Shown here piece after piece: positions 1 to 64,000 of a stretch of DNA of 64,000 bases. The notes below the pieces were generated by a model. The model ran no database searches, had not been told where the DNA came from, and saw only the letters and a list, made by a program, of their open reading frames with translations. Made by a program: the position numbers and the translations under genes. Source of the stretch: Pseudomonas lalkuanensis (GTDB taxonomy: Bacteria; Pseudomonadota; Gammaproteobacteria; Pseudomonadales; Pseudomonadaceae); contig NZ_CP043311.1 in assembly GCF_008807375.1 (NCBI RefSeq), forward strand, positions 3,390,001-3,454,000, in the 5' to 3' direction. The first letter of the stretch is position 1. Every line of letters begins with the position of its first letter.

Positions 1-2
1 TC

Positions 3-665
3 GTGATGTTCAACCATCCGGTGTTCTTCGTGCGTGACGTGGCCGAGTACCGGCAGAACTTCAACGCCCAGGCCAACGGCCAGAAAGTCGGCGCCTTCTT
101 CCCCGGCCTCGACCCGCGCAGCTGGGAAATCCGTCACCTGATCATCGCCCTGAAGACCCTCGCACCGGCTCCGGACAGCCCGGTTAGCGCCACCTACAGC
201 TCCATTTCGCCGTACAAGCTGGGCCAGGCGAACATCAAGTACCGGGTCATTCCCGACCCGCAGAGCTGCCCGCCCTACGCGTTGCCGGAGCAGAACACCG
301 CCCTGCCCAACTTCCTGCGCAATGCCCTGTACCAGCAACTGTCCCTCGACCGTGTGCCGGCCTGCTTCGCCTTCCAGGTACAGAAGCAGAACGCCCAGCA
401 CTACATGCCGATCGAGGACACCAGCGTCGAGTGGGACGAATCCATCTCCCCCTTCGTGACCGTCGCCACCATCAAGGTCCCGGCTCAGGACTTCGACAGC
501 CGCGAGCAGAACCTCGCCTGCGACAACCTCTCCTTCAACCCCTGGCACGGCCTGCCCGAGCATCGCCCCATCGGCGGCATCAACCGGTTGCGCAAGGCGG
601 TGTACGAGGCGGTGAGCGCCTATCGCCACGAACGCAATGGAGCGAGCGACGCGACCAGCCCTTGA
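3..665 (+). CDS. Catalase-family (heme) protein, 3' part
   Basis: The reading frame is open from the left edge of the window, so this is the C-terminal 220 residues or more of a longer protein. It matches the C-terminal half of catalase-like heme proteins: an SPFVTVATIKVPAQDFDS segment near residue 148, then FNPWHGLPEHRPIGGINRLR and a final R-x-x-x-Y helix where this family places its proximal heme tyrosine. Such proteins act on peroxides or fatty-acid hydroperoxides; the substrate cannot be read here. The GTG at position 3 is very likely internal, not the start. A REP palindrome follows the stop. It differs from the SrpA-like peroxidase at 12.4 kb and does not share its promoter motif in what is visible. 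Confidence 0.75.
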   Translation: MMFNHPVFFVRDVAEYRQNFNAQANGQKVGAFFPGLDPRSWEIRHLIIALKTLAPAPDSPVSATYSSISPYKLGQANIKYRVIPDPQSCPPYALPEQNTALPNFLRNALYQQLSLDRVPACFAFQVQKQNAQHYMPIEDTSVEWDESISPFVTVATIKVPAQDFDSREQNLACDNLSFNPWHGLPEHRPIGGINRLRKAVYEAVSAYRHERNGASDATSP

Positions 666-673
666 GAAGGTCT

Positions 674-715
674 CTGTGGGAGCGAATTCATTCGCGAATG
701 AATTCGCTCCCACAG
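674..715. repeat. REP palindrome, perfect 42 bp
   Basis: A perfect inverted repeat, each arm reading CTGTGGGAGCGAATTCATTC plus G towards the centre. It is the cleanest copy of the REP family scattered through this window and lies nine bases after the stop of the catalase-like gene, where it could also act as a transcript-end hairpin. Confidence 0.9.
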
Positions 716-946
716 GCAATGGCTGTCTGCTCCACCAGCCCCACCCATCAGTCCGGCAAGGACTTGCCCCATGCTGGTGCTAGCCTTTTCTGATACCCGC
801 CGGGCGCCCAGAGCCCGTCCGGCGCAGCGCCTACGGGCCACCCCATCGACCGCGGATCCAGCCCGAGGCCAGCCCGGCTGCCCGTCCCGCCTTCGCCATG
901 AAGCCCGCTCCGGACAGCGAACGTCCACAGGTCACGGAGTAAGGCC

Positions 947-1906
947 ATGGCCCAACATCGCGGCGCCCTGCCACAACTGGAGGGCGAACTTTTCCTCACC
1001 GACGGTGGCATCGAGACCACCCTGGTTTTCCATGAAGGGATTGCCCTTCCCGATTTCGCGGCCTTCGTGCTGCTCAACTACCCCGACGGCCTGGGAGCCC
1101 TGCGCACGTACTTCCGCGCCTACTGCGCCCTCGCCAGCCATTACGGCACCGGGCTGATCCTGGAAAGTCCGACCTGGCGCGCCAATCCCGACTGGGCCAG
1201 GCACCTCGGCTTCACCCCCCAGGGAATGGCCGAGGCCAATCGCCAGGCCATCGCCCTGCTGCAGGAATTGCGCAGTGAAGTGGAAAGCGGCCGCACCCCG
1301 GTGGTGATCAGCGGCTGCATCGGCCCGCGGGGCGATGGTTATGTCGCCGACGAGGCCATGGACGAGTTCCAGGCGCAGCGTTACCACAGCGAGCAGATCG
1401 GCGTATTCGCCGAGACCGCCGCCGACATGGTCACTGCCCTCACCATGAACTACGTGGACGAAGCGCTGGGTATCGCCCTCGCCGCGCGCGAGGCCCGCCT
1501 GCCCGTGGTCATCTCCTTCAGCGTGGAAACCGACGGCAGGCTGCCCACCGGCCAGACACTGAAGGAAGCCATCGAGCAGGTCGACAGCGCCACCGCCGCC
1601 TACCCGGCCTACTACATGATCAATTGCGCGCACCCCGACCATTTCGAGGATGTGCTGGTACCGGGCAGCCGCTGGGTGCAGCGCATTCGCGGGTTGCGCG
1701 CCAACGCCTCGCGCCGGAGCCACGCCGAGTTGAACGAGGCGGTCGCCCTGGACAGCGGCGACCCGGAAGAACTGGGCGTCCAGTACGCGCGGCTGCGTCA
1801 GCGCCTGCCGCACATCAACGTGATGGGTGGCTGCTGCGGCACCGACCACCGTCATATCGAGCAGATCGCCAAGGCGTGCAAGCCGTTGTTCCGCGCGGCG
1901 TTGTAG
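947..1906 (+). CDS. Homocysteine S-methyltransferase family protein
   Basis: A 319-residue protein with the fold signature of the zinc-dependent homocysteine/thiol S-methyltransferase family: LTDGGIETTL at the N-terminus, INCAHP near residue 226 supplying the first zinc cysteine, and GGCCGTDHRHI near residue 291 supplying the adjacent pair. The expected reaction is methyl transfer to homocysteine or another thiol from a donor such as S-methylmethionine or a betaine; the donor cannot be inferred. The ATG is preceded by GGAGTAAG, a fair ribosome site. It stands alone between two REP elements, so it is probably a single-gene transcript. Confidence 0.88.
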   Translation: MAQHRGALPQLEGELFLTDGGIETTLVFHEGIALPDFAAFVLLNYPDGLGALRTYFRAYCALASHYGTGLILESPTWRANPDWARHLGFTPQGMAEANRQAIALLQELRSEVESGRTPVVISGCIGPRGDGYVADEAMDEFQAQRYHSEQIGVFAETAADMVTALTMNYVDEALGIALAAREARLPVVISFSVETDGRLPTGQTLKEAIEQVDSATAAYPAYYMINCAHPDHFEDVLVPGSRWVQRIRGLRANASRRSHAELNEAVALDSGDPEELGVQYARLRQRLPHINVMGGCCGTDHRHIEQIAKACKPLFRAAL

Positions 1907-1919
1907 TGGCCGCGATCCC

Positions 1920-2014
1920 TGTGGGGACGATTTCAATCGCTATGGGCCGCGCAGCGGCCCCGAAGATGGGTGGGCAGCACTTCGTCCTGCTCAGCGACTG
2001 AAGTCGCCCCCACA
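1920..2014. repeat. REP pair (BIME-like element)
   Basis: A head TGTGGGGACGATTTCAATCGC at 1920-1940 faces its inverted partner GCGACTGAAGTCGCCCCCACA at about 1994-2014, separated by a GC-rich spacer containing the hairpin GGGCCGCGCAGCGGCCC. It belongs to the same family as the element at 674 but is of the longer two-ended type. Confidence 0.75.
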
Positions 2015-2127
2015 ATACAGCCATCAACTCCCCACACATCCACTTGCACCTGCGTTTCCCACCGCGAATACCCGACAAAATGCCTCAACTATGCTGTAAG
2101 TGAACACGGCATGGCAGGAGGCCCCCC

Positions 2128-3507
2128 ATGATCCGCTGGCTGCTTGGCAGGCTGCTGTGCCTGGCCCTGCTCTTGCCCGGCACGCTGCTGGCCGCCGGGA
2201 GCGTCACCGTGCTGAGCGTGGACGGCCCCATCGGCCCGGCCACCGCCGACTACCTGACCCGAGGCATCGAACGCGCCGAGGCCGACAAGTCGCAACTGGT
2301 GGTGATCCAGATCGATACCCCGGGCGGCCTCGACACCTCGATGCGCAGCATCATCAAGGCGATCCTCGCGAGCCCCGTGCCCGTCGCCAGCTTCGTCGGC
2401 CCCAGCGGCGCCAGGGCGGCCAGCGCCGGCACCTACATCCTCTACGCCAGCCATATCGCCGCCATGGCACCGGGAACCAACCTCGGCGCAGCGACTCCCG
2501 TGCAGATCGGCGGCATGCCCGGGCAACCGGAGGGCGACAAGCCCACCGGCGACAAGGGCGAGAAGAAGGACGACAAGACCGGCGCCAGAGGCAATGAGGA
2601 AACCCTGGCCCGCAAGCAGGTCAACGATGCTGCTGCCTACATCCGCGGCCTGGCGCAAATGCGCGGACGCAATGCCGAATGGGCCGAACAGGCGGTGCGC
2701 GAATCCGTCAGCCTGTCCGCCACCGACGCCGAGCGCCTGAAGGTGGTGGACCTGCTCGCCAATGACGTCAACGACCTGATAGCCAAGGTGAATGGGCGGA
2801 CCCTCGAGATCGCCGGGCACAAGGTCACGCTCACTACCGCTGGCGCACCGCTGGTCCAGCATGAACCGGACTGGCGGGCACAGATCCTCGCGGTGATCAC
2901 CAACCCCAGCGTCGCGCTGATCCTGATGATGATCGGGGTCTACGGCCTGATCTTCGAATTCTCCAACCCCGGTAGCGGCATCGGCGGTGTGATCGGCGGT
3001 ATCTGCCTGATCCTCGCCCTTTATGCCCTGCAGCTATTGCCGGTGAACTTCGCCGGCATCGCCCTGATCCTGCTCGGCATCCTGTTCATGGCGGCGGAAG
3101 CCTTCATGCCCAGCTTCGGCATCATCGGCTTCGGCGGTATCGCCGCCTTCGTGGTCGGCGCCGTGATCCTGATCGACACCGAAGTACCAGGCTTCGGCAT
3201 CCCCCTGTCGCTGATCGTCACCGTGGGGCTGTCCAGCGGACTGGCGATCTTCGCCATCATCGCCATGGCGGTGCGGGCGCGCAGGCAGGCGCTGGTCAGC
3301 GGCGACGCCGGGCTGGTGGGCAGCCAGGCCATCCTGCTCGACCTGGTGGCGAACGACCCGTACAGCGGCTGGGTGCAGTTGCAGGGCGAACGCTGGCAGG
3401 TGCGCAGCGAATCCCCATTGAGGAGCGGCCAGCGCGTACTGGTGCTGGCGCGCAACGGACTGTTGCTGGACGTGAAGGCGGATGAAGGTCCGCCCAAAGG
3501 AGACTGA
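2128..3507 (+). CDS. NfeD-type membrane serine protease (long form)
   Basis: A 459-residue protein in three parts: a signal/TM segment (residues 1-22), a ClpP/crotonase-like protease domain (about 28-245) with the nucleophile serine in RAASAGTYI near residue 98 and the [12 protein letters not shown] segment holding the expected base lysine, then four to five hydrophobic helices (about 255-375) and an OB-fold NfeD tail (about 390-455). Long NfeD proteins cleave the hydrophobic C-terminus of the partner stomatin/slipin. A charged Gly/Lys/Asp-rich insertion (about 133-155) separates the serine and lysine. AGGAG sits eight bases before the ATG. The next gene starts three bases after the stop, which supports the NfeD-slipin operon. 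Confidence 0.92.
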
Positions 3508-3509
3508 AC

Positions 3510-4277
3510 ATGGCCTTTCCGCTGAGTTTTGCCACCCTCCTGTTCCTGCTGATCGTGCTGGCGGTTTCGGCCATCCGCATCTTCCGAGAATACGAGCGCG
3601 GCGTGGTGTTCCAGCTCGGGCGCTTCTGGAAGGTCAAGGGGCCGGGGCTGGTGCTGATCATCCCGGCCATCCAGCAGGTGGTGCGGGTGGACCTGCGCAC
3701 CGTGGTGCTGGACGTGCCTCCCCAGGACGTGATTTCTCGCGACAACGTCTCGGTGAAGGTCAACGCAGTGCTCTACTTCCGGGTGCTGGACCCGCAACGC
3801 GCCATCATCCAGGTGGAGAACTTCCTCATGGCCACCAGCCAGTTGGCCCAGACCACCCTGCGCGCGGTGCTCGGCAAGCATGAGCTGGACGAGATGCTGG
3901 CCGAGCGCGAACGCCTCAACGTCGATATCCAGCAGGCCCTGGACTCCCAGACCGATGCCTGGGGCATCAAGGTCTCCAACGTCGAGATCAAGCACGTCGA
4001 CATCAACGAATCCATGGTCCGCGCCATCGCCCGCCAGGCCGAGGCCGAACGCGAACGCCGGGCCAAGGTGATCCACGCCGAAGGCGAGCTGCAGGCCTCG
4101 GAGAAACTGATGCAGGCCGCCGAGATGCTCAGCCGCCAGGACGGCGCCATGCAGTTGCGCTACATGCAGACGCTCGGCTCCATCGCCAATGACAAGACCA
4201 CCACTATCGTCTTCCCCCTGCCAGTGGACTTGCTCGGCGGCATGGCCAAGGGTGGGCGAAAGGACCAGGAAAGCTGA
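3510..4277 (+). CDS. Slipin (stomatin/prohibitin SPFH protein)
   Basis: A 255-residue SPFH-domain protein: one N-terminal membrane hairpin (residues 3-22), the signature [13 protein letters not shown], the [23 protein letters not shown] core, and an alanine/glutamate-rich coiled coil (about 165-215) typical of oligomer-forming slipins. It probably forms a membrane ring or microdomain and is processed or guarded by the NfeD protease encoded immediately upstream; the ribosome site AAAGGAG overlaps the end of nfeD. The conserved C-terminal hydrophobic segment ([13 protein letters not shown]) is the known kind of target for NfeD proteases. Confidence 0.93.
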
Positions 4278-4308
4278 CCGCATTCCCGAGATAGCCTGTT
4301 TCCCCCGA

Positions 4309-4335
4309 GGTTTTCAGGGAGATTCCCTGAAAACC
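4309..4335. terminator. Hairpin after the nfeD-slipin operon
   Basis: A perfect 12-bp stem (GGTTTTCAGGGA paired with TCCCTGAAAACC) around a three-base loop, 31 bases after the slipin stop and 77 bases before ald. There is no U tract on either side, so it may be a transcript-stabilising or attenuating hairpin rather than an intrinsic terminator. Confidence 0.5.
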
Positions 4336-4411
4336 AGCCACTATTCGGCGGGGGCGCAGCGGCCGGGTTTCTACACTTGTTCAAAGGACAACAAGAACCC
4401 TGGAGGTCGCC

Positions 4412-5533
4412 ATGCGTATCGGAGTGCCGAAGGAGATCAAGAACCACGAATACCGGGTCGGCCTGACCCCGCAATCTGTGGCCGAATTGACCCGCCTGGG
4501 GCATGAGGTCTGGGTGGAGACCAGGGCCGGTACCGCGATCGGATTTTCCGACGAGGACTACCAGGCCGCCGGTGCCAGGACTGCCAGCGGCGCCGGGGAG
4601 GTCTTCGAGCAAGCCGAACTCATCGTCAAGGTCAAGGAACCCCTGACCCAGGAGCGCGCGCGCCTGCGTCCGGAGCAGACCCTGTTCACCTACCTCCACC
4701 TGGCCCCGGATCGCCCGCAGACCGAAGAGCTGATCGCCTCCGGCGCCACCTGCATCGCCTACGAAACCGTCACCGACAGCCATGGCCGCCTGCCCCTGCT
4801 TGCGCCCATGTCGGAAGTGGCCGGGCGCATGTCCATCCAGGCCGGTGCCAGTTGCCTGGAAAAAGCCAAGGGCGGCCGTGGCGTGCTGCTGGGCGGCGTG
4901 CCCGGCGTGGCACCGGGCAAGGTCGTGGTGCTGGGCGGCGGCGTGGTCGGTACCCATGCGCTGGCCATGGCGGTCGGCCTGGGCGCCGATGTCACCGTTC
5001 TGGACAAGAGCGTGGACACCCTGCGCCGGCTCGACTCTCTCTACGGCAATCGCATCACCACCCTGTACTCCACCCACGGCACCGTGCGCGAGCAGGTGCT
5101 GGCGGCCGACCTGGTGATTGGCGGCGTACTCATCCCCGGCGCTGCCGCACCCAAGCTCATTACCGCCGAAATGGTGGCACGCATGCAGGAAGGTGCGGTG
5201 CTGGTGGATGTGGCCATCGACCAGGGCGGTTGTGCGGAAACTTCGCATGCCACCACCCACGCCGAGCCCACCTACGTAGTCGACGGCGTGGTGCACTACT
5301 GCGTGGCCAACATGCCCGGCGCCGTGGCACGTACCTCGACCCTGGCGCTGAACAACGCCACCCTGCCCTTCGTCATCGCCCTGGCGCAGAAAGGCACGCG
5401 CAAGGCGCTGGAAGACGACCTGCACCTGCGCCATGGCCTGAACGTGGCGAAGGGACGGCTCACCAATGGCAGCGTCGCCGCCGCGCATCGTATGGACTAC
5501 GTGCACCTGGAAGAAATGCTCAAGCTGCTTTGA
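4412..5533 (+). CDS. ald: Alanine dehydrogenase
   Basis: A 373-residue enzyme, the usual length, that interconverts L-alanine with pyruvate and ammonia using NAD. The N-terminus [20 protein letters not shown] is the AlaDH/PNT signature; the catalytic lysine lies in [16 protein letters not shown] sequence (residues about 74-97), and the Rossmann fold is visible at [13 protein letters not shown] (about 171-183). CAxTSHATTHxEPTY near residue 270 is also typical. A GGAGGT ribosome site lies nine bases before the ATG. No Lrp-type regulator is adjacent, although ald is often Lrp-controlled. It is a single gene followed by a REP pair. Confidence 0.96.
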
Positions 5534-5545
5534 GCTCATCTTCTT

Positions 5546-5610
5546 TCGCGATTGAAATCGCTCCCACAGGGCGCTCCGACTTCACCTTGTGGGAGCGAAT
5601 TCATTCGCGA
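5546..5610. repeat. REP pair, tail-to-tail
   Basis: An inverted arm CGCGATTGAAATCGCTCCCACA is followed by the direct arm TGTGGGAGCGAATTCATTCGCG with about 20 bases between. The two halves carry the two different arm types of this family (ATTTCAATCGC and AATTCATTCGC), and their order is the reverse of the composite elements at 39.6, 42.7 and 44.5 kb. Confidence 0.8.
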
Positions 5611-5981
5611 TGCCAGTCACGCCCCGGCTCAAACCTGCACATCTTTGCCGCAAATCCGACTAACGGCGATTCAGCATTTGACGTCAAAATGCCAGCATTC
5701 GCGCCACGCTGAAAGCCGCCCGGCCGACAGCCCGAAAGGCCCCCCTCTCCGGACCATAACCAGTATCAGAACCGGTAAGGGATAGCGGCACGTCGATACC
5801 CCGGCGCCCGCGATCCAGGCTCCGCCCCAGCACCCTGCCCCTGTTCCCCCGGCCCGCCACGCGGCGCCGGCGATAGCCCGTGGTGACGGCCAATGCCATG
5901 GATCGACTGACCCGCCCCAGGCACAACCTGCGCGCGGCAACCGGCATACCCCTGCCAGAAACCTTGGATGGATACCTTGCG
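5611..5981. other. Intergenic leader upstream of the chemoreceptor
   Basis: A 371-base stretch without a convincing gene. It contains the 12-bp perfect palindrome TTTGACGTCAAA at 5677-5688 inside a slightly longer imperfect inverted repeat (GCATTTGAC / GTCAAAATGC), which looks like an operator or part of a promoter region. I see no clear -35/-10 pair and no sigma-54 site. Confidence 0.4.
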
Positions 5982-7874
5982 ATGCCCTCAAACCTGAAGT
6001 TCAGCCAAAAGATCCTGCTGGCCGCCTCGCTGGTGATGATCGTGGCCTTCACCCTCTTCGTGCTGTTCAACGACTACCGCCAGCGCCAGGCCCTGAACGC
6101 CGACGTGCATGCCTCGCTGCAAGAGGTGGGCAGCCTGGCCACCCGCAACATCAAGACCTGGCTGGAGGGCCGCATCCAACTGGTGGAATCCCTGGCCCAG
6201 CAGTTGTCCAGCAATGGCCAGCAGGGCGAGCCGCTGACCGCCGCGCTGAACCTGCCGGTGTACGGCCAGCGCTTCCAGCTCACCTACTTCGGCGGCGTCG
6301 ACGGCGCCATGACCTCGGTTCCCGCCGGCAACCGTCCGGCCGATTACGACCCGCGCGTCCGTGGCTGGTACAAGGCCGCCAGCGCCATCCAGGGCACCGC
6401 CCTGACCGAGCCCTATATCGCCGCCTCGTCGCAGAAGCTGGTGATCACCATCGCCACGCCGGTTCACCGTGATGGCCAGATGGCCGGCGTGGCCGGCGCC
6501 GACATGGAGCTGGCGAACATCGCCCAACTGATCGACTCGCTGAAGCTCCAGGGCCATGGCCATGCCTTCCTGGTGAGCGCCGAAGGCAAGGTGCTGCTGC
6601 ACCCGGACAACCGCTACATCCTCAAGGGCATCAACGAGCTGTACCCGCAGGACACCCCGAAGGTGGCTGCCGGCGTCAGCGAGTTCGGGGTGGACGGCAA
6701 GACCCAGTTCATCGCCTTCACCCCGCTGGAAGGCCTGCCCGGCGCGAACTGGTACGTCGCCCTGGTGCTGGACCAGGACGCCGCCTTCGCCATGCTCGAT
6801 GAAGTGCGCACCTCGGCGATCGTCGCCACCCTGATCGCCGTGATCGCCACCGTCCTGCTGCTGGGCATGCTGATCCGCGTGCTGATGCAGCCGCTGCACC
6901 AGCTTGGCCATGCCATGCGCGAAATCGCCGATGGCGACGGCGACTTGACCAAGCGGCTCAGCGTTCACGCCCACGATGAGTTCGGTGCGGTGGCCACGTC
7001 CTTCAACCGCTTCGTCGAGCGCGTCCACGGCTCCATCCGCGAAGTGTCCTCAGCCACCACCCATGTGAACCAGGTGGCCAAGCTGGTGCTGAACGCCTCC
7101 AACTCGTCCATGAGCAACTCCGACGAGCAGGCCAACCGCACCAACAGCGTCGCCGCCGCGATCAACGAACTGGGCGCTGCCGCCCAGGAAATCGCCCGCA
7201 ACGCCGCCGATGCCTCGCACCAGGCCTCCTCCGCCCGCACCCTCGCCGAAGACGGTCGCCAGGTGGTGGAACGCACCATCGTCGCGATGAACGAGCTGTC
7301 CGGGAAGATCCGCGCTTCCTGCGGCAACATCGAGACGCTGAACAGCAAGACGGTGAACATCGGCCAGATCCTCGAGGTGATCAAGGGCATCTCCGAGCAG
7401 ACCAACCTGCTGGCGCTCAACGCCGCCATCGAGGCCGCCCGCGCCGGGGAAGCCGGCCGCGGCTTCGCCGTGGTGGCCGACGAGGTGCGCAACCTGGCCC
7501 ACCGCACCCAGGAATCGGCGCAGGAAATCCAGCAGATGATCGAGGAACTGCAGGTCGGCGCCCGCGAAGCGGTCACCACCATGACCGAGAGCCAGCGCTA
7601 CAGCGAGCAGAGCGTGGAAATCGCCAACCAGGCCGGCGAGCGACTGGGCAGCGTGACCCAGCGCATCGGCGAGATCGACGGCATGAACCAGTCGGTGGCC
7701 ACCGCCACCGAGGAACAGACCGCCGTGGTCGACTCGCTGAACATGGACATCACCGAGATCAACACCCTCAACCAGGAAGGCGTGGAAAACCTCCAGGCCA
7801 CCCTGCGTGCCTGCGCCGACCTGGACCAGCAGGCCGCACGGCTGCAGCAGCTGGTGGGGAGTTTCCGGATCTGA
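5982..7874 (+). CDS. Methyl-accepting chemotaxis protein, PctA-like dCACHE receptor
   Basis: A 630-residue transmembrane chemoreceptor. TM1 is at about 10-30, a periplasmic double-CACHE domain at about 31-270, TM2 at about 275-298, HAMP at about 300-350, and a signalling domain whose hairpin tip reads [19 protein letters not shown]. The N-terminus and length resemble the amino-acid receptors PctA/B/C. The amino-acid signature is present: Y122, R127, W129, Y130 in the YDPRVRGWY segment, and D174 in AGADMEL. Ligand is therefore probably an amino acid. An in-frame upstream extension exists to 5880, but the ATG at 5982 gives the family N-terminus; the ribosome site is weak (GGATGG). No C-terminal CheR-binding pentapeptide is seen. 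Confidence 0.93.
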
Positions 7875-7974
7875 CGGCAGGTGCTTGCTCGTGTGGGATG
7901 GGCTGATCCTTGCAAGGACAAATTCATTCGCCAATCAGGCGACATGCCTGCCCAAACACAACCCAGCACAATGA

Positions 7975-8000
7975 AAGAAGGCGCCCAAGGGCGCCTTCTT
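7975..8000 (-). terminator. Rho-independent terminator of the I78 lipoprotein gene
   Basis: Perfect stem GAAGGCGCCC / GGGCGCCTTC with A-rich and T-rich flanks, read on the minus strand as a hairpin followed by TTCTTTCATT. It lies 22 bases beyond the stop of the minus-strand lipoprotein gene and could also stop the chemoreceptor transcript from the other side. Confidence 0.75.
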
Positions 8001-8021
8001 CATCAATCGATCCAGTCAGCT

Positions 8022-8348
8022 TCAGCCACAGCTGAACTGCTTCACCACTCCAAGCTCATCGACATCGATGTTCAGGCGGCGGGAGTTGTAGTCCATGGTG
8101 ATCGGCTGGTGAGGGCGCAACACTCGGGCCATCTCGGCACCGGATTGGCGCTTGGCCTGCTCGACCAGCGCGGTATCCGCGTTCTTACCCACCAGGGCGG
8201 CCACAGCGGCACTACTGCAGGTGCCGGAGAGCGACGCCTCGGCGGCCTGGGCGGCAGCGGCGGGAGTCTCGGGCTTGTCTGTCGAGCTGCAACCGGCCAG
8301 GAGCAGGCCGGCAAGGGCGAGACTGAGGGAAATCGGCTTGAAGTACAT
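8022..8348 (-). CDS. Lipoprotein with peptidase-inhibitor I78 domain
   Basis: A 108-residue lipoprotein. The signal peptide ends in the lipobox LLLAGC (cysteine near residue 19), followed by an Ala/Pro-rich linker and an inhibitor-I78 domain: CSSAAVAALVGKNAD, then VEQAKRQSGAEMARVLRPHQPIT and the closing DYNSRRLNIDVDE segment with a terminal FSC. Family members inhibit serine proteases such as elastase or subtilisin; a periplasmic or outer-membrane guarding role is inferred. The chosen ATG has AGAGGA nine bases upstream; a longer in-frame extension to 8444 lacks a signal peptide and was rejected. An intrinsic terminator follows. Confidence 0.88.
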   Translation of the reverse strand: MYFKPISLSLALAGLLLAGCSSTDKPETPAAAAQAAEASLSGTCSSAAVAALVGKNADTALVEQAKRQSGAEMARVLRPHQPITMDYNSRRLNIDVDELGVVKQFSCG

Positions 8349-8519
8349 ATTGGGTCCTCTACTAAACGAACATCCTGGCGTGCGCCTGCAATGGCGTTGT
8401 GCATCGCGGCGGGGCTCCTGCCCGCGAGCGCACGGCCGGTGCATTCTATCCTCTGCCTTTGACTCCGGTCAGTCAGCTGCGGCCTAATGCCCCGCTCCTG
8501 AAACCTGCCGAAACACTCC

Positions 8520-9401
8520 ATGCCCCGCACCCCGAGCATACGCCCCAGCACCCTCCACCTGCCCCAGGGCGACTGGAGCACGGTGCTCGACTGCCTCTGT
8601 GACCGCTTCCCCGCCATTCCCCGCGAAACCTGGCTGGAGCGCATGGACACCGGCAAGGTGACCGACGGCGAGGGGAACCCGCTCGGCCCGGCGCATCCCT
8701 ATCAGGTGGCGATGCGGGTGCATTACTTCCGCGAGGTGAAGGGCGAGAAGGCCATTCCCTTCGAGGAAACCGTGCTGCACGTCGACGAGCACCTGGTGGT
8801 GGCCGACAAACCGCACTTCCTTCCGGTGATGCCGGCTGGCGAGTACGTCGAGGAAACCCTGCAGGCGCGTCTGACCCGGCGCCTGGGCAATCCGCACCTG
8901 GTGCCGTTGCACCGCATCGACCGCCACACCGCCGGCCTGGTGCTGTTCTCCGCCAACCCGGCCAGCCGCAACATCTACCACGCGCTGTTCCGCGACCGAG
9001 AGATCCACAAGCGCTACGAAGCCATCGCCCCCGCCCTGCCCCATCTGACGTTTCCGCTGCTGCGGGAAACCCGCCTCGGCAAGGGCGAGCCGTTCTTCCG
9101 CATGCAGGAAGTCGAGGGCGAGCCCAATAGCCGCACCCGCCTGAACGTGCTGGAGAAGAATGGCCACCTCTGGCGCTATGACCTTGAACCCATCACCGGC
9201 AAGCAGCACCAGTTGCGGGTGCACCTGGCGGCCCTCGGCGCGGCCATCTGCAACGACGGGTTCTACCCGGCGCTGACCGACAAGGGCGGGCCTGACGACT
9301 ACTGCCGCCCCCTCAAGCTGCTGGCCCGCAGCCTCGAATTCGATGACCCCATCAGCGGCCAATCGCGCCGTTTCGACAGCCGTTTGCGTCTGGACTGGTA
9401 A
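8520..9401 (+). CDS. RluA-family RNA pseudouridine synthase
   Basis: A 293-residue enzyme that isomerises uridine to pseudouridine in rRNA or tRNA. The catalytic aspartate is in the RluA motif VPLHRIDRHTAGL (near residue 142), and GKQHQLRVHLAALGAAICND near residue 223 is the other conserved block. There is no recognisable S4 domain, only a short N-terminal extension. The target site cannot be determined. It is transcribed divergently from the I78 lipoprotein gene; the ribosome site is weak. The subgroup looks like the stand-alone pseudouridylate synthases common in Pseudomonas rather than RluC or RluD. Confidence 0.9.
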   Translation: MPRTPSIRPSTLHLPQGDWSTVLDCLCDRFPAIPRETWLERMDTGKVTDGEGNPLGPAHPYQVAMRVHYFREVKGEKAIPFEETVLHVDEHLVVADKPHFLPVMPAGEYVEETLQARLTRRLGNPHLVPLHRIDRHTAGLVLFSANPASRNIYHALFRDREIHKRYEAIAPALPHLTFPLLRETRLGKGEPFFRMQEVEGEPNSRTRLNVLEKNGHLWRYDLEPITGKQHQLRVHLAALGAAICNDGFYPALTDKGGPDDYCRPLKLLARSLEFDDPISGQSRRFDSRLRLDW

Positions 9402-9422
9402 ACCCACACCCCGCCGAGCCCC

Positions 9423-9450
9423 TTGACGGCGGATATGACGACAATAATAT
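9423..9450 (+). promoter_or_regulatory. Candidate sigma-70 promoter of lpd3
   Basis: TTGACG at 9423-9428 and TAATAT at 9445-9450 are separated by 16 bases, five of six matches to each consensus box or near it, about 100 bases before the lpd3 start codon. The stretch is distinctly AT-rich compared with its surroundings. Confidence 0.5.
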
Positions 9451-9550
9451 TACATCCGTAATTCAAGCAGGATATCGCCTGGCTGGAAGGCTCGCGGTTG
9501 TCCACTAGGCTTCTGCATTCCCCTTACGACTTTTGCATCGAGGTGAACCC

Positions 9551-10951
9551 ATGAGCGCATACGACGTGGTAGTGATCGGCGGTGGTCCGGGTGGCTACAA
9601 CGCGGCGATCAAGGCTGGCCAGTTGGGCATGAAAGTGGCCTGCGTCGAAGGCCGGGAAACCCTGGGCGGCACCTGCCTGAACGTCGGCTGCATGCCCTCC
9701 AAGGCCCTGCTGCATGCCTCCGAACTCTATGAAGCGGCCTCCGGCAAGGAGTTCGCCACCCTGGGCATCCAGGTCAAGCCCAAGCTCGACCTGGCGCAGA
9801 TGATGGCGCAGAAGACCGAAAGCGTGACCGCCCTGACCAAGGGCATCGAGTTCCTCTTCCGCAAGAACAAGGTGGAATGGGTCAAGGGCTGGGGTCGCAT
9901 CGACGGCGCGGGCAAGGTGGTGGTGACCGCCGCCGACGGCCAGCAGCAGATCCTGGAAACCCGCCACATCGTCATCGCCACCGGCTCCGAACCCACGCCG
10001 CTGCCCGGGGTGACCATCGACAACAAACGCATCCTCGACTCCACCGGCGCCCTGTCGCTACCGGAGGTGCCCAAGCATCTGGTGGTGATCGGCGCCGGAG
10101 TGATCGGCCTGGAGCTCGGCTCGGTCTGGCGCCGCCTGGGAGCCCAGGTGACGGTGGTGGAATACCTCGGGCGCATCTGCCCCGGCCTTGACGATGAAAC
10201 CGCCAAGACCCTGCAACGCGCCCTGACCAGGCAGGGCATGAGCTTCAAGCTGGGCTCCAAGGTCACCAGCGCCAAGTCCGGCAAGGCCGGCGTGGAACTG
10301 TCCATCGAACCGGCCGCCGGCGGCCTGGCGGAAACCCTCAAGGCCGACTACGTGCTGGTGGCCATCGGCCGTCGCCCCTACACCGAAGGCCTCGGCCTGG
10401 AGACCGTGGGCCTGACCACCGACGCCCGCGGCATGCTCGCCAACGAACGCCACCAGACCCCGGCTCCCAATGTCTGGGTCATCGGCGACGTCACCTCCGG
10501 CCCGATGCTCGCCCACAAGGCCGAGGACGAAGCCATCGTCTGCATCGAACGCATCGCCGGCCAGGCGGCCGAGGTGAACTACAACGTCATCCCCAACGTG
10601 ATCTACACCCGCCCGGAAGTGGCCAGCGTGGGCAAGAGCGAGGAACAGCTGAAGGCCGAAGGGCGCCCCTACCGCGTCGGCAAATTCCCCTTCACCGCCA
10701 ACAGCCGGGCCAAGATCAACCACGAAACCGAAGGCTTCGTGAAAGTCCTGGCGGACGAGCGCACCGACGAGGTGCTGGGCGTGCACATGGTCGGTCCGAG
10801 TGTCAGCGAGATGATCGGCGAGTACTGCGTGGCCATGGAATTCTCCGCCTCGGCCGAAGATATCGCCCTGATCTGCCACCCCCACCCAACCCGCTCCGAA
10901 GCCCTGCGCCAGGCCGCGATGGATGTGCATGGAGCGGCAATGCAGGCCTGA
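9551..10951 (+). CDS. lpd3: Dihydrolipoamide dehydrogenase (Lpd3 type)
   Basis: A 466-residue flavoprotein disulfide reductase that reoxidises dihydrolipoamide with NAD. FAD site VVVIGGGPGGYNAAI at residue 5, redox-active disulfide in GGTCLNVGCMPSKALLH (Cys about 42 and 47), NAD site VVIGAGVIGLELGSVW near residue 181, second FAD motif WVIGDVTSGPMLAHKAEDEA near residue 312, and the catalytic His-Glu pair in CHPHPTRSE near residue 443. There are no E1/E2 genes nearby, so this is the orphan third isoenzyme found in Pseudomonas rather than the 2-oxoacid complex-bound copies. The ribosome site GAGGTG precedes the ATG. Confidence 0.93.
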   Translation: MSAYDVVVIGGGPGGYNAAIKAGQLGMKVACVEGRETLGGTCLNVGCMPSKALLHASELYEAASGKEFATLGIQVKPKLDLAQMMAQKTESVTALTKGIEFLFRKNKVEWVKGWGRIDGAGKVVVTAADGQQQILETRHIVIATGSEPTPLPGVTIDNKRILDSTGALSLPEVPKHLVVIGAGVIGLELGSVWRRLGAQVTVVEYLGRICPGLDDETAKTLQRALTRQGMSFKLGSKVTSAKSGKAGVELSIEPAAGGLAETLKADYVLVAIGRRPYTEGLGLETVGLTTDARGMLANERHQTPAPNVWVIGDVTSGPMLAHKAEDEAIVCIERIAGQAAEVNYNVIPNVIYTRPEVASVGKSEEQLKAEGRPYRVGKFPFTANSRAKINHETEGFVKVLADERTDEVLGVHMVGPSVSEMIGEYCVAMEFSASAEDIALICHPHPTRSEALRQAAMDVHGAAMQA

Positions 10952-10954
10952 GCC

Positions 10955-10994
10955 TGTGGGGGCGAGTTCATTCGCGAATGGATTCGCCCCCTCA
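10955..10994. repeat. REP palindrome between convergent genes
   Basis: TGTGGGGGCGAGTTCATTCG meets its imperfect complement CGAATGGATTCGCCCCCTCA. It begins three bases after the lpd3 stop and overlaps the last codon of the convergent anti-sigma gene, a typical position for a transcript-end hairpin. Confidence 0.8.
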
Positions 10995-11735
10995 GAACGC
11001 CAGCGCCCGCCCCAGCACCTCGCTGCGCGGGTCCCCTTCCCTGCTCACCAGCGCGTAGTTGTAGCCATCCCTCGACCAGTATCGGGCCTCCAGTCCGCCG
11101 TCCCGGCGCTGGCCCTGCTTCATGCTCGGGTAGAGCGAACCCGGCGCGCGCAGGTACAGGCTGACCCGTTGCCCCTGGCTGTCTTCGAACAGGAGCAACG
11201 CCGCCGCACCCTGTTCGGTCACCAGCCAGCGGCCACCTACCGGGGTGAAGCCATAGGGGCTGAGGTCGGGAATTCTCGCCGCATGGCTGAAGCGCTGGTC
11301 CAGCCATGCCTGGAGTTCGCCGGGTTGCCTGGCGCGGATGTCGACCACTGGGCTGGCGGCGAACAGACGGTGAGCCTGCAGGGCATCCTGCATCGGCGGG
11401 TTGGCCGCCAGCAGGCTCATGTCCCGCGCTTGCCAGCCGCCCAGTCCACCCGCGCCCAGGGCCAGGACGAAGGAGGCCGCCAGGGCCAGCCGACGCTGTT
11501 TGCGCGCACGCAGTGAAGCCCGGATGGCCACCGGGTCGAGGCGCGGGTTGGGCGCCAGGCCCGGATTGGCCAGGGCCACGCGGAGCATCTGGGCGTCCCG
11601 CCGCCAGGCCTCCACCCGCGCGGCCGCTTCCGGATTGGCCGCGAGATAGGCTTCCACCGCCCTGCTCTGCTCGGCGTCCAGCTCGCCGTCGAGGTATGCG
11701 TGCAGGTCATCTTCGCTGGGATGGAATGCGTTCAT
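10992..11735 (-). CDS. Anti-sigma factor (transmembrane, partner of the ECF sigma factor)
   Basis: A 247-residue protein with an N-terminal anti-sigma domain (SEDDLHAYLDGELDAEQ, without the zinc HxxxCxxC motif), one transmembrane segment at about residues 89-107, and a periplasmic domain of about 140 residues. It should hold the sigma factor at the inner membrane until a periplasmic signal, probably oxidative, releases it. Its ATG overlaps the sigma stop codon by four bases (ATGA), so the two are translationally coupled. The target genes are likely the divergent peroxidase-cytochrome b561 operon, which carries the same promoter motif. Confidence 0.85.
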   Translation of the reverse strand: MNAFHPSEDDLHAYLDGELDAEQSRAVEAYLAANPEAAARVEAWRRDAQMLRVALANPGLAPNPRLDPVAIRASLRARKQRRLALAASFVLALGAGGLGGWQARDMSLLAANPPMQDALQAHRLFAASPVVDIRARQPGELQAWLDQRFSHAARIPDLSPYGFTPVGGRWLVTEQGAAALLLFEDSQGQRVSLYLRAPGSLYPSMKQGQRRDGGLEARYWSRDGYNYALVSREGDPRSEVLGRALAF

Positions 11736-12238
11736 TTGAGTACCCGTAGATGAGGGTTGGACATCTCGCCTTCGGCCAGCGCACGCAGCGCCTTGCGCGC
11801 GCGGGACAGCCTGGACATCACGGTGCCGATGGGAATGCCGAGGGTATCGGCGGCCTCCTTGTAGCTGAGCCCTTCCACGCTCACCAGAAGCAGGAGCGCG
11901 CGCTGCTCGGCCGGCAGCCTGCCGAAAGCCTCGAGGGTGGCCTGGTTGACCACCAGGTCCTCGGTGGAGGGCGCCTCTTCGGTGCGGCCACCGAAGATTT
12001 CCAGCAGCCGCGCGTGGCGACGGGCCCGCCGCTGGCCGTCGAGGAACTGCCGATAGAGGATGGCGAACAGCCAGGCGCGGAGGTTGCCGTCGCCCTTGCT
12101 GCTCCAGCGCGACAGTGCCCGCTCCAGGGTCGCCTGGACCAGGTCGTCGGCGCTGCTCGCATTGCGCGTCAGCCACAGCGCGAAACGTCGCAGCCTCTGT
12201 AACAACTCCCGCAGTTCCGCGTCTTCGATCATGTTCAT
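11732..12238 (-). CDS. ECF sigma factor
   Basis: A 168-residue sigma-70 family protein of the extracytoplasmic-function class. Region 2 is at about 12-75 (ADDLVQATLERALSRW, LRAWLFAILYRQF) and region 4 at about 105-160 (LPAEQRALLLLVSVEGLSYKEAA, then the IPIGTVMSRLSRARKAL helix-turn-helix). The chosen ATG has a second in-frame ATG two codons on; the ribosome site is poor. Upstream, at 12279-12305, is a promoter of the form GGGAATAAA-N13-CGTCT, identical in layout to the one of the divergent operon, which indicates autoregulation. The gene set matches ECF groups known to sit next to SrpA-like catalases and cytochrome b561. Confidence 0.92.
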   Translation of the reverse strand: MNMIEDAELRELLQRLRRFALWLTRNASSADDLVQATLERALSRWSSKGDGNLRAWLFAILYRQFLDGQRRARRHARLLEIFGGRTEEAPSTEDLVVNQATLEAFGRLPAEQRALLLLVSVEGLSYKEAADTLGIPIGTVMSRLSRARKALRALAEGEMSNPHLRVLK

Positions 12239-12278
12239 AGCCAGGTGTCGTGGCGCTCTTGCCAAGGGTGTAACGAGA

Positions 12279-12305
12279 AGACGTGCGAGGCGGGATTTTA
12301 TTCCC
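12279..12305 (-). promoter_or_regulatory. ECF promoter driving the sigma/anti-sigma operon
   Basis: On the minus strand GGGAATAAA (12305-12297) is followed after exactly 13 bases by CGTCT (12283-12279), about 40 bases before the sigma start codon. The same boxes with the same spacing drive the divergent peroxidase operon. Confidence 0.75.
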
Positions 12306-12309
12306 GACC

Positions 12310-12336
12310 GGGAATAAAGCCCTGAGGGGTGCGTCT
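12310..12336 (+). promoter_or_regulatory. ECF promoter driving the peroxidase-cytochrome b561 operon
   Basis: GGGAATAAA at 12310-12318, 13-base spacer, CGTCT at 12332-12336, about 42 bases before the peroxidase ATG. With the minus-strand promoter the two -35 boxes form the 22-bp palindrome TTTATTCCCG-AC-CGGGAATAAA at 12297-12318. Confidence 0.75.
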
Positions 12337-12377
12337 CACCGGCTCATGGACAAGGGCATTTCGCCCGGGAGTATCGC

Positions 12378-13436
12378 ATGAGCAAGTCACCACCCAAGGG
12401 GATCGACCTGGCGGCACGACTGGCCGTGATCGGCCTGGCCACTGGCGGACTGGCAGCCGCCTTCGCCTACGCCGGCGGCTGGATCGGCGGCGAACACCTG
12501 ACGCCGCAGCGGATCATCGACGCCTTCGAGGCCAACGCCGGCAAGTTCCCCGGCTACCGCAAGAACCACGCGAAAGGCATCTGCATTACCGGCCACTTCG
12601 AGAGCAACGGCCAGGCTGCGCAGCTGTCCCGCGCCAGCGTCTTCGCCCCCGGCAAGGTGCCGGTGATCGGCCGCCTGGCCATCGGCGGCAGCAATCCCCA
12701 CGTGCCGGATGCCGGCGTACCCACCCGCAGCATGGCATTGCTGTTCCAGTTGCCCGGCGGCGAGCAGTGGCGCACCGGAATGAACACGCCACCGGTGCTG
12801 CCGGTGGCCACCCCGGAAGCCTTTTACGAGCAGGTGCTGGCGGCCCGCCCCGATCCCGCCACCGGCAAGCCGGACCCAGCAAAGATCCAGGCCTTCTTCG
12901 CCGCCCACCCGGAAAGCGCCGCCTTCCGCCAGTGGTCGCAGAGTGCCAAGCCCAGCAACAGCTTTGCCAACGTCGCCTACAACGGCATCAACGCCTTCCG
13001 TCTGCTGGACGCCGCCGGCAATGGCCACTTCGTGCGCTGGTCGGTGCAACCGGAGGCGCCGTTCGAGCCCCTGGGGGATGCCGGCAGCGACCCGGACTTC
13101 CTCAGCCACGACTTGCAGCAACGCCTGGCGCAGGGCCCATTGCGCTGGCAGCTGATGCTGACCCTGGCCGAACCCGGCGACCCCACCCATGACGCAACCC
13201 GCCAATGGCCCGCCGACCGCCGCCAGGTGGATGCGGGCACCCTGGTGGTGGAAAGCGCCGAGCCGCAGGACAGTGGCGCCTGCCGCGACATCAACTACGA
13301 CCCGACGGTGCTGCCCGACGGCATCCAGGTCTCCGACGACCCGATCCTCGCCGCACGCGCGGCCGCCTATGCCGTGTCCTACAACCGCCGCACCCGGGAA
13401 GGCGCACCCGGCGCCGGGCAAGGAGTCCAGCAATGA
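12378..13436 (+). CDS. Catalase-family peroxidase (SrpA-like)
   Basis: A 352-residue heme peroxidase of the catalase-like SrpA group, exported or membrane-anchored: a hydrophobic segment at about residues 14-32 precedes the catalase core. Recognisable blocks are FPGYRKNHAKGICITGHFESNG (distal side, His near 59), SFANVAYNGINAF near 197, and YDPTVLPDGIQVSDDPILAARAAAY near 303, whose R-x-x-x-Y supplies the proximal heme ligand. It would remove peroxides using electrons from the cytochrome b561 encoded next, whose ATG overlaps this stop. The ribosome site GGGAG is nine bases before the ATG. Confidence 0.9.
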   Translation: MSKSPPKGIDLAARLAVIGLATGGLAAAFAYAGGWIGGEHLTPQRIIDAFEANAGKFPGYRKNHAKGICITGHFESNGQAAQLSRASVFAPGKVPVIGRLAIGGSNPHVPDAGVPTRSMALLFQLPGGEQWRTGMNTPPVLPVATPEAFYEQVLAARPDPATGKPDPAKIQAFFAAHPESAAFRQWSQSAKPSNSFANVAYNGINAFRLLDAAGNGHFVRWSVQPEAPFEPLGDAGSDPDFLSHDLQQRLAQGPLRWQLMLTLAEPGDPTHDATRQWPADRRQVDAGTLVVESAEPQDSGACRDINYDPTVLPDGIQVSDDPILAARAAAYAVSYNRRTREGAPGAGQGVQQ

Positions 13437-13993
13437 ACACCCCGACCCGTTTCAGCCCGCTATTGCGGGTCCTCCACTGGCTGATGGCGTTCCTGCTGCT
13501 GGCCATGCTCTTCATCGGCGTCAGCATGGTGGGCGACCTGTCGCCGCGCCACAGCGCCCTGGTGGCGCTGCACAAGCCGCTGGGCGTGACGCTGCTGGTC
13601 CTGGTGCTGATCCGCCTGACCGTGCGCCTGACTCGTCCGGTGCCGCCCCTGCCCGCCGACATGCCCGGCTGGCAGCAACGCATTGCCATGCTGTCCCACC
13701 TGCTGCTCTACGGCCTGATGATCGCCCTGCCCCTGGTGGGCTGGGCCATGCAGTCCGCCGGCGACTATCCGGTGGTGCTCCACGAGTCCCTGCTGCTGCC
13801 GCCCATCGTCCCGCAGGACGCGCGGCTCTATGCCTCGCTGCGCGTGGCCCACACTGTACTGGCGTACCTGCTGTTCATCAGCATCCTGGCGCACCTGGCG
13901 GCGGCCCTCTACCACGCGCTCATCCGCAGGGATGGCGTGCTTTCGAGCATGACCACCGGCAGTGGCATCCGATCGATGCCTGACGGTCAGTAG
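13433..13993 (+). CDS. Cytochrome b561
   Basis: A 186-residue inner-membrane diheme cytochrome of the bacterial b561 family with four transmembrane helices. Heme-binding histidines are visible in LLRVLHWLMAF (helix 1), LVALHKPLGV (helix 2), and RVAHTVLAYLLFISILAHLAAALYHALIRRDG (helices 4 and loop). It passes electrons from the quinol pool, most likely to the peroxidase encoded just upstream; start and stop overlap by four bases. The start at 13433 was chosen because an in-frame extension to 13205 lies entirely inside the peroxidase gene. Confidence 0.92.
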   Translation: MNTPTRFSPLLRVLHWLMAFLLLAMLFIGVSMVGDLSPRHSALVALHKPLGVTLLVLVLIRLTVRLTRPVPPLPADMPGWQQRIAMLSHLLLYGLMIALPLVGWAMQSAGDYPVVLHESLLLPPIVPQDARLYASLRVAHTVLAYLLFISILAHLAAALYHALIRRDGVLSSMTTGSGIRSMPDGQ

Positions 13994-14040
13994 GCGCGGG
14001 CATTCCCCGCAAACCACCTCTCCAGCAGGAGAACCCCACC

Positions 14041-14295
14041 ATGAAAACCCTAGTCGTCGCCTTGAGTCTCAGCCTTGCCTCCACCGTCGCCCTGGCCGTC
14101 ACGGACCAGGCCGCGCCGCCGGTCACCCAGTACGAATATGGTGTGCACCTGGATATCGCGCGGGTAGTCCAGATGACCGACCTCACCACCTTCTGCGGCG
14201 TGGGGCCGGCGCGCATGACCTACGAGGACAGCCAGATGCAGACGAAGACAATCGAGTACCTGGTCTGGGGCACCGGCTGCAAGAACGACTACTGA
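14041..14295 (+). CDS. DUF2790 secreted small protein
   Basis: An 84-residue protein with a Sec signal peptide (residues 1-20, cleavage near ALA-VT) and a DUF2790 domain: YEYGVHLDIARVVQMTDLTTFCGV, then MTYEDSQ and IEYLVWGTGC. Two cysteines (near 58 and 80) could form a disulfide in the periplasm. DUF2790 proteins are abundant in Pseudomonas and have no assigned reaction; several are linked to metal or stress responses. It follows the cytochrome b561 gene by 47 bases on the same strand, so it may belong to the ECF-driven operon. A ribosome site AGGAGAA is present. Confidence 0.85.
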   Translation: MKTLVVALSLSLASTVALAVTDQAAPPVTQYEYGVHLDIARVVQMTDLTTFCGVGPARMTYEDSQMQTKTIEYLVWGTGCKNDY

Positions 14296-14301
14296 GGAGC
14301 T

Positions 14302-14385
14302 GTAGGTTGGACTGAGCGCAACGAAGCCCGACAGCGTATCGTCGGGCTTCGCAGGCTCAGACCAGCGTGGCCCGCACCAACCTAC
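14302..14385. repeat. Nested inverted repeat (GTAGGTTGG family)
   Basis: Outer arms GTAGGTTGG (14302-14310) and CCAACCTAC (14377-14385) enclose an inner perfect hairpin GAAGCCCGAC / GTCGGGCTTC (14323-14332, 14341-14350). This is a different repeat class from the GTGGGAGCG REP family; it separates the convergent DUF2790 and CorA genes and can act as a bidirectional stop. Confidence 0.7.
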
Positions 14386-14430
14386 CTAACCCGGGCTCTC
14401 GCCGACGGTCCATGCCCGGCAGGCCCTGAG

Positions 14431-15417
14431 TCAGAACCAGCCTTTCCACTTGAACCAGGCGTACGGCAGGATCGCCGATACCACCATCAGGCCCAGCGCC
14501 ACCGGGTAGCCGAAAGCCCAGTCCAGCTCCGGCATGGACCTGAAGTTCATGCCGTACACCGTGCCTACCAGGGTCGGCGGCAGGAAGAGCACGGCGGCGA
14601 TGGAAAACACCTTGATGATGCTGTTCTGCTCGATATCGATCAGCCCCAGGGTGGCGCTGAGCAGGAAGGCGATCTCGTCGAACATTTTCGCCACGTAGTC
14701 CACCAGCGAGCGGACGTCCCGCTCGATGGAGCGCGAACGGTCCAGGCCGGGCTCGCTCAGCCAGAGCTCCGACCATGCGTTCGAATAGTCCAGCACCCGC
14801 CCCATGCTGATCAGGCTCTCGCGCAGCTTCACCAGGCCCGAATTGTTGCGGCCCAGGCGCTTGACCACCTGTTGCAGGTCGGCACGGCTGCCCTTGGGCT
14901 GCGGCGCTGCACCTCGTTCCTCGCTGAACACCGCACCTGACATATCGTCCAGTTCGCGCTGCATCAGCTCCAGCATGTCGGCGATGTGGTCCACCACGCT
15001 GCCGCACAAGGACAGGAAGATCTGCTCGCTGGAGGAGTGGGTTTCCGGCTCACGGAGGAACTTGTCTTCCAGGTATTCGAAGAACGGCAGGTTGGCGTAG
15101 CGCACCGTTACCAGGTAGTCGGGCGCCACCACGAACATCACGTCGCTGGAGATCGGCCGCTGCTCGCGCAGGCCGCTCACCAGGGTCGCGTTCATGTAGA
15201 GGGTGCCTTCATGCTGGTAGAGGCGCGAGGTTTCCTCGATCTCGACGATGGCCTCGCGGGAGGGAATTTCCACCCCCAGGGACTGGCCGATGAAGGCCGC
15301 CTCTTCCGGTTCGGGGTCCATCAGGTCGATCCACAGGGTGGCCGCGGGAATAGCCACACCGGGCTGGCCAGCGCTGGCGTGCAGGACGCCGCCATCCTGC
15401 GCGTAGTAGTGGATCAT
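14431..15417 (-). CDS. CorA-family magnesium/divalent cation transporter
   Basis: A 328-residue member of the CorA/ZntB superfamily: a long cytoplasmic alpha/beta domain, then two C-terminal helices (about 268-288 and 302-322) with the pore signature YGMNFRSMPEL between them. It takes up or releases Mg2+ or related divalent ions as a homopentamer. The ATG at 15417 has AAGGAG nine bases upstream; an in-frame ATG 13 codons earlier has none. The N-terminus MIHYYAQDGGVLHASAG is typical of Pseudomonas CorA paralogues that lie apart from the main corA gene. Confidence 0.9.
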   Translation of the reverse strand: MIHYYAQDGGVLHASAGQPGVAIPAATLWIDLMDPEPEEAAFIGQSLGVEIPSREAIVEIEETSRLYQHEGTLYMNATLVSGLREQRPISSDVMFVVAPDYLVTVRYANLPFFEYLEDKFLREPETHSSSEQIFLSLCGSVVDHIADMLELMQRELDDMSGAVFSEERGAAPQPKGSRADLQQVVKRLGRNNSGLVKLRESLISMGRVLDYSNAWSELWLSEPGLDRSRSIERDVRSLVDYVAKMFDEIAFLLSATLGLIDIEQNSIIKVFSIAAVLFLPPTLVGTVYGMNFRSMPELDWAFGYPVALGLMVVSAILPYAWFKWKGWF

Positions 15418-15546
15418 CCAGGTTGCTCCTTGGGCGTCTGGGAATGAGTAAAGCACCGGTCATGCCCTGCGAAGACGCGTCTGGCGGACCGGGAGGCACG
15501 TGTCCGGCAATTGGACTAGGTTCTCGTTAGGCGAACGGAGACCACC

Positions 15547-16647
15547 ATGACCCAGCGCAACTCACCCGTGCCCCCGGGCGAAGCGGTGCCCTGGTTCACC
15601 AGCAGCACCCCCAGCCGTGAACGCTTCACCTTCGATACCGCCGCCGGGCGCTACATTGTCCTGTGCTTCCTCGGCTCCTCCGCGGACCCGACGGCGGCGC
15701 GGGTGCTGGCCGACCTGCTGGCCCGCCGCGAGTGCTTCGACGACGACCAGGCGGCTTTCTTCGGGGTGACCGCCGACCCGCGCGACCGGGAACAGCAACG
15801 CGTGCGCGATCTGTTGCCGGGCATCCGTTTCTTCTGGGACATGGACCGCAGCATCTGCAACCTCTTTGGCGTGCAGCGCGAGAACGGCGCCATCCGCCAG
15901 CTGACCTACCTGCTCGACCCGCGCCTGCGGGTGATCGCCGTACTGCCGATCCTGCCCGGCGGCGAAGGCCACATCGACACCCTCATCGGCCTGCTCAGGG
16001 CCCAGGAGCCCATTCCGCCGGCCGCGCCCGCCCTGCCCCAGGCGCCGGTGCTGGTGGTGCCACGCATCTTCGAACCCGAGCTGTGCAAGACGCTGATCGA
16101 CTACTACGACCATCACGGCGGCGCCGACTCGGGCTACATGGTCGAGCGCGACGGCAAGACGGTCGAGGTGCTCAAGTACGATCACAAGCGCCGCCGCGAT
16201 TGCGCCCTCGAGGACCAGCGGCTTTGCCAGTCCTGCATGCACCGCATCACCATGCGGCTGGTCCCGGAGATCCAGAAGGCCTTCCAGTTCCACGCCACGC
16301 GCATGGAGCGCTACCTGGTGGCCTGCTACGACGCCTCCGAAGGCGGCCACTTCCGCCCACACCGCGACAACACCACCAAGGGCACCGCACACCGCCGCTT
16401 CGCCGTTTCCCTGTTCCTCAACAGCGGCGAATACGAAGGCGGCCAGCTGCGTTTCCCGGAGTTCGGCGGCAGCCTCTACAGCGCGCCAACCGGGGGCGCC
16501 GTGGTGTTCTCCTGTTCGCTGTTGCACGAGGCCACGCCCGTCACCGCCGGCCGCCGCTACATGTTCCTGCCCTTCCTCTACGACGAGGAAGCCCGGCGCA
16601 TCCGCGAGGAAAACCAGCAGTACCTCGAAAGCTCGACTGAGCAATGA
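15547..16647 (+). CDS. Redoxin domain fused to a 2-oxoglutarate/Fe(II) oxygenase
   Basis: A 366-residue fusion. Residues about 1-150 have a peroxiredoxin/thioredoxin-like fold (GEAVPWFTSSTPS, YIVLCFLGSS, FFGVTADPRDRE, FFWDMDRSICNLFGV), but the position of the peroxidatic cysteine in PxxxTxxC is occupied by SSADPTAAR. Residues about 165-350 are a prolyl-4-hydroxylase type dioxygenase with Fe ligands H-x-D in HFRPHRDN, a distal His in LLHEATPV, and the 2-oxoglutarate arginine in GRRYMF. The substrate is unknown; hydroxylation of a protein or small molecule is expected. Transcribed divergently from corA. Confidence 0.85.
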   Translation: MTQRNSPVPPGEAVPWFTSSTPSRERFTFDTAAGRYIVLCFLGSSADPTAARVLADLLARRECFDDDQAAFFGVTADPRDREQQRVRDLLPGIRFFWDMDRSICNLFGVQRENGAIRQLTYLLDPRLRVIAVLPILPGGEGHIDTLIGLLRAQEPIPPAAPALPQAPVLVVPRIFEPELCKTLIDYYDHHGGADSGYMVERDGKTVEVLKYDHKRRRDCALEDQRLCQSCMHRITMRLVPEIQKAFQFHATRMERYLVACYDASEGGHFRPHRDNTTKGTAHRRFAVSLFLNSGEYEGGQLRFPEFGGSLYSAPTGGAVVFSCSLLHEATPVTAGRRYMFLPFLYDEEARRIREENQQYLESSTEQ

Positions 16648-16688
16648 CCGGCGGCCTGGCTTATCATTCCGCGCCTTGCGACTGACTG

Positions 16689-17030
16689 ATGGATACCCCA
16701 ATGAGCCACGAGACCCTGCTGGACGCCCTGCTCGACGCCGACATGCTGGAAATCGACGACCTGCACGCCTGGGAGTTCGACCTGGACGAAGCGCTGGTGG
16801 AGGCGCTGGACGCCGACCAACCGGGTGACCCCGAGGCCCAACTGCTGCGTGTCGAATGCATGGACGGCCGCTCCCGCCGCGAATGGCGCTTCACCCAGGC
16901 TGCCGTGCAAGCCGCGCGCTTCGACCCCGAAACCGGCAGCTGGAAACTGGCCGGCGCCGACGGCGAACACGCCCTGCGCTGCTTTGATGCCTTCGGCGGC
17001 GATGCCGAGGATGACGACGGGCAGGAGTGA
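16689..17030 (+). CDS. DUF5629-like small acidic protein
   Basis: A 113-residue acidic protein without signal peptide or membrane segment. It begins with a run of alternating Leu/Asp (LLDALLDADMLEIDDLHAWEF) and ends in an Asp/Glu cluster; this layout is known from a Pseudomonas-specific family of unknown function (DUF5629, assigned from memory). A second ATG at 16701 is equally possible; neither has a strong ribosome site. It is 41 bases after the oxygenase fusion gene and may be co-transcribed with it. Confidence 0.7.
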   Translation: MDTPMSHETLLDALLDADMLEIDDLHAWEFDLDEALVEALDADQPGDPEAQLLRVECMDGRSRREWRFTQAAVQAARFDPETGSWKLAGADGEHALRCFDAFGGDAEDDDGQE

Positions 17031-17074
17031 CTCTCTAGCCAGCTGTGTTTCTGCTGTAGGGGCGCGCTTTTCCT

Positions 17075-17098
17075 GTGTAGGAGCGAATTCATTCGCCA
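17075..17098. repeat. REP half-site
   Basis: A single arm TGTAGGAGCGAATTCATTCGCC without a matching inverted partner, between the convergent small acidic protein gene and the XRE-cupin regulator gene. Confidence 0.6.
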
Positions 17099-17135
17099 AG
17101 GACGGCGCAGCCGTCCCCCAGCAGACAAATCCGGT

Positions 17136-17699
17136 TCAGGTGAGGACATTGCGCATAAAGCGCACCAGCTGTCCGCCTTCATTGGCATAGATGTAGGGCT
17201 GGTCGCTGCCGAACACCAGGAAGTCCCCGGCCCCCACCTGATGCGTTTCGCCGCTGTGCAGCACGGTCAGTTCGCCTTCGATCACGTAGATCATCTCTCG
17301 CCAGCCTTCGGCATCCGGTTCGGCCGTGTAGCGCTCGCCCGGCGCCAGGGACCAGCTCCACAGCTCCACTTCATGGCGCGTCGCTGAACTCGCCAGCAAG
17401 GTGGCCTTGCTGCCGGGCTTGGCACCCACCCAGGCCACTGCATTGATACGGGAACGATCGGGGCGATCCGGTTGCTGCACCAGATCGGGAAAGAGCACGC
17501 CGAGGGCGGCGGCAATGCGGTCCAGCGTGGCCAGACTGACATTCACATCACCGCCTTCGATGCCCACCAGCATGCGCCGGCTGACGCCAGCAGCCGTGGC
17601 CAGGGCTTCCTGACTGAGGCCCGCGGCACGGCGCAGGCGGCGGACGTTCTCGGAGACGTGCTCCAGGACGTTGGGACGTTCATCGGATTTGGGCAACAT
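17136..17699 (-). CDS. XRE-family regulator with C-terminal cupin
   Basis: A 187-residue transcription factor: helix-turn-helix at about residues 14-70 (VRRLRRAAGLSQEALATAAGVSRRMLVGIEGG), linker, and a cupin sensor domain at about 105-180 (PGERYTAEP, IYVIEGELTV, VGAGDFLVFGSDQPYIY). Such proteins often control a divergent transporter or catabolic gene in response to a small ligand. It is divergent from rhtA, and an inverted repeat (GCAACATA / TATGTTGC) overlaps its start codon and lies in the shared intergenic region, so it probably represses itself and rhtA. The ATG at 17699 was preferred over upstream in-frame ATGs that lie in the operator. Confidence 0.9.
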   Translation of the reverse strand: MLPKSDERPNVLEHVSENVRRLRRAAGLSQEALATAAGVSRRMLVGIEGGDVNVSLATLDRIAAALGVLFPDLVQQPDRPDRSRINAVAWVGAKPGSKATLLASSATRHEVELWSWSLAPGERYTAEPDAEGWREMIYVIEGELTVLHSGETHQVGAGDFLVFGSDQPYIYANEGGQLVRFMRNVLT

Positions 17700-17734
17700 A
17701 TTGCTCACACCCTGGCTTTTGCGCATTATGTTGC
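17693..17734. promoter_or_regulatory. Candidate operator between the XRE-cupin gene and rhtA
   Basis: GCAACATA at 17693-17700 and its exact reverse complement TATGTTGC at 17727-17734 are separated by 26 bases. The near arm covers the start codon of the regulator; the far arm lies about 50 bases before rhtA. A further half-like TTGCACAT follows the far arm. Autoregulation is inferred. Confidence 0.4.
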
Positions 17735-17785
17735 ACATTAGCACTCGAATACGCCAGCCCCTACTGTTCTGCCGGATCAGCCACC

Positions 17786-18679
17786 ATGACCTCGCTGTCG
17801 CGCCGCCTTGCCTCCACCCTGCTACCCGTTTCCGTCCTCCTGGTGGCGATGGCCTCTATCCAGAGCGGCGCGTCGCTCGCCAAAAGCCTGTTCCCGGTGA
17901 TCGGCCCCCAGGGCACCACCACCCTGCGCCTGGTGTTCGCGGCCATCATCCTCACCCTGGTCCTGCGACCGTGGCGCGCACGCCTCAGCAAGGAATCCCT
18001 CAAGCCACTGATCCTCTACGGGCTGGCCCTGGGCGGCATGAACCTGATGTTCTACATGTCCCTGCGCACCATCCCGCTGGGCATCGCCGTCGCCCTCGAA
18101 TTCACCGGCCCCCTGGCGGTGGCGCTGTTCGCTTCACGCCGTGCCATCGATTTCGTCTGGATCGGCCTGGCAGCACTGGGCCTCTGGCTCCTGCTACCAC
18201 TGGGCAAGACCGAAGGTCACCTTGACCTGACGGGCATGGCCTACGCCCTCGGCGCGGGCGTCTGCTGGGCGCTGTACATCCTCTACGGCGCCAAGGCCGG
18301 CAGCGACCACGGCATGCAGGGCGCGGCCCTCGGCGTGCTGGTGGCGGCCATCTTCACGGCGCCGATCGGCATCGCCCATGCGGGCGTCGACCTGCTGCGC
18401 CCGGAACTGTTGCCCATAGCCCTGGGCGTCGCCCTGCTCTCCACCGCCATCCCCTACAGCCTGGAAATGGTCGCCCTGACCCGCCTGCCGACACAGACCT
18501 TCGGCACCCTGATGAGCATCGAGCCCGCGTTCGGCGCCCTTTCCGGGCTGATCTTCCTCGGCGAGCACCTGTCGCTGCTGCAGTGGCTGGCGATCTTCTG
18601 CATCATCCTCGCCTCCGTCGGCTGCACCGTCACGGCGCCTTCGCGCCAGCCGTCCCAGCCCCTGGTGCCAGCCGACTGA
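17786..18679 (+). CDS. rhtA: Threonine/homoserine exporter RhtA-like (EamA/DMT family)
   Basis: A 297-residue inner-membrane protein with ten predicted helices arranged as two EamA repeats (about 12-140 and 153-285). The sequence resembles RhtA: IQSGASLAKSLFPVIGPQGTTTLRL near the start, and LMSIEPAFGALSGLIFLGE in the second repeat. RhtA exports threonine, homoserine and related amino acids in exchange for protons. It is transcribed divergently from the XRE-cupin regulator, which is the likely controller. The exact substrate is inferred from the family only. Confidence 0.88.
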   Translation: MTSLSRRLASTLLPVSVLLVAMASIQSGASLAKSLFPVIGPQGTTTLRLVFAAIILTLVLRPWRARLSKESLKPLILYGLALGGMNLMFYMSLRTIPLGIAVALEFTGPLAVALFASRRAIDFVWIGLAALGLWLLLPLGKTEGHLDLTGMAYALGAGVCWALYILYGAKAGSDHGMQGAALGVLVAAIFTAPIGIAHAGVDLLRPELLPIALGVALLSTAIPYSLEMVALTRLPTQTFGTLMSIEPAFGALSGLIFLGEHLSLLQWLAIFCIILASVGCTVTAPSRQPSQPLVPAD

Positions 18680-18707
18680 TCCGGGCATTTGCGCTGAATT
18701 TCCTCTT

Positions 18708-18730
18708 GCGGAGAATGGGTGATTCTCCGC
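18708..18730. terminator. Hairpin between rhtA and epsC
   Basis: Nine-base perfect stem GCGGAGAAT / ATTCTCCGC with a five-base loop, 29 bases after the rhtA stop and 40 before the epsC start. No U tract follows, so it could equally be a leader hairpin of epsC. Confidence 0.4.
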
Positions 18731-18769
18731 AGGCTATAGCGATCCGGACCGCGTCTTACAGGTACCCCA

Positions 18770-19711
18770 ATGAACAGACTTCCCTATGTCGCCACCGGCT
18801 GCCAGCCGGTGAACTGGCAGTTGGACCAGATCGTCAGCGACTTGCGCGACGCCCGCGCCCAGTGGCGCAGCCGGCACGGCCGCCTGCAGGACCGTGGCGG
18901 CCGCGAACTGCCCTCACGCATCACCGTCGGGCATATCATCGAAGCACTGTCCGGCGCCCTCTTCCCCATGCGCCTCGGCCCGGCCGACCTGCGCGAAGAG
19001 AGCGAGGACTTCTACGTCGGCCATACCCTGGACGTGGCGCTCAACGCCCTGGCCGGTGAAGTGCGCCGCGAACTTTCCTACGCCGCACGCCACAACGGTG
19101 CCAGCGGCGACGACATCGCCTGCCAGGCCATCGAGATCGTCAAGGGCTTCGCCGCCACCCTGCCCAAGCTGCGGGTGCTGCTGGACACCGACGTGCTGGC
19201 CGCTTTCCAGGGCGACCCGGCGGCGCGCAGCGTGGATGAAGTGCTGATCTGCTATCCGGGCGTGCACGCGGTGATCCACCACCGTCTGGCCCACTACTTC
19301 TACAAGGCTGGCCTGCCGCTGCTGGCGCGGATGATCGCCGAGATCGCCCACTCGGCCACCGGCATCGATATCCACCCCGGCGCGCAGATCGGCAAGAGTT
19401 TCTTCATCGACCACGGCACCGGCGTGGTGATCGGCGAGACCGCGATCATCGGCGAACGGGTACGCATCTACCAGGCGGTGACCCTGGGTGCCAAACGCTT
19501 CCCGGCGGACGAGGAAGGCAACCTGCAGAAGGGCCAGCCGCGCCACCCTATTGTCGAGGACGACGTGGTGATTTACGCCGGCGCGACCATCCTCGGCCGC
19601 ATCACCATCGGCAAGGGTTCCACCATCGGCGGTAACGTCTGGCTGACCCGCAGCGTGCCGGAAGGCAGCAACATCACCCAGGCCAACCTGCAGAACGAAA
19701 GCGGCGTTTGA
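18770..19711 (+). CDS. epsC: Serine O-acetyltransferase EpsC type
   Basis: A 313-residue enzyme making O-acetylserine from serine and acetyl-CoA, the first step of cysteine synthesis. The helical N-terminal SAT domain spans about 1-185; the left-handed beta-helix hexapeptide domain (about 190-310) carries the catalytic SATGIDIHPGAQIGKSFFIDHGTGVVIGE block, and PIVEDDVVIYAGATILG. At 313 residues it is the long EpsC form rather than the 270-residue CysE. The C-terminus ends in NESGV rather than the usual Ile that docks in cysteine synthase. The ribosome site is weak. Confidence 0.93.
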   Translation: MNRLPYVATGCQPVNWQLDQIVSDLRDARAQWRSRHGRLQDRGGRELPSRITVGHIIEALSGALFPMRLGPADLREESEDFYVGHTLDVALNALAGEVRRELSYAARHNGASGDDIACQAIEIVKGFAATLPKLRVLLDTDVLAAFQGDPAARSVDEVLICYPGVHAVIHHRLAHYFYKAGLPLLARMIAEIAHSATGIDIHPGAQIGKSFFIDHGTGVVIGETAIIGERVRIYQAVTLGAKRFPADEEGNLQKGQPRHPIVEDDVVIYAGATILGRITIGKGSTIGGNVWLTRSVPEGSNITQANLQNESGV

Positions 19712-19714
19712 AGT

Positions 19715-19754
19715 TGTGTGAGCGAATTCATTCGCGATTGAAATCGCTCCCACA
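19715..19754. repeat. REP palindrome after epsC
   Basis: TGTGTGAGCGAATTCATTCGC pairs imperfectly with GCGATTGAAATCGCTCCCACA, joining one arm of each REP subtype. It starts four bases after the epsC stop. Confidence 0.8.
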
Positions 19755-20053
19755 GGGTTAAGCCAGGCGCTCGGCAGCTGCATTTCCCCCTCACCCCGGC
19801 CCGCTCCCTCGGGGAGAGGGGGCCGATGTGAAGCCTCACCTCATCGGCACATTTTCAGGCCATAGCGTTGCCCAGGATTGCTCCGTCCTTTCTGACGCGA
19901 GTCCCCCTCGCCCTCCGGGGTGAAGAGGCATGCCTTCGGAAGCACTGCTTTCGTTGCCGATGAACGCGTGAGTGCGAAGCGATAGGACTGGGGCGCAGGG
20001 CGGGACTGGGAACGAGCGATGCGTCCGGCCAATCGCTTGCAACTTCCATCGAC
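19755..20053. other. Intergenic stretch with a CCCTCACCCC repeat
   Basis: About 300 bases without a convincing gene. At 19786-19822 it holds a copy of a second repeat family, CCCCTCACCCCGGCCC followed by the hairpin CTCCC-TCG-GGGAG, also found at 24.6 and 27.3 kb. The rest shows short GC-rich inverted pieces but no RNA gene or coding bias that I can support. Confidence 0.5.
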
Positions 20054-20055
20054 AA

Positions 20056-20083
20056 AAAAACGGCCCCATCAGGGGCCGTTTTT
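20056..20083. terminator. Bidirectional intrinsic terminator
   Basis: Stem AAAAACGGCCCC / GGGGCCGTTTTT with a four-base loop and A/T runs on both sides. It sits 15 bases beyond the stop of the minus-strand M14 peptidase gene and works in either direction. Confidence 0.88.
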
Positions 20084-20097
20084 ATTGGGTGCACAGC

Positions 20098-21228
20098 TCA
20101 GCGCAGCTTGTCCACCATCGCCGCGATCACCGACAGCACATCCTTGCCCAGGCGCTTGGAACGTTCACCGTTCCAGGCAGTGCGCGGGTGCGGGTTGTCG
20201 TCGTGGTCCTTGAACGGCATCTCGATGGTGAAGGACAGGCAATCGAAGGCCATGCCCACGGCGTTGCACGCCAGGGTGGTGTTGGCCTTGCCCGGTTCGT
20301 CGCGGGGATAGCCGAACGCTGTCTGGAACTCCGCTCCCATCCCCACCAAGCGCTGGCGGAACTCGTTCTCCAGGGCTTCCAGGCGCGGCGTGTAACCGGG
20401 GTTGCCTTCGCAGCCGGCGGTGAACACGTGAGGAATTTCCTCGTCGCCGTGGATGTCGAGGAACAGGTCCACGCCCACCTTGCGCATCTGCTGCTGGACG
20501 AAGAACACCTCCGGGGTCTCGGTGTCGTCGGCCGACTGCCAGGCGCGGTTGAGGTCCTTGCCGGCGACGTTGGTGCGCAGGTGGCCACGGAATGCGCCGT
20601 CCGGGTTCATGTTCGGCACCAGGTAGAGGTCGGCCTTGGCCAGCAGCGCATCGATCTCGGCATCGCCCTGCCTCGACAGGCGCTCGACCACCCCTTCCAT
20701 GTACCACTCGGCCATGTGCTCGCCGGGGTGCTGCTGGGCGATGATCCAGACCTTGCGCTGGGCATTCGGGTTGCGGCTGACGCGCAGCAGCGGAATCTCG
20801 CGGCCCTCGATGCTCTTGCCCACCGCCACCACTTCGGCGCCGGCCTTGTCCAGGGCTTCACTGATCAGCCAGTCGTGGCGCGCGCGGCTGTAGGGTTCGA
20901 AATAGGCGAACCAGATCTGTTCATGGGTGGGCTCAAGGGCAAAGTGCAGGCCCTTGTCGTCGAAACTGCTGGGGACGCGGAACCAGTTGACCTGGTCATA
21001 GGACGCAGCGGCGTTGTAGCCGGTCCAGGCGTGGCTGTAGGCGGACTGCCCGGCGTTGGTCAGGCTGAAGCCATGGCGCTGGCCGGGGGTCATGCCCTCG
21101 ACCTTGAAGTGGAACCACTGGAAGTGGTGGCTCTTCAGGTCCGGCCGCATGGCCAGCAGCACCTGCTGCGGGTTGCTGGCGTCAATCACTTCGATATTGC
21201 CGCTGTCGAAGTCCGAGCTGATTTTCAT
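20098..21228 (-). CDS. M14-family zinc carboxypeptidase (cytosolic carboxypeptidase-like)
   Basis: A 376-residue metallopeptidase. An N-terminal beta-sandwich domain (about 1-120, ending in the EPYSRARHDWL block) is followed by the M14 catalytic domain: zinc ligands H and E in QQHPGEHMAEW, the third His in FLDIHGDEEIPH, substrate asparagine-arginine in VAGKDLNRAW, and the catalytic glutamate in FTIEMPFKD. The N-terminal domain plus this order is that of cytosolic carboxypeptidases (AGBL/Nna1-like). The bacterial substrate is unknown; there is no signal peptide. The start at 21228 has GAGGT seven bases before it. Confidence 0.9.
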   Translation of the reverse strand: MKISSDFDSGNIEVIDASNPQQVLLAMRPDLKSHHFQWFHFKVEGMTPGQRHGFSLTNAGQSAYSHAWTGYNAAASYDQVNWFRVPSSFDDKGLHFALEPTHEQIWFAYFEPYSRARHDWLISEALDKAGAEVVAVGKSIEGREIPLLRVSRNPNAQRKVWIIAQQHPGEHMAEWYMEGVVERLSRQGDAEIDALLAKADLYLVPNMNPDGAFRGHLRTNVAGKDLNRAWQSADDTETPEVFFVQQQMRKVGVDLFLDIHGDEEIPHVFTAGCEGNPGYTPRLEALENEFRQRLVGMGAEFQTAFGYPRDEPGKANTTLACNAVGMAFDCLSFTIEMPFKDHDDNPHPRTAWNGERSKRLGKDVLSVIAAMVDKLR

Positions 21229-21335
21229 GAATACCTCAGGCGCTCTTTTTTTCACGGTACGAACAGCATCGCAGGTCGCACCGCGCGGGAAAATCGTCGG
21301 GGCGACATCGACAGACAGTCGGCGCCCCTGTCGGG

Positions 21336-21998
21336 TTATTCGCCCCGGTCTTCCAGACGGGCCAGGCGTGCTTCCAGGTCGGCGACCCGTGCTTCCAGCT
21401 CTTCGATGCGGGCATCAGCGGCGGCACGCGCCTCGCTACCCCGCTCCGGCTGGCTGGCGCGGGCCTCCAGCAGGGCCTCGAGGTCGGCCGGCTCACCCAT
21501 CAGGTGCATGTAGCGGTCTTCGCGCTGTCCGCCCTGGCGCGGCATCAGGACTGCCAGGCCCCGGCCTACCAGGCGTTCGAGCTGGTGGCGGACGTCTTCG
21601 GTATCGTCGAAGTCGGCCATGCGATTGCTGCGGGTCAGCAGCTCGCCGAGGGTCTGCGGGCCGCGCAGGAGCAGCAGGCCGATGAGGATCAGCTGCGGCT
21701 GCACCACTTCCAGGGCCTTGTCCACGCGCTGCTCCCAGCGGTCGGCGCGGCTGCCCATCACCAGCTTCACCAGGCCACGCGACTCCAGGTTGCGCAGCGA
21801 CTGGCCGGCCTGGCCGGGGGTGACGTTCATCACCGGCTCGCGGCTGGTCTTCTGGTTGCTGGCCAATACCAGGGCGTTGAGGGTCAACGGGTAGGACTCG
21901 GGAGTGGTGGCTTGCTTCTCGATCAGGCTGCCGAGGAGCCGGGCCTCGATGGCGTTGAGCGGAGCGTCGGCGAACTGGGCATGGATCTCGGTGGACAT
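21336..21998 (-). CDS. YceH-family (DUF480) protein
   Basis: A 220-residue protein of the YceH family: two winged-helix modules ([40 protein letters not shown] at about 18-57, and [23 protein letters not shown] at about 102-124) and a C-terminal coiled coil (about 170-218) rich in Glu, Ala and Leu. The tandem winged helices suggest nucleic-acid binding, but no function is established. It is 107 bases upstream of the M14 peptidase gene on the same strand and may share its transcript. Confidence 0.9.
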
Positions 21999-22045
21999 AG
22001 CACTATCCGTCTGCTGAAAAGTGCCACTAGCCTAGTCTTCGCCGG

Positions 22046-22930
22046 CTAGCGAGAAAAGCGCTGCACCAGGAAGTCGATGAAGGCCCTCACCTTGGCGGGC
22101 AGCCGGCGCCCCGGCGGACACACCGCGTAGATCTGCGACGCGGGCAGTGGAAAGTCCTGCAACACCTCCACCAGCCGGCCGCTGGCGAGATTTTCCTCGA
22201 GCAGGAAGCGCGGTAGCGACACCAGCCCGAGGCCATCCATCGCCGCCTGCACCAGCACCTCGCCATTGTTGGCGATCAACCTGGGCCGCACCGCCACCGA
22301 ACGCCACTCACGCCCCATCAGGAACTGCCACTGGCTGCTGTTGGCGCGGTTCTTGTAGCCGAGGCATTGGTGCTCGCGCAGGTCGTCGGGCACTTGCGGG
22401 GTGCCGTGTTCGGCGAGGTAGCCGGGGCTGGCACAGACGGCGTGGGGACAAGGCCCCAGCTCGCGGGCCACCAGGGTGGAATCCGGCAGGCGACCGATAC
22501 GCAGGGTGAGGTCGTAGCCTTCGTTGACCAGGTCCACGTAGCGGTCGTTCAGGTCCAGCTCCACCTCCAGGCCGGGATGGGCCAGCATGAACTCGTTGAG
22601 CGCCGGCGACAGGTACTTGAGCCCGAACGACATGGGCGCCGCCAGCCGAAGCCGCCCGCGCAGCTCGCTCTGCAGGCTGCGAGTGGCCTCCTCGGCCTCG
22701 GCCAGGTCACGGAGGATGCGCTGGGTGCGCTCGAAATAGTCGAGGCCCGTCTCGGTCAGGCTGAGGCGCCGGGTGGTGCGATTGAACAGCCGGCATTCCA
22801 GGTGCCGTTCCAGCGCACTCATGCGCCGGCTCACCACCGACTTGGCAATGTTCAAGCGCTGCGCGGCCGCCGAGAAGCCACCGGCCTCGACCACGACCAC
22901 GAACACCCGCATGTCTTCGAACAGGTTCAT
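22046..22930 (-). CDS. LysR-family transcriptional regulator (CrgA-like)
   Basis: A 294-residue LysR regulator: winged helix-turn-helix at about 1-60 (MRVFVVVVEAGGFSAAAQRLNIAKSVVSRRM) and a substrate-binding domain at about 90-292 starting with RGRLRLAAP. The subgroup is that of CrgA/DmlR-like regulators. It lies on the same strand as, and 148 bases downstream of, the hydroquinone pathway genes, separated by a REP hairpin, so it may control that cluster or a gene outside it. LysR regulators of hydroquinone clusters are known, but orientation here (co-directional, downstream) does not prove the link. Confidence 0.9.
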   Translation of the reverse strand: MNLFEDMRVFVVVVEAGGFSAAAQRLNIAKSVVSRRMSALERHLECRLFNRTTRRLSLTETGLDYFERTQRILRDLAEAEEATRSLQSELRGRLRLAAPMSFGLKYLSPALNEFMLAHPGLEVELDLNDRYVDLVNEGYDLTLRIGRLPDSTLVARELGPCPHAVCASPGYLAEHGTPQVPDDLREHQCLGYKNRANSSQWQFLMGREWRSVAVRPRLIANNGEVLVQAAMDGLGLVSLPRFLLEENLASGRLVEVLQDFPLPASQIYAVCPPGRRLPAKVRAFIDFLVQRFSR

Positions 22931-23034
22931 TTCTGGCTGCCTGTGGGGAGCGATCAGCCTTTATCGCAGTTCAGTCGGGATTGGGCATTGGCATTTGTTA
23001 AGGCGCTTTGCGTCCGCAAACGACTTTCTTGCCC

Positions 23035-23062
23035 TGTGGGAGCGATTTCAATCACCCCCACA
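23035..23062. repeat. Short REP palindrome
   Basis: TGTGGGAGCGATTTCAATC closes imperfectly on CCCCCACA. It lies 17 bases beyond the Rieske ferredoxin stop and probably ends or trims the pathway transcript. Confidence 0.7.
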
Positions 23063-23078
23063 AAAGAGAGTGGCCCCT

Positions 23079-23405
23079 TTAAAGGACCACCACCCTCCCC
23101 TCCACCACCCGCACCGGCACCGCCTCCAGCCGGCTGCCTTCGCAGGGGCCTTCGATGCACTGGCCGTCCTCGAAGCGGAACAGGGCGCTGTGGTGGGCGC
23201 ACATCAGCACCTGGCTGCGATAGGTGCAGAACTCGCCAGGCCGGAAGTCCAGCGGCACCGAGAAATGCGGGCAGCGATTGCGGTAGCCCCACACCTCCCC
23301 GCCACGGCGCACCAGTACCAGCGGCAACGCCTTGCCCTCCAGCTCGGCCTCAAGGGCCAGGGCGCCGCCGTCAGAGATGGCCTCCAGAGCGCAGAGCGGA
23401 TTCAT
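23079..23405 (-). CDS. Rieske-type [2Fe-2S] ferredoxin
   Basis: A 108-residue single-domain Rieske protein. The cluster ligands are visible as C-P-H (NRCPHFSVPL, near residue 45) and C-A-H-H (VLMCAHHSALF, near residue 69), the C-x-H ... C-x-x-H pattern. Such ferredoxins feed electrons to ring-hydroxylating oxygenases or keep Fe(II) dioxygenases reduced. It is the last gene of the hydroquinone cluster; its ATG overlaps the YciI stop (ATGA). No reductase or hydroxylase is encoded nearby, so an electron-donor or reactivation role for HapCD-like or intradiol dioxygenase is an inference. Confidence 0.88.
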   Translation of the reverse strand: MNPLCALEAISDGGALALEAELEGKALPLVLVRRGGEVWGYRNRCPHFSVPLDFRPGEFCTYRSQVLMCAHHSALFRFEDGQCIEGPCEGSRLEAVPVRVVEGRVVVL

Positions 23406-23713
23406 CCGCGCAGCTCCGGATTACCCAGTCCCCAGTTCCAGGGGCGGATCTCGATGTGCTCGAACAGCCCGGCGCGCACGTAGGGGTCGTCGCCGAGAAA
23501 GGCCTGCACCTCGGCCAGGCTCATCGCCTCCACCACCAGCAATGTGCCGTTCATGCGGCCATTGCTGTGGTCCAGCGTCGGACCGCCGAGACGCACCACG
23601 ACCCGGTGCGGATAGGGATTGCGCAGGTGTTCGCGATGGGCCGGACGCACCTGGTTGCGCAGGCTGACCTGGTTCGGCTTGTCGGTGGCGAAGACGGCGA
23701 AGTACTGGCTCAT
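23402..23713 (-). CDS. YciI-family protein
   Basis: A 103-residue ferredoxin-like-fold protein of the YciI/muconolactone-isomerase-like group: QYFAVFATDKP at the start, HREHLRNPYPHRVVVRLGGP with the conserved histidine, and SLAEVQAFLGDDPYVRAGLFEHIEIRPWNWG, the usual YciI ending. Members in catabolic operons are thought to help with isomerisation or lactone handling of ring-cleavage products. It is coupled by four-base overlaps to both the intradiol dioxygenase upstream and the Rieske ferredoxin downstream. Confidence 0.88.
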   Translation of the reverse strand: MSQYFAVFATDKPNQVSLRNQVRPAHREHLRNPYPHRVVVRLGGPTLDHSNGRMNGTLLVVEAMSLAEVQAFLGDDPYVRAGLFEHIEIRPWNWGLGNPELRG

Positions 23714-24585
23714 CGGGCTTCTCGCTCCAGCACGAAGTCGTAGCTGGCCAGGCGGAAAGCACCGTCGAAGCCGAATCGCGCCGCCAAGGGATGATTCGCC
23801 TGACACTGCTGGTAGATCACTTTGAGGGAGTCCTTGACGCCGAACACCACGTCCGTGTCCAGGTACGGATCGTCATGGTTGAACAGGTGGGTGACCAGGG
23901 TGCGATGCCCGGGCGCCATGACCAAGAAGTGCAGGTGCGCCGGCCGCCAGGGGTGGCGGTCGCTGGCCTGCAGCAGGCGCCCCACCGGGCCATCGGTGGG
24001 AATGGGATAGCTCACCGGCAAGGTGGTGCGAATGGCGAAACACCCTTGCGCGTCGGTGCGATAGCGCCCGCGCAGGTTGGTCAGGGGCTGATCCGGGTCC
24101 TGTCCGGAATACATGCCGTTCTCCGCGGTCTGCCAGACATCCAGCACCGCGTTGGCGACGGGTTCGCCCACCGCATCCAGCACCCGCCCCTGCACCAGGA
24201 CCGGTTCGCCCGGGGTGAAGGCCATGTTCTCGCCGTGGCCACGCTCAGGCATGCCAGCGATATAGAACGGCCCGAATACCGTGGTTTCGGTGGCCGATTC
24301 GCAGCCGCGGTGATTGATGGCGTCCACCAGCATGGACAGGCCGATCACATCCGAGAGCAGGATGAATTCCTGACGCACGGCGCCGTCGCACTTCTTGCCG
24401 GTATCGGTGAGGAAGCGGATGCCTTCCAGCCATTCCTCCTCGGTCAGTTCCACCTCGCTGGCGAACGCGTGGAGGTGCCGAACCAGGCTCTGCACCACCT
24501 GGCGCAGGCGCGGGTTGGGCGTATTGGCGAAGGCGGCAACCGCCTGGGCGGAAATCTTCGCTTCGTCGCTCGGGATGTTGTTCAT
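23710..24585 (-). CDS. Intradiol dioxygenase, probable hydroxyquinol 1,2-dioxygenase
   Basis: A 291-residue non-heme Fe(III) dioxygenase. The N-terminal linker domain (about 1-100) is followed by the catalytic barrel with iron ligands Tyr in NGMYSGQDPD, Tyr in RGRYRTDAQG, and two His in RPAHLHFLV. It should open hydroxyquinol (1,2,4-trihydroxybenzene) to maleylacetate; the neighbouring maleylacetate reductase supports this over a catechol dioxygenase, but chlorocatechol activity cannot be excluded from sequence. It overlaps the YciI gene by four bases and follows the reductase gene across an 87-base gap containing a repeat hairpin. Confidence 0.88.
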   Translation of the reverse strand: MNNIPSDEAKISAQAVAAFANTPNPRLRQVVQSLVRHLHAFASEVELTEEEWLEGIRFLTDTGKKCDGAVRQEFILLSDVIGLSMLVDAINHRGCESATETTVFGPFYIAGMPERGHGENMAFTPGEPVLVQGRVLDAVGEPVANAVLDVWQTAENGMYSGQDPDQPLTNLRGRYRTDAQGCFAIRTTLPVSYPIPTDGPVGRLLQASDRHPWRPAHLHFLVMAPGHRTLVTHLFNHDDPYLDTDVVFGVKDSLKVIYQQCQANHPLAARFGFDGAFRLASYDFVLEREAR

Positions 24586-24628
24586 CTTGTGTTCCCGTAA
24601 TTCGGTGAGTGCGAGTGGTCTGGGAGTT

Positions 24629-24667
24629 CCCTCACCCCTGGTCCCTCTCCCAGAGGGAGAGGGGTGA
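24629..24667. repeat. CCCTCACCCC repeat hairpin inside the pathway operon
   Basis: TCACCCCT ... AGGGGTGA outer arms and a perfect CCCTCTCCC-AGA-GGGAGAGGG inner stem make a strong hairpin between the maleylacetate reductase and intradiol dioxygenase genes. Same family as 19786-19822 and 27310-27344. Confidence 0.75.
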
Positions 24668-24672
24668 AATTT

Positions 24673-25740
24673 TCACGCGGGAGGAAGGCCCTGCCAGGCG
24701 CGCACGAGCATGGCTTCGATGGCGTCCTGCTCGAACGGGCGCGGGTTGTAGTAGGGGCTGGAGCAGGCGATTACCGCAGTTTCCGCCGGGCCTTCCTCGG
24801 GCAGGCCGATCTCGCCCAGGGAGGCGGGGATTCCCAGCTTGCGGTTCAGCGCGAACAGCAGCGGCCCCACTTCCGACGCCTCCTGCCCGCCGAGGGCACG
24901 TGCGGCGCGGCGCAAGGGCTCGGCTGCCGCCTCGCGGTTGTAGTGGGCGGCATGGGGCAGCACCACTGCATGGGCCTGGGCATGGGGCAGATTGAAGGTG
25001 CCGCCGAGGGTGTGGCAGAGCTTGTGGTGGATGGCCATGCCCACCGAGCCCAGACAGATGCCGGCCAACCAGGCCCCGTAGAGAGCCCGGCTGCGGGATT
25101 CGGCGTCTTCCGGGTTGGCGACCACGCCCGGCAGAGACTCGGCCAGGGCGCGGATGGACTCTTCCGCCATCAGCGTGATGATCGGATTGGCGTCCTGGGC
25201 GTAGAGCGCCTCCACCGCGTGGGCCATGGCGTTCATGCCGGAGCAGGCGGAAATCGCCGTTGGCAGGCTCAGGGTCAGTTGCGGGTCATAGACCACGGTC
25301 TTCGGCAATACGCGGATATCGCGCCCGGTCTTTTTCAGGCGGTTCTCGGTAAGGCCGTAGATGGGGGTCATTTCGGAGCCGGCGTAGGTGGTCGGCACCG
25401 CCAGGATCGGCAGGCCGGACTCCAGGGCGATGGCCTTGCCCAGGCCAATGGTGGAGCCACCGCCGATAGCGACGCAGCAGTCGGCACCAAGCCGGGCTGC
25501 TTCTTCACGGGCGGCTCGGGCCACTTCCACCGGCACGTGCATCACCGCCTGCGGATAGACGCCGGCGGAGCGCTCGCCGAGTATCGCCGCCACTCGTTCG
25601 CCGAGGTGGCGCTGCTCCGGCGTGGTGAGGATCAGCGCGCGGCGGGCGCCGAGCTTGTCCAGTTCCTCGGCCAGGGTTTCCAGCTTGCCCCAGCCGAACA
25701 CCACGCGGGATGCCAGGCCCTGGTAGATGAATGGATTCAT
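24673..25740 (-). CDS. Maleylacetate reductase
   Basis: A 355-residue iron-containing-alcohol-dehydrogenase family protein that reduces maleylacetate to 3-oxoadipate with NAD(P)H. Nucleotide-binding GGGSTIGLGKAIAL near residue 93 and PTTYAGSEMTPIYG near 115 are characteristic of maleylacetate reductases; the metal-region histidines appear in NAMAHAVEALYA, HHKLCHTLGG and LPHAQAHAVVLPH. Its length and N-terminus (FIYQGLASRVVFGWG) fit the family. The ATG at 25740 has GAGG ten bases before it and starts eight bases after the aldehyde dehydrogenase stop. Confidence 0.92.
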   Translation of the reverse strand: MNPFIYQGLASRVVFGWGKLETLAEELDKLGARRALILTTPEQRHLGERVAAILGERSAGVYPQAVMHVPVEVARAAREEAARLGADCCVAIGGGSTIGLGKAIALESGLPILAVPTTYAGSEMTPIYGLTENRLKKTGRDIRVLPKTVVYDPQLTLSLPTAISACSGMNAMAHAVEALYAQDANPIITLMAEESIRALAESLPGVVANPEDAESRSRALYGAWLAGICLGSVGMAIHHKLCHTLGGTFNLPHAQAHAVVLPHAAHYNREAAAEPLRRAARALGGQEASEVGPLLFALNRKLGIPASLGEIGLPEEGPAETAVIACSSPYYNPRPFEQDAIEAMLVRAWQGLPPA

Positions 25741-25748
25741 GGTCAACC

Positions 25749-27212
25749 TCAGCGCTTGAAATGGGGAGGAATCTTCGCGTCCACGTTGACCCACACTGAG
25801 CGGGCCTCGGTGTAGTCGTGGATGGCCTCGAAGCCCATCTCGCGGCCATAGCCGGACTGGCCGACACCGCCAAAGGGGCTGCCGGGGCTGACGCGTTTGT
25901 AGCAGTTGATCCAGCACATGCCGGCATGGATGTTCGCCGCCATGCGGTGGGCGCGTTGCAAGTCGCGGGTCCAGAGGCCGCTGCCCAGGCCGTACTGGGT
26001 GCCGTTGGCGATTGCCAGGGCCTCTTCATCCGTAGAGAAGCGCAACACGGTGACGAAGGGACCGAACACCTCTTCCTGGGCCACACGATGGTCCGGCTGG
26101 GCTTCGACCACAGTGGGCTCGATGTAGTAGCCGTCGGCGAGCGCCGGATCGCTGGGCGCCTTGCCGCCAGTAAGAATGCGGCCCCCCTGGGCGCGGGCAA
26201 TGTCCACGTAGTCCATCACGCGATCACGGTGCTGGGCGGAGGTCAGCGGACCCATTTCGGTGTTCGGGTCCAGCGGGCTGCCAAGGCGAATGGAGCGCGC
26301 CAGTCCGATAAAGCGCTCGAGGAATTCATCAGCGATACGCTCGTGCAGGATCAGCCGCGAACCGGCGATGCACGCCTGCCCCTGGTTATGGAAGATCGCC
26401 CAGGCAGCCCCATTCACGGCGGCGTCCAGGTTGGCGTCCTCGAAGACGATATTGGCGCCCTTCCCGCCCAGCTCCAGCTGCACGCGCTTGAGGTTGCCCT
26501 GGGAGGCCTCGACTATGCGCCGGCCGGTGGCGGTGGAGCCGGTGAAGCAGATCTTGCCCACGTCCTCGTGCTCGGCCAGGCGCTGGCCGGCGGTGTGGCC
26601 ATAACCCGGCACCACGTTGACCACGCCATCGGGGAAACCGACCTCCTTCATCAGTTCGGCGATGCGCAGGGTGGACAGCGGCGTGATCTCCGACGGTTTG
26701 ATCACCACCGTGTTGCCGGCGGCGAGCGCCGGGCCCATCTTCCAGCTGGTGAACATCAGCGGAAAGTTCCACGGCACGATCTGGCCGACCACGCCGATCG
26801 GCTTGCGCTGCACGTAATTGAGGAAGCCGGCTTCGACCGGGATCACCGCCCCTTCGATCTTGTCGGCCATGCCGCCGAAGTAGCGGAAGCAGGCAGCGGT
26901 GCGCGGCACATCCAGGCTGCGGGAGTCGCGAATCGGGTGGCCGGTATCCAGGGACTCCAGCTGCGCCAGTTCTTCGGCCTGCTCCTCGATCCTGTCGGCC
27001 AGCTTCAGCAGCAGGCGTCCGCGCTCCGCGCCGGACAGCGCCGCCCAGGCCGGGAAGGCCCGCTTGGCGGCAGCCACGGCCAGGTCCACGTCCTCGGCTT
27101 CGGCAGCCGCGATATGGGTGATCAGCGAGCCGTCATGGGGCGACAGGACTGAGAGAGTCCCGCCCTTCAGGGCCGGAACGAAGCGGCCGTCGATGAAGAG
27201 TTGGTTCTGCAT
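25749..27212 (-). CDS. Aldehyde dehydrogenase, probable 4-hydroxymuconic semialdehyde dehydrogenase
   Basis: A 487-residue NAD(P)-dependent aldehyde dehydrogenase with all family marks: PWNFPLMFTSWKMGPALAAG, the glutamate in QLELGGKGANIVF (near residue 252), and the nucleophile cysteine in FHNQGQACIAGSR (near 288). Position between the HapCD-like dioxygenase and maleylacetate reductase genes implies oxidation of 4-hydroxymuconic semialdehyde to maleylacetate, as for HapI/PnpE proteins; this is inference from context. It is eight bases upstream of the reductase gene. A start at 27212 gives the normal N-terminus NQLFIDGRFV. Confidence 0.9.
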   Translation of the reverse strand: MQNQLFIDGRFVPALKGGTLSVLSPHDGSLITHIAAAEAEDVDLAVAAAKRAFPAWAALSGAERGRLLLKLADRIEEQAEELAQLESLDTGHPIRDSRSLDVPRTAACFRYFGGMADKIEGAVIPVEAGFLNYVQRKPIGVVGQIVPWNFPLMFTSWKMGPALAAGNTVVIKPSEITPLSTLRIAELMKEVGFPDGVVNVVPGYGHTAGQRLAEHEDVGKICFTGSTATGRRIVEASQGNLKRVQLELGGKGANIVFEDANLDAAVNGAAWAIFHNQGQACIAGSRLILHERIADEFLERFIGLARSIRLGSPLDPNTEMGPLTSAQHRDRVMDYVDIARAQGGRILTGGKAPSDPALADGYYIEPTVVEAQPDHRVAQEEVFGPFVTVLRFSTDEEALAIANGTQYGLGSGLWTRDLQRAHRMAANIHAGMCWINCYKRVSPGSPFGGVGQSGYGREMGFEAIHDYTEARSVWVNVDAKIPPHFKR

Positions 27213-27309
27213 GGGTAAAGCTCTCCGGGCGCCGCAGGAATCCGGCGGCGGCATTGGGTGGTTGCGGTCGTCCGCGGGTGGATGAGAGCGCGAAGCCGTG
27301 GCCGAAGCA

Positions 27310-27344
27310 CCCTCACCCCGGCCCTCTCCCAGAGGGAGAGGGGG
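27310..27344. repeat. CCCTCACCCC repeat hairpin
   Basis: CCCTCACCCCGG followed by the perfect stem CCCTCTCCC-AGA-GGGAGAGGG, in the 140-base gap between the HapD-like and aldehyde dehydrogenase genes. Second copy of this repeat inside the same pathway cluster. Confidence 0.75.
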
Positions 27345-27352
27345 CAGTGGGA

Positions 27353-28372
27353 TCAGAACTCCACCGGATACGGCGGCAGCTCGCCGCTCTCATAGCGTTG
27401 CGGCAGGTTCGGCGTGGCGTTCTCCCACACCAGCAGCATGGAGCGCTTGGTGGAGTAGCCCTGGTGACGGATGTCCGCGGGCATGGCGCAGATGTCGCCG
27501 GGGCGCATGGTGATGCGGGCACGCGGCGCGCCGTCGTCCTTGTCGGCCACGTCCCAGATGATTTCGTCGGAGAGCTGCAGGAACCACTCCACGCGGTCGT
27601 TGCCGTGGAACACCGGAAGGATGAATTCCTCGGTGGTCGGGCAGAACAGGCTGGCCTTGCACACCGAGCTGACCGAGGGGTTCCAGGTCACGTCGGAGCG
27701 GGACAGGTACTTGTACAGGTTGAAGGCATGCAATTCGCCCTCGAATCCTTCGGCGGCGTGGATTTCCGGCTCGTCCTGGGGCACATCGGCGAACTGGCGG
27801 TTCACTGGCAGGTCGTTGCGCAGCGGCGAGTCGCCCGGCAGGCCGGGCATGCGCCGGGTCGCCACGCGAAAGCGCTCGATGGCCTCGATGTTGTCGCCGT
27901 TCTTGCGGCCGAAGGCGCTGCCGGTTTCTTCCGGCGCGGCGAAGGGGTCGAAGCCGGCGTTGGTCCAGTCACGCAGGATGGCCTTGAAGGTCGCCATGAT
28001 CTTCGGCGTTTCGAACTGCTCGGTGTAGTCGACACCCGCCTCGCGCAGCACGCCGTTGAAGGTGCCGGCGTAGAGGTCGACCTTGCCGTAGTGGTTGCGG
28101 GTGCCGATCACCTCGTCGAAGTTCACCCAGCCGTAGAAGAAGCCCCAGGCCACATCGCGCATGGTGGCGCGCAGGAAGGCATCGGCGGGGATCAGGTGGG
28201 AGCGCGTCTGGCCCTTGGCCGGCCACTGGATGCGCACGAAGTATTCGTCGCGGGAAAGGGTGAAGGCTCCCAGCTTGAAGTTGCGGTAGCCGGTAATGGA
28301 ATCAGGCAGGCTGGCTTCGACTTCATCGGCGGCGAAGCTGGCGGAGGTGTCGAGGGTTTCGAGCATGGCCAT
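27353..28372 (-). CDS. Hydroquinone 1,2-dioxygenase large subunit (HapD-like)
   Basis: A 339-residue protein that I recognise as the large subunit of two-component Fe(II) hydroquinone dioxygenases (HapD/PnpC2 type, about 38 kDa). The C-terminal half is cupin-like: FCPTTEEFILPVFHGNDRVEWFLQLSDEIIWD, RITMRPGDICAMPADIRHQGY; the histidines in these two strands are candidate iron ligands. With the small subunit encoded upstream it opens hydroquinone to 4-hydroxymuconic semialdehyde. GAGGA lies nine bases before the ATG at 28372; another in-frame ATG follows two codons on. The gap to the small-subunit gene is 38 bases. Confidence 0.82.
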   Translation of the reverse strand: MAMLETLDTSASFAADEVEASLPDSITGYRNFKLGAFTLSRDEYFVRIQWPAKGQTRSHLIPADAFLRATMRDVAWGFFYGWVNFDEVIGTRNHYGKVDLYAGTFNGVLREAGVDYTEQFETPKIMATFKAILRDWTNAGFDPFAAPEETGSAFGRKNGDNIEAIERFRVATRRMPGLPGDSPLRNDLPVNRQFADVPQDEPEIHAAEGFEGELHAFNLYKYLSRSDVTWNPSVSSVCKASLFCPTTEEFILPVFHGNDRVEWFLQLSDEIIWDVADKDDGAPRARITMRPGDICAMPADIRHQGYSTKRSMLLVWENATPNLPQRYESGELPPYPVEF

Positions 28373-28410
28373 GGTGGATGTCCTCTTGTTCAGGTCGTCG
28401 GTCGGGGCTG

Positions 28411-28905
28411 TCACTTCAGGCAGATGTCTGCCCACTTCTCCACCGACAGCGGTCCCTTGATGGTCTGCTGCAGGAGCACGGAAGGCTGAGCGCTCTCGAA
28501 ACGGTAGGCGCAGCCGGCCGGCAACAGGGCCTGGTGACCGCGCTTGAGCAGGACGTAACCCATCGGGCGGCCCTTGGGCTGCTCACCGGCCAGGCGAGTC
28601 CCTTCGCCCTCGACCAGCGGCTCGTCCAGCTTGAGGAAATCCACCCGCACTTCGCCGTCCACCGAGATGGCGAATTCGTCGTGGGCGGCGGTGTACCAGG
28701 GCGAGGCGCCCTCGGCACGCAGGGTCTCGATGACGTAGCCGAGGTTCAGGCCGACCACCACCTTTTCATAAGGTGCGGAGCGGCTGGCGACGTCGAAGAT
28801 GTTGGAGAAGGCGTAGTGGCGGGCTTCGCCCTGGATGATCTCGATCGACCCCATGCGATGGTCGTCGAGCGAGCCGAAGACGGTACGGTACGCGGCAGTG
28901 CTCAT
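28411..28905 (-). CDS. Hydroquinone 1,2-dioxygenase small subunit (HapC-like)
   Basis: A 164-residue protein (about 18 kDa, the size of HapC) with a single cupin-like domain: GLNLGYVIETLRAEG, AHDEFAISVDGEVRVDFLKL, GYVLLKRGHQALLPAGCAYRFESA. In the Hap/Pnp systems the small subunit pairs with the iron-bearing large subunit. It is the first gene of the minus-strand cluster, so the promoter must lie in the 28906-29331 gap, where an inverted repeat TGTTTGC-N5-GCGAACA is seen. The start at 28905 fits the family length; the ribosome site is weak. Confidence 0.82.
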   Translation of the reverse strand: MSTAAYRTVFGSLDDHRMGSIEIIQGEARHYAFSNIFDVASRSAPYEKVVVGLNLGYVIETLRAEGASPWYTAAHDEFAISVDGEVRVDFLKLDEPLVEGEGTRLAGEQPKGRPMGYVLLKRGHQALLPAGCAYRFESAQPSVLLQQTIKGPLSVEKWADICLK

Positions 28906-29331
28906 CTCATTCACCGTTTGTTGTTGTAGTGGGTGAGTGAACGTTACGAGCGGCATCGGCAACCAACAATTCCAGGGCAGGCGACAACAGTGTTTGCAAA
29001 ACGCGAACAGTGACGCAGAGGCCCTGGCACGGCACTTTCGAGCAGGACAGCGAGCTCAGCTGCGCAAGAAAAGATGTGCCAGGAGCAGCGATGGAGGGAC
29101 TCTATCGCGCAAATTAATCTAATTTATCGATTATACCAGTTCATGGAAAAGGTCTTTCCACTCGGCGCAACAACGCCGAAAAACAAACTATATCTCTTTG
29201 TTTTTATTAGAATTCTCACAACTATTATCGACGTCGATGGTAACCATCACGCGGCATCACTTCTTCATCGAAATCACATCAGTAACATGGGCCCCGTAGA
29301 CGAATTCCAACCCTCACCGAGGTGCCCGAAA
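28906..29331. other. AT-rich divergent control region
   Basis: A 426-base gap between the HapC-like gene (minus) and the repeat-protein gene (plus). From about 29095 to 29260 it is strikingly AT-rich for this genome (ATTAATCTAATTTATCG, TTTTTATTAGAATTC). It contains the inverted repeat at 28991-29009, a small hairpin CGGCG-CAACAA-CGCCG at 29164-29179, and a weak promoter candidate TTGTTT (29198) / TATTAT (29223). No coding signal was found in it. Confidence 0.5.
28991..29009. promoter_or_regulatory. Inverted repeat upstream of the HapC-like gene
   Basis: TGTTTGC-AAAAC-GCGAACA, arms matching at six of seven positions, 86-104 bases before the HapC-like start codon. The size and place suit a dimeric regulator site; which regulator binds is unknown. 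Confidence 0.35.
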
Positions 29332-29808
29332 ATGAAAAAGCAAATCCTTGCCAGCCTGTTCATCGCCAGCCTGTCCGCCACTGCTTTTGCCCTGCCCCAG
29401 GGTGCCGTAGTCGCTGAAGGTGGCTCCGACCGCACCAGCATCCACCGCGTAGCCGAAGGCGGCGCCGACCGTACCGGTGCCAACCGTATCGCCGAAGGTG
29501 GTGCCGACCGCACTGGCGCCAACCGCATTGCTGAAAACGGTTCCGAGCGCTCCCAGTCGCTGCGCGTCGCTGAAGGCGGTTCCGACCGCACCAAGGCCTT
29601 CGACGTAGCCGAAGGCGGCTCTGATCGCACCAAGGCCTTCGATGTCGCCGAAGGTGGCTCCGACCGCACCAAGGCCTTCGATGTCGCCGAAGGCGGCTCT
29701 GATCGCACCAAGGCCTTCGATGTCGCCGAAGGCGGCTCCGACCGCACCAATGGCTTCCGCGTAGCCGAAGGTGGCGCCGATCGCACTGGCGCCAACCGCA
29801 TCAGCTGA
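29332..29808 (+). CDS. Secreted protein of ten 13-residue tandem repeats
   Basis: A 158-residue protein: Sec signal peptide (residues 1-20, cleavage after TAFA), short LPQGAV linker, then ten uninterrupted 13-residue repeats from residue 27 to 156 and a terminal Ile-Ser. The consensus is VAEGGSDRTKAFD; repeats 5-8 are identical in protein, repeats 1-4 and 9-10 vary mainly in the last four residues (GANR, SIHR, SQSL). There is no other domain. Each unit carries a GG-S/A-D-R turn, so a regular solenoid or extended surface polymer is plausible, but no function is known to me. GAGGTG lies nine bases before the ATG. It is flanked by an AT-rich leader and a terminator. Confidence 0.9.
   Translation: MKKQILASLFIASLSATAFALPQGAVVAEGGSDRTSIHRVAEGGADRTGANRIAEGGADRTGANRIAENGSERSQSLRVAEGGSDRTKAFDVAEGGSDRTKAFDVAEGGSDRTKAFDVAEGGSDRTKAFDVAEGGSDRTNGFRVAEGGADRTGANRIS
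29410..29799 (+). repeat. Ten 39-bp coding tandem repeats
   Basis: Direct 39-bp units in frame with the repeat protein. Units 5-8 (29566-29721) differ only at synonymous positions such as GGCGGCTCTGAT against GGTGGCTCCGAC, which shows recent expansion with some drift. Unit number is likely variable between strains. Confidence 0.92.
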
Positions 29809-29865
29809 TCCCGGGGTACCGTTCAGAGGCAGGCAATCACGATGTATGCGATACCTCGAAAGGCA

Positions 29866-29889
29866 GAAGGCGCCACCTGTGGCGCCTTC
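29866..29889 (+). terminator. Intrinsic terminator of the repeat-protein gene
   Basis: Perfect stem GAAGGCGCCA / TGGCGCCTTC with a four-base loop, followed by AGTCTTTG, 57 bases after the stop codon. Confidence 0.7.
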
Positions 29890-29959
29890 AGTCTTTGTGG
29901 GGTGCGGAAAGAATCATTTCAGCTTGGACGGCACAGTTTTTTGTAGGGGCGCCGCTGGA

Positions 29960-30913
29960 TCAGGCCACGCATTTCTCGAAAGTCGCCTGCATCTTCGCCG
30001 CATCGATGGTCCCGCGCCGGCCAATGAAGATCAGCTGGGTTTGCGGTGTTCGGCCATCCCAACCCTCTTCCGGCCTGATCTCGCTGCGGCTGCCCACCAG
30101 ATGCAGGACGCAGCGCTTGCCCGAAGCTTCCGCTATCTGGCAAACACCCTTGGCGCGGTAGATACCGGCCGGCAAGGTCGCCAATGCCTGGCGCAGGGCT
30201 TTCAGGGATAGCGGACGCTCACTGGAAAAGCTCCAGGTTTCAAAGATCGCCGAGTGATCCTCATCCTTCACCGACGCCGCCGGCCGCAGGCGCCAGCCGG
30301 ACTTCAAGCGACCAACACCCAGCACCAGTTCCAGCGGCACCTCACCGTATTCGCACTCCAGCAACCGCGCGCTGGGGTAGAGCCAGCGTGCCTTGAGGGC
30401 GTCGAGTTGGTCGCGGCCGACCCGATCCACCTTGTTCAGCACGATGATATCCGCCACATCCAGCTGCTCCATCGCCAGCTGCGCCATCTCAGCATCCAGT
30501 CGCTCGAACTGCTCGGCGTCGACCACGGTGAGAATGCTGTCGATGGCCAGCGCGTCGCGGAATTGCGGATAGCGCAGGGTGTTGGCGATCTTCGCCGGAT
30601 TCGACACCCCGCTCGCCTCGATCACGATGTACTCGGGCCGGTTGGCGCGGTCATCCAGCAGACGTCCGAGTTGTTCGATCAGGTCGCTCTCGACCGTGCA
30701 GCAGATGCAGCCGTTGGCCAGGCTCACCGTGGTCTGGGTCTGGCTGACGATCAACTGGCTGTCGATATTGATGGCGCCGAAGTCGTTGACCATCACCGCC
30801 ATGCGCAGGCCGTGGTCGCTGTTGAGGATCCGGTTCAGCAAGGTGGTCTTGCCGGCGCCGAGGAAGCCCGACACCAGGGTCACGGGAATGGGGGGGAGTC
30901 TGCTCATGGGCAT
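29960..30913 (-). CDS. COG0523 GTPase (CobW/YjiA-type metallochaperone)
   Basis: A 317-residue G3E-family GTPase: Walker A GFLGAGKTTLLN near residue 15, the metal motif GCICCT (C-x-C-C, near 70), Walker B/ESGV-type VIEASGVSNPAKI, NKVD specificity motif VLNKVDRV near 160, and a C-terminal CobW domain (about 220-310). Such proteins insert or sense Zn, Co or Fe. It lies 17 bases downstream of the YtcJ-type amidohydrolase gene in the same transcript, which suggests it supplies metal to that enzyme or to the M20 hydrolase. The start could be the ATG at 30913 or at 30907. Confidence 0.9.
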   Translation of the reverse strand: MPMSRLPPIPVTLVSGFLGAGKTTLLNRILNSDHGLRMAVMVNDFGAINIDSQLIVSQTQTTVSLANGCICCTVESDLIEQLGRLLDDRANRPEYIVIEASGVSNPAKIANTLRYPQFRDALAIDSILTVVDAEQFERLDAEMAQLAMEQLDVADIIVLNKVDRVGRDQLDALKARWLYPSARLLECEYGEVPLELVLGVGRLKSGWRLRPAASVKDEDHSAIFETWSFSSERPLSLKALRQALATLPAGIYRAKGVCQIAEASGKRCVLHLVGSRSEIRPEEGWDGRTPQTQLIFIGRRGTIDAAKMQATFEKCVA

Positions 30914-30930
30914 GTTTCCGGGTGGCTGGA

Positions 30931-32667
30931 TCAGAAGTTCGGCAGTTCGCCCTGCCAGATGGCGGCATGCTCGGTGCCGTCGAACTCGCCGTGACGGTCC
31001 CAGGTCACCTCGCCTTCCAGAAGGGTCAGCTGCACCTGGGTGTCGTGGATGTTGCCCTTGGGCGCCACTTCGAAGAGGTTGCGGTCGAGGACGATGAGGT
31101 CGGCGGACTTGCCCACTTCGATGGAACCGGCCTTGTCCTCGATGCCCATGCACCAGGCGCCATTGAGGGTCATCACACGGATGGCCTGCTCCAGGCTGAT
31201 GGGGTTGCCGTAGAAACACCCTTCTTCGTCGCCGAAGGGGTTCTCGCGAGTGACCATCGCCTCGAAGCCGATCCAGGGGTTGATACTGGACACCGGCCAG
31301 TCGGTGCCCATCACCGCCACGCCGCCGTGCTCCAGCACGCCCTTGAAGTTGTAGGCGCGCTGCATGCGGTCCTCGCCGAAAACGGCGCGGGCATTGGCGA
31401 AGGACGACGGGAACCAGCCCACCGGAGAGAATTCGGCGGTGACGTTCAGTTCGGCGAAGCGCGGCAGGTTGCCGTCCAGCAGCGTGGTGCTGTGGGCGCA
31501 CTGGTGGCGCACGCCGCTGTAGCCGTTGCGACGGCGGGCCTCGGCCACGGCATCGAGGAACAGGTCGGAGGCGCCATCGCCGGTGCAGTGGGCGATCACG
31601 CGGATGCCCCTGCGGTCCATGTCCACCACCATGTCAGTGATGTGTTCCGGGGTCAGGTTGAGGTGACCGCGCCAACTGGCCTCGCCCGGCCAGGCGCTGG
31701 ACAGGTAGGAAGATCGGGATTCGTGGGTACCGTCGAAGTGGAACTTCACCGCGTTGGCGTTGAGACGGGCGCTACGGTAGTAGTGGCGCTCACCGGCAAG
31801 CAATTCCCAGCGGCGCTTCACCGGGAAAATGTCGTCCTGCCAGCTGATGGCGGCTTCCACCCGTACCGAGAGTTCGCCGGCCTGGTCGATGGACTTCAAC
31901 GCGTTCAGGCGGTGTTCGCAGACATGCACGTACTTGGTGCCGACCACGCCGTGGCCGCTCTGGAACCACACGCCCTCGCGGTAGGCGCGCTTCAGCGCGT
32001 GCTGCGGGGTCGGCGGCATGGCCGCGTGCATCAGCGCGTAGGCGCCATCCACCAGAATGCCCGTGGGCTCGCCAGTGACGCTGTCGCGTTCGATGTAGCC
32101 GTGTCGCGGGTCCATGGTATCCGCATCGATGCCAGCCAGCTCCAGGGCACGGGAGTTGACCATCATGCAGCCCCAGGAGCGGTCGAGGATGGCCACTGGA
32201 CGATCCGGCAGGACGCTGTCCAACCAGTAGCGGTCCGGTACCAGGCCGGCCTGCTTGAAGGTGTAGCGCACGAAGTACTGGCCGTAGACCCAGCCGTCAC
32301 CGGGATGGGCGGCGGCATAGTCGAGGATGGACTGACGCACCTGTTCCGGCGTCGGGTCCTCTACGCCCACCTCCAGATAGCCCGCATAGCCGGGGGCCAG
32401 CTTCAAGTCCGGATGCGTATGCATGTCGTAGAGCCCCGGCATGGCGAAGCGCCCCTTCAGGTCCAGCACGCGGGTACGGGGACCGATCAGGCCCTCCACT
32501 TCTCCGTTACCTCCAACTGCGACAAAGCGCCCGCCGCGAATGGCCACGGCTTCGGCCCAGGAGTTGACGGCATCCACGGTGTAGATGCGGCCGTTGGTCA
32601 GCACGAGGTCGGCGGCGCCGGACGGGCCGGGAACATTGCTGGAGCGGTAGTCGGTGGAGTTACCCAT
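30931..32667 (-). CDS. Amidohydrolase family 3 (YtcJ-like) metal-dependent hydrolase
   Basis: A 578-residue enzyme of the amidohydrolase-3 type. The composite beta-sandwich opens with LVLTNGRIYTVDAVN; the metal site is in PGLYDMHTHPDL (H-x-H), further ligand histidines occur in RVIAHCTGDG and RHQCAHSTTL, and the aspartate in AVMGTDWPVS; SIEVGKSADLIVLDRN closes the sandwich. It hydrolyses C-N or C-O bonds of an unknown substrate. Without a signal peptide it is cytoplasmic, so its substrate is presumably imported, perhaps by the ABC system at 35.6 kb. Lies between the M20 hydrolase and the GTPase genes on one strand. Confidence 0.9.
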   Translation of the reverse strand: MGNSTDYRSSNVPGPSGAADLVLTNGRIYTVDAVNSWAEAVAIRGGRFVAVGGNGEVEGLIGPRTRVLDLKGRFAMPGLYDMHTHPDLKLAPGYAGYLEVGVEDPTPEQVRQSILDYAAAHPGDGWVYGQYFVRYTFKQAGLVPDRYWLDSVLPDRPVAILDRSWGCMMVNSRALELAGIDADTMDPRHGYIERDSVTGEPTGILVDGAYALMHAAMPPTPQHALKRAYREGVWFQSGHGVVGTKYVHVCEHRLNALKSIDQAGELSVRVEAAISWQDDIFPVKRRWELLAGERHYYRSARLNANAVKFHFDGTHESRSSYLSSAWPGEASWRGHLNLTPEHITDMVVDMDRRGIRVIAHCTGDGASDLFLDAVAEARRRNGYSGVRHQCAHSTTLLDGNLPRFAELNVTAEFSPVGWFPSSFANARAVFGEDRMQRAYNFKGVLEHGGVAVMGTDWPVSSINPWIGFEAMVTRENPFGDEEGCFYGNPISLEQAIRVMTLNGAWCMGIEDKAGSIEVGKSADLIVLDRNLFEVAPKGNIHDTQVQLTLLEGEVTWDRHGEFDGTEHAAIWQGELPNF

Positions 32668-32776
32668 GACAGTGACACCTTCTTCGAATTGATCGCGGGC
32701 TTGCCGCCCGTCTTGGCGGAATCAGTCGTGAATCGCTGGAAAGGTTGGAAAGGCGGGCCAGCGGCCCGCCTCGGGC

Positions 32777-34360
32777 TCATTCGTCGTCGCGAGCCGGAAT
32801 CCACCACTCCTCACCGCGCACGGTGCGGATGTACTCCGGCCAGCGGTAGCGATGAGGTGCCTGGAAGTCCTTGGGCAGCAGTGGTGCCTGCCAGCGGCTG
32901 CCACCGATGCCGCCGCCGGTGCGCTCGACGAACTCGGCGCGCGCGGCGGCCAGCAGGTCCGGGCGGGTCAGCAGGTCCACCAGGGTCGCGGCGATGGTCT
33001 TGGCCGCCACCTGGATCATCGGATCGATGGCCTGGCGGATACCGCCCAGGGCGTTGGCGACCCAGTCCGGGTAGGTGTAGCCAGCCGGCGCCGAGAGCAT
33101 CGGCCGCGCCACCAGCAGGCGCACGGTCGGGCAGTGCCAGGTGTATTCCGGGTAGTCGTCGGAGGTCAGGTGCTTCTGCCAGGCCGGCATCTGCAGGCGC
33201 ATCTGGCGTTCGCATTCCTGCGGCTCGATCAGTTCTTCGGTGGCCGGCAGGAAGGGTTTCTCCATCGGCCCCAGGCCGAGGTTGGTCTGGATTTCCTGGG
33301 CGATCTCGATCGCTTCATTGCCCCAACGCGGAGCGCCGACCAGCGCCAGGTTGTCGTAGGTAGCCTGGGCCATCACATGGTTGGGCAAGCCGCCACGGGA
33401 CTTGCACACCCAGGTCTTCTTCCACTGACAACCGGTGGCCATTGCAGCGGCCGCGGCGTTGTTGTCCATCACCTGGGCAATGGTCTCGGCCTGCTCGATG
33501 GAATCGCAGCGCAGCAGGTACTGGATCTGCGAAATGTGCGGCGGCAGGTTGTCGGCGGTCGCCTGGCCGGCAGTGAGGATGGCCTCGTTGTAACTCCACA
33601 GGCCGGTGAACGGCAGCGTGGAACGGCGCAGGCTTTCGTTCAGGGTGTAGAAATGCACCAGCGCATCGTTGGCCCCCGGCGCGCGGGCGGCCAGGTGGTT
33701 CTGCGGGATCGGGCTGTATTTGTCCGAGGCGATCCAGTTCTGCGGCTCATCGCAGGTGAAGGTGTAGATATAGGCGTAGGCGATGCCGCAGTGGGTATCC
33801 CAGGTGGTGGTGTTGTTCAGCGGCAGCATGTAGGTGGGGTGGAAGCTGATGGCCGCATCGAGGTCGTCGTAGTACCCCTTGGCCGCGTGCACCGGCTTGG
33901 AGGCGCGCAGCTTCTCCGCCGGTTCGCCGAAGAACTTCAGCGTGCCCTGGATGCCGTGTTCGAGCATCGCCGCCTTGGCCGCCAACAGTCCGCCGAGGGC
34001 GCTGATGCCGAGTGCCGAATGCGGGTCGGTATGACCGGGAGCGAAGCGCGACAGGCCTTCACGCGGCATCTTGCGGGTCGCCGCCGCCTGGCAGTTGCCG
34101 GGCACGGCGTCGTACTCGCCATAGGTGGCCAGTACCGGGCCTTCACCGTTCTTGAACGTGGCGCAGAAGGCCGTGGGCATGCCACCGCTGCCCTCCTCCA
34201 CTTCGAACCCTTCCTTGCGCAGCAGCTCCACGTACCAGGCACAGGACTTGTACTCACGGAACGCGGGCTCGGCGTAGTGCCAGATCACCTGGTGCCAGTC
34301 CGACAGGGTCTTGCGCTGCTGCTCCACCCAGTCCAGGGCGAATTGCTTGGGCTCGTGCAT
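32777..34360 (-). CDS. M20-family amidohydrolase (AbgB-like)
   Basis: A 527-residue peptidase-M20 family hydrolase. Metal-binding region features include HYAEPAFREYKS near residue 30, VLATYGEYDAVPGNCQ near 80, HTDPHSALGISALGG near 110, and the dimerisation/lid domain in the middle. The layout is that of AbgB-like aminoacyl-amide hydrolases (p-aminobenzoyl-glutamate or indole-acetyl amino acid type); the real substrate is unknown. First gene of the three-gene minus-strand unit with the YtcJ-like hydrolase and the COG0523 GTPase. The chosen ATG has AAGGA twelve bases upstream. Its divergent neighbour is a LysR regulator. Confidence 0.88.
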   Translation of the reverse strand: MHEPKQFALDWVEQQRKTLSDWHQVIWHYAEPAFREYKSCAWYVELLRKEGFEVEEGSGGMPTAFCATFKNGEGPVLATYGEYDAVPGNCQAAATRKMPREGLSRFAPGHTDPHSALGISALGGLLAAKAAMLEHGIQGTLKFFGEPAEKLRASKPVHAAKGYYDDLDAAISFHPTYMLPLNNTTTWDTHCGIAYAYIYTFTCDEPQNWIASDKYSPIPQNHLAARAPGANDALVHFYTLNESLRRSTLPFTGLWSYNEAILTAGQATADNLPPHISQIQYLLRCDSIEQAETIAQVMDNNAAAAAMATGCQWKKTWVCKSRGGLPNHVMAQATYDNLALVGAPRWGNEAIEIAQEIQTNLGLGPMEKPFLPATEELIEPQECERQMRLQMPAWQKHLTSDDYPEYTWHCPTVRLLVARPMLSAPAGYTYPDWVANALGGIRQAIDPMIQVAAKTIAATLVDLLTRPDLLAAARAEFVERTGGGIGGSRWQAPLLPKDFQAPHRYRWPEYIRTVRGEEWWIPARDDE

Positions 34361-34427
34361 GAAAGGGATTCCTTGATGGGGTGACAAGGCCCGTCCGTGC
34401 AGGTCGGCAAGCGACGGGCTGGCGTTA

Positions 34428-34481
34428 GTATTGTTGAATGGAGCAATACAACAATCGATTTATTTCGCCACTAATGTTTAG
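34428..34481. promoter_or_regulatory. Candidate LysR operator region
   Basis: Two nested inverted repeats, GTATTG (34428-34433) / CAATAC (34444-34449) and ATTGTTG (34430-34436) / CAACAAT (34449-34455), are followed by CTAATGTTTAG at 34471-34481. The 10-mer TAATGTTTAG recurs in reverse orientation upstream of the ABC operon at 35482. The region is AT-rich and lies between the M20 gene and the divergent LysR gene. Confidence 0.45.
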
Positions 34482-34513
34482 ATATTTTCACCCCATATCC
34501 GCCGGAGCCCTCC

Positions 34514-35419
34514 ATGCGCTTCCCTTCGATGACCGCCCTGCGCGCCCTGGACGCCGTCGCCCGGCTGGGCAGCGTATCGGCCGCCGCCCATGAGCTCAGC
34601 CTCACCCGCAGCGCCATCAGCCACCAGATCAGCAGCCTCGAGGAAAGCCTCGGGTTCCCCCTGACCGAGCGCATCGGCCGGGGCATCGGCCTCACCTATC
34701 GCGGCGAACGCTACGCCCGCGAAGTGCACCGCATCCTTTCCAACCTGGAGGAAGCCAGCCGGCGCCTGGATGACCAGGAGATCTCCGGACGCCTTTGCGT
34801 GAGCTGCAACCCCGGCTTCGCCACCTATTGGCTTTGCCACCACATCGGCGGTTTCCTCCGCGAGTATCCGCAGGTCGAGCTGCAGCTGATCTCGCCGCGC
34901 ACGCCGGACGATGTCAGCAACGCCAACGTCGACCTCTTCGTCGCCTACGGCATCGGCGACTGGCCCGACATGACAGTTGAGCAGATCGTCGCCCTGCGCT
35001 TCTTTCCGGTGTGCAGCCCGCGACTGATCAACGCCATGGGCGGACTGAAGAGCCCGCAGGAACTCTCCGGCTTCCCGCTGCTGCACATGAGCGACTACAG
35101 CGACTGGCGGGTATGGCTCGCCGCCGCCGGTGCGTCGTCGGTGGACGCCGGAACCGGCATCGTGTTCTCCGATGCCCACTGCGCGCAGTCCGCCTGTATC
35201 GCTGCCCAGGGCGTCGGCATGGGTGACAACCTGATCAGTGGCGACGCCCTGGCCCGCGGCCTGCTGGTACGTCCCTTCGAAATCGCCATCGATTCCCATC
35301 GCGGCTACTACCTGGTGGCCGACCCGCAAAAGGCCGACCGCCCGGCCGTGCAGGCCTTCTGCAACTGGGTGAAGACGCAACTGCAAGCCTCTACGCAGGT
35401 CTGGCACGACCACCGCTGA
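34514..35419 (+). CDS. LysR-family regulator (GcvA-like)
   Basis: A 301-residue LysR regulator: helix-turn-helix at about 1-62 (MTALRALDAVARLGSVSAAAHELSLTRSAISHQISSLEESLGF) and an effector domain at about 90-295 (RLCVSCNPGFATYWLCHHIGGF). The sequence type is GcvA-like. It is divergent from the M20-YtcJ-GTPase unit and lies 179 bases before the ABC transporter operon on its own strand; both intergenic regions contain the TAATGTTTAG 10-mer, so it is the likely shared regulator of import and hydrolysis. No strong ribosome site other than GGAG ten bases before the ATG. Confidence 0.92.
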   Translation: MRFPSMTALRALDAVARLGSVSAAAHELSLTRSAISHQISSLEESLGFPLTERIGRGIGLTYRGERYAREVHRILSNLEEASRRLDDQEISGRLCVSCNPGFATYWLCHHIGGFLREYPQVELQLISPRTPDDVSNANVDLFVAYGIGDWPDMTVEQIVALRFFPVCSPRLINAMGGLKSPQELSGFPLLHMSDYSDWRVWLAAAGASSVDAGTGIVFSDAHCAQSACIAAQGVGMGDNLISGDALARGLLVRPFEIAIDSHRGYYLVADPQKADRPAVQAFCNWVKTQLQASTQVWHDHR

Positions 35420-35467
35420 GCCTTCTTTTGAGGGCCCCCCCTGCAAGCGGGGAATTCCGAGGCCCTA

Positions 35468-35574
35468 AATGTCCAAAAAAACTAAACATTAATGCGTAAA
35501 TAATTCCATTGATGTAGCGCCCCCTTTGACAATAATGGCCAAAACGCCCAATCCGGGACTCATTCGCGAGTCCC
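35468..35574 (+). promoter_or_regulatory. Promoter/leader region of the ABC importer operon
   Basis: Contains AATGT-N13-ACATT (35468-35490) with CTAAACATTA at 35482-35491, then TTGACA at 35526-35531 with no good -10 box at the right spacing (CAATCC), which suits an activator-dependent promoter. A perfect 7-bp hairpin GGGACTC / GAGTCCC at 35555-35574 follows in the presumed 5' leader, nine bases before the AAGGGGAG ribosome site. Confidence 0.4.
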
Positions 35575-35598
35575 AGCACAACAAGGGGAGTAACCAGC

Positions 35599-36690
35599 GT
35601 GCCCAGCAGTCAGGCCATCCAGCTCAGCGCCCAGGGGATCAGGAAGCAATACGGACATTTCACCGCCCTGGACGGCATCGACCTGGACATTCGCCAGGGT
35701 GAATTCCTCACCCTCCTCGGCCCGTCGGGTTCAGGCAAGACCACCCTTCTGATGATCCTCGCCGGCTTCCTCGAAGCCACCTCCGGCACGCTGATGGAGA
35801 ACGGCGTAGACATCAGCCGCCGACCCGCGGAAAAACGCAATTTCGGCATGGTGTTCCAGGGCTACGCCCTGTTCCCGCACATGTCCGTAGCGGACAACGT
35901 CGCCTATCCCCTGCGCATCCGTGGCGTGAAGGCCGAGGAACGGCAGCGCCGGGTCAAGCACATCCTCGAAGTGGTAGGCCTCGGCGCTCACATGAAGAAG
36001 AAGCCGGCGGAGCTCTCCGGCGGCCAGCAGCAACGTGTCGCCATCGCCCGCGCCCTGGTCTTCGAGCCGGACCTTCTGCTGCTCGACGAACCCCTTTCCG
36101 CACTGGACAAGAACCTGCGCGAACAACTGCAGGCAGAGCTACAACGCATCCACCGCCAAGTGGGTACCAGCTTCGTCTTCGTCACCCATGACCAGGGCGA
36201 GGCACTGGCCCTGTCCACCCGCATTGCCATCTTCAATCAGGGCCGCCTGGCCCAGGTCGACAGCCCGGAAGACATCTACGACCGGCCCAACAGCCGCTTC
36301 GCCGCCGAATTCCTCGGCAAGATGAACCTCTTCCCCCTGGCCAACGTGACCCGCAACGGCAGCAACGCCAGCGGCCACTGCGGCGACAACCACCTGCACG
36401 CCGCCGCCCCCCAGCCACTGGGCAACCAGCCCCTGCTGCTGGCCGTGCGTCCCGAGCACATGGACCTGCACACCGAACGTCCCGACCTCTCCGGGCACAA
36501 CGTCGTCGCCGCGCACCTCACCGAAAAGGTCTACCAGGGCGCCAGCACTCACCTTGCCCTGAAGCTGGGCCAGGACGCCCCGGCCATCAATCTGGCGGTA
36601 CCCGGTAACCACCCCGGCGCCCAGCTGGCCAGCGGTACACCGGTATGGCTGAGCTGGCCGGTACAGCGCAGCTTCCTGCTGGAAGCCTGA
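35599..36690 (+). CDS. ABC transporter ATP-binding protein (PotA/spermidine-type)
   Basis: A 363-residue importer ATPase. Walker A GPSGSGKTTL near residue 41, Q-loop VFQGYALFPHMSV, signature LSGGQQQR near 137, Walker B LLLLDEPLSALD near 157, H-loop FVTHDQGEA near 193, and a C-terminal TOBE-type regulatory domain (about 240-360). It powers the importer formed with the two permeases and the binding protein downstream. The start is a GTG with AAGGGGAG eight bases before it. The class takes up polyamines, putrescine-like cations, iron or amino-compounds; substrate not inferable. Confidence 0.93.
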   Translation: MPSSQAIQLSAQGIRKQYGHFTALDGIDLDIRQGEFLTLLGPSGSGKTTLLMILAGFLEATSGTLMENGVDISRRPAEKRNFGMVFQGYALFPHMSVADNVAYPLRIRGVKAEERQRRVKHILEVVGLGAHMKKKPAELSGGQQQRVAIARALVFEPDLLLLDEPLSALDKNLREQLQAELQRIHRQVGTSFVFVTHDQGEALALSTRIAIFNQGRLAQVDSPEDIYDRPNSRFAAEFLGKMNLFPLANVTRNGSNASGHCGDNHLHAAAPQPLGNQPLLLAVRPEHMDLHTERPDLSGHNVVAAHLTEKVYQGASTHLALKLGQDAPAINLAVPGNHPGAQLASGTPVWLSWPVQRSFLLEA

Positions 36691-36775
36691 ACCCGCGTAA
36701 CCCACTAATTTCGACTGCCTCCCTACAACAACAATCGGCCGCGCCCCATTGGGCGGGCCACGCGAGGAATTGCCC

Positions 36776-37891
36776 ATGAGCCAGGAACATCAGCGCGACT
36801 GCATCGAAGTCCTCATCGAGAAGGCCCGTAACGGCCAGATCAACCGCCGCACCTTCATTCAGGCGATGGGCCTGCTGGCCGCCGCACCGCTCGCCATGCG
36901 CAGCGGCATCAGCTGGGCGGCCGACAGCAAACCGCTGGTGGTGGTGAACTGGGGCGGCGATGCCCTGGACGCCTTCCGCCGCGCCTGGACCGACAGTTTC
37001 AGCCAGAGCACCGGCATCCAGGTCCGCATCGACGGCGCCGGCCCCACCGAAGGTGCCATTCGCTCGCAGCTGGCCAGTGGCAAGCCGAGCTGGGACGTGG
37101 TGGACGTGGACAGCTACAGCGCCATGACTCTCGGCCGCGACAAAATCCTCCAGCCGCTGGACTACAACGTGATCCAGCGCGGGCAGGTGACCTCGGGCCT
37201 CGCCCATGACTACGGCATCGCCGGCTACCTGTTCAGCTATGTGATGGCGTGGGACAGCGAGCAGTTCGGCGACCAGGGCCCGACGAGCTGGGCGGACTTC
37301 TGGAACGTGGAGAAATTCCCCGGCAAACGCACCCTCTACAAGTGGATGAACGGGATGTTGGAAGCCGCCCTGCTGGCCGATGGTGTGCCCGCCGGGCAGC
37401 TCTACCCGCTGGACGTCCCGCGCGCCCTGCGCAAGATCGACGAGATCAAGCCCCATGTCCTGTCGTTCTGGAGCTCGGGTGCCGAGAGCCAGCAGCTGAT
37501 GATCGAAGGAGAAGTGTCGATGGGGGCCATCTGGAGCACCCGCGCCAAGCTGCTCGCCGAAGACAGCGAAGGCCGCATTCGCTGGGGTTACGACAATGCC
37601 TTCCTGAATGCCAGCAGCTGGGCGGTGCTTTCGGACAACCCGGCCGGCAGCCAGGAAGCCATGCGTTTCATCCAGCATGCGCTGCAGCCGGAAGGTCAGC
37701 TCAAGCTGTTCGAACTGCTGGGCAACGGTCCGTCCAACGGCGCGACCCAGAAGCTCATGACGGCGGAGCAGCGCGAGGCGGATTGCGCGTCCGAGGAGAA
37801 CTTCAAGAAGCAGATCTTCCTCAACACCGAGTGGTACGCCGACCACTACGCCACCACCCTGGAACAGTACCTGACCCACCTTTCCAAGTGA
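36776..37891 (+). CDS. ABC transporter periplasmic substrate-binding protein
   Basis: A 371-residue solute-binding protein of the PotD/spermidine-like family. The N-terminus has a twin-arginine type signal, NRRTFIQAMGLLAAAPLAM (RR near residue 22), rather than a plain Sec signal, which is frequent for this class in Pseudomonas. The mature part begins around KPLVVVNWGGDALDAFRRAW; TSWADFWN and WSSGAESQQLMIEGEVSMG are the typical hinge and binding blocks. It delivers ligand to the two permeases encoded next. GAGGAAT precedes the ATG at 36776; the longer in-frame start at 36749 lacks a signal motif. Confidence 0.92.
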   Translation: MSQEHQRDCIEVLIEKARNGQINRRTFIQAMGLLAAAPLAMRSGISWAADSKPLVVVNWGGDALDAFRRAWTDSFSQSTGIQVRIDGAGPTEGAIRSQLASGKPSWDVVDVDSYSAMTLGRDKILQPLDYNVIQRGQVTSGLAHDYGIAGYLFSYVMAWDSEQFGDQGPTSWADFWNVEKFPGKRTLYKWMNGMLEAALLADGVPAGQLYPLDVPRALRKIDEIKPHVLSFWSSGAESQQLMIEGEVSMGAIWSTRAKLLAEDSEGRIRWGYDNAFLNASSWAVLSDNPAGSQEAMRFIQHALQPEGQLKLFELLGNGPSNGATQKLMTAEQREADCASEENFKKQIFLNTEWYADHYATTLEQYLTHLSK

Positions 37892-37901
37892 GCCGCCGCG
37901 C

Positions 37902-38738
37902 ATGAGCACAACCCACTCCGCCAACCTGGAGCGCAGCCTGCTGCTGATCCCTCTGCCCCTGCTGCTGGTGGTCTTCTACCTGCTGCCGTTCCTCGGCGTG
38001 GTGGGCTGGAGCTTCACCCTGCCGGAGCCCGGCATCGAACAGTACCAGCGCATCGCTACCGATCCCGCGATCCACGACATGCTCTGGCGCACGCTACGCC
38101 TGTGCCTGACAGTCAGCACCCTGGCGCTGGTCATCGGCTACCTGCTGGCCTATTGCTGGGTGTTCAGCCCGCCGTTCTGGCAACGCATGGTGGAGATCTG
38201 CATCTTCATCCCGTTCTGGATCTCAGTGCTGGTGCGGGCATTCGGCTGGCTGATCGCCCTGCGCAGCAACGGCGTGCTGAACGGTGGGTTGATGGACCTG
38301 GGCCTGATCGACTCGCCGCTGCAGCTGACCCGGAATGAAACCGGCGTGGTCATCGGCATGCTGCACTTCATGGTGCCCTACGCCCTGTTCCCGCTGCTCT
38401 CCAGCATGCGCCAGCTCGACCAGCGTGTGCTGCTGGCATCCCGCGGGCTCGGCGCCGGGGCCCTGCGCACCTTCTGGCAAGTGCTGCTGCCGCAGACCGT
38501 GCCGGGCCTGCTGGGCGCTTTCATCATGGTCTTCGTGTTCTGCCTGGGCTTCTTCATCACCCCGGTGCTGCTGGGCGGTGGCCAGACCGTGATGATCGCC
38601 GAGTACGTCTTCCTGCAGATGTTCCAGACCAGCAACTGGGGTCTCGGAGCCGCACTCAGCGTGGTGCTGCTGGCCCTGGTCAGCGCGCTGATCTGGGTGC
38701 TGCTGCGCATCACCCGTGTCAACCGCCTGGTGGGCTGA
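37902..38738 (+). CDS. ABC transporter permease (PotB-like)
   Basis: A 278-residue inner-membrane permease with six helices. The EAA loop that contacts the ATPase is LLASRGLGAGALRTFWQVLLPQTVPGLLG near residue 180. It pairs with the second permease gene, which starts eight bases after its stop, to form the transport channel. The gene begins ten bases after the binding-protein stop. Confidence 0.93.
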   Translation: MSTTHSANLERSLLLIPLPLLLVVFYLLPFLGVVGWSFTLPEPGIEQYQRIATDPAIHDMLWRTLRLCLTVSTLALVIGYLLAYCWVFSPPFWQRMVEICIFIPFWISVLVRAFGWLIALRSNGVLNGGLMDLGLIDSPLQLTRNETGVVIGMLHFMVPYALFPLLSSMRQLDQRVLLASRGLGAGALRTFWQVLLPQTVPGLLGAFIMVFVFCLGFFITPVLLGGGQTVMIAEYVFLQMFQTSNWGLGAALSVVLLALVSALIWVLLRITRVNRLVG

Positions 38739-38746
38739 GGTCAATC

Positions 38747-39592
38747 ATGAATACACACAAAACGGGCCTTTCCACTCGCCTGCTGGCCACCGTGGCCATG
38801 GCCTTCATGCTGTTCCCGCTGCTGACGGTCATCCCGGTGTCGTTCACCAGCAAGCGCTACCTGTCGATGCCCAACGGCAATTGGTCGCTGCGCCATTACG
38901 AAGCCCTGCTGGGCAACCCGGAGTGGATGGCGAGCATCCTCCAGAGCCTCGGCATCGCCTTCGCCACCAGCCTGATCGCCACTGCCCTGGCAGTCAGCTT
39001 CAGCCTCGGCATCTGGTACCTCCGCTCGCGCCTGGCCACCGTGCTGATCGGCCTGGTACTGCTGCCCATGGCGATTCCTCCGGTGATCTCGGCGCTGGTC
39101 CTGTACTTCATGGAGACCAACCTCGGCCGCATCGCTCCCGGCTTCGGCTACGACACCATTCCCGGCGTGATCATCGCCCACGTGGTCATGGTGGTGCCCT
39201 ACGGCGTCGTGACCATGCTGGTCGCCCTCAGCCAGATCGACCGGCGCATCGAGCTGGCCTCGCGCAACCTCGGCGCCAGCCTGATGCAAACCACCTTCCT
39301 GGTGGTGATGCCGAACCTCAAGCTGGGCATCGCCTCCACCGCCCTGCTGAGCTTCGCGCTGTCCTGGGAGGAAGTGGCGGTGACCCTGTTCATCACCAGC
39401 GTCGACGTCAACACCCTGCCCCGGCGCATCTGGGGCGGGCTGCGGGACAACGTCGACCCGAGCGTGGCGGCCATCTCCGTACTTCTGATCGGCGTGACCT
39501 TGCTGGTGCTCTGCGCACGGCTGCTGTTGCAGTACCTGGCAACGCGCAGGGCCAGGGAGGCTGCGACCAGGGCGGCGACTGCGCCGGCCTGA
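38747..39592 (+). CDS. ABC transporter permease (PotC-like)
   Basis: A 281-residue six-helix permease, with EAA loop ELASRNLGASLMQTTFLVVMPNLKLGI near residue 166. It ends the importer operon (ATPase, binding protein, permease, permease), the usual order for polyamine-type systems in Pseudomonas. A strong intrinsic terminator follows three bases after the stop. Confidence 0.93.
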   Translation: MNTHKTGLSTRLLATVAMAFMLFPLLTVIPVSFTSKRYLSMPNGNWSLRHYEALLGNPEWMASILQSLGIAFATSLIATALAVSFSLGIWYLRSRLATVLIGLVLLPMAIPPVISALVLYFMETNLGRIAPGFGYDTIPGVIIAHVVMVVPYGVVTMLVALSQIDRRIELASRNLGASLMQTTFLVVMPNLKLGIASTALLSFALSWEEVAVTLFITSVDVNTLPRRIWGGLRDNVDPSVAAISVLLIGVTLLVLCARLLLQYLATRRAREAATRAATAPA

Positions 39593-39596
39593 AACG

Positions 39597-39625
39597 AAAA
39601 AGCCCGAACCTGATTCGGGCTTTTT
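39597..39625 (+). terminator. Intrinsic terminator of the ABC operon
   Basis: AAAAAGCCCGAA / TTCGGGCTTTTT stem around CCTGA with a T run on the plus strand, directly after the last permease gene. Confidence 0.92.
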
Positions 39626-39648
39626 GCTTGCGCTCAAGCCACCCTTGT

Positions 39649-39738
39649 TGTGGGAGCGATTTCAATCTCGATTCAGGTCAACGACCTGTCTAGACGGGGC
39701 CGCTTCGTGGCCCTTTCGCGAATGAATTCGCTCCTACA
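39649..39738. repeat. Composite REP element (two-ended)
   Basis: Direct head TGTGGGAGCGATTTCAATC at the left end, inverted head GAATGAATTCGCTCCTACA at the right end, and between them an 50-base core containing the GGTC..GACC hairpin and GGGGCCGCTTCGTGGCCC. The same plan recurs at 42679 and 44509. Confidence 0.82.
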
Positions 39739-39750
39739 CGGGTTGCCTCC

Positions 39751-40485
39751 TCAATCGCGGAACGACAAGTCGATCCGATCCAGCCTGCGCAACTCCGCCT
39801 GCCAGACCAGGTCAACGCTCTCCAGGTGATAGCGCTCGTTGTTCAACTGGCGGGCGGTGTACTCACAGGCATCGTGGTCCGGCACGATCAGCGGCCGGCC
39901 CGCCTTCATCGCCTCCAGCTGAATCTCGCAAGCCTGGTTCAGGTAGTACATCAGGAAGTAGGCCTCGGCCACGCTGCGGCCGACGGTGAGCAGGCCGTGG
40001 TTGCGCAGGATCATCGCCTTGCTGTCGCCCAGGGCGGCAACGATGCGGGCGCGGACCTCCAGGTCCAGCGGTACGCCTTCGTAGTCGTAGTAGGCCAGCC
40101 GGTTATAGAAGGTCATGTTGGTCTGGTTCAGCGGCAGCAGCCCTTCCTCCAGCGCTGCCACGGCCATGCCGGCCATGGTGTGGGTATGCATCACGCAGAC
40201 TGCGTCGTGGCGATTCATATGGACGGCGCTATGGATGGTGAAGCCGGCCGGGTTCACGTCCGGCGAACCGGCTTCGAGCTTGTTGCCGTCGACGTCGATG
40301 GCCACCAGGTTGGAAGCGCTGACCTCTTCCGGACGCAGGCCGTACTGGTTGATCAGGAAGGCCGGTTCGTCCCCCGGCAGGCGCACGGAAATGTGGGTGA
40401 AGACCTGGTCGCTCCAGCCGTTGAGGTCCAGCAGCCGGTAGGCGGCGGCAAGGTCGGTGCGCAATTGTTGTTCTGTCATGTTCAT
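39751..40485 (-). CDS. Class II aldolase/adducin family protein
   Basis: A 244-residue protein of the class II aldolase/adducin domain. Zinc ligands are visible as H-x-H in VMHTHTMAGMAV (near residue 98) and a third His in LRNHGLLTVG (near 160); the start block is YRLLDLNGWSDQVFTHISVR. Such enzymes cleave or decarboxylate sugar-like or hydroxy acids; substrate unknown. GGAG is seven bases before the ATG at 40485 (another ATG two codons on). It is divergent from a LysR regulator 113 bases away, which likely controls it. Confidence 0.9.
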   Translation of the reverse strand: MNMTEQQLRTDLAAAYRLLDLNGWSDQVFTHISVRLPGDEPAFLINQYGLRPEEVSASNLVAIDVDGNKLEAGSPDVNPAGFTIHSAVHMNRHDAVCVMHTHTMAGMAVAALEEGLLPLNQTNMTFYNRLAYYDYEGVPLDLEVRARIVAALGDSKAMILRNHGLLTVGRSVAEAYFLMYYLNQACEIQLEAMKAGRPLIVPDHDACEYTARQLNNERYHLESVDLVWQAELRRLDRIDLSFRD

Positions 40486-40598
40486 CGGTGCTCCGGCAGG
40501 CAAATGACGTGGTAGAAAGCGGCAGCCTAGGGCCGCTTGCTGGCCACGGGATATCGATTTATCTTCCGCAAACTCATTCCAAATCGTAATGAACCCCC

Positions 40599-41489
40599 AT
40601 GCGCCGACAGCTGCCCAGCATGATCTCCCTCACCTGTTTCGCCGCCTTCGCCCGGCACATGAGCGTCACCCGCGCCGCAGAGGAACTCAGCCTCACCCAG
40701 AGCGCCGTGAGCCGGCAGATCAAGAACCTGGAAGACCTGCTGGGACGCCCCCTGGTGGAGAAAGTGCGCCAGCGCCTGCTGCTGACCGAATACGGCCGCC
40801 GCTACGTCGAGGAAATCAGCCCGTTGCTGGACCAGCTGGAAGCCGCCACCCAGCGCATCAGCGCCAGCAGCTCGGGGCGCCTGCGGGTTGGCGCCGAACC
40901 CTCCCTCACCACCCGCTGGCTATTGCCGAAACTCAAGGCCTACGGGCAGTTGCATCCCGAAATTGAACTGCAGGTGATGAACGACCTGCATAGGCTCTAC
41001 GGGCTATTGGAGAGTTTCGACCTCGCCATCCTGTTCGGCGACGGCCACTGGCCAGGGTTCGAGGCCACACGCCTGATGGGTGGCGAGATGGTGGCGGTCT
41101 GCACGGCGGAACTGCTCCAGCGTCACGGCCCGGTGGTCCAGCGCCGGGACATCCTGCGCTATCCCCTGCTCCACCACAGCGCGCTGGCTGACCAGGGCAA
41201 GTCCTCCACCCAGATCTGGCTGCTGAGCGCCGGCCTTTCGCCCAGGGAAATCGATGCCCTGCCCGGCCAGCGCCTGGAGCATTTCCAATTCGTCCTCGAC
41301 GCCGCCCTGCACGGCCTCGGCATCACCGTCCTGCCGCGCTACTTCGTGGCACCAGAGGTGGAGGCCGGACGGCTGGTGATCGCAAGCCGGGAGCCGCTGG
41401 AATGCGGCGACTACTACCTGGTCGTGCCGGCGGGGTGCCGGGATGCGAAGGTTCGGGCGTTTGCCGACTGGCTGCTGGCGGGGGGCTGA
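40599..41489 (+). CDS. LysR-family regulator (GcvA-like)
   Basis: A 296-residue LysR regulator: helix-turn-helix at about 8-66 (TCFAAFARHMSVTRAAEELSLTQSAVSRQI) and effector domain from about 92 (SSGRLRVGAEPSLTTRWLLPKL). Divergent from the class II aldolase gene and therefore its probable regulator; the intervening 113 bases include an AT-rich patch (GATATCGATTTATC) that could hold the operator. An upstream region without strong ribosome site makes the first ATG the simplest start. Confidence 0.92.
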   Translation: MRRQLPSMISLTCFAAFARHMSVTRAAEELSLTQSAVSRQIKNLEDLLGRPLVEKVRQRLLLTEYGRRYVEEISPLLDQLEAATQRISASSSGRLRVGAEPSLTTRWLLPKLKAYGQLHPEIELQVMNDLHRLYGLLESFDLAILFGDGHWPGFEATRLMGGEMVAVCTAELLQRHGPVVQRRDILRYPLLHHSALADQGKSSTQIWLLSAGLSPREIDALPGQRLEHFQFVLDAALHGLGITVLPRYFVAPEVEAGRLVIASREPLECGDYYLVVPAGCRDAKVRAFADWLLAGG

Positions 41490-41502
41490 AGGGGGCTTTT
41501 TT

Positions 41503-41590
41503 GTGAGGGCGAATTCATTCGCGAAAAGGCTCGCGCAGAAGCCACTCTGACAGGTCTTCGACCTGCTTCGCGATTGAAATCGCTCCTACC
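41503..41590. repeat. Composite REP element
   Basis: TGTGAGGGCGAATTCATTCGCG on the left, GCGATTGAAATCGCTCCTAC on the right, with an inner CAGGTCTTCGACCTG hairpin. The two ends carry opposite arm types compared with the element at 39649. It lies between convergent LysR and LacI genes. Confidence 0.78.
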
Positions 41591-41599
41591 GGTGTAGCT

Positions 41600-42628
41600 T
41601 CAGCGCTGCAGCGCAGTCGACTCCCGCGCCACCAGCTCGCTGCCCACGTCCACCAGGGCGTCCCACTCGCCTTCGCCGCGAATGCGCTGGCAGAGCAACT
41701 CCACGGTGGCGTTGGCCACGCGCTCGGCGGGAATCCGCACGCTGGTGAGTGACGGCGTGGCCACGCGGGCGATGGGCAGGTCGCCAAAGCCGCAGATGCC
41801 GAGTTCGTCCGGTACCCGGATGCCGAGGCGCTGGCAGGTGAAGAGCGCGCCGATCGCCGGCATGTCGTTGGTGAAGAAGGCTCCATCGCAGTCGACTTCG
41901 CCACGGGAGAAGCGCTGGATCACGTCCACACCGTCATCGATATGCGGCACGGGCGAGGTGTTGAAGCGCAGGGGTTCGATGCCCAGGCCATCGACCACGG
42001 CCTGGCGGAACCCGGCGAAGCGCAGGTTCTCCCGCTCGTCATCGAAGCCGAAGAATGCCGGCTTGCGGTAGCCGCATTCCACCAGGTGGCGACCGGCCGC
42101 CGCACCGGCGGACCAGTTGGAGAAGCCGACCACCTGCCCCACGGGCGTGCGCGGCGCATCGCCTTCGGGAAGGTCCCAGAGTTCGATCAATGGAATGTCG
42201 GCGGCCTGCAGCAGTTCCAGGGTTTCTGGCGCGTGATAGCCGTAGGCGAGAATCAGGCCGTCCAGCTGGCGGCCGAGGAAGGCGCGCAGCAGCTTGCCTT
42301 CTTCTTCCTGGGAGAAGCGGGTTTCACCGATCAACAGGTGATAGCCGGCCCGCGCCAGCCCCTGCTGGAGGATCTCGATGGTGGTGGCGAGGATGGGGTT
42401 GGTGATGGTGGTGATCAGCGCGCCAATGATGCCGCTGCGGCGGGTCACCAACTGGCTGGCGGCGAGGTTGGGAACGTAGCCCAGTTCGCGCACCGCCTGC
42501 TCGACCTTCTGCCGGGTCCGCTCGGAGACCATGTCCGGCTTGGACAGTGCCCGCGATACCGTCATGCCGGAAACCCCGGCCAATTGGGCGACATCGTGCA
42601 GGGTGGCGGGTTTGTTCCTGGTCGACAT
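41600..42628 (-). CDS. LacI-family transcriptional regulator (GntR/IdnR-like)
   Basis: A 342-residue LacI repressor: helix-turn-helix at about 8-28 (TLHDVAQLAGVSGMTVSRALSKPDMVSERTR), hinge NLAASQL, and a periplasmic-binding-like effector domain from about 65 (IIGALITTITNPILATTIEILQQGL). The sequence is of the gluconate-type LacI subgroup. It is on the same strand 150 bases downstream of the ThDP decarboxylase gene across a composite REP element; whether it controls that gene is not clear. The ATG at 42628 gives the standard short N-terminus before the HTH. Confidence 0.9.
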   Translation of the reverse strand: MSTRNKPATLHDVAQLAGVSGMTVSRALSKPDMVSERTRQKVEQAVRELGYVPNLAASQLVTRRSGIIGALITTITNPILATTIEILQQGLARAGYHLLIGETRFSQEEEGKLLRAFLGRQLDGLILAYGYHAPETLELLQAADIPLIELWDLPEGDAPRTPVGQVVGFSNWSAGAAAGRHLVECGYRKPAFFGFDDERENLRFAGFRQAVVDGLGIEPLRFNTSPVPHIDDGVDVIQRFSRGEVDCDGAFFTNDMPAIGALFTCQRLGIRVPDELGICGFGDLPIARVATPSLTSVRIPAERVANATVELLCQRIRGEGEWDALVDVGSELVARESTALQR

Positions 42629-42678
42629 CCTGGCCTCTGGCGCCGTTCTGGGGAGGCGCATTATCCCTGAACAATCGG

Positions 42679-42767
42679 TGTGGGAGCGATTTCAATCGCA
42701 ATACGGACCGAAGGTTCGTCCATCGGGGCGGCTAGGCCGCCCTTTCGCAATTGAATTCGCTCCTACG
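42679..42767. repeat. Composite REP element
   Basis: TGTGGGAGCGATTTCAATCGC at the left, GCAATTGAATTCGCTCCTACGA at the right, core with GGACCGAAGGTTCGTCC and GGGCGGCTAGGCCGCCC hairpins. Same plan as 39649 and 44509. Confidence 0.82.
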
Positions 42768-42778
42768 ACTCGCCTGTG

Positions 42779-44389
42779 TCAGGCGAGGAACTCCGCGTGC
42801 TCCCACACCTCGATCACCGTCGGGCGGTCGGCCTTGGCGGCGGTCTTCAGCAGCTCGGCCAGGTGCTCCAGGCTCTCGGCCTTTTCGGCGTTGCAGCCGA
42901 AGGCGCGGGCCAGGCCCTGGAAATCCGGGGTGTAGATATCGACACCGATGGTGGGGATGTCGCGGTTCTTCATGTAGCGCTTGATCTCGCCGTAGCCGCT
43001 GTTGTTCCAGAGCAGCACGATGATCGGTGCGCCGGCTTCGACGGCCGAAGCCAGTTCCGGCAGGGTGAACTGGATGCCACCGTCGCCGATCAGCGCGATC
43101 ACCGGGCGATCCGGCGCGGCCAACTTGGCGCCGACGGCGGCCGGCAGGCCGTAGCCGAGGGTGCCGTAACCGGTGGCGGAGTTGAACCAGCTGCGGGTGC
43201 GGGTGGCTTCGAACAAGTGGTTGCCGGAGTACACAGGCTGGGTGGAATCGCCTGCCACGATCAGGTCCGGCAGGGTCTGCTGCAGGGTTTCCAGAACCTT
43301 GCGCTGACCGTTCCAGGTTTCCGGCCACTGGGCATCCAGTTCGGCGCGTACGGCAGCGGCGCGCCGGGAGCCCAGGCTGTCGGCACTGAAGGCGGCACCG
43401 GCGCCAAGGGCATCGGCCAGCGCAGCCATGGCCTTGCGGGCGTCACTCAGGATGGCGATGTCCGCCGGGTAGTTGCGGTTCAACTGCTCGGCGTCGATGT
43501 CGATGCGGATCAGCTGGCTCTCGATACGGAAATTGCCGTCGAACACCACGTCATAGTCGGTTTCGCCCAGCTCGGTGCCGATGGCCAGCACCACATCCGA
43601 TTCCAGCACCATCTTGCGCACCGGCACCCAGGCCTGGTTGCAGCCGAGCGCCAGCGGATGGCCCTTGGGCAGAACACCCTTGGCATTGATGGTGTAGGCG
43701 GTGGGCGCGTCCAGGGCTTCCACCAGGCGCTGGGCCTCGGTGCCGGCGTCAGCGCAGCCGCCCCCCAGCAGTACCAGCGGACGCTTGGCGCCCTTGAGCA
43801 TTTCGGCGGCACGTGAGATGGCGTCCAGGCACGGGCCGGGGCGGCTCGGCAGCGCACCCAGCTTGCGGCGCACGTGATCGGCCGGCGCGGTGATCACGTC
43901 GATCGGGATTTCGATGTGCACCGGCCGCGGACGGGCACCGTTGAACACGGCGAAGGCGCGGGTCAGCACGTCCGGCAGTTCGTCCGGACGCATCAGGGTG
44001 TGGCTGAAGGCAGCGACGCCGGACACCAGGTTGCGCTGGGACGGCAGCTCGTGCAGGCGGCCGCCGCCCATGCCCAGTTGCTCGGTGTTGTTGACACTGG
44101 AGATCACCAGCATGGGAATGGAGTCGGCATAGGCCTGGCCCATGGCTGTGGTGATGTTGGTCATGCCCGGGCCGGTGATGATGAAGCACACGCCCGGCTT
44201 GCCGGAAACGCGGGCATAGCCGTCAGCCATGAAGCCGGCACCCTGCTCGTGGCGCGGCGTCACGTGACGGATAGCGGTATTGGGCAGGCCGCGATACAGC
44301 TCCACCGTGTGCACACCTGGGATACCGAACACGGTATCCACGCCAAAGCCTTCCAGCAGCTCAACCAGCAGTTCTCCGCAGGTCAACAT
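42779..44389 (-). CDS. ThDP-dependent decarboxylase (AruI/acetolactate-synthase-like)
   Basis: A 536-residue thiamine-diphosphate enzyme. The catalytic glutamate is in TPRHEQGAGFMADGYAR (near residue 49), FIITGPGMTNITTAMGQA follows, and the ThDP/Mg motif is GDGGIQF ... LLWNNSGYGEIK (GDG-x-N type, near 430-460). From memory it most resembles 5-guanidino-2-oxopentanoate decarboxylase (AruI) of the arginine transaminase route; the FGIPGVHTVELYRGLPNTAIRH start is shared. No AruH transaminase gene is nearby, so the substrate stays uncertain and acetolactate-synthase-like 2-oxoacid decarboxylases are an alternative. GGAGGA precedes the ATG. Confidence 0.82.
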   Translation of the reverse strand: MLTCGELLVELLEGFGVDTVFGIPGVHTVELYRGLPNTAIRHVTPRHEQGAGFMADGYARVSGKPGVCFIITGPGMTNITTAMGQAYADSIPMLVISSVNNTEQLGMGGGRLHELPSQRNLVSGVAAFSHTLMRPDELPDVLTRAFAVFNGARPRPVHIEIPIDVITAPADHVRRKLGALPSRPGPCLDAISRAAEMLKGAKRPLVLLGGGCADAGTEAQRLVEALDAPTAYTINAKGVLPKGHPLALGCNQAWVPVRKMVLESDVVLAIGTELGETDYDVVFDGNFRIESQLIRIDIDAEQLNRNYPADIAILSDARKAMAALADALGAGAAFSADSLGSRRAAAVRAELDAQWPETWNGQRKVLETLQQTLPDLIVAGDSTQPVYSGNHLFEATRTRSWFNSATGYGTLGYGLPAAVGAKLAAPDRPVIALIGDGGIQFTLPELASAVEAGAPIIVLLWNNSGYGEIKRYMKNRDIPTIGVDIYTPDFQGLARAFGCNAEKAESLEHLAELLKTAAKADRPTVIEVWEHAEFLA

Positions 44390-44508
44390 GGGCAGTCCTC
44401 CAAGGGATCGGTCAACGAATGGAGCGCACTCTAACATCAGATTGTTAGCGTTAACATCGCTTTTGTCGGAATTGTCTGACGGCTACCTGTCCATGGTGGG
44501 ATTTCACC

Positions 44509-44603
44509 TGTGGAAACGATTGCAATCGCGATGGGTTGTGCAGCGGAGCCTGGGAGGTGGGGCGGGCCTGCGGCCCGCTTTCGCGAATGAATTCGCTCCC
44601 ACA
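44509..44603. repeat. Composite REP element
   Basis: TGTGGAAACGATTGCAATCGC at the left, GCGAATGAATTCGCTCCCACA at the right, core containing GCGGGCCTGCGGCCCGC. Lies between the ThDP enzyme gene and ilvA stop. Confidence 0.82.
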
Positions 44604-44627
44604 ATGTTCCCTCAACCTGGAGGAAGA

Positions 44628-46205
44628 TCAGCCCAGGAACAGCTTGCAGGCCGGGTTGTCGCTCTCTTCCCGGTACGGATAACCGATCTCGTCCAGTGCC
44701 TCGAAGATCAGGTGGTTCTCATCCTCCGGCACTTGCAGCCCGGCCAGCACGCGACCATCGGCGGCGCCGTGGTTGCGGTAGTGGAACAAGGTGATGTTCC
44801 AGCGCCCGCCCAGTTTGTCGAGGAAGTTGAACAGCGCCCCCGGACGCTCGGGGAATTCGAAGCGGAACAGCCGCTCTTCGCCAATGTACGCAGCGCGCCC
44901 CCCCACCATGTGGCGGATATGCACCTTCGCCAGCTCGTTCTCGGTCAGGTCGAGCACCGGGAAGCCCTGTTCCTGCAGGCTCTCCACCAGCGCCGCGCGC
45001 GGGTCGGTGAGCGGATGGGTCTGCACGCCGACGAAGATGTGCGCTTCGTCCCCCGAGTTGTAGCGGTAGTTGAACTCGGTGATCTGCCGCCGTCCGAGGG
45101 CCTCGCAGAAGGCCTTGAAGGCACCTGGACGCTCCGGCAGGGTCACGGCGATGATCGCCTCGCGCTTCTCCCCCAGTTCAGCGCGCTCTGCCACGTGGCG
45201 CAGGCGGTCGAAGTTGATGTTGGCGCCGGAATCGATGGCCACCAGGGTCTGGCCACCGACGCCATCACGCTCGACGTACTTCTTGATCCCGGCCACGGCC
45301 AGCGCGCCTGCAGGCTCGGTGATGGAGCGGGTGTCGTCGTAGATGTCCTTGATCGCCGCGCAGATTTCGTCGGCGCTCACCGTCAGCACTTCATCGACGA
45401 AATGCCGGCAGACCTCGAAGTTGTGCGCGCCGATCTGCGCCACCGCCACGCCATCGGCGAACAGCCCGACCTGCCCCAGCACCACGCGCTCTCCAGCGGC
45501 CATCGCAGCCTGCAGGCAGTTCGAGTCGTCCGGCTCGACGCCGATCACCTTCACGTCCGGACGCAGGTATTTCACATAGGCGGCGATCCCCGCGATCAGG
45601 CTGCCGCCGCCCACGGGCACGAAGATGGCGTCCAGGCGGCCGGCGTGCTGGCGGAGGATTTCCATCGCCACGGTGCCCTGCCCGGCGATCACATCCGGGT
45701 CGTCATAGGGCGGCACGAAGGTCAGCCCCTGCGCCGCTGCCAGCTTCAGGGCGTGGGCCAGGGCGTCGGGGAAGGCATCGCCATGCAGCACCACCTTGCC
45801 GCCACGGGAACGCACGCCGTGAACCTTCAGCTCCGGGGTGGTGCGCGGCATCACGATGGTCGCTTCAATGCCCAGCTCCCGCGCCGCCAGCGCCAGACCC
45901 TGAGCGTGGTTGCCGGCCGAAGCGGCAATCACGCCCCGCGCACGTTCTTCCGCGCTCAGTTGCACCACGCGGTTGTAGGCGCCACGGATCTTGAAGGAGT
46001 AGACCGGCTGCAGGTCCTCGCGCTTGAGCAGCACCTGGTTGCCCAGGCGTTCGCTGAGCTGACGCGCCGGCTGCAGGGGAGTCTCGATGGCCACGTCGTA
46101 CACCGGCGCCGCGAGGATCTTGCGCACGTAGTGCTTGAGCAGCGCCTCGCGCTCATCCAGCGGGCGCTCGGTGAGGTGTCCGGTTTGGGAAGTGAAGGTG
46201 GTCAT
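44628..46205 (-). CDS. ilvA: Threonine ammonia-lyase, biosynthetic
   Basis: A 525-residue PLP enzyme that turns threonine into 2-oxobutanoate, the first step toward isoleucine. The catalytic lysine is in YSFKIRGAYNRV (near residue 68), the PLP phosphate loop is VGGGSLIAG near 202, and two C-terminal ACT regulatory domains (about 340-415 and 435-510: ERPGAFKAFCEAL, ERPGALFNFLDKLGG) mark the isoleucine-inhibited biosynthetic form. Upstream at 46206-46392 on the same strand are a leader peptide with isoleucine codons and an attenuator terminator. Unlike many Pseudomonas genomes, rpiA is not the neighbour here. Confidence 0.96.
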   Translation of the reverse strand: MTTFTSQTGHLTERPLDEREALLKHYVRKILAAPVYDVAIETPLQPARQLSERLGNQVLLKREDLQPVYSFKIRGAYNRVVQLSAEERARGVIAASAGNHAQGLALAARELGIEATIVMPRTTPELKVHGVRSRGGKVVLHGDAFPDALAHALKLAAAQGLTFVPPYDDPDVIAGQGTVAMEILRQHAGRLDAIFVPVGGGSLIAGIAAYVKYLRPDVKVIGVEPDDSNCLQAAMAAGERVVLGQVGLFADGVAVAQIGAHNFEVCRHFVDEVLTVSADEICAAIKDIYDDTRSITEPAGALAVAGIKKYVERDGVGGQTLVAIDSGANINFDRLRHVAERAELGEKREAIIAVTLPERPGAFKAFCEALGRRQITEFNYRYNSGDEAHIFVGVQTHPLTDPRAALVESLQEQGFPVLDLTENELAKVHIRHMVGGRAAYIGEERLFRFEFPERPGALFNFLDKLGGRWNITLFHYRNHGAADGRVLAGLQVPEDENHLIFEALDEIGYPYREESDNPACKLFLG

Positions 46206-46250
46206 GCTGGGCTCCTGGTCTTGATTTCGGCACCCAGGAGACAGAAGGAA

Positions 46251-46316
46251 GAAACCCGCCTCGAGGGCGGGTTTCTGTTTGGTCGTCGGCTAACCCGCCA
46301 CTGCTGGAATGGCGGT
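46251..46316 (-). promoter_or_regulatory. Transcription attenuator of ilvA
   Basis: Read on the minus strand: segment 1 CCGCCA (46315-46310), segment 2 TGGCGGGTT (46300-46292), segment 3 GAAACCCGCC (46275-46266), segment 4 GGCGGGTTTC (46260-46251) followed by TTCCTTCTG. Possible pairs are 1:2 (six bp), 2:3 (eight bp, antiterminator) and 3:4 (ten bp, terminator). Segment 1 is within the isoleucine codon block of the leader peptide and segment 2 is its last codons, the classical arrangement. Confidence 0.85.
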
Positions 46317-46355
46317 AATAATCGCGGGGCCGGACAACCAAGGGGAATTAGTCAT
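46290..46355 (-). CDS. ilvA leader peptide (21 residues)
   Basis: A 21-codon frame beginning MTNSPWLSGPAIITAIP and ending in a TAG. Residues 12-16 are Ile-Ile-Thr-Ala-Ile and Val occurs at 19: the amino acids made or consumed by the branched-chain pathway. The stop lies in segment 2 of the attenuator. No Shine-Dalgarno sequence precedes the ATG, and the promoter candidate at 46363-46392 places transcription start at about the ATG, so it may be translated from a leaderless transcript. Too short for normal gene calling; the structure, not the peptide, is the evidence. Confidence 0.75.
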   Translation of the reverse strand: MTNSPWLSGPAIITAIPAVAG

Positions 46356-46362
46356 GGCGGCC

Positions 46363-46392
46363 AATCTAGAGGGCCTTTGGCCTTCAGGTCAA
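46363..46392 (-). promoter_or_regulatory. Promoter candidate for the ilvA leader
   Basis: TTGACC (46392-46387) and TAGATT (46368-46363) on the minus strand with an 18-base spacer; transcription would begin about seven bases on, at or next to the leader ATG at 46355. Confidence 0.45.
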
Positions 46393-46439
46393 GCAGCAAT
46401 TTCATTCAGCGCAAGTGGAAGAGTCGCGCTGGACAACGC

Positions 46440-46709
46440 TCAAACGACGTGATCGCGAACCACGCGCAGCTCGGCGGCATCCTGGTTCATGCGCTGGATC
46501 ACGTTGAACAGCTGCTCCTTCAGCACGGCGTCGCCGATCCGGTCGGCCGCGCGCATCACCGCCAGGGCGGCAGCCTCGTTGTTCATGGCCACGGCGTCCA
46601 GGGTCTTGCGGAAATTTCTAATGTTACGAGTCACACCAAAGGCCTCTGTCAAAGCTGGGAGCACCTTATTGAATGAATATTTCCTTTTGATTTCAGTGGC
46701 TTGGATCAA
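46440..46709 (-). CDS. Hypothetical small protein or gene fragment
   Basis: An 89-codon frame with two different compositions. The first 33 codons are AT-rich with A/T third positions (KRKYSFNKVLPALTEAFGVTRNIRN); from FRKTLDAVAMNNEAA onward third positions are G/C, like the neighbouring genes, giving a helical, Ala/Arg-rich end (ALAVMRAADRIGDAVLKEQ). An internal ATG at 46586 could start a 48-residue product. I do not recognise it; it may be the tail of a gene whose front was lost in a rearrangement, with the junction near 46610. The ilvA promoter begins about 50 bases beyond its stop. Confidence 0.4.
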   Translation of the reverse strand: MIQATEIKRKYSFNKVLPALTEAFGVTRNIRNFRKTLDAVAMNNEAAALAVMRAADRIGDAVLKEQLFNVIQRMNQDAAELRVVRDHVV

Positions 46710-46792
46710 TGAAACCGTCGGGCCAATTTGACCTTGCGCACACCATTCACCAAGCTAGCGGCTTCGATTCACCCCATCAGGAACCGCAAGAC

Positions 46793-47974
46793 GTGATTGC
46801 CCCCCTCTTCCGCCGGGGCCGGCTGGCGCTGTGCGTCGCCGCCCTGCTCTCCCTGCTCGCCGGTTGCGACAAGGAGCCCGCCAAGCCCGAGCCGCCCAAG
46901 GTCGATACCTACACCCGGGCGAGCTGGGAAGAACTCCCCGCCAGCAGCGACGCCGATGTGATCGCCGGCTTCACAGCCTGGCGCTCCGCCTGCGCACGCC
47001 TGGCCAAGGACCCGATCTGGTCCGCCACCTGCACCAGCGCGGCCCAGGTGCAGGAAGACCCGGCCGCCGTTCGCGCCTGGCTCAAGGAGCAACTCGAGGT
47101 CTACAGCCTGCGCAATGCACGCAACAGTCCCCAGGGCCTGATCACCGGTTACTACGAGCCGGTGTACGCCGGCAGCCTGGAGCGCAGCGAGCAGACGCCG
47201 GTGCCGGTCTACGGCGTGCCCGAAGACATGATCGTGGTCGCCCTGGACAGTCTCTACCCGGAACTCAAGGGCAAGCGCCTGCGCGGACGCCTGGAAGGCC
47301 GCGTGCTCAAGCCCTATGACGACGCCGCCACCATTCGCGCCCAGGGCGTCAAGGCGCCGGTGCTGGCCTGGCTCACCAACCCGATGGACCTGCAGTTCCT
47401 GCAGATCCAGGGTTCCGGCCGCATCCAGCTGGAAAGCGGCCGCCAGCTGCGCATCGGTTACGCCGACCAGAATGGCCACCCGTATCGGCCGGTAGGCCGC
47501 TGGCTGGTGGAACAGGGCCAGCTCAAACAGGAAGAAGTCAGCATGGGCAAGATCCGCGACTGGGCCAGCGCCAACCCGCAGCGGGTGCCGGAACTGCTGG
47601 CGAGCAACCCGAGCTTCGTCTTCTTCGGCCTCAATCCGGACAGCAACGAGGGTCCGCGAGGCTCCCTCAACGTGCCGCTCACCGCCGGCTACAGCGTGGC
47701 CATCGACCGCAAGGTGATCCCGCTGGGCAGCCTGCTCTGGCTCTCCACCACCCGCCCCGACGGCAGCCCGGTGATCCGCCCGGTCGCGGCCCAGGACACC
47801 GGCGGCGCCATCGCCGGCGAAGTGCGCGCCGACCTGTTCTGGGGCACCGGCGCGGAGGCCGGCGAGCTGGCCGGCAACATGAAGCAGCAGGGCCAGATCT
47901 GGCTGCTCTGGCCCAAGGGCATCCCGTTGCCCGCCGTAGCCGCGCCAACCCAAGGCCCGGGCAGCAAGTCCTGA
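46793..47974 (+). CDS. mltA: Membrane-bound lytic murein transglycosylase A
   Basis: A 393-residue lipoprotein that cleaves the glycan strands of peptidoglycan to 1,6-anhydro-muropeptides. The signal ends in the lipobox LLAGC with Asp at +2. The MltA domain (about 110-280) contains LITGYYEPVYAGS and FLQIQGSGRI, and the 3D domain near the C-terminus holds the catalytic aspartate in VAAQDTGGAI. The likely start is GTG at 46793 with AGGA ten bases before it, which gives a normal signal peptide; an ATG at 46709 would add 28 residues without signal features. An 8-bp hairpin lies 30 bases after the stop. Confidence 0.92.
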   Translation: MIAPLFRRGRLALCVAALLSLLAGCDKEPAKPEPPKVDTYTRASWEELPASSDADVIAGFTAWRSACARLAKDPIWSATCTSAAQVQEDPAAVRAWLKEQLEVYSLRNARNSPQGLITGYYEPVYAGSLERSEQTPVPVYGVPEDMIVVALDSLYPELKGKRLRGRLEGRVLKPYDDAATIRAQGVKAPVLAWLTNPMDLQFLQIQGSGRIQLESGRQLRIGYADQNGHPYRPVGRWLVEQGQLKQEEVSMGKIRDWASANPQRVPELLASNPSFVFFGLNPDSNEGPRGSLNVPLTAGYSVAIDRKVIPLGSLLWLSTTRPDGSPVIRPVAAQDTGGAIAGEVRADLFWGTGAEAGELAGNMKQQGQIWLLWPKGIPLPAVAAPTQGPGSKS

Positions 47975-48005
47975 GTCCGGGCCCCCTCTTGCCGCAACGG
48001 TCGAC

Positions 48006-48026
48006 GCGAGCCATCGCCTGGCTCGC
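48006..48026 (+). terminator. Hairpin after mltA
   Basis: Perfect stem GCGAGCCA / TGGCTCGC with a five-base loop, 31 bases after the mltA stop; no T run, so only weakly terminator-like. Confidence 0.4.
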
Positions 48027-48116
48027 GAAGCCACTGCCTGAAACCCGCTCCGATTAGGTATAAGGAGGCTTCGCGCAACGGACGGCGCCAACCGATTCGG
48101 CCAGTACGGGGGCACC

Positions 48117-49091
48117 ATGAACGACGACGCAGAAACCACCCAGGAGGTCTACAAGGCCCTGCTGGAATCCACCCGGGCGATCCCATGGAAGATCGACTGG
48201 AAGACCATGACCTTCGCCTACATCGGCCCGCAGATCGAAGAATTGCTGGGCTGGAGCCAGTCCAGCTGGGTAAGCGTCAATGACTGGGCCGAACGCATGC
48301 ACCCGGACGACCGCGACGCGGTCGTCGCTTTCTGCGTCTCCCAGTCCCAGGCCGGCACCGACCACGAGGCGGACTACCGGGCCCTGACCACCACAGGCGA
48401 CTACGTGTGGATCCGCGATGTGGTGCATGTGATGCGCACCCCCGATGGCGAAGTGGAAGCGCTGATCGGCTTCATGTTCGACATCAGCGAGCGGAAGAAG
48501 GCCGAGCAGCAGCTGATCGACCTGCAGAAGCAGCTGGAGGAGTACTCCTACAAGGATGGCCTGACCGGTGTGGCCAACCGGCGCATGTTCGATTCCATGC
48601 TGGAGGTCGAATGGGCCAATGCCCAGCGCACTGGTGAGCCGCTGTCGTTGATCCTCCTGGATATCGACTATTTCAAGCAGTACAACGACCACTACGGCCA
48701 CATCCAGGGCGACGACTGCCTGAAGAGCGTGGGTCGCGCGTTAATCGATGCCGCCATCCGTCCCCGCGACTTCGTCGCCCGCTTCGGCGGCGAAGAGTTC
48801 GTGCTGATTCTCCCGGCCACCGATGAGGCCGCCGCCTGCCAGGTCGCCGAGCGCTGCCGCAAGCTGATCCGCGAGCAATGCATACCCCACGAAAAGTCCG
48901 GCGTCGCCTCGCTGCTCACCATCAGCCTGGGCGTCGGCACTGTGGCACCCCGGCACGAGGACCGGCCCCTGCCCTTCATCCAGGCTGTCGACCGGCTGCT
49001 CTACCGCGCCAAGCAACAAGGCCGCAACCGCCTGGAGTCGGCGCGCTTCGACAGCACCCGCATGGTGGAAGAACAAGGCGAAAGTCGCTGA
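48117..49091 (+). CDS. Diguanylate cyclase with PAS sensor
   Basis: A 324-residue cytoplasmic protein: PAS fold with PAC tail at about 15-125 (WKIDWKTMTFAYIGPQIEELLGW, DYVWIRDVVHVMR, GFMFDISERKKAEQQ), a coiled linker, and a GGDEF domain at about 145-310. The active site reads RFGGEEF, so it should make c-di-GMP from two GTP; the inhibitory I-site RPRD lies five residues before it, so feedback control is expected. No EAL domain. Promoter unclear; the gene is alone between mltA and the kup region. Confidence 0.92.
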   Translation: MNDDAETTQEVYKALLESTRAIPWKIDWKTMTFAYIGPQIEELLGWSQSSWVSVNDWAERMHPDDRDAVVAFCVSQSQAGTDHEADYRALTTTGDYVWIRDVVHVMRTPDGEVEALIGFMFDISERKKAEQQLIDLQKQLEEYSYKDGLTGVANRRMFDSMLEVEWANAQRTGEPLSLILLDIDYFKQYNDHYGHIQGDDCLKSVGRALIDAAIRPRDFVARFGGEEFVLILPATDEAAACQVAERCRKLIREQCIPHEKSGVASLLTISLGVGTVAPRHEDRPLPFIQAVDRLLYRAKQQGRNRLESARFDSTRMVEEQGESR

Positions 49092-49221
49092 TCGATCAGC
49101 CCGCTGGGCATCCCGGCTGGACCGGCGCCTTCGATATCCAGGTGCCGCGTTCGGCCTGTACGGTCGAATATCCAGTCCTAGTGGCACACCGCCAGATGCA
49201 AAAAGGATGCATTTTAATGAC

Positions 49222-49239
49222 GCTCGAAGTTATTCGAGC
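49222..49239 (-). terminator. Hairpin downstream of the small His-rich protein gene
   Basis: Stem GCTCGAA / TTCGAGC with a GTTA loop in the gap between the cyclase gene and the minus-strand small gene; about 88 bases beyond the latter's stop. It could end either transcript. Confidence 0.35.
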
Positions 49240-49326
49240 TTGACCGTCACGGCATGAAGTGCCGGATTGCGCCTTGGCACCGTGGCGGTCCCTTTTGCGC
49301 TCGATTCGCAAGCGGCGGGGCGCAAC

Positions 49327-49464
49327 TCAGTGGAAATGTGGCCAGTGCCAGTGGTGATGCTCGAACCAGTCCCTGATGAACAGGCGATTGGTCCAGAACA
49401 CCATGCCGATGCAGACGAGGAACAGGCACGCCATCACGGTCAGCCCGATTGCGTTGACACTCAT
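49327..49464 (-). CDS. 45-residue His-rich membrane protein
   Basis: A very short gene with an excellent ribosome site, GGAGGT, seven bases before its ATG. The product has one transmembrane helix (about residues 6-27, [17 protein letters not shown]) and a charged/aromatic tail [20 protein letters not shown] with six histidines and three tryptophans in the last eleven residues. A role as a membrane microprotein, perhaps metal-binding or a modulator of the divergent potassium transporter Kup 235 bases away, is speculation; no homologue is known to me. Confidence 0.7.
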
Positions 49465-49698
49465 CGCAGACCTCCGCACTTGTCGACCGGGTACATCATT
49501 CAGCTTACAAGGCGTCCGGCTACCTGGGAGCGGCGGGCGCCAGCCGGTCGGGTCCCTCACTTTTTACGCATTCTTTACGCCGGCTGTCCCGGCCAGAACG
49601 GATACTTGGCGCCCTTCCGTGGCAGCACCTCGTATTACCCGCCGAATGCCGTGTCTCCAACACCATCCGCACCGCGCCCCATCCCCCGGAGAGATTCG

Positions 49699-51600
49699 AT
49701 GAGTTCCTGCACCCTGGAGCCGCAGGCCCATTCTCGCGCCCATTCGTCCTCGTTCGGCCTGCTCGTGGCGGCAGCCGGCGTGGTCTACGGCGATATCGGC
49801 ACCAGCCCGCTGTACACCCTCAAGGAAGTCTTTGCCGGCCACTACGGCGTGCAGGTCAACTCCGAGGGCGTACTCGGCATCCTCTCGCTGGTGCTCTGGT
49901 CCCTGCTCTGGGTGGTCTCGCTCAAGTACGTGCTGTTCATGCTGCGCGCCGACAACGAAGGCGAAGGCGGCGTCATGGCCCTCACCGCGTTGGCGCGCCG
50001 TGCCACCGCCGCCTACCCGAGGCTGAGCGGACTGCTGGTGTTGCTCGGCCTGTTCGGCACGGCGTTGTTCTACGGTGACAGCATGATCACCCCGGCCATT
50101 TCCGTGCTCTCGGCGGTGGAAGGCCTGGACGTCGCCCTGCCCGGCCTCGGCCACTGGGTCGTGCCGGTTACCGTGGTGCTGCTGATCGGCCTGTTCCTGA
50201 TCCAGAAGCACGGCACGGCACGTATCGGCATTCTCTTCGGCCCGGTGATGGTGGCCTGGTTCGTGGTGCTGGGCATCCTCGGCATCCACGGCATCGCCCA
50301 GCGCCCGGAAGTGCTCCAGGCGGTGAATCCCTGGTGGGCGTTCAACTTCTTCCTGGCCCATCCCGGCATCGGCGTCACCATCCTCGGCGCCGTGGTACTG
50401 GCGCTGACCGGTGCCGAAGCGCTCTACGCCGACATGGGCCACTTCGGCCGCAAACCCATCGCCCGCGCCTGGTTCAGCCTGGTACTCCCCGGCCTGGTAC
50501 TGAACTACTTCGGCCAGGGTGCGCTGCTGCTGTCCAACCCGGCGGCCGCGCGCAACCCCTTCTACCTGCTGGCGCCGGAATGGGCGTTGATTCCCATGAT
50601 CGGCCTGGCCACGCTGGCCACCATCATCGCCTCCCAGGCGGTGATCTCCGGGGCGTTCTCCCTGAGCCAGCAGGCCATCCAGCTCGGCTATATCCCGCGC
50701 ATGCAGATCCAGCACACCTCCAGCGCCGCCCAGGGCCAGATCTACGTCGGCGTGGTGAACTGGGCGCTGATGACCTGCGTGGTGCTGCTGGTGATCGGTT
50801 TCGGCTCCTCAAGCGCCCTGGCTGCCGCCTACGGCGTGGCGGTGACCACCACCATGCTGATCGACACCCTGCTGGTCTCGGCGGTGATGCTGCTGCTCTG
50901 GCGTATTCCGCGCTGGCTGGCCGTGCCGCTGCTGCTCGGGTTCTTCTTCGTGGACTCGCTGTTCTTCAGCGCCAACGTGCCGAAGATCTTCCAGGGCGGT
51001 GCCTTCCCGGTGATCGCCGGGGTGATCCTGTTCGTGCTGATGACCACCTGGAAGAGCGGCAAGCGCATCCTCATCGATCGCCTGGACGAAACCGCCCTGC
51101 CGCTGCGCGGCTTCGTCGACAGCATCTGCCTGCAACCGCCCCACCGCGTCGAGGGTACCGCCATCTTCCTCAGCGCGAGTCCCGATGCCGTCCCCCACGC
51201 GCTGCTGCACAACCTGCTGCACAACCAGGTGCTGCACCAGCAGGTGGTGCTGCTGACGGTGGTGACCCGCGACACGCCGCGTATCGATGACCACCAGCGT
51301 TTCGAAGTCACCCGCTACGACGGCGGCTTCTATCGCGTCCTGCTGCACTTCGGCTTCATGGAAGAGCCCAACGTACCGGAAGCCCTGCAGGGCTGCCGCG
51401 TCGAGGGGCTGGATTTCACCCCCATGCGCACGACCTACTTCCTCAGCCGCGAAACGGTGATTCCAACCCGTGGCCTGGGCATGTCGCTCTGGCGCGAAGG
51501 GCTGTTCGCCTTCCTTCACAAGAACGCCAACAGCAGCATGCGCTACTTCCAGCTGCCGGTTAACCGCGTGATCGAGCTGGGCACGCAGGTCGAGATCTGA
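49699..51600 (+). CDS. kup: Low-affinity potassium transporter Kup
   Basis: A 633-residue member of the KUP/HAK/KT family of K+/H+ symporters: [18 protein letters not shown] near residue 28 (selectivity region), [19 protein letters not shown] near 124, [20 protein letters not shown] near 236, 12 predicted helices to about 440, then a cytoplasmic C-terminal domain (about 450-633) ending in the usual [18 protein letters not shown]. It imports potassium under acid or osmotic stress. GGAGAG lies six bases before the ATG; an in-frame frame extension upstream contains no signal. Its divergent neighbour is the His-rich microprotein. Confidence 0.95.
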
Positions 51601-51879
51601 CACCAGGCCGCCCGGACGCCACGACTGTCCGTCGCCATCCGGGCACCAGCAGTCGGCCGCCGGATTAATGGCAAATCCATGGCTATGCTTTGATTGTCAT
51701 GGAAGCCGACCGGTGCCGGAGTCCAGTGCTCACTCCGGCGCTCCCCTCCCCAAGGCAGCTGGACCGTGCGGTGGCGACACCAGCACCCTGCACGGCTTCA
51801 ATCAGGCGAAGTCGCAAGTCCGGTTATCGAGCGACGCTATCCAATTCCATTCAAAGGGACGTTGCCTGGAGATCGTGAA

Positions 51880-54360
51880 ATGGACTCTTTCGAAGGTGAA
51901 AGCGCCGCGAATCTAGCCATCTCCGCCCAATCGAACACCCCGCGTACGACCCGCTGGCATCGCATGTACTTCTTCCTCGCCGGCTTCGACGTACTGGTCG
52001 TCGTGCTGAGCGTGCTGCTGAACCACCTGATCGTCGACACCTATCACCGCTCCATCAAGGCCAACCAGTCCTGGGTCCAGCAGCTGTCCTCCTACTCGAC
52101 CCTGGGCAGCCTGGCATCGGACGTCAACGCCCCCGGCAACAACGTGTTCGATACCCATGACGTCGAGTCCGAATCCCGGAACATGACCGCCGCGCTGCAC
52201 ACCTTCGACCATCACCTGGCGATGGCCAAGCAGCAGCTGGAGGCCCGGATCGCCAACCAGGCCGAACACAGTGCCGATATCCAGGCCTACACCATCGCGC
52301 TGAAGGACGAAGTCGCCGAAGTGGACGCCGCGATGGTGGAGATGGTGAAGGAGGCCTCGCTGATCTTCTCGTTCTTCCGCCAAGGCAAATCGGACGACGC
52401 CGGCAAACGCATGGCAACCATGGACAGGAAGTACGCCATGCTGCTCGCCTCGCTGGCCACGGTGCGCGAGCGTGTCGGCCAGATCCAGAGCCGGCTGTTG
52501 GAAGAGGAACTGGAGTCGGTGGAGGAGCTCCGCCGGATCGAGTACGCGATCATGGTGTTCGTGCTGATGATGGTCAGCGCCGCGGTGTTCTATGGCCGGC
52601 GGATCAAGCGGGAAATGGAGGCCCACGCCGCCGAACGCGATGGCTACCTCGCCGTCCTTCGCGCCAGCGAGCGGCAGTTCCGCCAGCAGGCATCGCTGCT
52701 GGACAAGGCCCAGGACGCCATCGTCGTCCACGACATGGAGAACCGCATCCTCTACTGGAACAAGAGCGCCGAGCGCCTCTACGGAGTGACCCGCGAGGAA
52801 GCACTGGGCCAGTCGGCCGCCGAACTGATCTACCAGGACCACGCCGCCATCGATGCGGCCAACCGGAGCCTGGCCGAGACGGGCGACTGGTCGGGCGAAG
52901 TCACCTTGCGGCGCCGGGATGGCAGCACCATCACCTTCGAAAGCCACCGCACCCTGGTGCGCGACGAGAACGCCGAGCCGCAGTCGGTGCTGTCGATCAA
53001 TACCGACATCAGCCATCGCAAGGCAGCCGAACAGGAGGTCAATCGCCTGGCCTTCTACGACCAGCTCACGGGCCTGGCCAACCGCCGCCTCATGCTGGAC
53101 CGCCTGCAGCATGTGCTGGCCGGCGGCATGCGCAACCCGCATACGAGCGCGGTGATCCTGATCGACCTGGACAACTTCAAGGCGCTCAACGACACGCTGG
53201 GCCATGACCGTGGCGACCTGCTGCTGCAACAGGTTGCCCAGCGCCTCTCCGCCTGCATTCGCGAGAGCGACACCGTGGCGCGCCTGGGCGGCGACGAGTT
53301 CGTGGTGCTGCTGGAGGGGCTCAGCGAGAACCCGCCGGACGCCGCCATCCAGGCCAAGGCCATCGGCGAGAAGATCCTGAGCTCGCTGAACATCTCCTAT
53401 CACCTGGACGGCTACGAGCACCACAGCACGCCCAGCCTCGGCATCGCCCTGTTCCAGGGACAGCTGAACACGGTGGACGACATCATGAAGCGCGCCGACC
53501 TGGCGATGTATCGCGCCAAGGCGGCGGGCCGCAACACCATGCGTTTCTTCGACCCGGAAATGCAGGCGGTCGCCACCGCACGGGCGCGGCTCGAAGCAGA
53601 CCTGCGCCAGGGTCTGCAGGACAAGGACCTGCTGCTGCATTTCCAGCCGCAGGTGAACAGCGCCGGGCGCATCATCGGCGCGGAGGCGCTCATGCGCTGG
53701 CAGCACCCTGAGCGCGGCATCGTGTTCCCCGCCGAATTCGTTCCCCTGGCCGAGGAAACCGGCCTGATCCTGCCGCTGGGCCGCTGGGCGCTCCAGGCCG
53801 CCTGCGCCCAGCTGGTGGCCTGGGCCAGGCACCCGGATACCGCCCGGCTGGTCATGGCGGTGAACGTCAGCGCGCGCCAGTTCCACCATCCCGACTTCGT
53901 GGAAGAGGTGCTGACCGTGCTGAGGTACACCGGCGCCGACCCGAAGAAGCTCAAGCTGGAGCTGACCGAGGGCATGCTGGTAGAAGACATGGAAGGCACG
54001 GTCGCCAAGATGGTCGAGCTGAAGGAAATCGGCATCGGCCTGTCGCTGGACGACTTCGGCACCGGCTACTCATCGCTCTCCTACCTGAAGAGCCTGCCGC
54101 TGGACCAGCTGAAGATCGACCAGTCGTTCATCCGCGATGTCCTGATCGATCCCAACGACGCCGCGATCGCCTGCGCGATCGTCAGCCTGAGTCATATCCT
54201 CGGCCTGTCGGTGATGGCCGAAGGCGTGGAAACCGAAGCCCAGCGCAGTTTCCTCGTCAGCCACGGCTGCCAGGCGTTCCAGGGGTACCTGTTCTCCCGC
54301 CCGCTGGCGCCCGAGCAGTTCAGGCAGTACGTGCACGAACGGGTGATGGCCGAAAACTAG
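51880..54360 (+). CDS. Bifunctional GGDEF-EAL c-di-GMP protein with periplasmic sensor and PAS
   Basis: An 826-residue inner-membrane protein: TM1 at about 31-52, a helical periplasmic/sensor region to about 215, TM2 at about 220-242, PAS at about 265-380 (RQQASLLDKAQDAIVVHD, SERLYG), GGDEF at about 385-545 with RLGGDEF, and EAL at about 560-820 with GAEALMRW, DDFGTGYSSLSYLKSLPLDQLKIDQ and EGVETEAQ. Both active-site motifs are intact, so it can in principle make and degrade c-di-GMP; which activity dominates is unknown. TGGAG is ten bases before the ATG at 51880; an upstream in-frame stretch to 51694 is not credible coding. Confidence 0.93.
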   Translation: MDSFEGESAANLAISAQSNTPRTTRWHRMYFFLAGFDVLVVVLSVLLNHLIVDTYHRSIKANQSWVQQLSSYSTLGSLASDVNAPGNNVFDTHDVESESRNMTAALHTFDHHLAMAKQQLEARIANQAEHSADIQAYTIALKDEVAEVDAAMVEMVKEASLIFSFFRQGKSDDAGKRMATMDRKYAMLLASLATVRERVGQIQSRLLEEELESVEELRRIEYAIMVFVLMMVSAAVFYGRRIKREMEAHAAERDGYLAVLRASERQFRQQASLLDKAQDAIVVHDMENRILYWNKSAERLYGVTREEALGQSAAELIYQDHAAIDAANRSLAETGDWSGEVTLRRRDGSTITFESHRTLVRDENAEPQSVLSINTDISHRKAAEQEVNRLAFYDQLTGLANRRLMLDRLQHVLAGGMRNPHTSAVILIDLDNFKALNDTLGHDRGDLLLQQVAQRLSACIRESDTVARLGGDEFVVLLEGLSENPPDAAIQAKAIGEKILSSLNISYHLDGYEHHSTPSLGIALFQGQLNTVDDIMKRADLAMYRAKAAGRNTMRFFDPEMQAVATARARLEADLRQGLQDKDLLLHFQPQVNSAGRIIGAEALMRWQHPERGIVFPAEFVPLAEETGLILPLGRWALQAACAQLVAWARHPDTARLVMAVNVSARQFHHPDFVEEVLTVLRYTGADPKKLKLELTEGMLVEDMEGTVAKMVELKEIGIGLSLDDFGTGYSSLSYLKSLPLDQLKIDQSFIRDVLIDPNDAAIACAIVSLSHILGLSVMAEGVETEAQRSFLVSHGCQAFQGYLFSRPLAPEQFRQYVHERVMAEN

Positions 54361-54392
54361 CGCGCGCCGGCCGCCTTCCGCTCGTGGCGGAC

Positions 54393-54899
54393 CTACTCCG
54401 TCGCGTCGAACGCCTTGTGGTAGCTCACGCTGCCAGTCGGGAATTCGCCGCCGAAAGAGAGCGCCTGGAAGTATTCGGGCGGAACCCCCGGCAGCTCCAG
54501 ACCAGGCCGCACGTCGAAACCGAATCGCTGGTAGTAGCCGGGGTCACCCAGCAACACGCAACCGGCTCCGCCCAGGCGCTGCAGCTCCGCAAGCGCCGCC
54601 CGCATCAAGGCCGAACCGATGCCCTGGCCATGGCGTTCGGGCCATACGGAGATCGGCCCGAGGCCGTACCAGCCCATCGCACCGGAGGACAGGGTCACCG
54701 GCGAAATCGCGACGTGGCCGACAATGGCATCGCCTTCTTCCGCCACCAGGGAAATCGTCAGGCCCCCGGAACGCCGCAGCGCGTTGACGATGAACTGCTC
54801 GGTGTGGCTCGAGTGCCCTTCGCTCCGGAAGGCGGCTTCGGTGAGTCGGGAAATGGTCTCGATATCGTCGACGCGTTCATTGCGAACACTGATGTTCAT
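54393..54899 (-). CDS. GNAT-family N-acetyltransferase (YhbS-like)
   Basis: A 168-residue acetyl-CoA-dependent acetyltransferase. The pyrophosphate-binding loop is GPISVWPERHGQGIGSALMRAAL (motif A, near residue 82) and the C-terminal motif is LGDPGYYQRFGFDV. The overall pattern VRNERVDDIETISRLTEAAF at the start is YhbS-like. Acceptor unknown. Stands alone on the minus strand. Confidence 0.9.
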   Translation of the reverse strand: MNISVRNERVDDIETISRLTEAAFRSEGHSSHTEQFIVNALRRSGGLTISLVAEEGDAIVGHVAISPVTLSSGAMGWYGLGPISVWPERHGQGIGSALMRAALAELQRLGGAGCVLLGDPGYYQRFGFDVRPGLELPGVPPEYFQALSFGGEFPTGSVSYHKAFDATE

Positions 54900-55039
54900 G
54901 CAGATCTTCTCGCTGGTGTCCGGGACGACTGCGCCCCACGGCGCCCAAAGGCTTGGGCCTGAGGGCGCCCACCTTCCAGCAAAAAGGCGCGGCTTACAAG
55001 GCCTGGCGCAAGGTGTCGACCCGGCGCGCGCAGCGTCGC

Positions 55040-55192
55040 AGCTCCTGCGTCGAGCCCGTCGGCCTGGTTGCCCTGCCCCACCCGGTCCAGCTGCCGGCGA
55101 TCGACATCAATCTGTTCTGGCACGCCAAGTACCATCGGGACCCCGCCAACCGCCGGCTCAGGCAGTTGATGTTCGAGTCCTTCGCGGATTGA
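55040..55192 (+). pseudogene. C-terminal remnant of a LysR regulator
   Basis: The frame ending at 55192 has the characteristic end of a LysR effector domain: GLVALPHPVQLPAIDINLFWHAKYHRDPANRRLRQLMFESF. In intact regulators this follows some 230 residues that are absent here, and the sequence before 55040 (SSCVEPV and earlier) does not continue the family. So the front of the gene has been deleted, leaving about 45 recognisable codons. Confidence 0.7.
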
Positions 55193-55281
55193 CGCGCAAT
55201 GGCGCGGCGGCCAACCGCTGCTAAAGTCCCGGGATGGCGCCACCCGGCCCAAGCGAGCAGAGACGGAAAAGGAGTCGACCC

Positions 55282-55743
55282 ATGAACTGGCTGGAACACC
55301 GCATACCGCCGCCCCTGGTTGCCATCCTGTTCGGCGTCCTGATGTGGCTGCTTGCGCGCTGGGTGCCCGGCATCGATGTGACCGCCGGCTGGCGCCTCAC
55401 CTTTGCGTCGCTGGTGCTGGCAGCGGGAATTGCGGTCTGCCTGAGCGGCGTCCTGTCGTTCCGCCACGCCGGAACCACGGTCAACCCGTTGCAGCCGGAA
55501 ACCGCATCCTCCCTGGTCAGTTCCGGCATCTACCGCCACACCCGCAACCCCATGTACCTCGGCTTCGCCATCGCCCTGGTCGCCTGGTCGATCTACCTCG
55601 CATCCCCCATCGCGTTGCTGGGCGTGGCCGGTTTCGTGCTCTACATGAACCGCTTCCAGATCGGCCCCGAAGAGCGGGCGCTGGCGACCCTGTTCGGGGA
55701 CGCCTTCAGCACCTACCGGGGCCGCGTGCGCAGGTGGCTCTAG
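55282..55743 (+). CDS. Isoprenylcysteine methyltransferase (ICMT)-like membrane protein
   Basis: A 153-residue integral membrane protein of the ICMT/phospholipid methyltransferase type. Four hydrophobic segments (about 10-26, 35-56, 98-118, 118-130) and the AdoMet-binding end SGIYRHTRNPMYLGF near residue 80 and FQIGPEERALATLFGDAFSTYRGRVRRWL are characteristic. It should methylate a membrane lipid or isoprenoid-like substrate; unknown which. AAGGAG lies eight bases before the ATG at 55282; the preceding in-frame residues lack a start signal. Confidence 0.88.
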   Translation: MNWLEHRIPPPLVAILFGVLMWLLARWVPGIDVTAGWRLTFASLVLAAGIAVCLSGVLSFRHAGTTVNPLQPETASSLVSSGIYRHTRNPMYLGFAIALVAWSIYLASPIALLGVAGFVLYMNRFQIGPEERALATLFGDAFSTYRGRVRRWL

Positions 55744-55959
55744 CTACCCAGGGGCCTCATGGCCGAGAGCAGCCCGGTGCGTGGCGTGGAGAGGGTCAGC
55801 GGCAGGCCCCCTTTCCTTTGTGCAACTCACTGGCATCCGCCTTGCGACCAACTACGCTTCTGCTGTCGTCGCCCTCCGGCCGGAATAGGGCGAGACAGAC
55901 AGCAGTCGGCACTACCCCGGACGTTCCCCCATACAAGCCATTACTGGTAAGGCGAAATC

Positions 55960-56631
55960 ATGCGACTCAACCCTCTCGTCGTATCGTTCAGCGCAATCCT
56001 GACCCTTGGCGGCTGCTCCAGCACCATGGTCGAACCCAGCCACTATTCGGGATTCCTTCCGAACTACAGCGTCCTCCAGGAACAGGAGACCGTCAGCGGC
56101 GCCAAGGTGGCGCGCTGGGTCGAACCATCCCTGGACCTGTCGCGTTACAACAGCCTGTATATCGAGCCCAGCCAGTTCCACCCCAAACCCCACCCGAGCC
56201 AGCAGATCTCCCAGGCAACCCTTGATGAGATCACCCGCTACTACGACACCGCGCTTCGCCGTGAGATGGGCTCGGTGGTCAGGATCACCGACTCCCCGGC
56301 GGCAGACAGCCTGGTCCTGCGTCCGGCGATTACCGCCGTGTCCACCTCGACCGAAGGCCTCAAGCCCTACGAAGTGATTCCCATCGCCCTGGTCGTCGCC
56401 GCCACCACCACGGCAATTGGCACGCGGGACCAGGAGGTACAGATCGCCACCGAAGCCATGGTGCTCGACGGCGGTACCTCCAAGGTTGTGGCAGAGGTGG
56501 TGCGCAAGGGCACCGGTACCAGCCTGGAGAACAAGGAAACCGCGCTGACCGTCCAGAACATCAAGCCGGTGATCGACGGCTGGGCGAAGGACATGCGGCT
56601 CAGCTACGAGCAGATCAGGAACAAGCCCTGA
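55960..56631 (+). CDS. DUF3313-type lipoprotein
   Basis: A 223-residue predicted lipoprotein: signal with lipobox LTLGGC (cysteine near residue 19), then a DUF3313 domain containing HYSGFLPNYSVLQEQ, VARWVEPSLDLSRYNSLYIEPSQF and IGTRDQEVQIATEAMVLDGGT. Family members are outer-membrane or periplasmic lipoproteins of unknown function. A hairpin terminator-like structure separates it from the convergent isochorismatase gene. Confidence 0.88.
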   Translation: MRLNPLVVSFSAILTLGGCSSTMVEPSHYSGFLPNYSVLQEQETVSGAKVARWVEPSLDLSRYNSLYIEPSQFHPKPHPSQQISQATLDEITRYYDTALRREMGSVVRITDSPAADSLVLRPAITAVSTSTEGLKPYEVIPIALVVAATTTAIGTRDQEVQIATEAMVLDGGTSKVVAEVVRKGTGTSLENKETALTVQNIKPVIDGWAKDMRLSYEQIRNKP

Positions 56632-56653
56632 CCCCTCCCCGCCTTCACCACGG

Positions 56654-56674
56654 CTGCCCTCCACCGGAGGGCAG
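56654..56674. terminator. Hairpin between convergent genes
   Basis: Perfect nine-base stem CTGCCCTCC / GGAGGGCAG with an ACC loop, 23 bases after the DUF3313 gene stop and 48 before the isochorismatase stop. Confidence 0.45.
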
Positions 56675-56721
56675 TGACCATCCCTCAGATACCACCCTGT
56701 CCATCCCTGACGGGTACGCCT

Positions 56722-57261
56722 TCAGCCCTGAATGCTGACTGACGCCGCCGGAATCACCTGCGCCCGCACGCCGAAACTGGACATGCTGCCGAGCACCGCA
56801 TTGTGGTGGGCGATGATCTGCGGCGCGGAGATAGCGGCGTTGTCCAGCGTCGAGTGCGCGTCCTCCGGCAGCACCACCTGGTAACCCAACGCCAGCGCGC
56901 GGCGCACCGTGGTATCCACGCAGTAGTCGGTCTGCAGGCCGCAGACAATCAGGCGCTGGATGTCGCGCGAATGCAGCACATCCTGCAGGTTAGTGCGGTG
57001 GAAGGAGTCCGGCGTGGTCTTGCGCACCCGGATGTCGCTCTCGGCAACGGCCAGGTTCTCCGCCAGTTGCCAGCTCTCGGTGTCGTACTCGAACTCGCCG
57101 CTGGGCTCTTCATGCTGGACCAGCACGACGGGAACGCAGGCAGCCCGTGCCCTGGCGCTGAGGCCGTTGATGGTGGCGATCACCCGGTCGATCTCGAATG
57201 CAGCGTACTGGCCAACACAGAGGGCGCGCTGGACGTCGATGATCAGGAGTGCGGTATTCAT
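56722..57261 (-). CDS. Isochorismatase-family cysteine hydrolase
   Basis: A 179-residue cysteine hydrolase: catalytic triad Asp in ALLIIDVQRAL (residue about 9), Lys in IRVRKTTPDSFHRTNL (about 81), and nucleophile Cys in CGLQTDYCVDTTVRRALALGYQV (about 113). Substrates are amides such as N-carbamoyl or nicotinamide-like compounds; not assignable. Located alone on the minus strand, convergent with the DUF3313 gene. Confidence 0.92.
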   Translation of the reverse strand: MNTALLIIDVQRALCVGQYAAFEIDRVIATINGLSARARAACVPVVLVQHEEPSGEFEYDTESWQLAENLAVAESDIRVRKTTPDSFHRTNLQDVLHSRDIQRLIVCGLQTDYCVDTTVRRALALGYQVVLPEDAHSTLDNAAISAPQIIAHHNAVLGSMSSFGVRAQVIPAASVSIQG

Positions 57262-57407
57262 GGCGAGTCATCCCTGGGGAGGAAAAGCAGGGAGATTAAG
57301 ACGGCTCACCCGCCGACACCAGCCACGTTGGGGGCGCGCACCCTGCCCCGTTACGAACGCGGCATTTTCTGGCAGCCTTGAAAGCATTCCCCAACCTGGA
57401 GCACCCC

Positions 57408-58205
57408 GTGCCTAGCCCCAGCCACCACACTCAGGACCTGCGGATCGACAGCCTCCATGGCCGGCTGTTCGTCCGCATCTGGAGCCCTGCCCACCTCAGC
57501 CCATCGTTCGAGGAGGCGCCTATCATCCTCTTTCATGACTCCCTGGGTTGCGTGGAGCTGTGGCGCGAGTTTCCCGCCAAGCTGGCTGCCATCACCGGCA
57601 AGACGGTGGTCGCCTATGACCGCCTCGGCTTCGGCCGCTCGGATGCGCACCCCGGCGAACTGTCGGTGAGCTTCGTTGGCGATGAGGCCGAGTACGATTT
57701 CGCCACTGTGAAAGACCGTCTGGGCATTGACCAATTCATCGCCTTTGGCCACAGCGTCGGCGGCGGCATGGCCACCCACAGCGCGGCACGCCACCGCGAG
57801 CACTGCCTGGCGCTGATCACCGAATCGGCCCAGGCCTTCGTCGAAGACCGCACGCTGCAGGGCATCCGTGAAGCCAAGCAGGGCTTCCAGCAGGACGGCC
57901 AGTTGGACCGGCTCGCCAGGTACCACGGCGACAAAGCCCAATGGGTACTCGACGCCTGGACCGAAACCTGGCTCTCCCCCGAATTCGCCGACTGGAGCCT
58001 GGAAACTGGCCTCGAACGGCTGGACTGTCCCGTGCTGGCCATCCACGGCGACCAGGATGAGTTCGGCTCCGAACTTCACCCGCAGCAGATCGCGCGGCTG
58101 ACCGATGGCCCGTCGCAGGTGCTGCTGATCGAAGCCTGCGGCCATGTTCCCCATAAGGAACAGCCGGACGTGGTGCTTCAGGCGGTGGCGGAATTGCTGC
58201 GATGA
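57408..58205 (+). CDS. Alpha/beta-hydrolase
   Basis: A 265-residue alpha/beta-hydrolase. The nucleophile elbow is FGHSVGGGMA (Ser near residue 115), the acid is in VLAIHGDQDEFGS (Asp near 218), and the catalytic histidine is in EACGHVPHKEQPD (near 245). Esterase, lipase or haloalkane-type activity is not distinguishable. The start is uncertain: GTG at 57408 with GGAG six bases before it is preferred over a TTG at 57378. Confidence 0.88.
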   Translation: MPSPSHHTQDLRIDSLHGRLFVRIWSPAHLSPSFEEAPIILFHDSLGCVELWREFPAKLAAITGKTVVAYDRLGFGRSDAHPGELSVSFVGDEAEYDFATVKDRLGIDQFIAFGHSVGGGMATHSAARHREHCLALITESAQAFVEDRTLQGIREAKQGFQQDGQLDRLARYHGDKAQWVLDAWTETWLSPEFADWSLETGLERLDCPVLAIHGDQDEFGSELHPQQIARLTDGPSQVLLIEACGHVPHKEQPDVVLQAVAELLR

Positions 58206-58261
58206 TTCCCCATCGGAGCGTCGTTGGCATCCCGGCAATCGGCTGTCTATGATCGGACGCC

Positions 58262-58663
58262 ATGACGCCCTCACTCCCCACCCGCCAACCCTGCCCGCCC
58301 GGCGCCTGCATCTGCGGGCGTGACGAGCTGCTGGAAAAGCCCGGCGCTGACGTACGCATCCTCTTGCTGACCCGGCAGGAGGAGAAGCGCCTGCTGGAGC
58401 GGTTGGAGAACATCCACAGCCTTGCTGACCTGGAACACATGCAACGGCGCATGTTCGAGCAGCTCGGATTGCGATTGCATATCGCCCCCGGTTTCAACGA
58501 GGTGCGCAGCATGCGTGGCATCGAGATCGAGATCGACGAATTGCCGGGCCTTTGCCGCAAGACCCGCCAGTCGATCCCGGCCGCCATCCGCCGTGGCCTG
58601 GAGCATCACCCGGAAATCGCCTGGCGGCTCCTGGACTCCCACGACCTCCTGCGCGACGCCTGA
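58262..58663 (+). CDS. Hypothetical protein with N-terminal Cys motif
   Basis: A 133-residue protein of unknown function. The N-terminus has three cysteines in CPPGACICG (C-x5-C-x-C) followed by a conserved-looking helical region (RQEEKRLLERLENIHSLADLEHMQRRMFEQLGL) and an Ile/Glu-rich segment (MRGIEIEIDELPGL). The cysteines could bind metal, since a fourth occurs downstream near LCRKT. It is 56 bases after the hydrolase gene on the same strand. I do not recognise the family. Confidence 0.65.
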   Translation: MTPSLPTRQPCPPGACICGRDELLEKPGADVRILLLTRQEEKRLLERLENIHSLADLEHMQRRMFEQLGLRLHIAPGFNEVRSMRGIEIEIDELPGLCRKTRQSIPAAIRRGLEHHPEIAWRLLDSHDLLRDA

Positions 58664-58741
58664 CCCCGCCCGACGGCCTGGCCGCCCTCCCTGGTTGGCG
58701 CTATACCGAAAGCGTCCGCCCTGGCCCAGGAGTGCCCCGTC

Positions 58742-59608
58742 ATGTCCATCCCGCTGGTGATCCGCAACATGCTGCGCCCCGAGCTGGACGAACTGGTCCG
58801 CTGGGCCGCGCGCGAGGGCTGGAACCCCGGCCTGCACGACGCTGGCCTGTTCTGGGCCACCGATCCCGAGGCATACATCGCGGCGGACCTGGACGGCCAG
58901 TTGATCGGCGGCGGCGCCATTACCTCCTACGGCGGCGAGTTCGGCTTCATGGGCTTTTTCATCATCCGCCCGGAATTCCGCGGCCGGGGACTCGGCGATA
59001 TCCTCTGGCACGCTCGCCGCGATCGCCTGCTGACGCGTCTGCGGCCGGGCGCCAGCATCGGCATGGACGGCGTGTTCGCCATGCAGGATTACTACGCCAA
59101 GGGCGGCTTCGTCTTTTCCCACCGCAACCTGCGCTTCCAGGTGGACATCGCCGAACCGCCGGAATGGACCTCCGGCGAAGAGATCATCCCACTCGCCGAA
59201 TTCGCCTTCGACGAGGTTCAGGCTTACGACCGCACCTGCTTCCCCGCGCCGCGCCCGCACTTCCTCCAGGGCTGGATCAACCAGCCCGATGCCCTGGCCC
59301 TGGGCTGCCGGCGCAATGGCCGGCTTGCCGGATTCGGCGTCGCCAGGCGCTGCCTCCAGGGCTGCAAGATCGGTCCGCTGTTCGCCGATGATGCCGAGGT
59401 GGCCGAAGCCCTCTATGCGGACCTGGCCGGTTTCGCCACGGGTGGACCGCTGTACCTCGATGCCCCGGAGAACAACCCCGAAGCCATGGCCCTGGTGCAG
59501 CGTCACGGCATGACCGAAGTCTTCGGCTGCGCCCGGATGTACCTCGGTCCCTTCCCCGCCGTCGCCCAGGAGCGGGTCTTCGGCGTCACCACCTTCGAGC
59601 TGGGCTGA
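58742..59608 (+). CDS. GNAT acetyltransferase with C-terminal YitH-like domain
   Basis: A 288-residue two-part acetyltransferase: N-terminal GNAT fold with acetyl-CoA loop IRPEFRGRGLGDILWHARRDRL near residue 78, and a C-terminal second GNAT-like/DUF1248-type domain (about 150-285) with GCRRNGRLAGFGVARRC and MALVQRHGMTEVFGCARMYLG. Both substrate and target unknown. Its TGA overlaps the ATG of the next gene (TGATG), so the two are translationally coupled. Confidence 0.88.
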   Translation: MSIPLVIRNMLRPELDELVRWAAREGWNPGLHDAGLFWATDPEAYIAADLDGQLIGGGAITSYGGEFGFMGFFIIRPEFRGRGLGDILWHARRDRLLTRLRPGASIGMDGVFAMQDYYAKGGFVFSHRNLRFQVDIAEPPEWTSGEEIIPLAEFAFDEVQAYDRTCFPAPRPHFLQGWINQPDALALGCRRNGRLAGFGVARRCLQGCKIGPLFADDAEVAEALYADLAGFATGGPLYLDAPENNPEAMALVQRHGMTEVFGCARMYLGPFPAVAQERVFGVTTFELG

Positions 59609-60531
59609 TGGCCGAGCGCGACCTCGCCGGTTACGGCGGCAAGCCACCCCACCCACGCTGGCCCGGCGATGCACGGGTGGCGCTGCAGTTCGTGCTGAAC
59701 GTCGAGGAAGGCGCGGAATCCTGCGTGCTCAATGGCGACCCCCAATCGGAGGCCTACCTGCACGAACTGCCGGGACGGCCGGCACGCGTCGGCGAACGCG
59801 ACCTGAGCGTGGAAGGCCTGTACGAATACGGGTCGCGCGCGGGCATCTGGCGCATTCTCGATCTCTTCGCCGAACGCGGCCTGCCGCTGACCGCCTTCGC
59901 GGTTGGGCGTGCCCTGGAACTGGTCCCGCAGATCGGCCATGCCCTGCGTGCCGGCGGCCATGAGGTGGCCGGCCACGGCTATCGCTGGCTGGACTACCGG
60001 GAAATTCCCGAAGACGAGGAGCGGCGCCACATCCGCCTGACCATCGAGGTGATCGAGCGCATCTGCGGCCGTCGCCCGCTAGGCTGGTACACCGGCCGGG
60101 TCAGCGCCAACACCCGCCGGTTGTTACGCGAGGAAGGCGGCTTCCTCTACAGCTCCGATGCCTACAACGACGACCTGCCCTACTGGCTGCCCGGCGCGCC
60201 GCCGCACCTGGTGATTCCCTACACGCTGGTCAACAACGACGCCCGCTACCTGATGCCCCACGGCTTCGCGTCGGGGCAGGACTTCTTCCAGCAACTCAAG
60301 GATGCCTTCGACTGCCTCTGGCTGGAGGGCGCGCGGCAGCCAAAGATGATGAGCGTAGGCCTGCACGGCAGGATCAGCGGCCACCCCGCCCGCGCCATGG
60401 CCCTGGCGCGGTTCCTCGACCATGTGCAGCGGCATGCGGGGGTGTGGGTCTGTCGGCGGGAAGAGATCGCCCGACACTGGATGGCCGAGCACGCATACGA
60501 GGCGGGCCGCCCGGGGGGCAGCCCGCCGTAG
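59608..60531 (+). CDS. Polysaccharide-deacetylase-family protein (PuuE-like)
   Basis: A 307-residue protein with the NodB-type fold of the PuuE/allantoinase subgroup: ARVALQFVLNVEEGAE near residue 22 carries the divergent catalytic region, EVAGHGYRWLDYREIPEDEE near 115, WYTGRVSANTRRLLREEGGFLYSSDAYNDDLPYWL near 150, and SVGLHGRISGHPARA near 250. PuuE enzymes hydrolyse allantoin or act on peptidoglycan/chitin-like acetyl groups; here the GNAT partner encoded in overlap suggests coupled acetylation and deacetylation of some metabolite, an inference only. Confidence 0.85.
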   Translation: MAERDLAGYGGKPPHPRWPGDARVALQFVLNVEEGAESCVLNGDPQSEAYLHELPGRPARVGERDLSVEGLYEYGSRAGIWRILDLFAERGLPLTAFAVGRALELVPQIGHALRAGGHEVAGHGYRWLDYREIPEDEERRHIRLTIEVIERICGRRPLGWYTGRVSANTRRLLREEGGFLYSSDAYNDDLPYWLPGAPPHLVIPYTLVNNDARYLMPHGFASGQDFFQQLKDAFDCLWLEGARQPKMMSVGLHGRISGHPARAMALARFLDHVQRHAGVWVCRREEIARHWMAEHAYEAGRPGGSPP

Positions 60532-60536
60532 GGCGG

Positions 60537-61496
60537 TTAGTGGAACGGGAAGATGTAGTTCATCCAGGCCGCCATGCGCAGGAGGATCTTGCGCATGATC
60601 GCCACGTGGTGGAAGTGCTTGCTGTAGAGCGCCGCCTGGCCGTAGGAACCGCCCGGCATCAGAGCGGCGTACTGGGCGTACGCCGGGTCGGTGATTTCGA
60701 TGAACACCGGCACGCGGCCCGGTGGCGGTGACCCGGTGAAGCTGATCAGGGTGCCGGACGGCTGCACCTGGCCTTCGCCAATCACCGAAATCACCTGCTT
60801 CACCTCGCCCTTGAACACTTTTCCGGGGATGCCGTCGAAGGCCACTTCAGCTTCGTCACCGGGCGTCAGGCGCAATTGGCTGTTCTGCCGCATCCAGGCG
60901 ATGAAATAGAAGCCCTCGTCCGGAATGAAGACCATGGAGGGACGCAGCGGCAGCTTCACCGCCCGCACCCCTGGCCGCAATGACACATGGGTGACAAAAC
61001 CCTTGCTCGGCGCGCGCACCACGGTGTTGTCGAGGTCGAATTTGGCGATATTGAGTTGCGCCTGCAGGTCGTCTACCCGTGCAGTGGTGAGGTCCACGTC
61101 GCGGCGGTTGCCGACATTGCGCGCCGCCAGCTCACGGGCGCGGGACTGGTCGGCACGGGCCGACACCAGCTGCGCCTGGATGGACTTCACCTTGTTCTCG
61201 AAGGGCGTCGGGTCGATGCGGAACAGCACATCGCCCTTTTCCAGGGGCTGGTTGGCCTTCACCGGCACTTCGGTTACCAGGCCGGACACCTCGGGCACGA
61301 TGGGCACCGAGACGAAGTAGGTCCGCGCCACCTCCGAATAGGGGTGGTTGTAGTTCATCAGGAAGATCAGCGTACCGATCAGCACGATGCCGCCCAGCAC
61401 GGCGGTGGGCACGCTCCACTTGTTCAGCGGGATCTTGAAGATCTTGAAGATGGCAACGCAGAACGCTGTGTAGGTGAGGATCAGCAACAGATCCAT
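60537..61496 (-). CDS. HlyD/EmrA-family membrane-fusion protein (YiaV-like)
   Basis: A 319-residue periplasmic adaptor: two N-terminal membrane helices (about 2-20 and 28-46), a lipoyl/barrel-sandwich hairpin (VPIVPEVSGLVTEVPVKANQPLEKGDVLFRIDPTPFENKVKSIQAQL near 65-110), a coiled coil (about 110-155), and a beta-barrel domain ending near 285. It couples an inner-membrane exporter to the outside. Its gene starts three bases after the DUF3302 stop, the same pair as yiaW-yiaV in enterobacteria, and it lies downstream of the RND-type exporter gene on the same strand. Confidence 0.9.
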   Translation of the reverse strand: MDLLLILTYTAFCVAIFKIFKIPLNKWSVPTAVLGGIVLIGTLIFLMNYNHPYSEVARTYFVSVPIVPEVSGLVTEVPVKANQPLEKGDVLFRIDPTPFENKVKSIQAQLVSARADQSRARELAARNVGNRRDVDLTTARVDDLQAQLNIAKFDLDNTVVRAPSKGFVTHVSLRPGVRAVKLPLRPSMVFIPDEGFYFIAWMRQNSQLRLTPGDEAEVAFDGIPGKVFKGEVKQVISVIGEGQVQPSGTLISFTGSPPPGRVPVFIEITDPAYAQYAALMPGGSYGQAALYSKHFHHVAIMRKILLRMAAWMNYIFPFH

Positions 61497-61499
61497 GGC

Positions 61500-61850
61500 T
61501 CAATCCTCCTTCTCGTTCCGGGCGGCCGACGTGCTTCCTTCGAGCTGTTCGATGCGCTGACGCAGCTCCGCCAATTGCTTGGCCAGGTCAGCGTCCTGGG
61601 CGGCGCCGGATTTGCCGTGGTCGAAGCCCCAGCCACGGTCCTCGCGGTACAACATGGCCCATATCCACAGGAATGGCCAAAGCGCATGGAGGGTGAACAG
61701 GCTCACCCAGCCCGCGGCGTGGATGGCGTCCTGATGGGGATGGTTACGGTGTACGGCAATTTCGTAGGGAATGTCGTGGAGCACGATGATGCCGTAGAAC
61801 AGCACGATCCCCACGAAGAAGAGAACGCCCAGCGCGAAGTAATCAAGCAT
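61500..61850 (-). CDS. DUF3302 inner-membrane protein (YiaW-like)
   Basis: A 116-residue membrane protein: two hydrophobic segments (about 4-24 and 48-70), then a short charged tail with coiled coil (AKQLAELRQRIEQLEGS). It starts MLDYFALGVLFFVGIVLFYG and contains HDIPYEIAVHRNHPHQDAIHAAGWVSLFTLHALWPFLW, as YiaW/DUF3302 proteins do. Function unknown; almost always next to an HlyD-type gene, as here, so it probably assembles with it. The start at 61850 was chosen because earlier in-frame codons lack family similarity. Confidence 0.88.
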   Translation of the reverse strand: MLDYFALGVLFFVGIVLFYGIIVLHDIPYEIAVHRNHPHQDAIHAAGWVSLFTLHALWPFLWIWAMLYREDRGWGFDHGKSGAAQDADLAKQLAELRQRIEQLEGSTSAARNEKED

Positions 61851-61991
61851 GTTGTTTTGTCCCTGGAGACGGCCCTCACAACCTGGGAGCAGGCACGTCG
61901 ACGAATCCGAAAACGGTATCGCCGCCGGCCACAAGGCGGCCGGCGGCGATCCTCCGTTTTCCAGATTAGTCCAAGTTCCTTCGCTTGCGGG

Positions 61992-64000
61992 TCAGGGTTG
62001 CACGGACTCCATCCGGCTGCTTTGCACGGTCTCGGTGGTCGGCCTTGCGACTGGCTCATCGGCCGGAGTGACCGCGCGGGTCGCCTCGCCGCGCTCGCGC
62101 AGCAGGAAGTACGACAGCGCCGGAATCAGGATCAGCGCGCCGATCATGTTCCAGAGGAACATGAAGGTGAGCAGGATGCCCATGTCGGCCTGGAACTTGA
62201 TGGGCGACCAGGCCCAGCACACCACGCCGGCGGCCAGGGTGATGCCCACCAGCGCCACCACGCGCCCGGTGAAGAACACGGCCTGCTTGTAGGCGGCCGC
62301 CAGCGGCAGCCCCTGGCGCTGGTACTGCAACTGCACGCTCAGCAGGTAGAGCGCGTAGTCCACACCGATACCCACGCCGAGCGCGATCACCGGCAGGGTG
62401 GCGACCTTCACGCCGATCCCCATCATCACCATCAGCGCCTCACAGAGCACCGACGTGAGCACCAGCGGCAGCAGCGCCACCACGGTCGCCCGCCAGCTGC
62501 GGAAGGTGACCAGGCAGAACAGGGTCACCGCCAGGTAGACATAGAGCAGCATGGTGCGGTTGGCGTCGCGCACGACGATGTTGGTCGCCGCCTCGATGCC
62601 GGCGCTGCCCGCCGCCAGCAGGAACTGCCGATCTTCGCTGCTGTTTTCAGCGGCGAAGCGGTCGGCGATGGCCACCACCTCGTCCAGGGTCTGGGCCTTG
62701 TGATCCTTGAGGAACGCGATCACCGGCATCAGCGAGCAGTCGGTGTTGAACAGCTCGGGGGTGTTTACCGACGCCTGCTGGGCGGCGTAGTTGAGCACAT
62801 CCTGGTTGCGCTGCAGGCTGAGGAACTTCGGGTTGCCCTCGTAGGTGCCGGCGGTGATCTGCCGGACCGCGTTGGCCAGGGAAGCCGTGGCCTGCACGTT
62901 CGGGTGCTGTTGCAGGGCCCAGGCCAGGCGATCGGCCTGAATCAGGGTCTGGTAGTTCAGGCAGCCCTCGGGTGCCGTCTTCACCATGACCGCGAACAGG
63001 TCGCTGGACAGCGCGTAGTGGCTGGTGATGTAGGCGTTGTCACGGTTGTAGCGGGACTCCGGGCGCAGTTCCGGTGCGCCGGCATCCAGGTCGCCGATCT
63101 GCAGGTGCAGGCTGACCATGAATCCCGCCAAACCCAGCACCGAGGCCAGGGCGACGGTAGTCAGGGCCCAGCGCTTCTCGGTGAAGCGGTCGAGGAAGTC
63201 CCACACATGGCCGAAGCCCTTGTGCGCGGCGGCGTTGTTGTCGATGCGCAGGGCGCGCTCGGCGGCCTTCTTGCCCACGCCGACGTAGGACAGCGCCACC
63301 GGCATCATCAGCAGGGTGGTGAGGATCAGCACGGCCACACCGATGCTGGCGGTGATGGCCAGGTCCTGGATCACCGGGATGTCGATCAGCATCAGCACCG
63401 CAAAGCCCACGGCGTCGGCCAGCAGCGCGGTGACACCGGCCAGGAACAGACGGCGGAAGGTGTAGCGCGCCGCCACCAGGCGATGGGTGCCCAGGGCGAT
63501 GTCCTGCATGATGCCGTTCATCTTCTGCGCCGCGTGGGACACGCCGATGGCGAAGATCAGGAACGGCACCAGGATCGAGTACGGGTCCAGCGCGTAGCCC
63601 AGCCAGGCGACGATGCCCAGCTGCCAGACCACCGCCAGCAGCGAGCAGACGATCACCAACAGGCTGCTGCGCAGGCAGCGGGTGTAGGCCAGGATGATGA
63701 AGAAGGCGGTGACCACGGCCAGGCCGAAGAAGGCCATGACGCGCATCAGGCCGTCGATCAGGTCACCCACCAGCTTGGCGAAGCCGATGACGCGGATCTT
63801 GATCGCGCCCTGCCCTTCTTCGCCCGACGCCTGGGCCCTGGTATCGCCGGCGTATTCGAAGCGCAGGCGGAACTTGTCTTCCAGGGTGCGGGAGAACTGG
63901 TGGTAGTCCACGCCCTGGCCGCCGGCGGTGGCCTGGTCCAGCAGCGGAACAACCAGCATGGTGGACTTGAAGTCGTTGGCCACCAGGCTGCCGACGATAC
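61992..64000 (-). CDS. RND/MMPL-family exporter, C-terminal part
   Basis: The frame runs off the right edge, so at least 669 C-terminal residues of a resistance-nodulation-division-type permease are visible. It has many transmembrane helices and two sterol-sensing-like/MMPL modules: TAFFIILAYTRCLRSSLLVIVCSL ... DPYSILVPFLIFAIGVSHAAQKMNGI near the left part and LPVIALGVGIGVDYALYLLSVQL near the C-terminus, separated by a periplasmic loop (GDLDAGAPELRPESRYNRDNAYI). It is proton-driven export of a lipid or hydrophobic compound. The downstream DUF3302 and HlyD genes are likely partners. The GTG at 63983 is internal. Confidence 0.88.
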   Translation of the reverse strand, partial: IVGSLVANDFKSTMLVVPLLDQATAGGQGVDYHQFSRTLEDKFRLRFEYAGDTRAQASGEEGQGAIKIRVIGFAKLVGDLIDGLMRVMAFFGLAVVTAFFIILAYTRCLRSSLLVIVCSLLAVVWQLGIVAWLGYALDPYSILVPFLIFAIGVSHAAQKMNGIMQDIALGTHRLVAARYTFRRLFLAGVTALLADAVGFAVLMLIDIPVIQDLAITASIGVAVLILTTLLMMPVALSYVGVGKKAAERALRIDNNAAAHKGFGHVWDFLDRFTEKRWALTTVALASVLGLAGFMVSLHLQIGDLDAGAPELRPESRYNRDNAYITSHYALSSDLFAVMVKTAPEGCLNYQTLIQADRLAWALQQHPNVQATASLANAVRQITAGTYEGNPKFLSLQRNQDVLNYAAQQASVNTPELFNTDCSLMPVIAFLKDHKAQTLDEVVAIADRFAAENSSEDRQFLLAAGSAGIEAATNIVVRDANRTMLLYVYLAVTLFCLVTFRSWRATVVALLPLVLTSVLCEALMVMMGIGVKVATLPVIALGVGIGVDYALYLLSVQLQYQRQGLPLAAAYKQAVFFTGRVVALVGITLAAGVVCWAWSPIKFQADMGILLTFMFLWNMIGALILIPALSYFLLRERGEATRAVTPADEPVARPTTETVQSSRMESVQP

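Follow-up and report, generated by a model that had tools for sequence, protein, structure and literature searches.

The window, as we call the whole 64,000-nt stretch of Pseudomonas lalkuanensis DNA analysed here, carries on its minus strand ilvA (44628–46205, ATG at 46205), which encodes a 525-residue threonine ammonia-lyase. Its product matches NF009130 and the biosynthetic threonine ammonia-lyase model TIGR01124, the latter with 798.4 bits against a cut-off of 411.3. A probable 5-guanidino-2-oxopentanoate decarboxylase gene (NF005712) follows on the same strand, about 190–240 nt 3' of ilvA depending on the start chosen, and the divergent mltA (PF03562) lies upstream of the ilvA leader. An 89-residue ORF (46440–46709, minus strand) sits just 5' of the leader promoter; Pfam and NCBIfam searches with it gave no match.

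The leader occupies 46251–46392 and is described here as read on the minus strand. A sigma-70-type promoter (46392–46363) consists of a −35-like TTGACC (46392–46387) and, after 18 nt, a −10-like TAGATT (46368–46363); the promoter scan found no other such pair on either strand of 45900–46900, where 0.1 is expected from shuffles. Seven nt past the −10 box, the ATG at 46355 opens an ORF of 21 codons plus TAG (MTNSPWLSGPAIITAIPAVAG, 46355–46290), in which ATT ATT ACC GCC ATT encode Ile12-Ile13-Thr14-Ala15-Ile16 (46322–46308). Motif counts and alignments support segment 1, CCGCCA (46315–46310), which forms the 5' side of the inner 1:2 helix, and segment 2, TGGCGGGTT (46300–46292); alignments support segment 3, GAAACCCGCC (46275–46266), and, together with folding, segment 4, GGCGGGTTTC (46260–46251), which completes the 3:4 terminator hairpin (46275–46251, −17.6 kcal/mol). 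The preliminary description of this DNA had proposed a promoter 7 bases before the ATG, the 21-codon ORF and the four segments, with segment 1 inside the isoleucine codons and segment 2 within the last codons and the stop codon. All are present on the minus strand where it placed them, and the coordinates bear out the position of both segments relative to the codons.

The 1:2 hairpin is longer than had been described, in that codons of the leader also pair with the bases that separate segment 2 from segment 3. This outer helix joins TTGGTTGTC (46341–46333), inside codons 5–8, to GACGACCAA (46287–46279), with a duplex energy of −18.9 kcal/mol that none of 200 shuffles equalled. Likewise, 0/200 shuffles equalled the fold from the ATG to the terminator end (z −4.83) or that of the terminator hairpin (z −4.53). 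The T-rich run claimed to follow 3:4 does exist, but it is poor in the window (TTCCTTCT) and better in many relatives; a terminator scan requiring 5 T in 8 reported zero sites at the leader in the window. Past the terminator, CTCCTGG...CCAGGAG (46240–46212) may form a hairpin covering the Shine-Dalgarno sequence of ilvA, which is weak in the window (z −0.70, 39/200 shuffles equal it) and commoner in relatives.

P9 and the relatives of the leader

Rfam family RF00624, 'Pseudomonas sRNA P9' (type 'Gene'), matches 46325–46251 with 76.1 bits, well above its gathering cut-off of 43. The match covers model positions 1–74 and begins inside the ORF, so the P9 model lacks the leader ATG. P9 is the same element as the window leader, catalogued in Rfam as an sRNA gene, and of 18 divergent loci scored with its model, 15 passed the cut-off while L080, L109 and L172 did not. 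It is also the only Rfam family that reached its gathering score in the window, and the leader was accordingly not assigned to the T-box class.

All 18 genomes examined in the genus carry RF00624, including the window's own, which has one match. In 38 relatives, 24 genomes were matched at E 0.001 and 22 were over the cut-off, with 3 of the 26 matches read as chance; across the family, the figures were 70 and 66 of 148 genomes, and the cut-off was reached in none of 14 control genomes. At E 0.01, model R1 gave matches in 47 of 390 genomes of the order, from which 19 new loci were inspected. At E 0.001, model R2 matched 6 of 369 genomes in the class and 29 of 398 in the phylum, counts that include the own genome and at least one chance-looking match (L248). 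A pattern scan of genomes added at least 120 loci, 115 of them kept among the matches listed. Going by genome titles, with three lineages checked, the hosts among the matches listed are Pseudomonas, Achromobacter, Bordetella genomosp. 5, Duganella, Serratia, Marinomonas, Amphritea, Microbulbifer, Neorhizobium, Peteryoungia, Rhizobium, Hankyongella and others. The leader type is present in Alpha-, Beta- and Gammaproteobacteria.

The 205 loci gathered for comparison omit two weak partial P9 matches (G110 and G145). Matches read as chance (L024–L026, L081, L082) and pattern matches within proteins (L125, L140, L143, L182, L203) were also dropped before counting; without three loci that had short upstream sequence (L123, L189, L225), and with identical leaders collapsed, the 205 loci gave 172 distinct leaders. 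Alignment A4 holds the 75 leaders that remain after those at least 88% alike are dropped, L147 being without a full terminator. Alignment A2 was built from 63 of 64 leaders (L038 omitted); in it the terminator loop is out of place in the L067 group, so that three pairs show 7 unpaired cells each, and pairing counts were taken by motif and from A4. The compared leaders are kin, and the shuffle counts given below are therefore not probabilities.

Peptide and pairings among the relatives

In the frame test, 168 of the 172 leaders could be assigned and 4 could not. The first ATG past the −10 box shares its reading frame with the isoleucine codons, with no stop intervening, in 90 of the 91 leaders found with a pattern blind to the ATG, where chance would give one third. 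The same was found in 56 of 61 assigned leaders from Rfam matches and in all 16 derived from R1, which carry lower weight as R1 includes the ATG; from all sources together, the count is 162 of 168. Four of the six exceptions belong to the L067 group, for which the script picked a wrong −10 box. The ATG stands 27 to 39 nt ahead of the core in the 162 in-frame leaders, and all 23 rows of alignment A1 share TTGAC. In its N-terminal half, the peptide differs widely among lineages.

The leaderless-type spacing that had been pointed out in the window is kept, the −10 box ending 6–9 nt before the ATG in 155 of the 168 assigned leaders. Because this is the usual distance from a −10 box to the start of transcription, the leader is probably leaderless, and the predicted peptide would probably be translated from the very 5' end of the RNA. 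Besides this probable leaderless start, the element has an unusually well kept core.

How a stalled ribosome would act was deduced by assuming that it covers the RNA up to 15 nt beyond the P codon's first base. A stall with the A site at Ile12 or Ile13 would then hide segment 1 and keep segment 2 available for pairing. The same would hold for a stall anywhere at codons 12–15, while a stall at Ile16 would free segment 2 in part, and a ribosome at Val19 or at the stop codon would mask all of it. Over the 75 leaders, 212 of the 389 residues inside this effective window are isoleucine, compared with 14 of 651 in the codons ahead of it and 66 of 362 in those that follow, and each of the 75 has at least one isoleucine inside it; the statistic is not independent, the searches themselves favouring an isoleucine run. 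The other residues in the effective window include Thr (65), Ala (45), Leu (5) and Val (3). Some distant leaders (L265, L276, L277) hold little isoleucine, and the specificity may have drifted there.

Two other sensor types were considered and rejected. A stall at the Val codon should leave termination in place, because a ribosome there would, with the assumed footprint, already cover segment 2. A multivalent attenuator of the ilvGMEDA type, with Ile, Val and Leu control codons, does not agree with 5 Leu and 3 Val beside 212 Ile among 389 residues.

The 6-bp cores of all three pairings (1:2, 2:3 and 3:4) are fully paired in 160 of 172 leaders by motif count. One position varies in concert across segments 1-2-3-4, as G-C-G-C in 121 leaders, A-T-G-C in 39, A-T-A-T in 9 and otherwise in 3. 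On A4, 99.3% of the cells of 1:2 plus 3:4 pair, compared with 33 to 54% in slid controls; there are 42 two-sided changes against 12.7 (sd 7.7) in shuffles, and the covariation score is 0.185 against 0.130, neither value being reached in any of 500 shuffles. The number of pair types shows no excess over shuffles for 1:2 plus 3:4 (238/500 as high; 75 rows). For 2:3, 91.6% of cells pair, against 91.0% in shuffles and 25 to 69% in slid controls; two-sided changes are few, and the pairs that carry them are no more numerous than in shuffles (319/500 as high; 75 rows). The 2:3 core thus appears mainly conserved rather than covarying, as would follow from a segment being tied to two partners. Regarding the outer 1:2 helix, own arms gave −12.2 kcal/mol and arms swapped between leaders −8.1 kcal/mol (75 leaders); the helix lies in the best 5% of shuffles in 30/75 leaders and in the best 5% of swaps in 24/75. 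In Marinomonas, the outer arms form 14 unbroken pairs.

These data qualify the preliminary description in two points. The three overlapping pairings it drew are present in the window, but the two outer U-A pairs of 2:3 are weak in relatives, being formed in just 39 and 62 of 75 non-redundant leaders. It had also proposed comparing homologous leaders for isoleucine codons and compensatory changes; the peptide, the codons and the pairings turn out to be kept, with compensatory changes in 1:2 and 3:4, but 2:3 is mainly conserved.

Genes behind the leader

On the same strand and within 230 nt, 165 of the 172 leaders precede a gene of one of five families. The target is ilvA in 111 cases. In others it is a SnoaL-like gene, with ilvA next after it in 11 leaders and on its own in 15. 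A first P-loop family accounts for 22, an AAA_33 P-loop family for 4 and isoleucyl-tRNA synthetase (ileS) for 2. The remaining 7 are unmatched to a target, 6 of them having less than 200 nt of sequence beyond. At the 26 loci from the class- and phylum-level searches, the first P-loop family occurs 8 times, the second 7, the SnoaL-like family 6 and ilvA once; 4 loci have none of these.

Both ileS cases (L195, gene at 3658–6973, and L215) come from Marinomonas, with RIIIIIP as the leader run. The L195 protein was identified with TIGR00392 (953.4 bits, cut-off 621.4) and that of L215 by similarity. A DUF5915 domain is seen in the L195 synthetase. The SnoaL-like protein (DUF4440) matched YybH among solved structures (2gxf, E 2.1e-29); it stands alone behind the leader in Pseudomonas, Sulfuriferula and Alphaproteobacteria (the SnoaL rows of L067–L080, and L175, L178, L183, L205, L211, L234). 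The first P-loop protein, of about 174 residues, weakly matches the 'DNA topology modulation protein' model NF005994 (L021–L023, L095, L096, L100–L112, L115, L116, L132, L162, L163), and its leaders mostly hold four or five isoleucine codons with the stop soon after. The second (AAA_33) P-loop protein (L138, L172, L181, L230, L264–L266, L268, L270, L271, L277) gave 23.9 bits with a homoserine kinase model, which, being far below the cut-off of 197, is a lead only. A search of solved structures with both P-loop proteins returned nothing useful. We know of no link of the SnoaL-like and the two P-loop families to isoleucine.

Two further leaders are noted for their neighbours. A Photobacterium leader with IIIII (L221) has, 303 nt past the terminator, an open frame of at least 53 residues that looks by eye like an amino-acid exporter. 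A weak R2 match (L275, E 4.9e-4), with the peptide MQQFLMPITMTIITICSVAG, precedes an ORF read by eye as aspartokinase/homoserine dehydrogenase (ThrA), and is probably an attenuator of the known thr kind.

In many leaders, an arm past the terminator can pair with the Shine-Dalgarno sequence of the target gene. Among 111 distinct leaders with a recognisable site (near-duplicates removed, L181 omitted), the Shine-Dalgarno sequence is less accessible than the mean of its shuffled controls in 89, and falls in the lowest 5% of 60 shuffles in 33, where 5.5 would be expected, the sequences being related. On A2, 75.7% of the cells of this hairpin pair (shuffles 72.5%), with 18 two-sided changes against 8.1.

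The genome of the window has a second ilvA (L238, G000:C1:326803–328338), 82% identical, and the 471 nt read around its start hold no such leader. This copy, like the identity with P9, the expected lack of effect of a stall at the Val codon and the wider range of targets, was absent from the preliminary description.

Probable attenuation by isoleucine supply and its alternatives

We consider it highly probable that the ilvA leader is a ribosome-mediated transcription attenuator that senses charged tRNA-Ile through a leaderless peptide. The basis for this is observed and comprises sequence features, conservation, covariation and gene context. First, the leader contains a short ORF, predicted to be translated, with a run of regulatory codons. 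Second, mutually exclusive 1:2, 2:3 and 3:4 pairings appear to be placed as an attenuator requires, 2:3 mainly by conservation. Third, the gene behind the leader would make isoleucine (ilvA) or charge tRNA-Ile (ileS). Expression agrees as well, P9 RNA being reported from P. aeruginosa PA14 (PMC3272035). As far as sequence goes, the classical attenuation reading of the preliminary description is well supported, as homologous leaders keep both the peptide and the pairings that it would require.

The start site, translation, stalling, termination and response to isoleucine are predicted steps of this mechanism. Going by the promoter spacing, transcription would begin at or beside the ATG, and translation would be leaderless. 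When isoleucine is ample, the ribosome would reach the stop codon and cover segment 2, 3:4 would form and transcription would end; the terminated RNA, of about 105–110 nt, would be the catalogued 'sRNA P9'. When isoleucine is short, a stall at Ile12 or Ile13 would mask segment 1, so that 2:3 could pair before segment 4 is made and RNA polymerase would continue into ilvA. If the leader were left untranslated, the long 1:2 hairpin would form and transcription would end. Such regulation would have to be kinetic, because at equilibrium 3:4 wins at every stall position tried, 2:3 alone reaching −12.2 kcal/mol. Classical attenuators are held to act kinetically. Further points that weigh against the reading are the poor T-rich run in the window, the partial covariation, the Thr and Ala codons among the control codons, which may allow a mixed response, and the low isoleucine content of some distant leaders.

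The ilvGMEDA and ilvBN attenuators of enterobacteria govern operons and are multivalent, with regulatory codons for branched-chain residues. The window leader shares their logic, namely a peptide with regulatory codons, 1:2/2:3/3:4 alternatives and a putative intrinsic terminator, and differs in having isoleucine as the common residue, in its probable leaderless start and in serving one of the genome's two ilvA copies. The attenuator of the thr operon has isoleucine and threonine codons in its leader, as does the leader in the window; leader sequence and target differ. Another likeness is with trpL/rnTrpL of Sinorhizobium meliloti, where the ATG of the peptide is the 5' end of the RNA (as predicted in the window) and the attenuated RNA is likewise called an sRNA (PMC7298713, PMC10117765). 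There, rnTrpL senses tryptophan and has shown functions in trans, whereas the window leader has an isoleucine run and is predicted to act in cis.

This precedent invites the question whether the terminated RNA or the peptide also acts in trans, as rnTrpL/peTrpL does in S. meliloti from a likewise leaderless attenuator (PMC7298713, PMC10117765). P9 is named among the sRNAs of Livny et al. 2006 in a later paper (BMC Genomics 2008 9:167, PMC2375449), and a further study reports it as a short RNA in P. aeruginosa PA14, at 1436491–1436618 on the minus strand (PLoS One 2012 e31092, PMC3272035). The 128 nt of this interval exceed the 105 nt from ATG to terminator in the window, a point against the attenuator reading that concerns length only. 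An attenuator with an added trans function is nevertheless a minor possibility in our estimate, as the N-terminal half of the peptide varies across lineages.

It is also improbable that threonine, or a group of several amino acids, is the signal in place of isoleucine alone. The runs IITAI and IITTI bring Thr and Ala into the effective window, where 65 Thr and 45 Ala occur among 389 residues, threonine lies within the run in 5 of 22 leaders of the first P-loop family, and attenuators of the thr kind use threonine and isoleucine codons. However, the isoleucine run is free of threonine in the other 17 of these 22 leaders and in both ileS leaders, and isoleucine itself is present in the effective window of every one of the 75 leaders.

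That P9 is a stand-alone trans-acting sRNA whose position before ilvA is incidental seems very improbable to us. Rfam lists it with type 'Gene' as 'Pseudomonas sRNA P9', and PMC3272035 treats it as an experimentally confirmed sRNA, with a log2 change of +1.59 in stationary (P-12) over late exponential culture. Yet the placement of 165 of 172 leaders within 230 nt before five gene families argues against an incidental position, and a plain sRNA should have neither an in-frame, isoleucine-rich ORF nor the alternative 2:3 pairing. It is hardly credible that the small upstream ORF simply ends in an ordinary terminator with a chance likeness to an attenuator: that ORF does end at 46440 on the same strand, and a short hairpin alone is commonplace (as at L024–L026, L081 and L082, read as chance), but the promoter and the leader ORF stand between it and the terminator, promoter, ORF and pairings are conserved, and the whole array is met again in further families and classes within the phylum.

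What appears to be new is that Rfam P9 would be an attenuator, with isoleucine as the likely signal, and that it recurs before a few other genes. In the open-access literature searched, no title or abstract start links P9 to ilvA or to attenuation, or describes a Pseudomonas ilvA attenuator, nor does this material give P9 a cis role, a leader peptide or a connection with isoleucine. The main texts of PMC2965389, PMC3349714, PMC2864571, PMC3460626, PMC3247240 and PMC2659441 are silent on any Pseudomonas ilv attenuator. It may have been mentioned before, because the subscription literature lies outside the scope of the search.

With regard to the wider family, we lean towards the view that a single leaderless isoleucine-attenuator cassette, homologous throughout, was retained or came to lie before ilvA, ileS, the YybH-like SnoaL gene and the two P-loop families in Alpha-, Beta- and Gammaproteobacteria, with many copies adding the Shine-Dalgarno hairpin, and that it marks a set of isoleucine-starvation genes. 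Shared regulation of this kind would tie the YybH-like SnoaL and the two P-loop families to isoleucine starvation. Our reading would supply a concrete, testable function for a family that Rfam lists among sRNAs, and the conserved, probably leaderless leader peptide would offer a clean system for studying the coupling of leaderless initiation to transcription. This reading also suggests a reason for the two close ilvA copies, in that the leader-bearing copy could be a reserve for isoleucine shortage.
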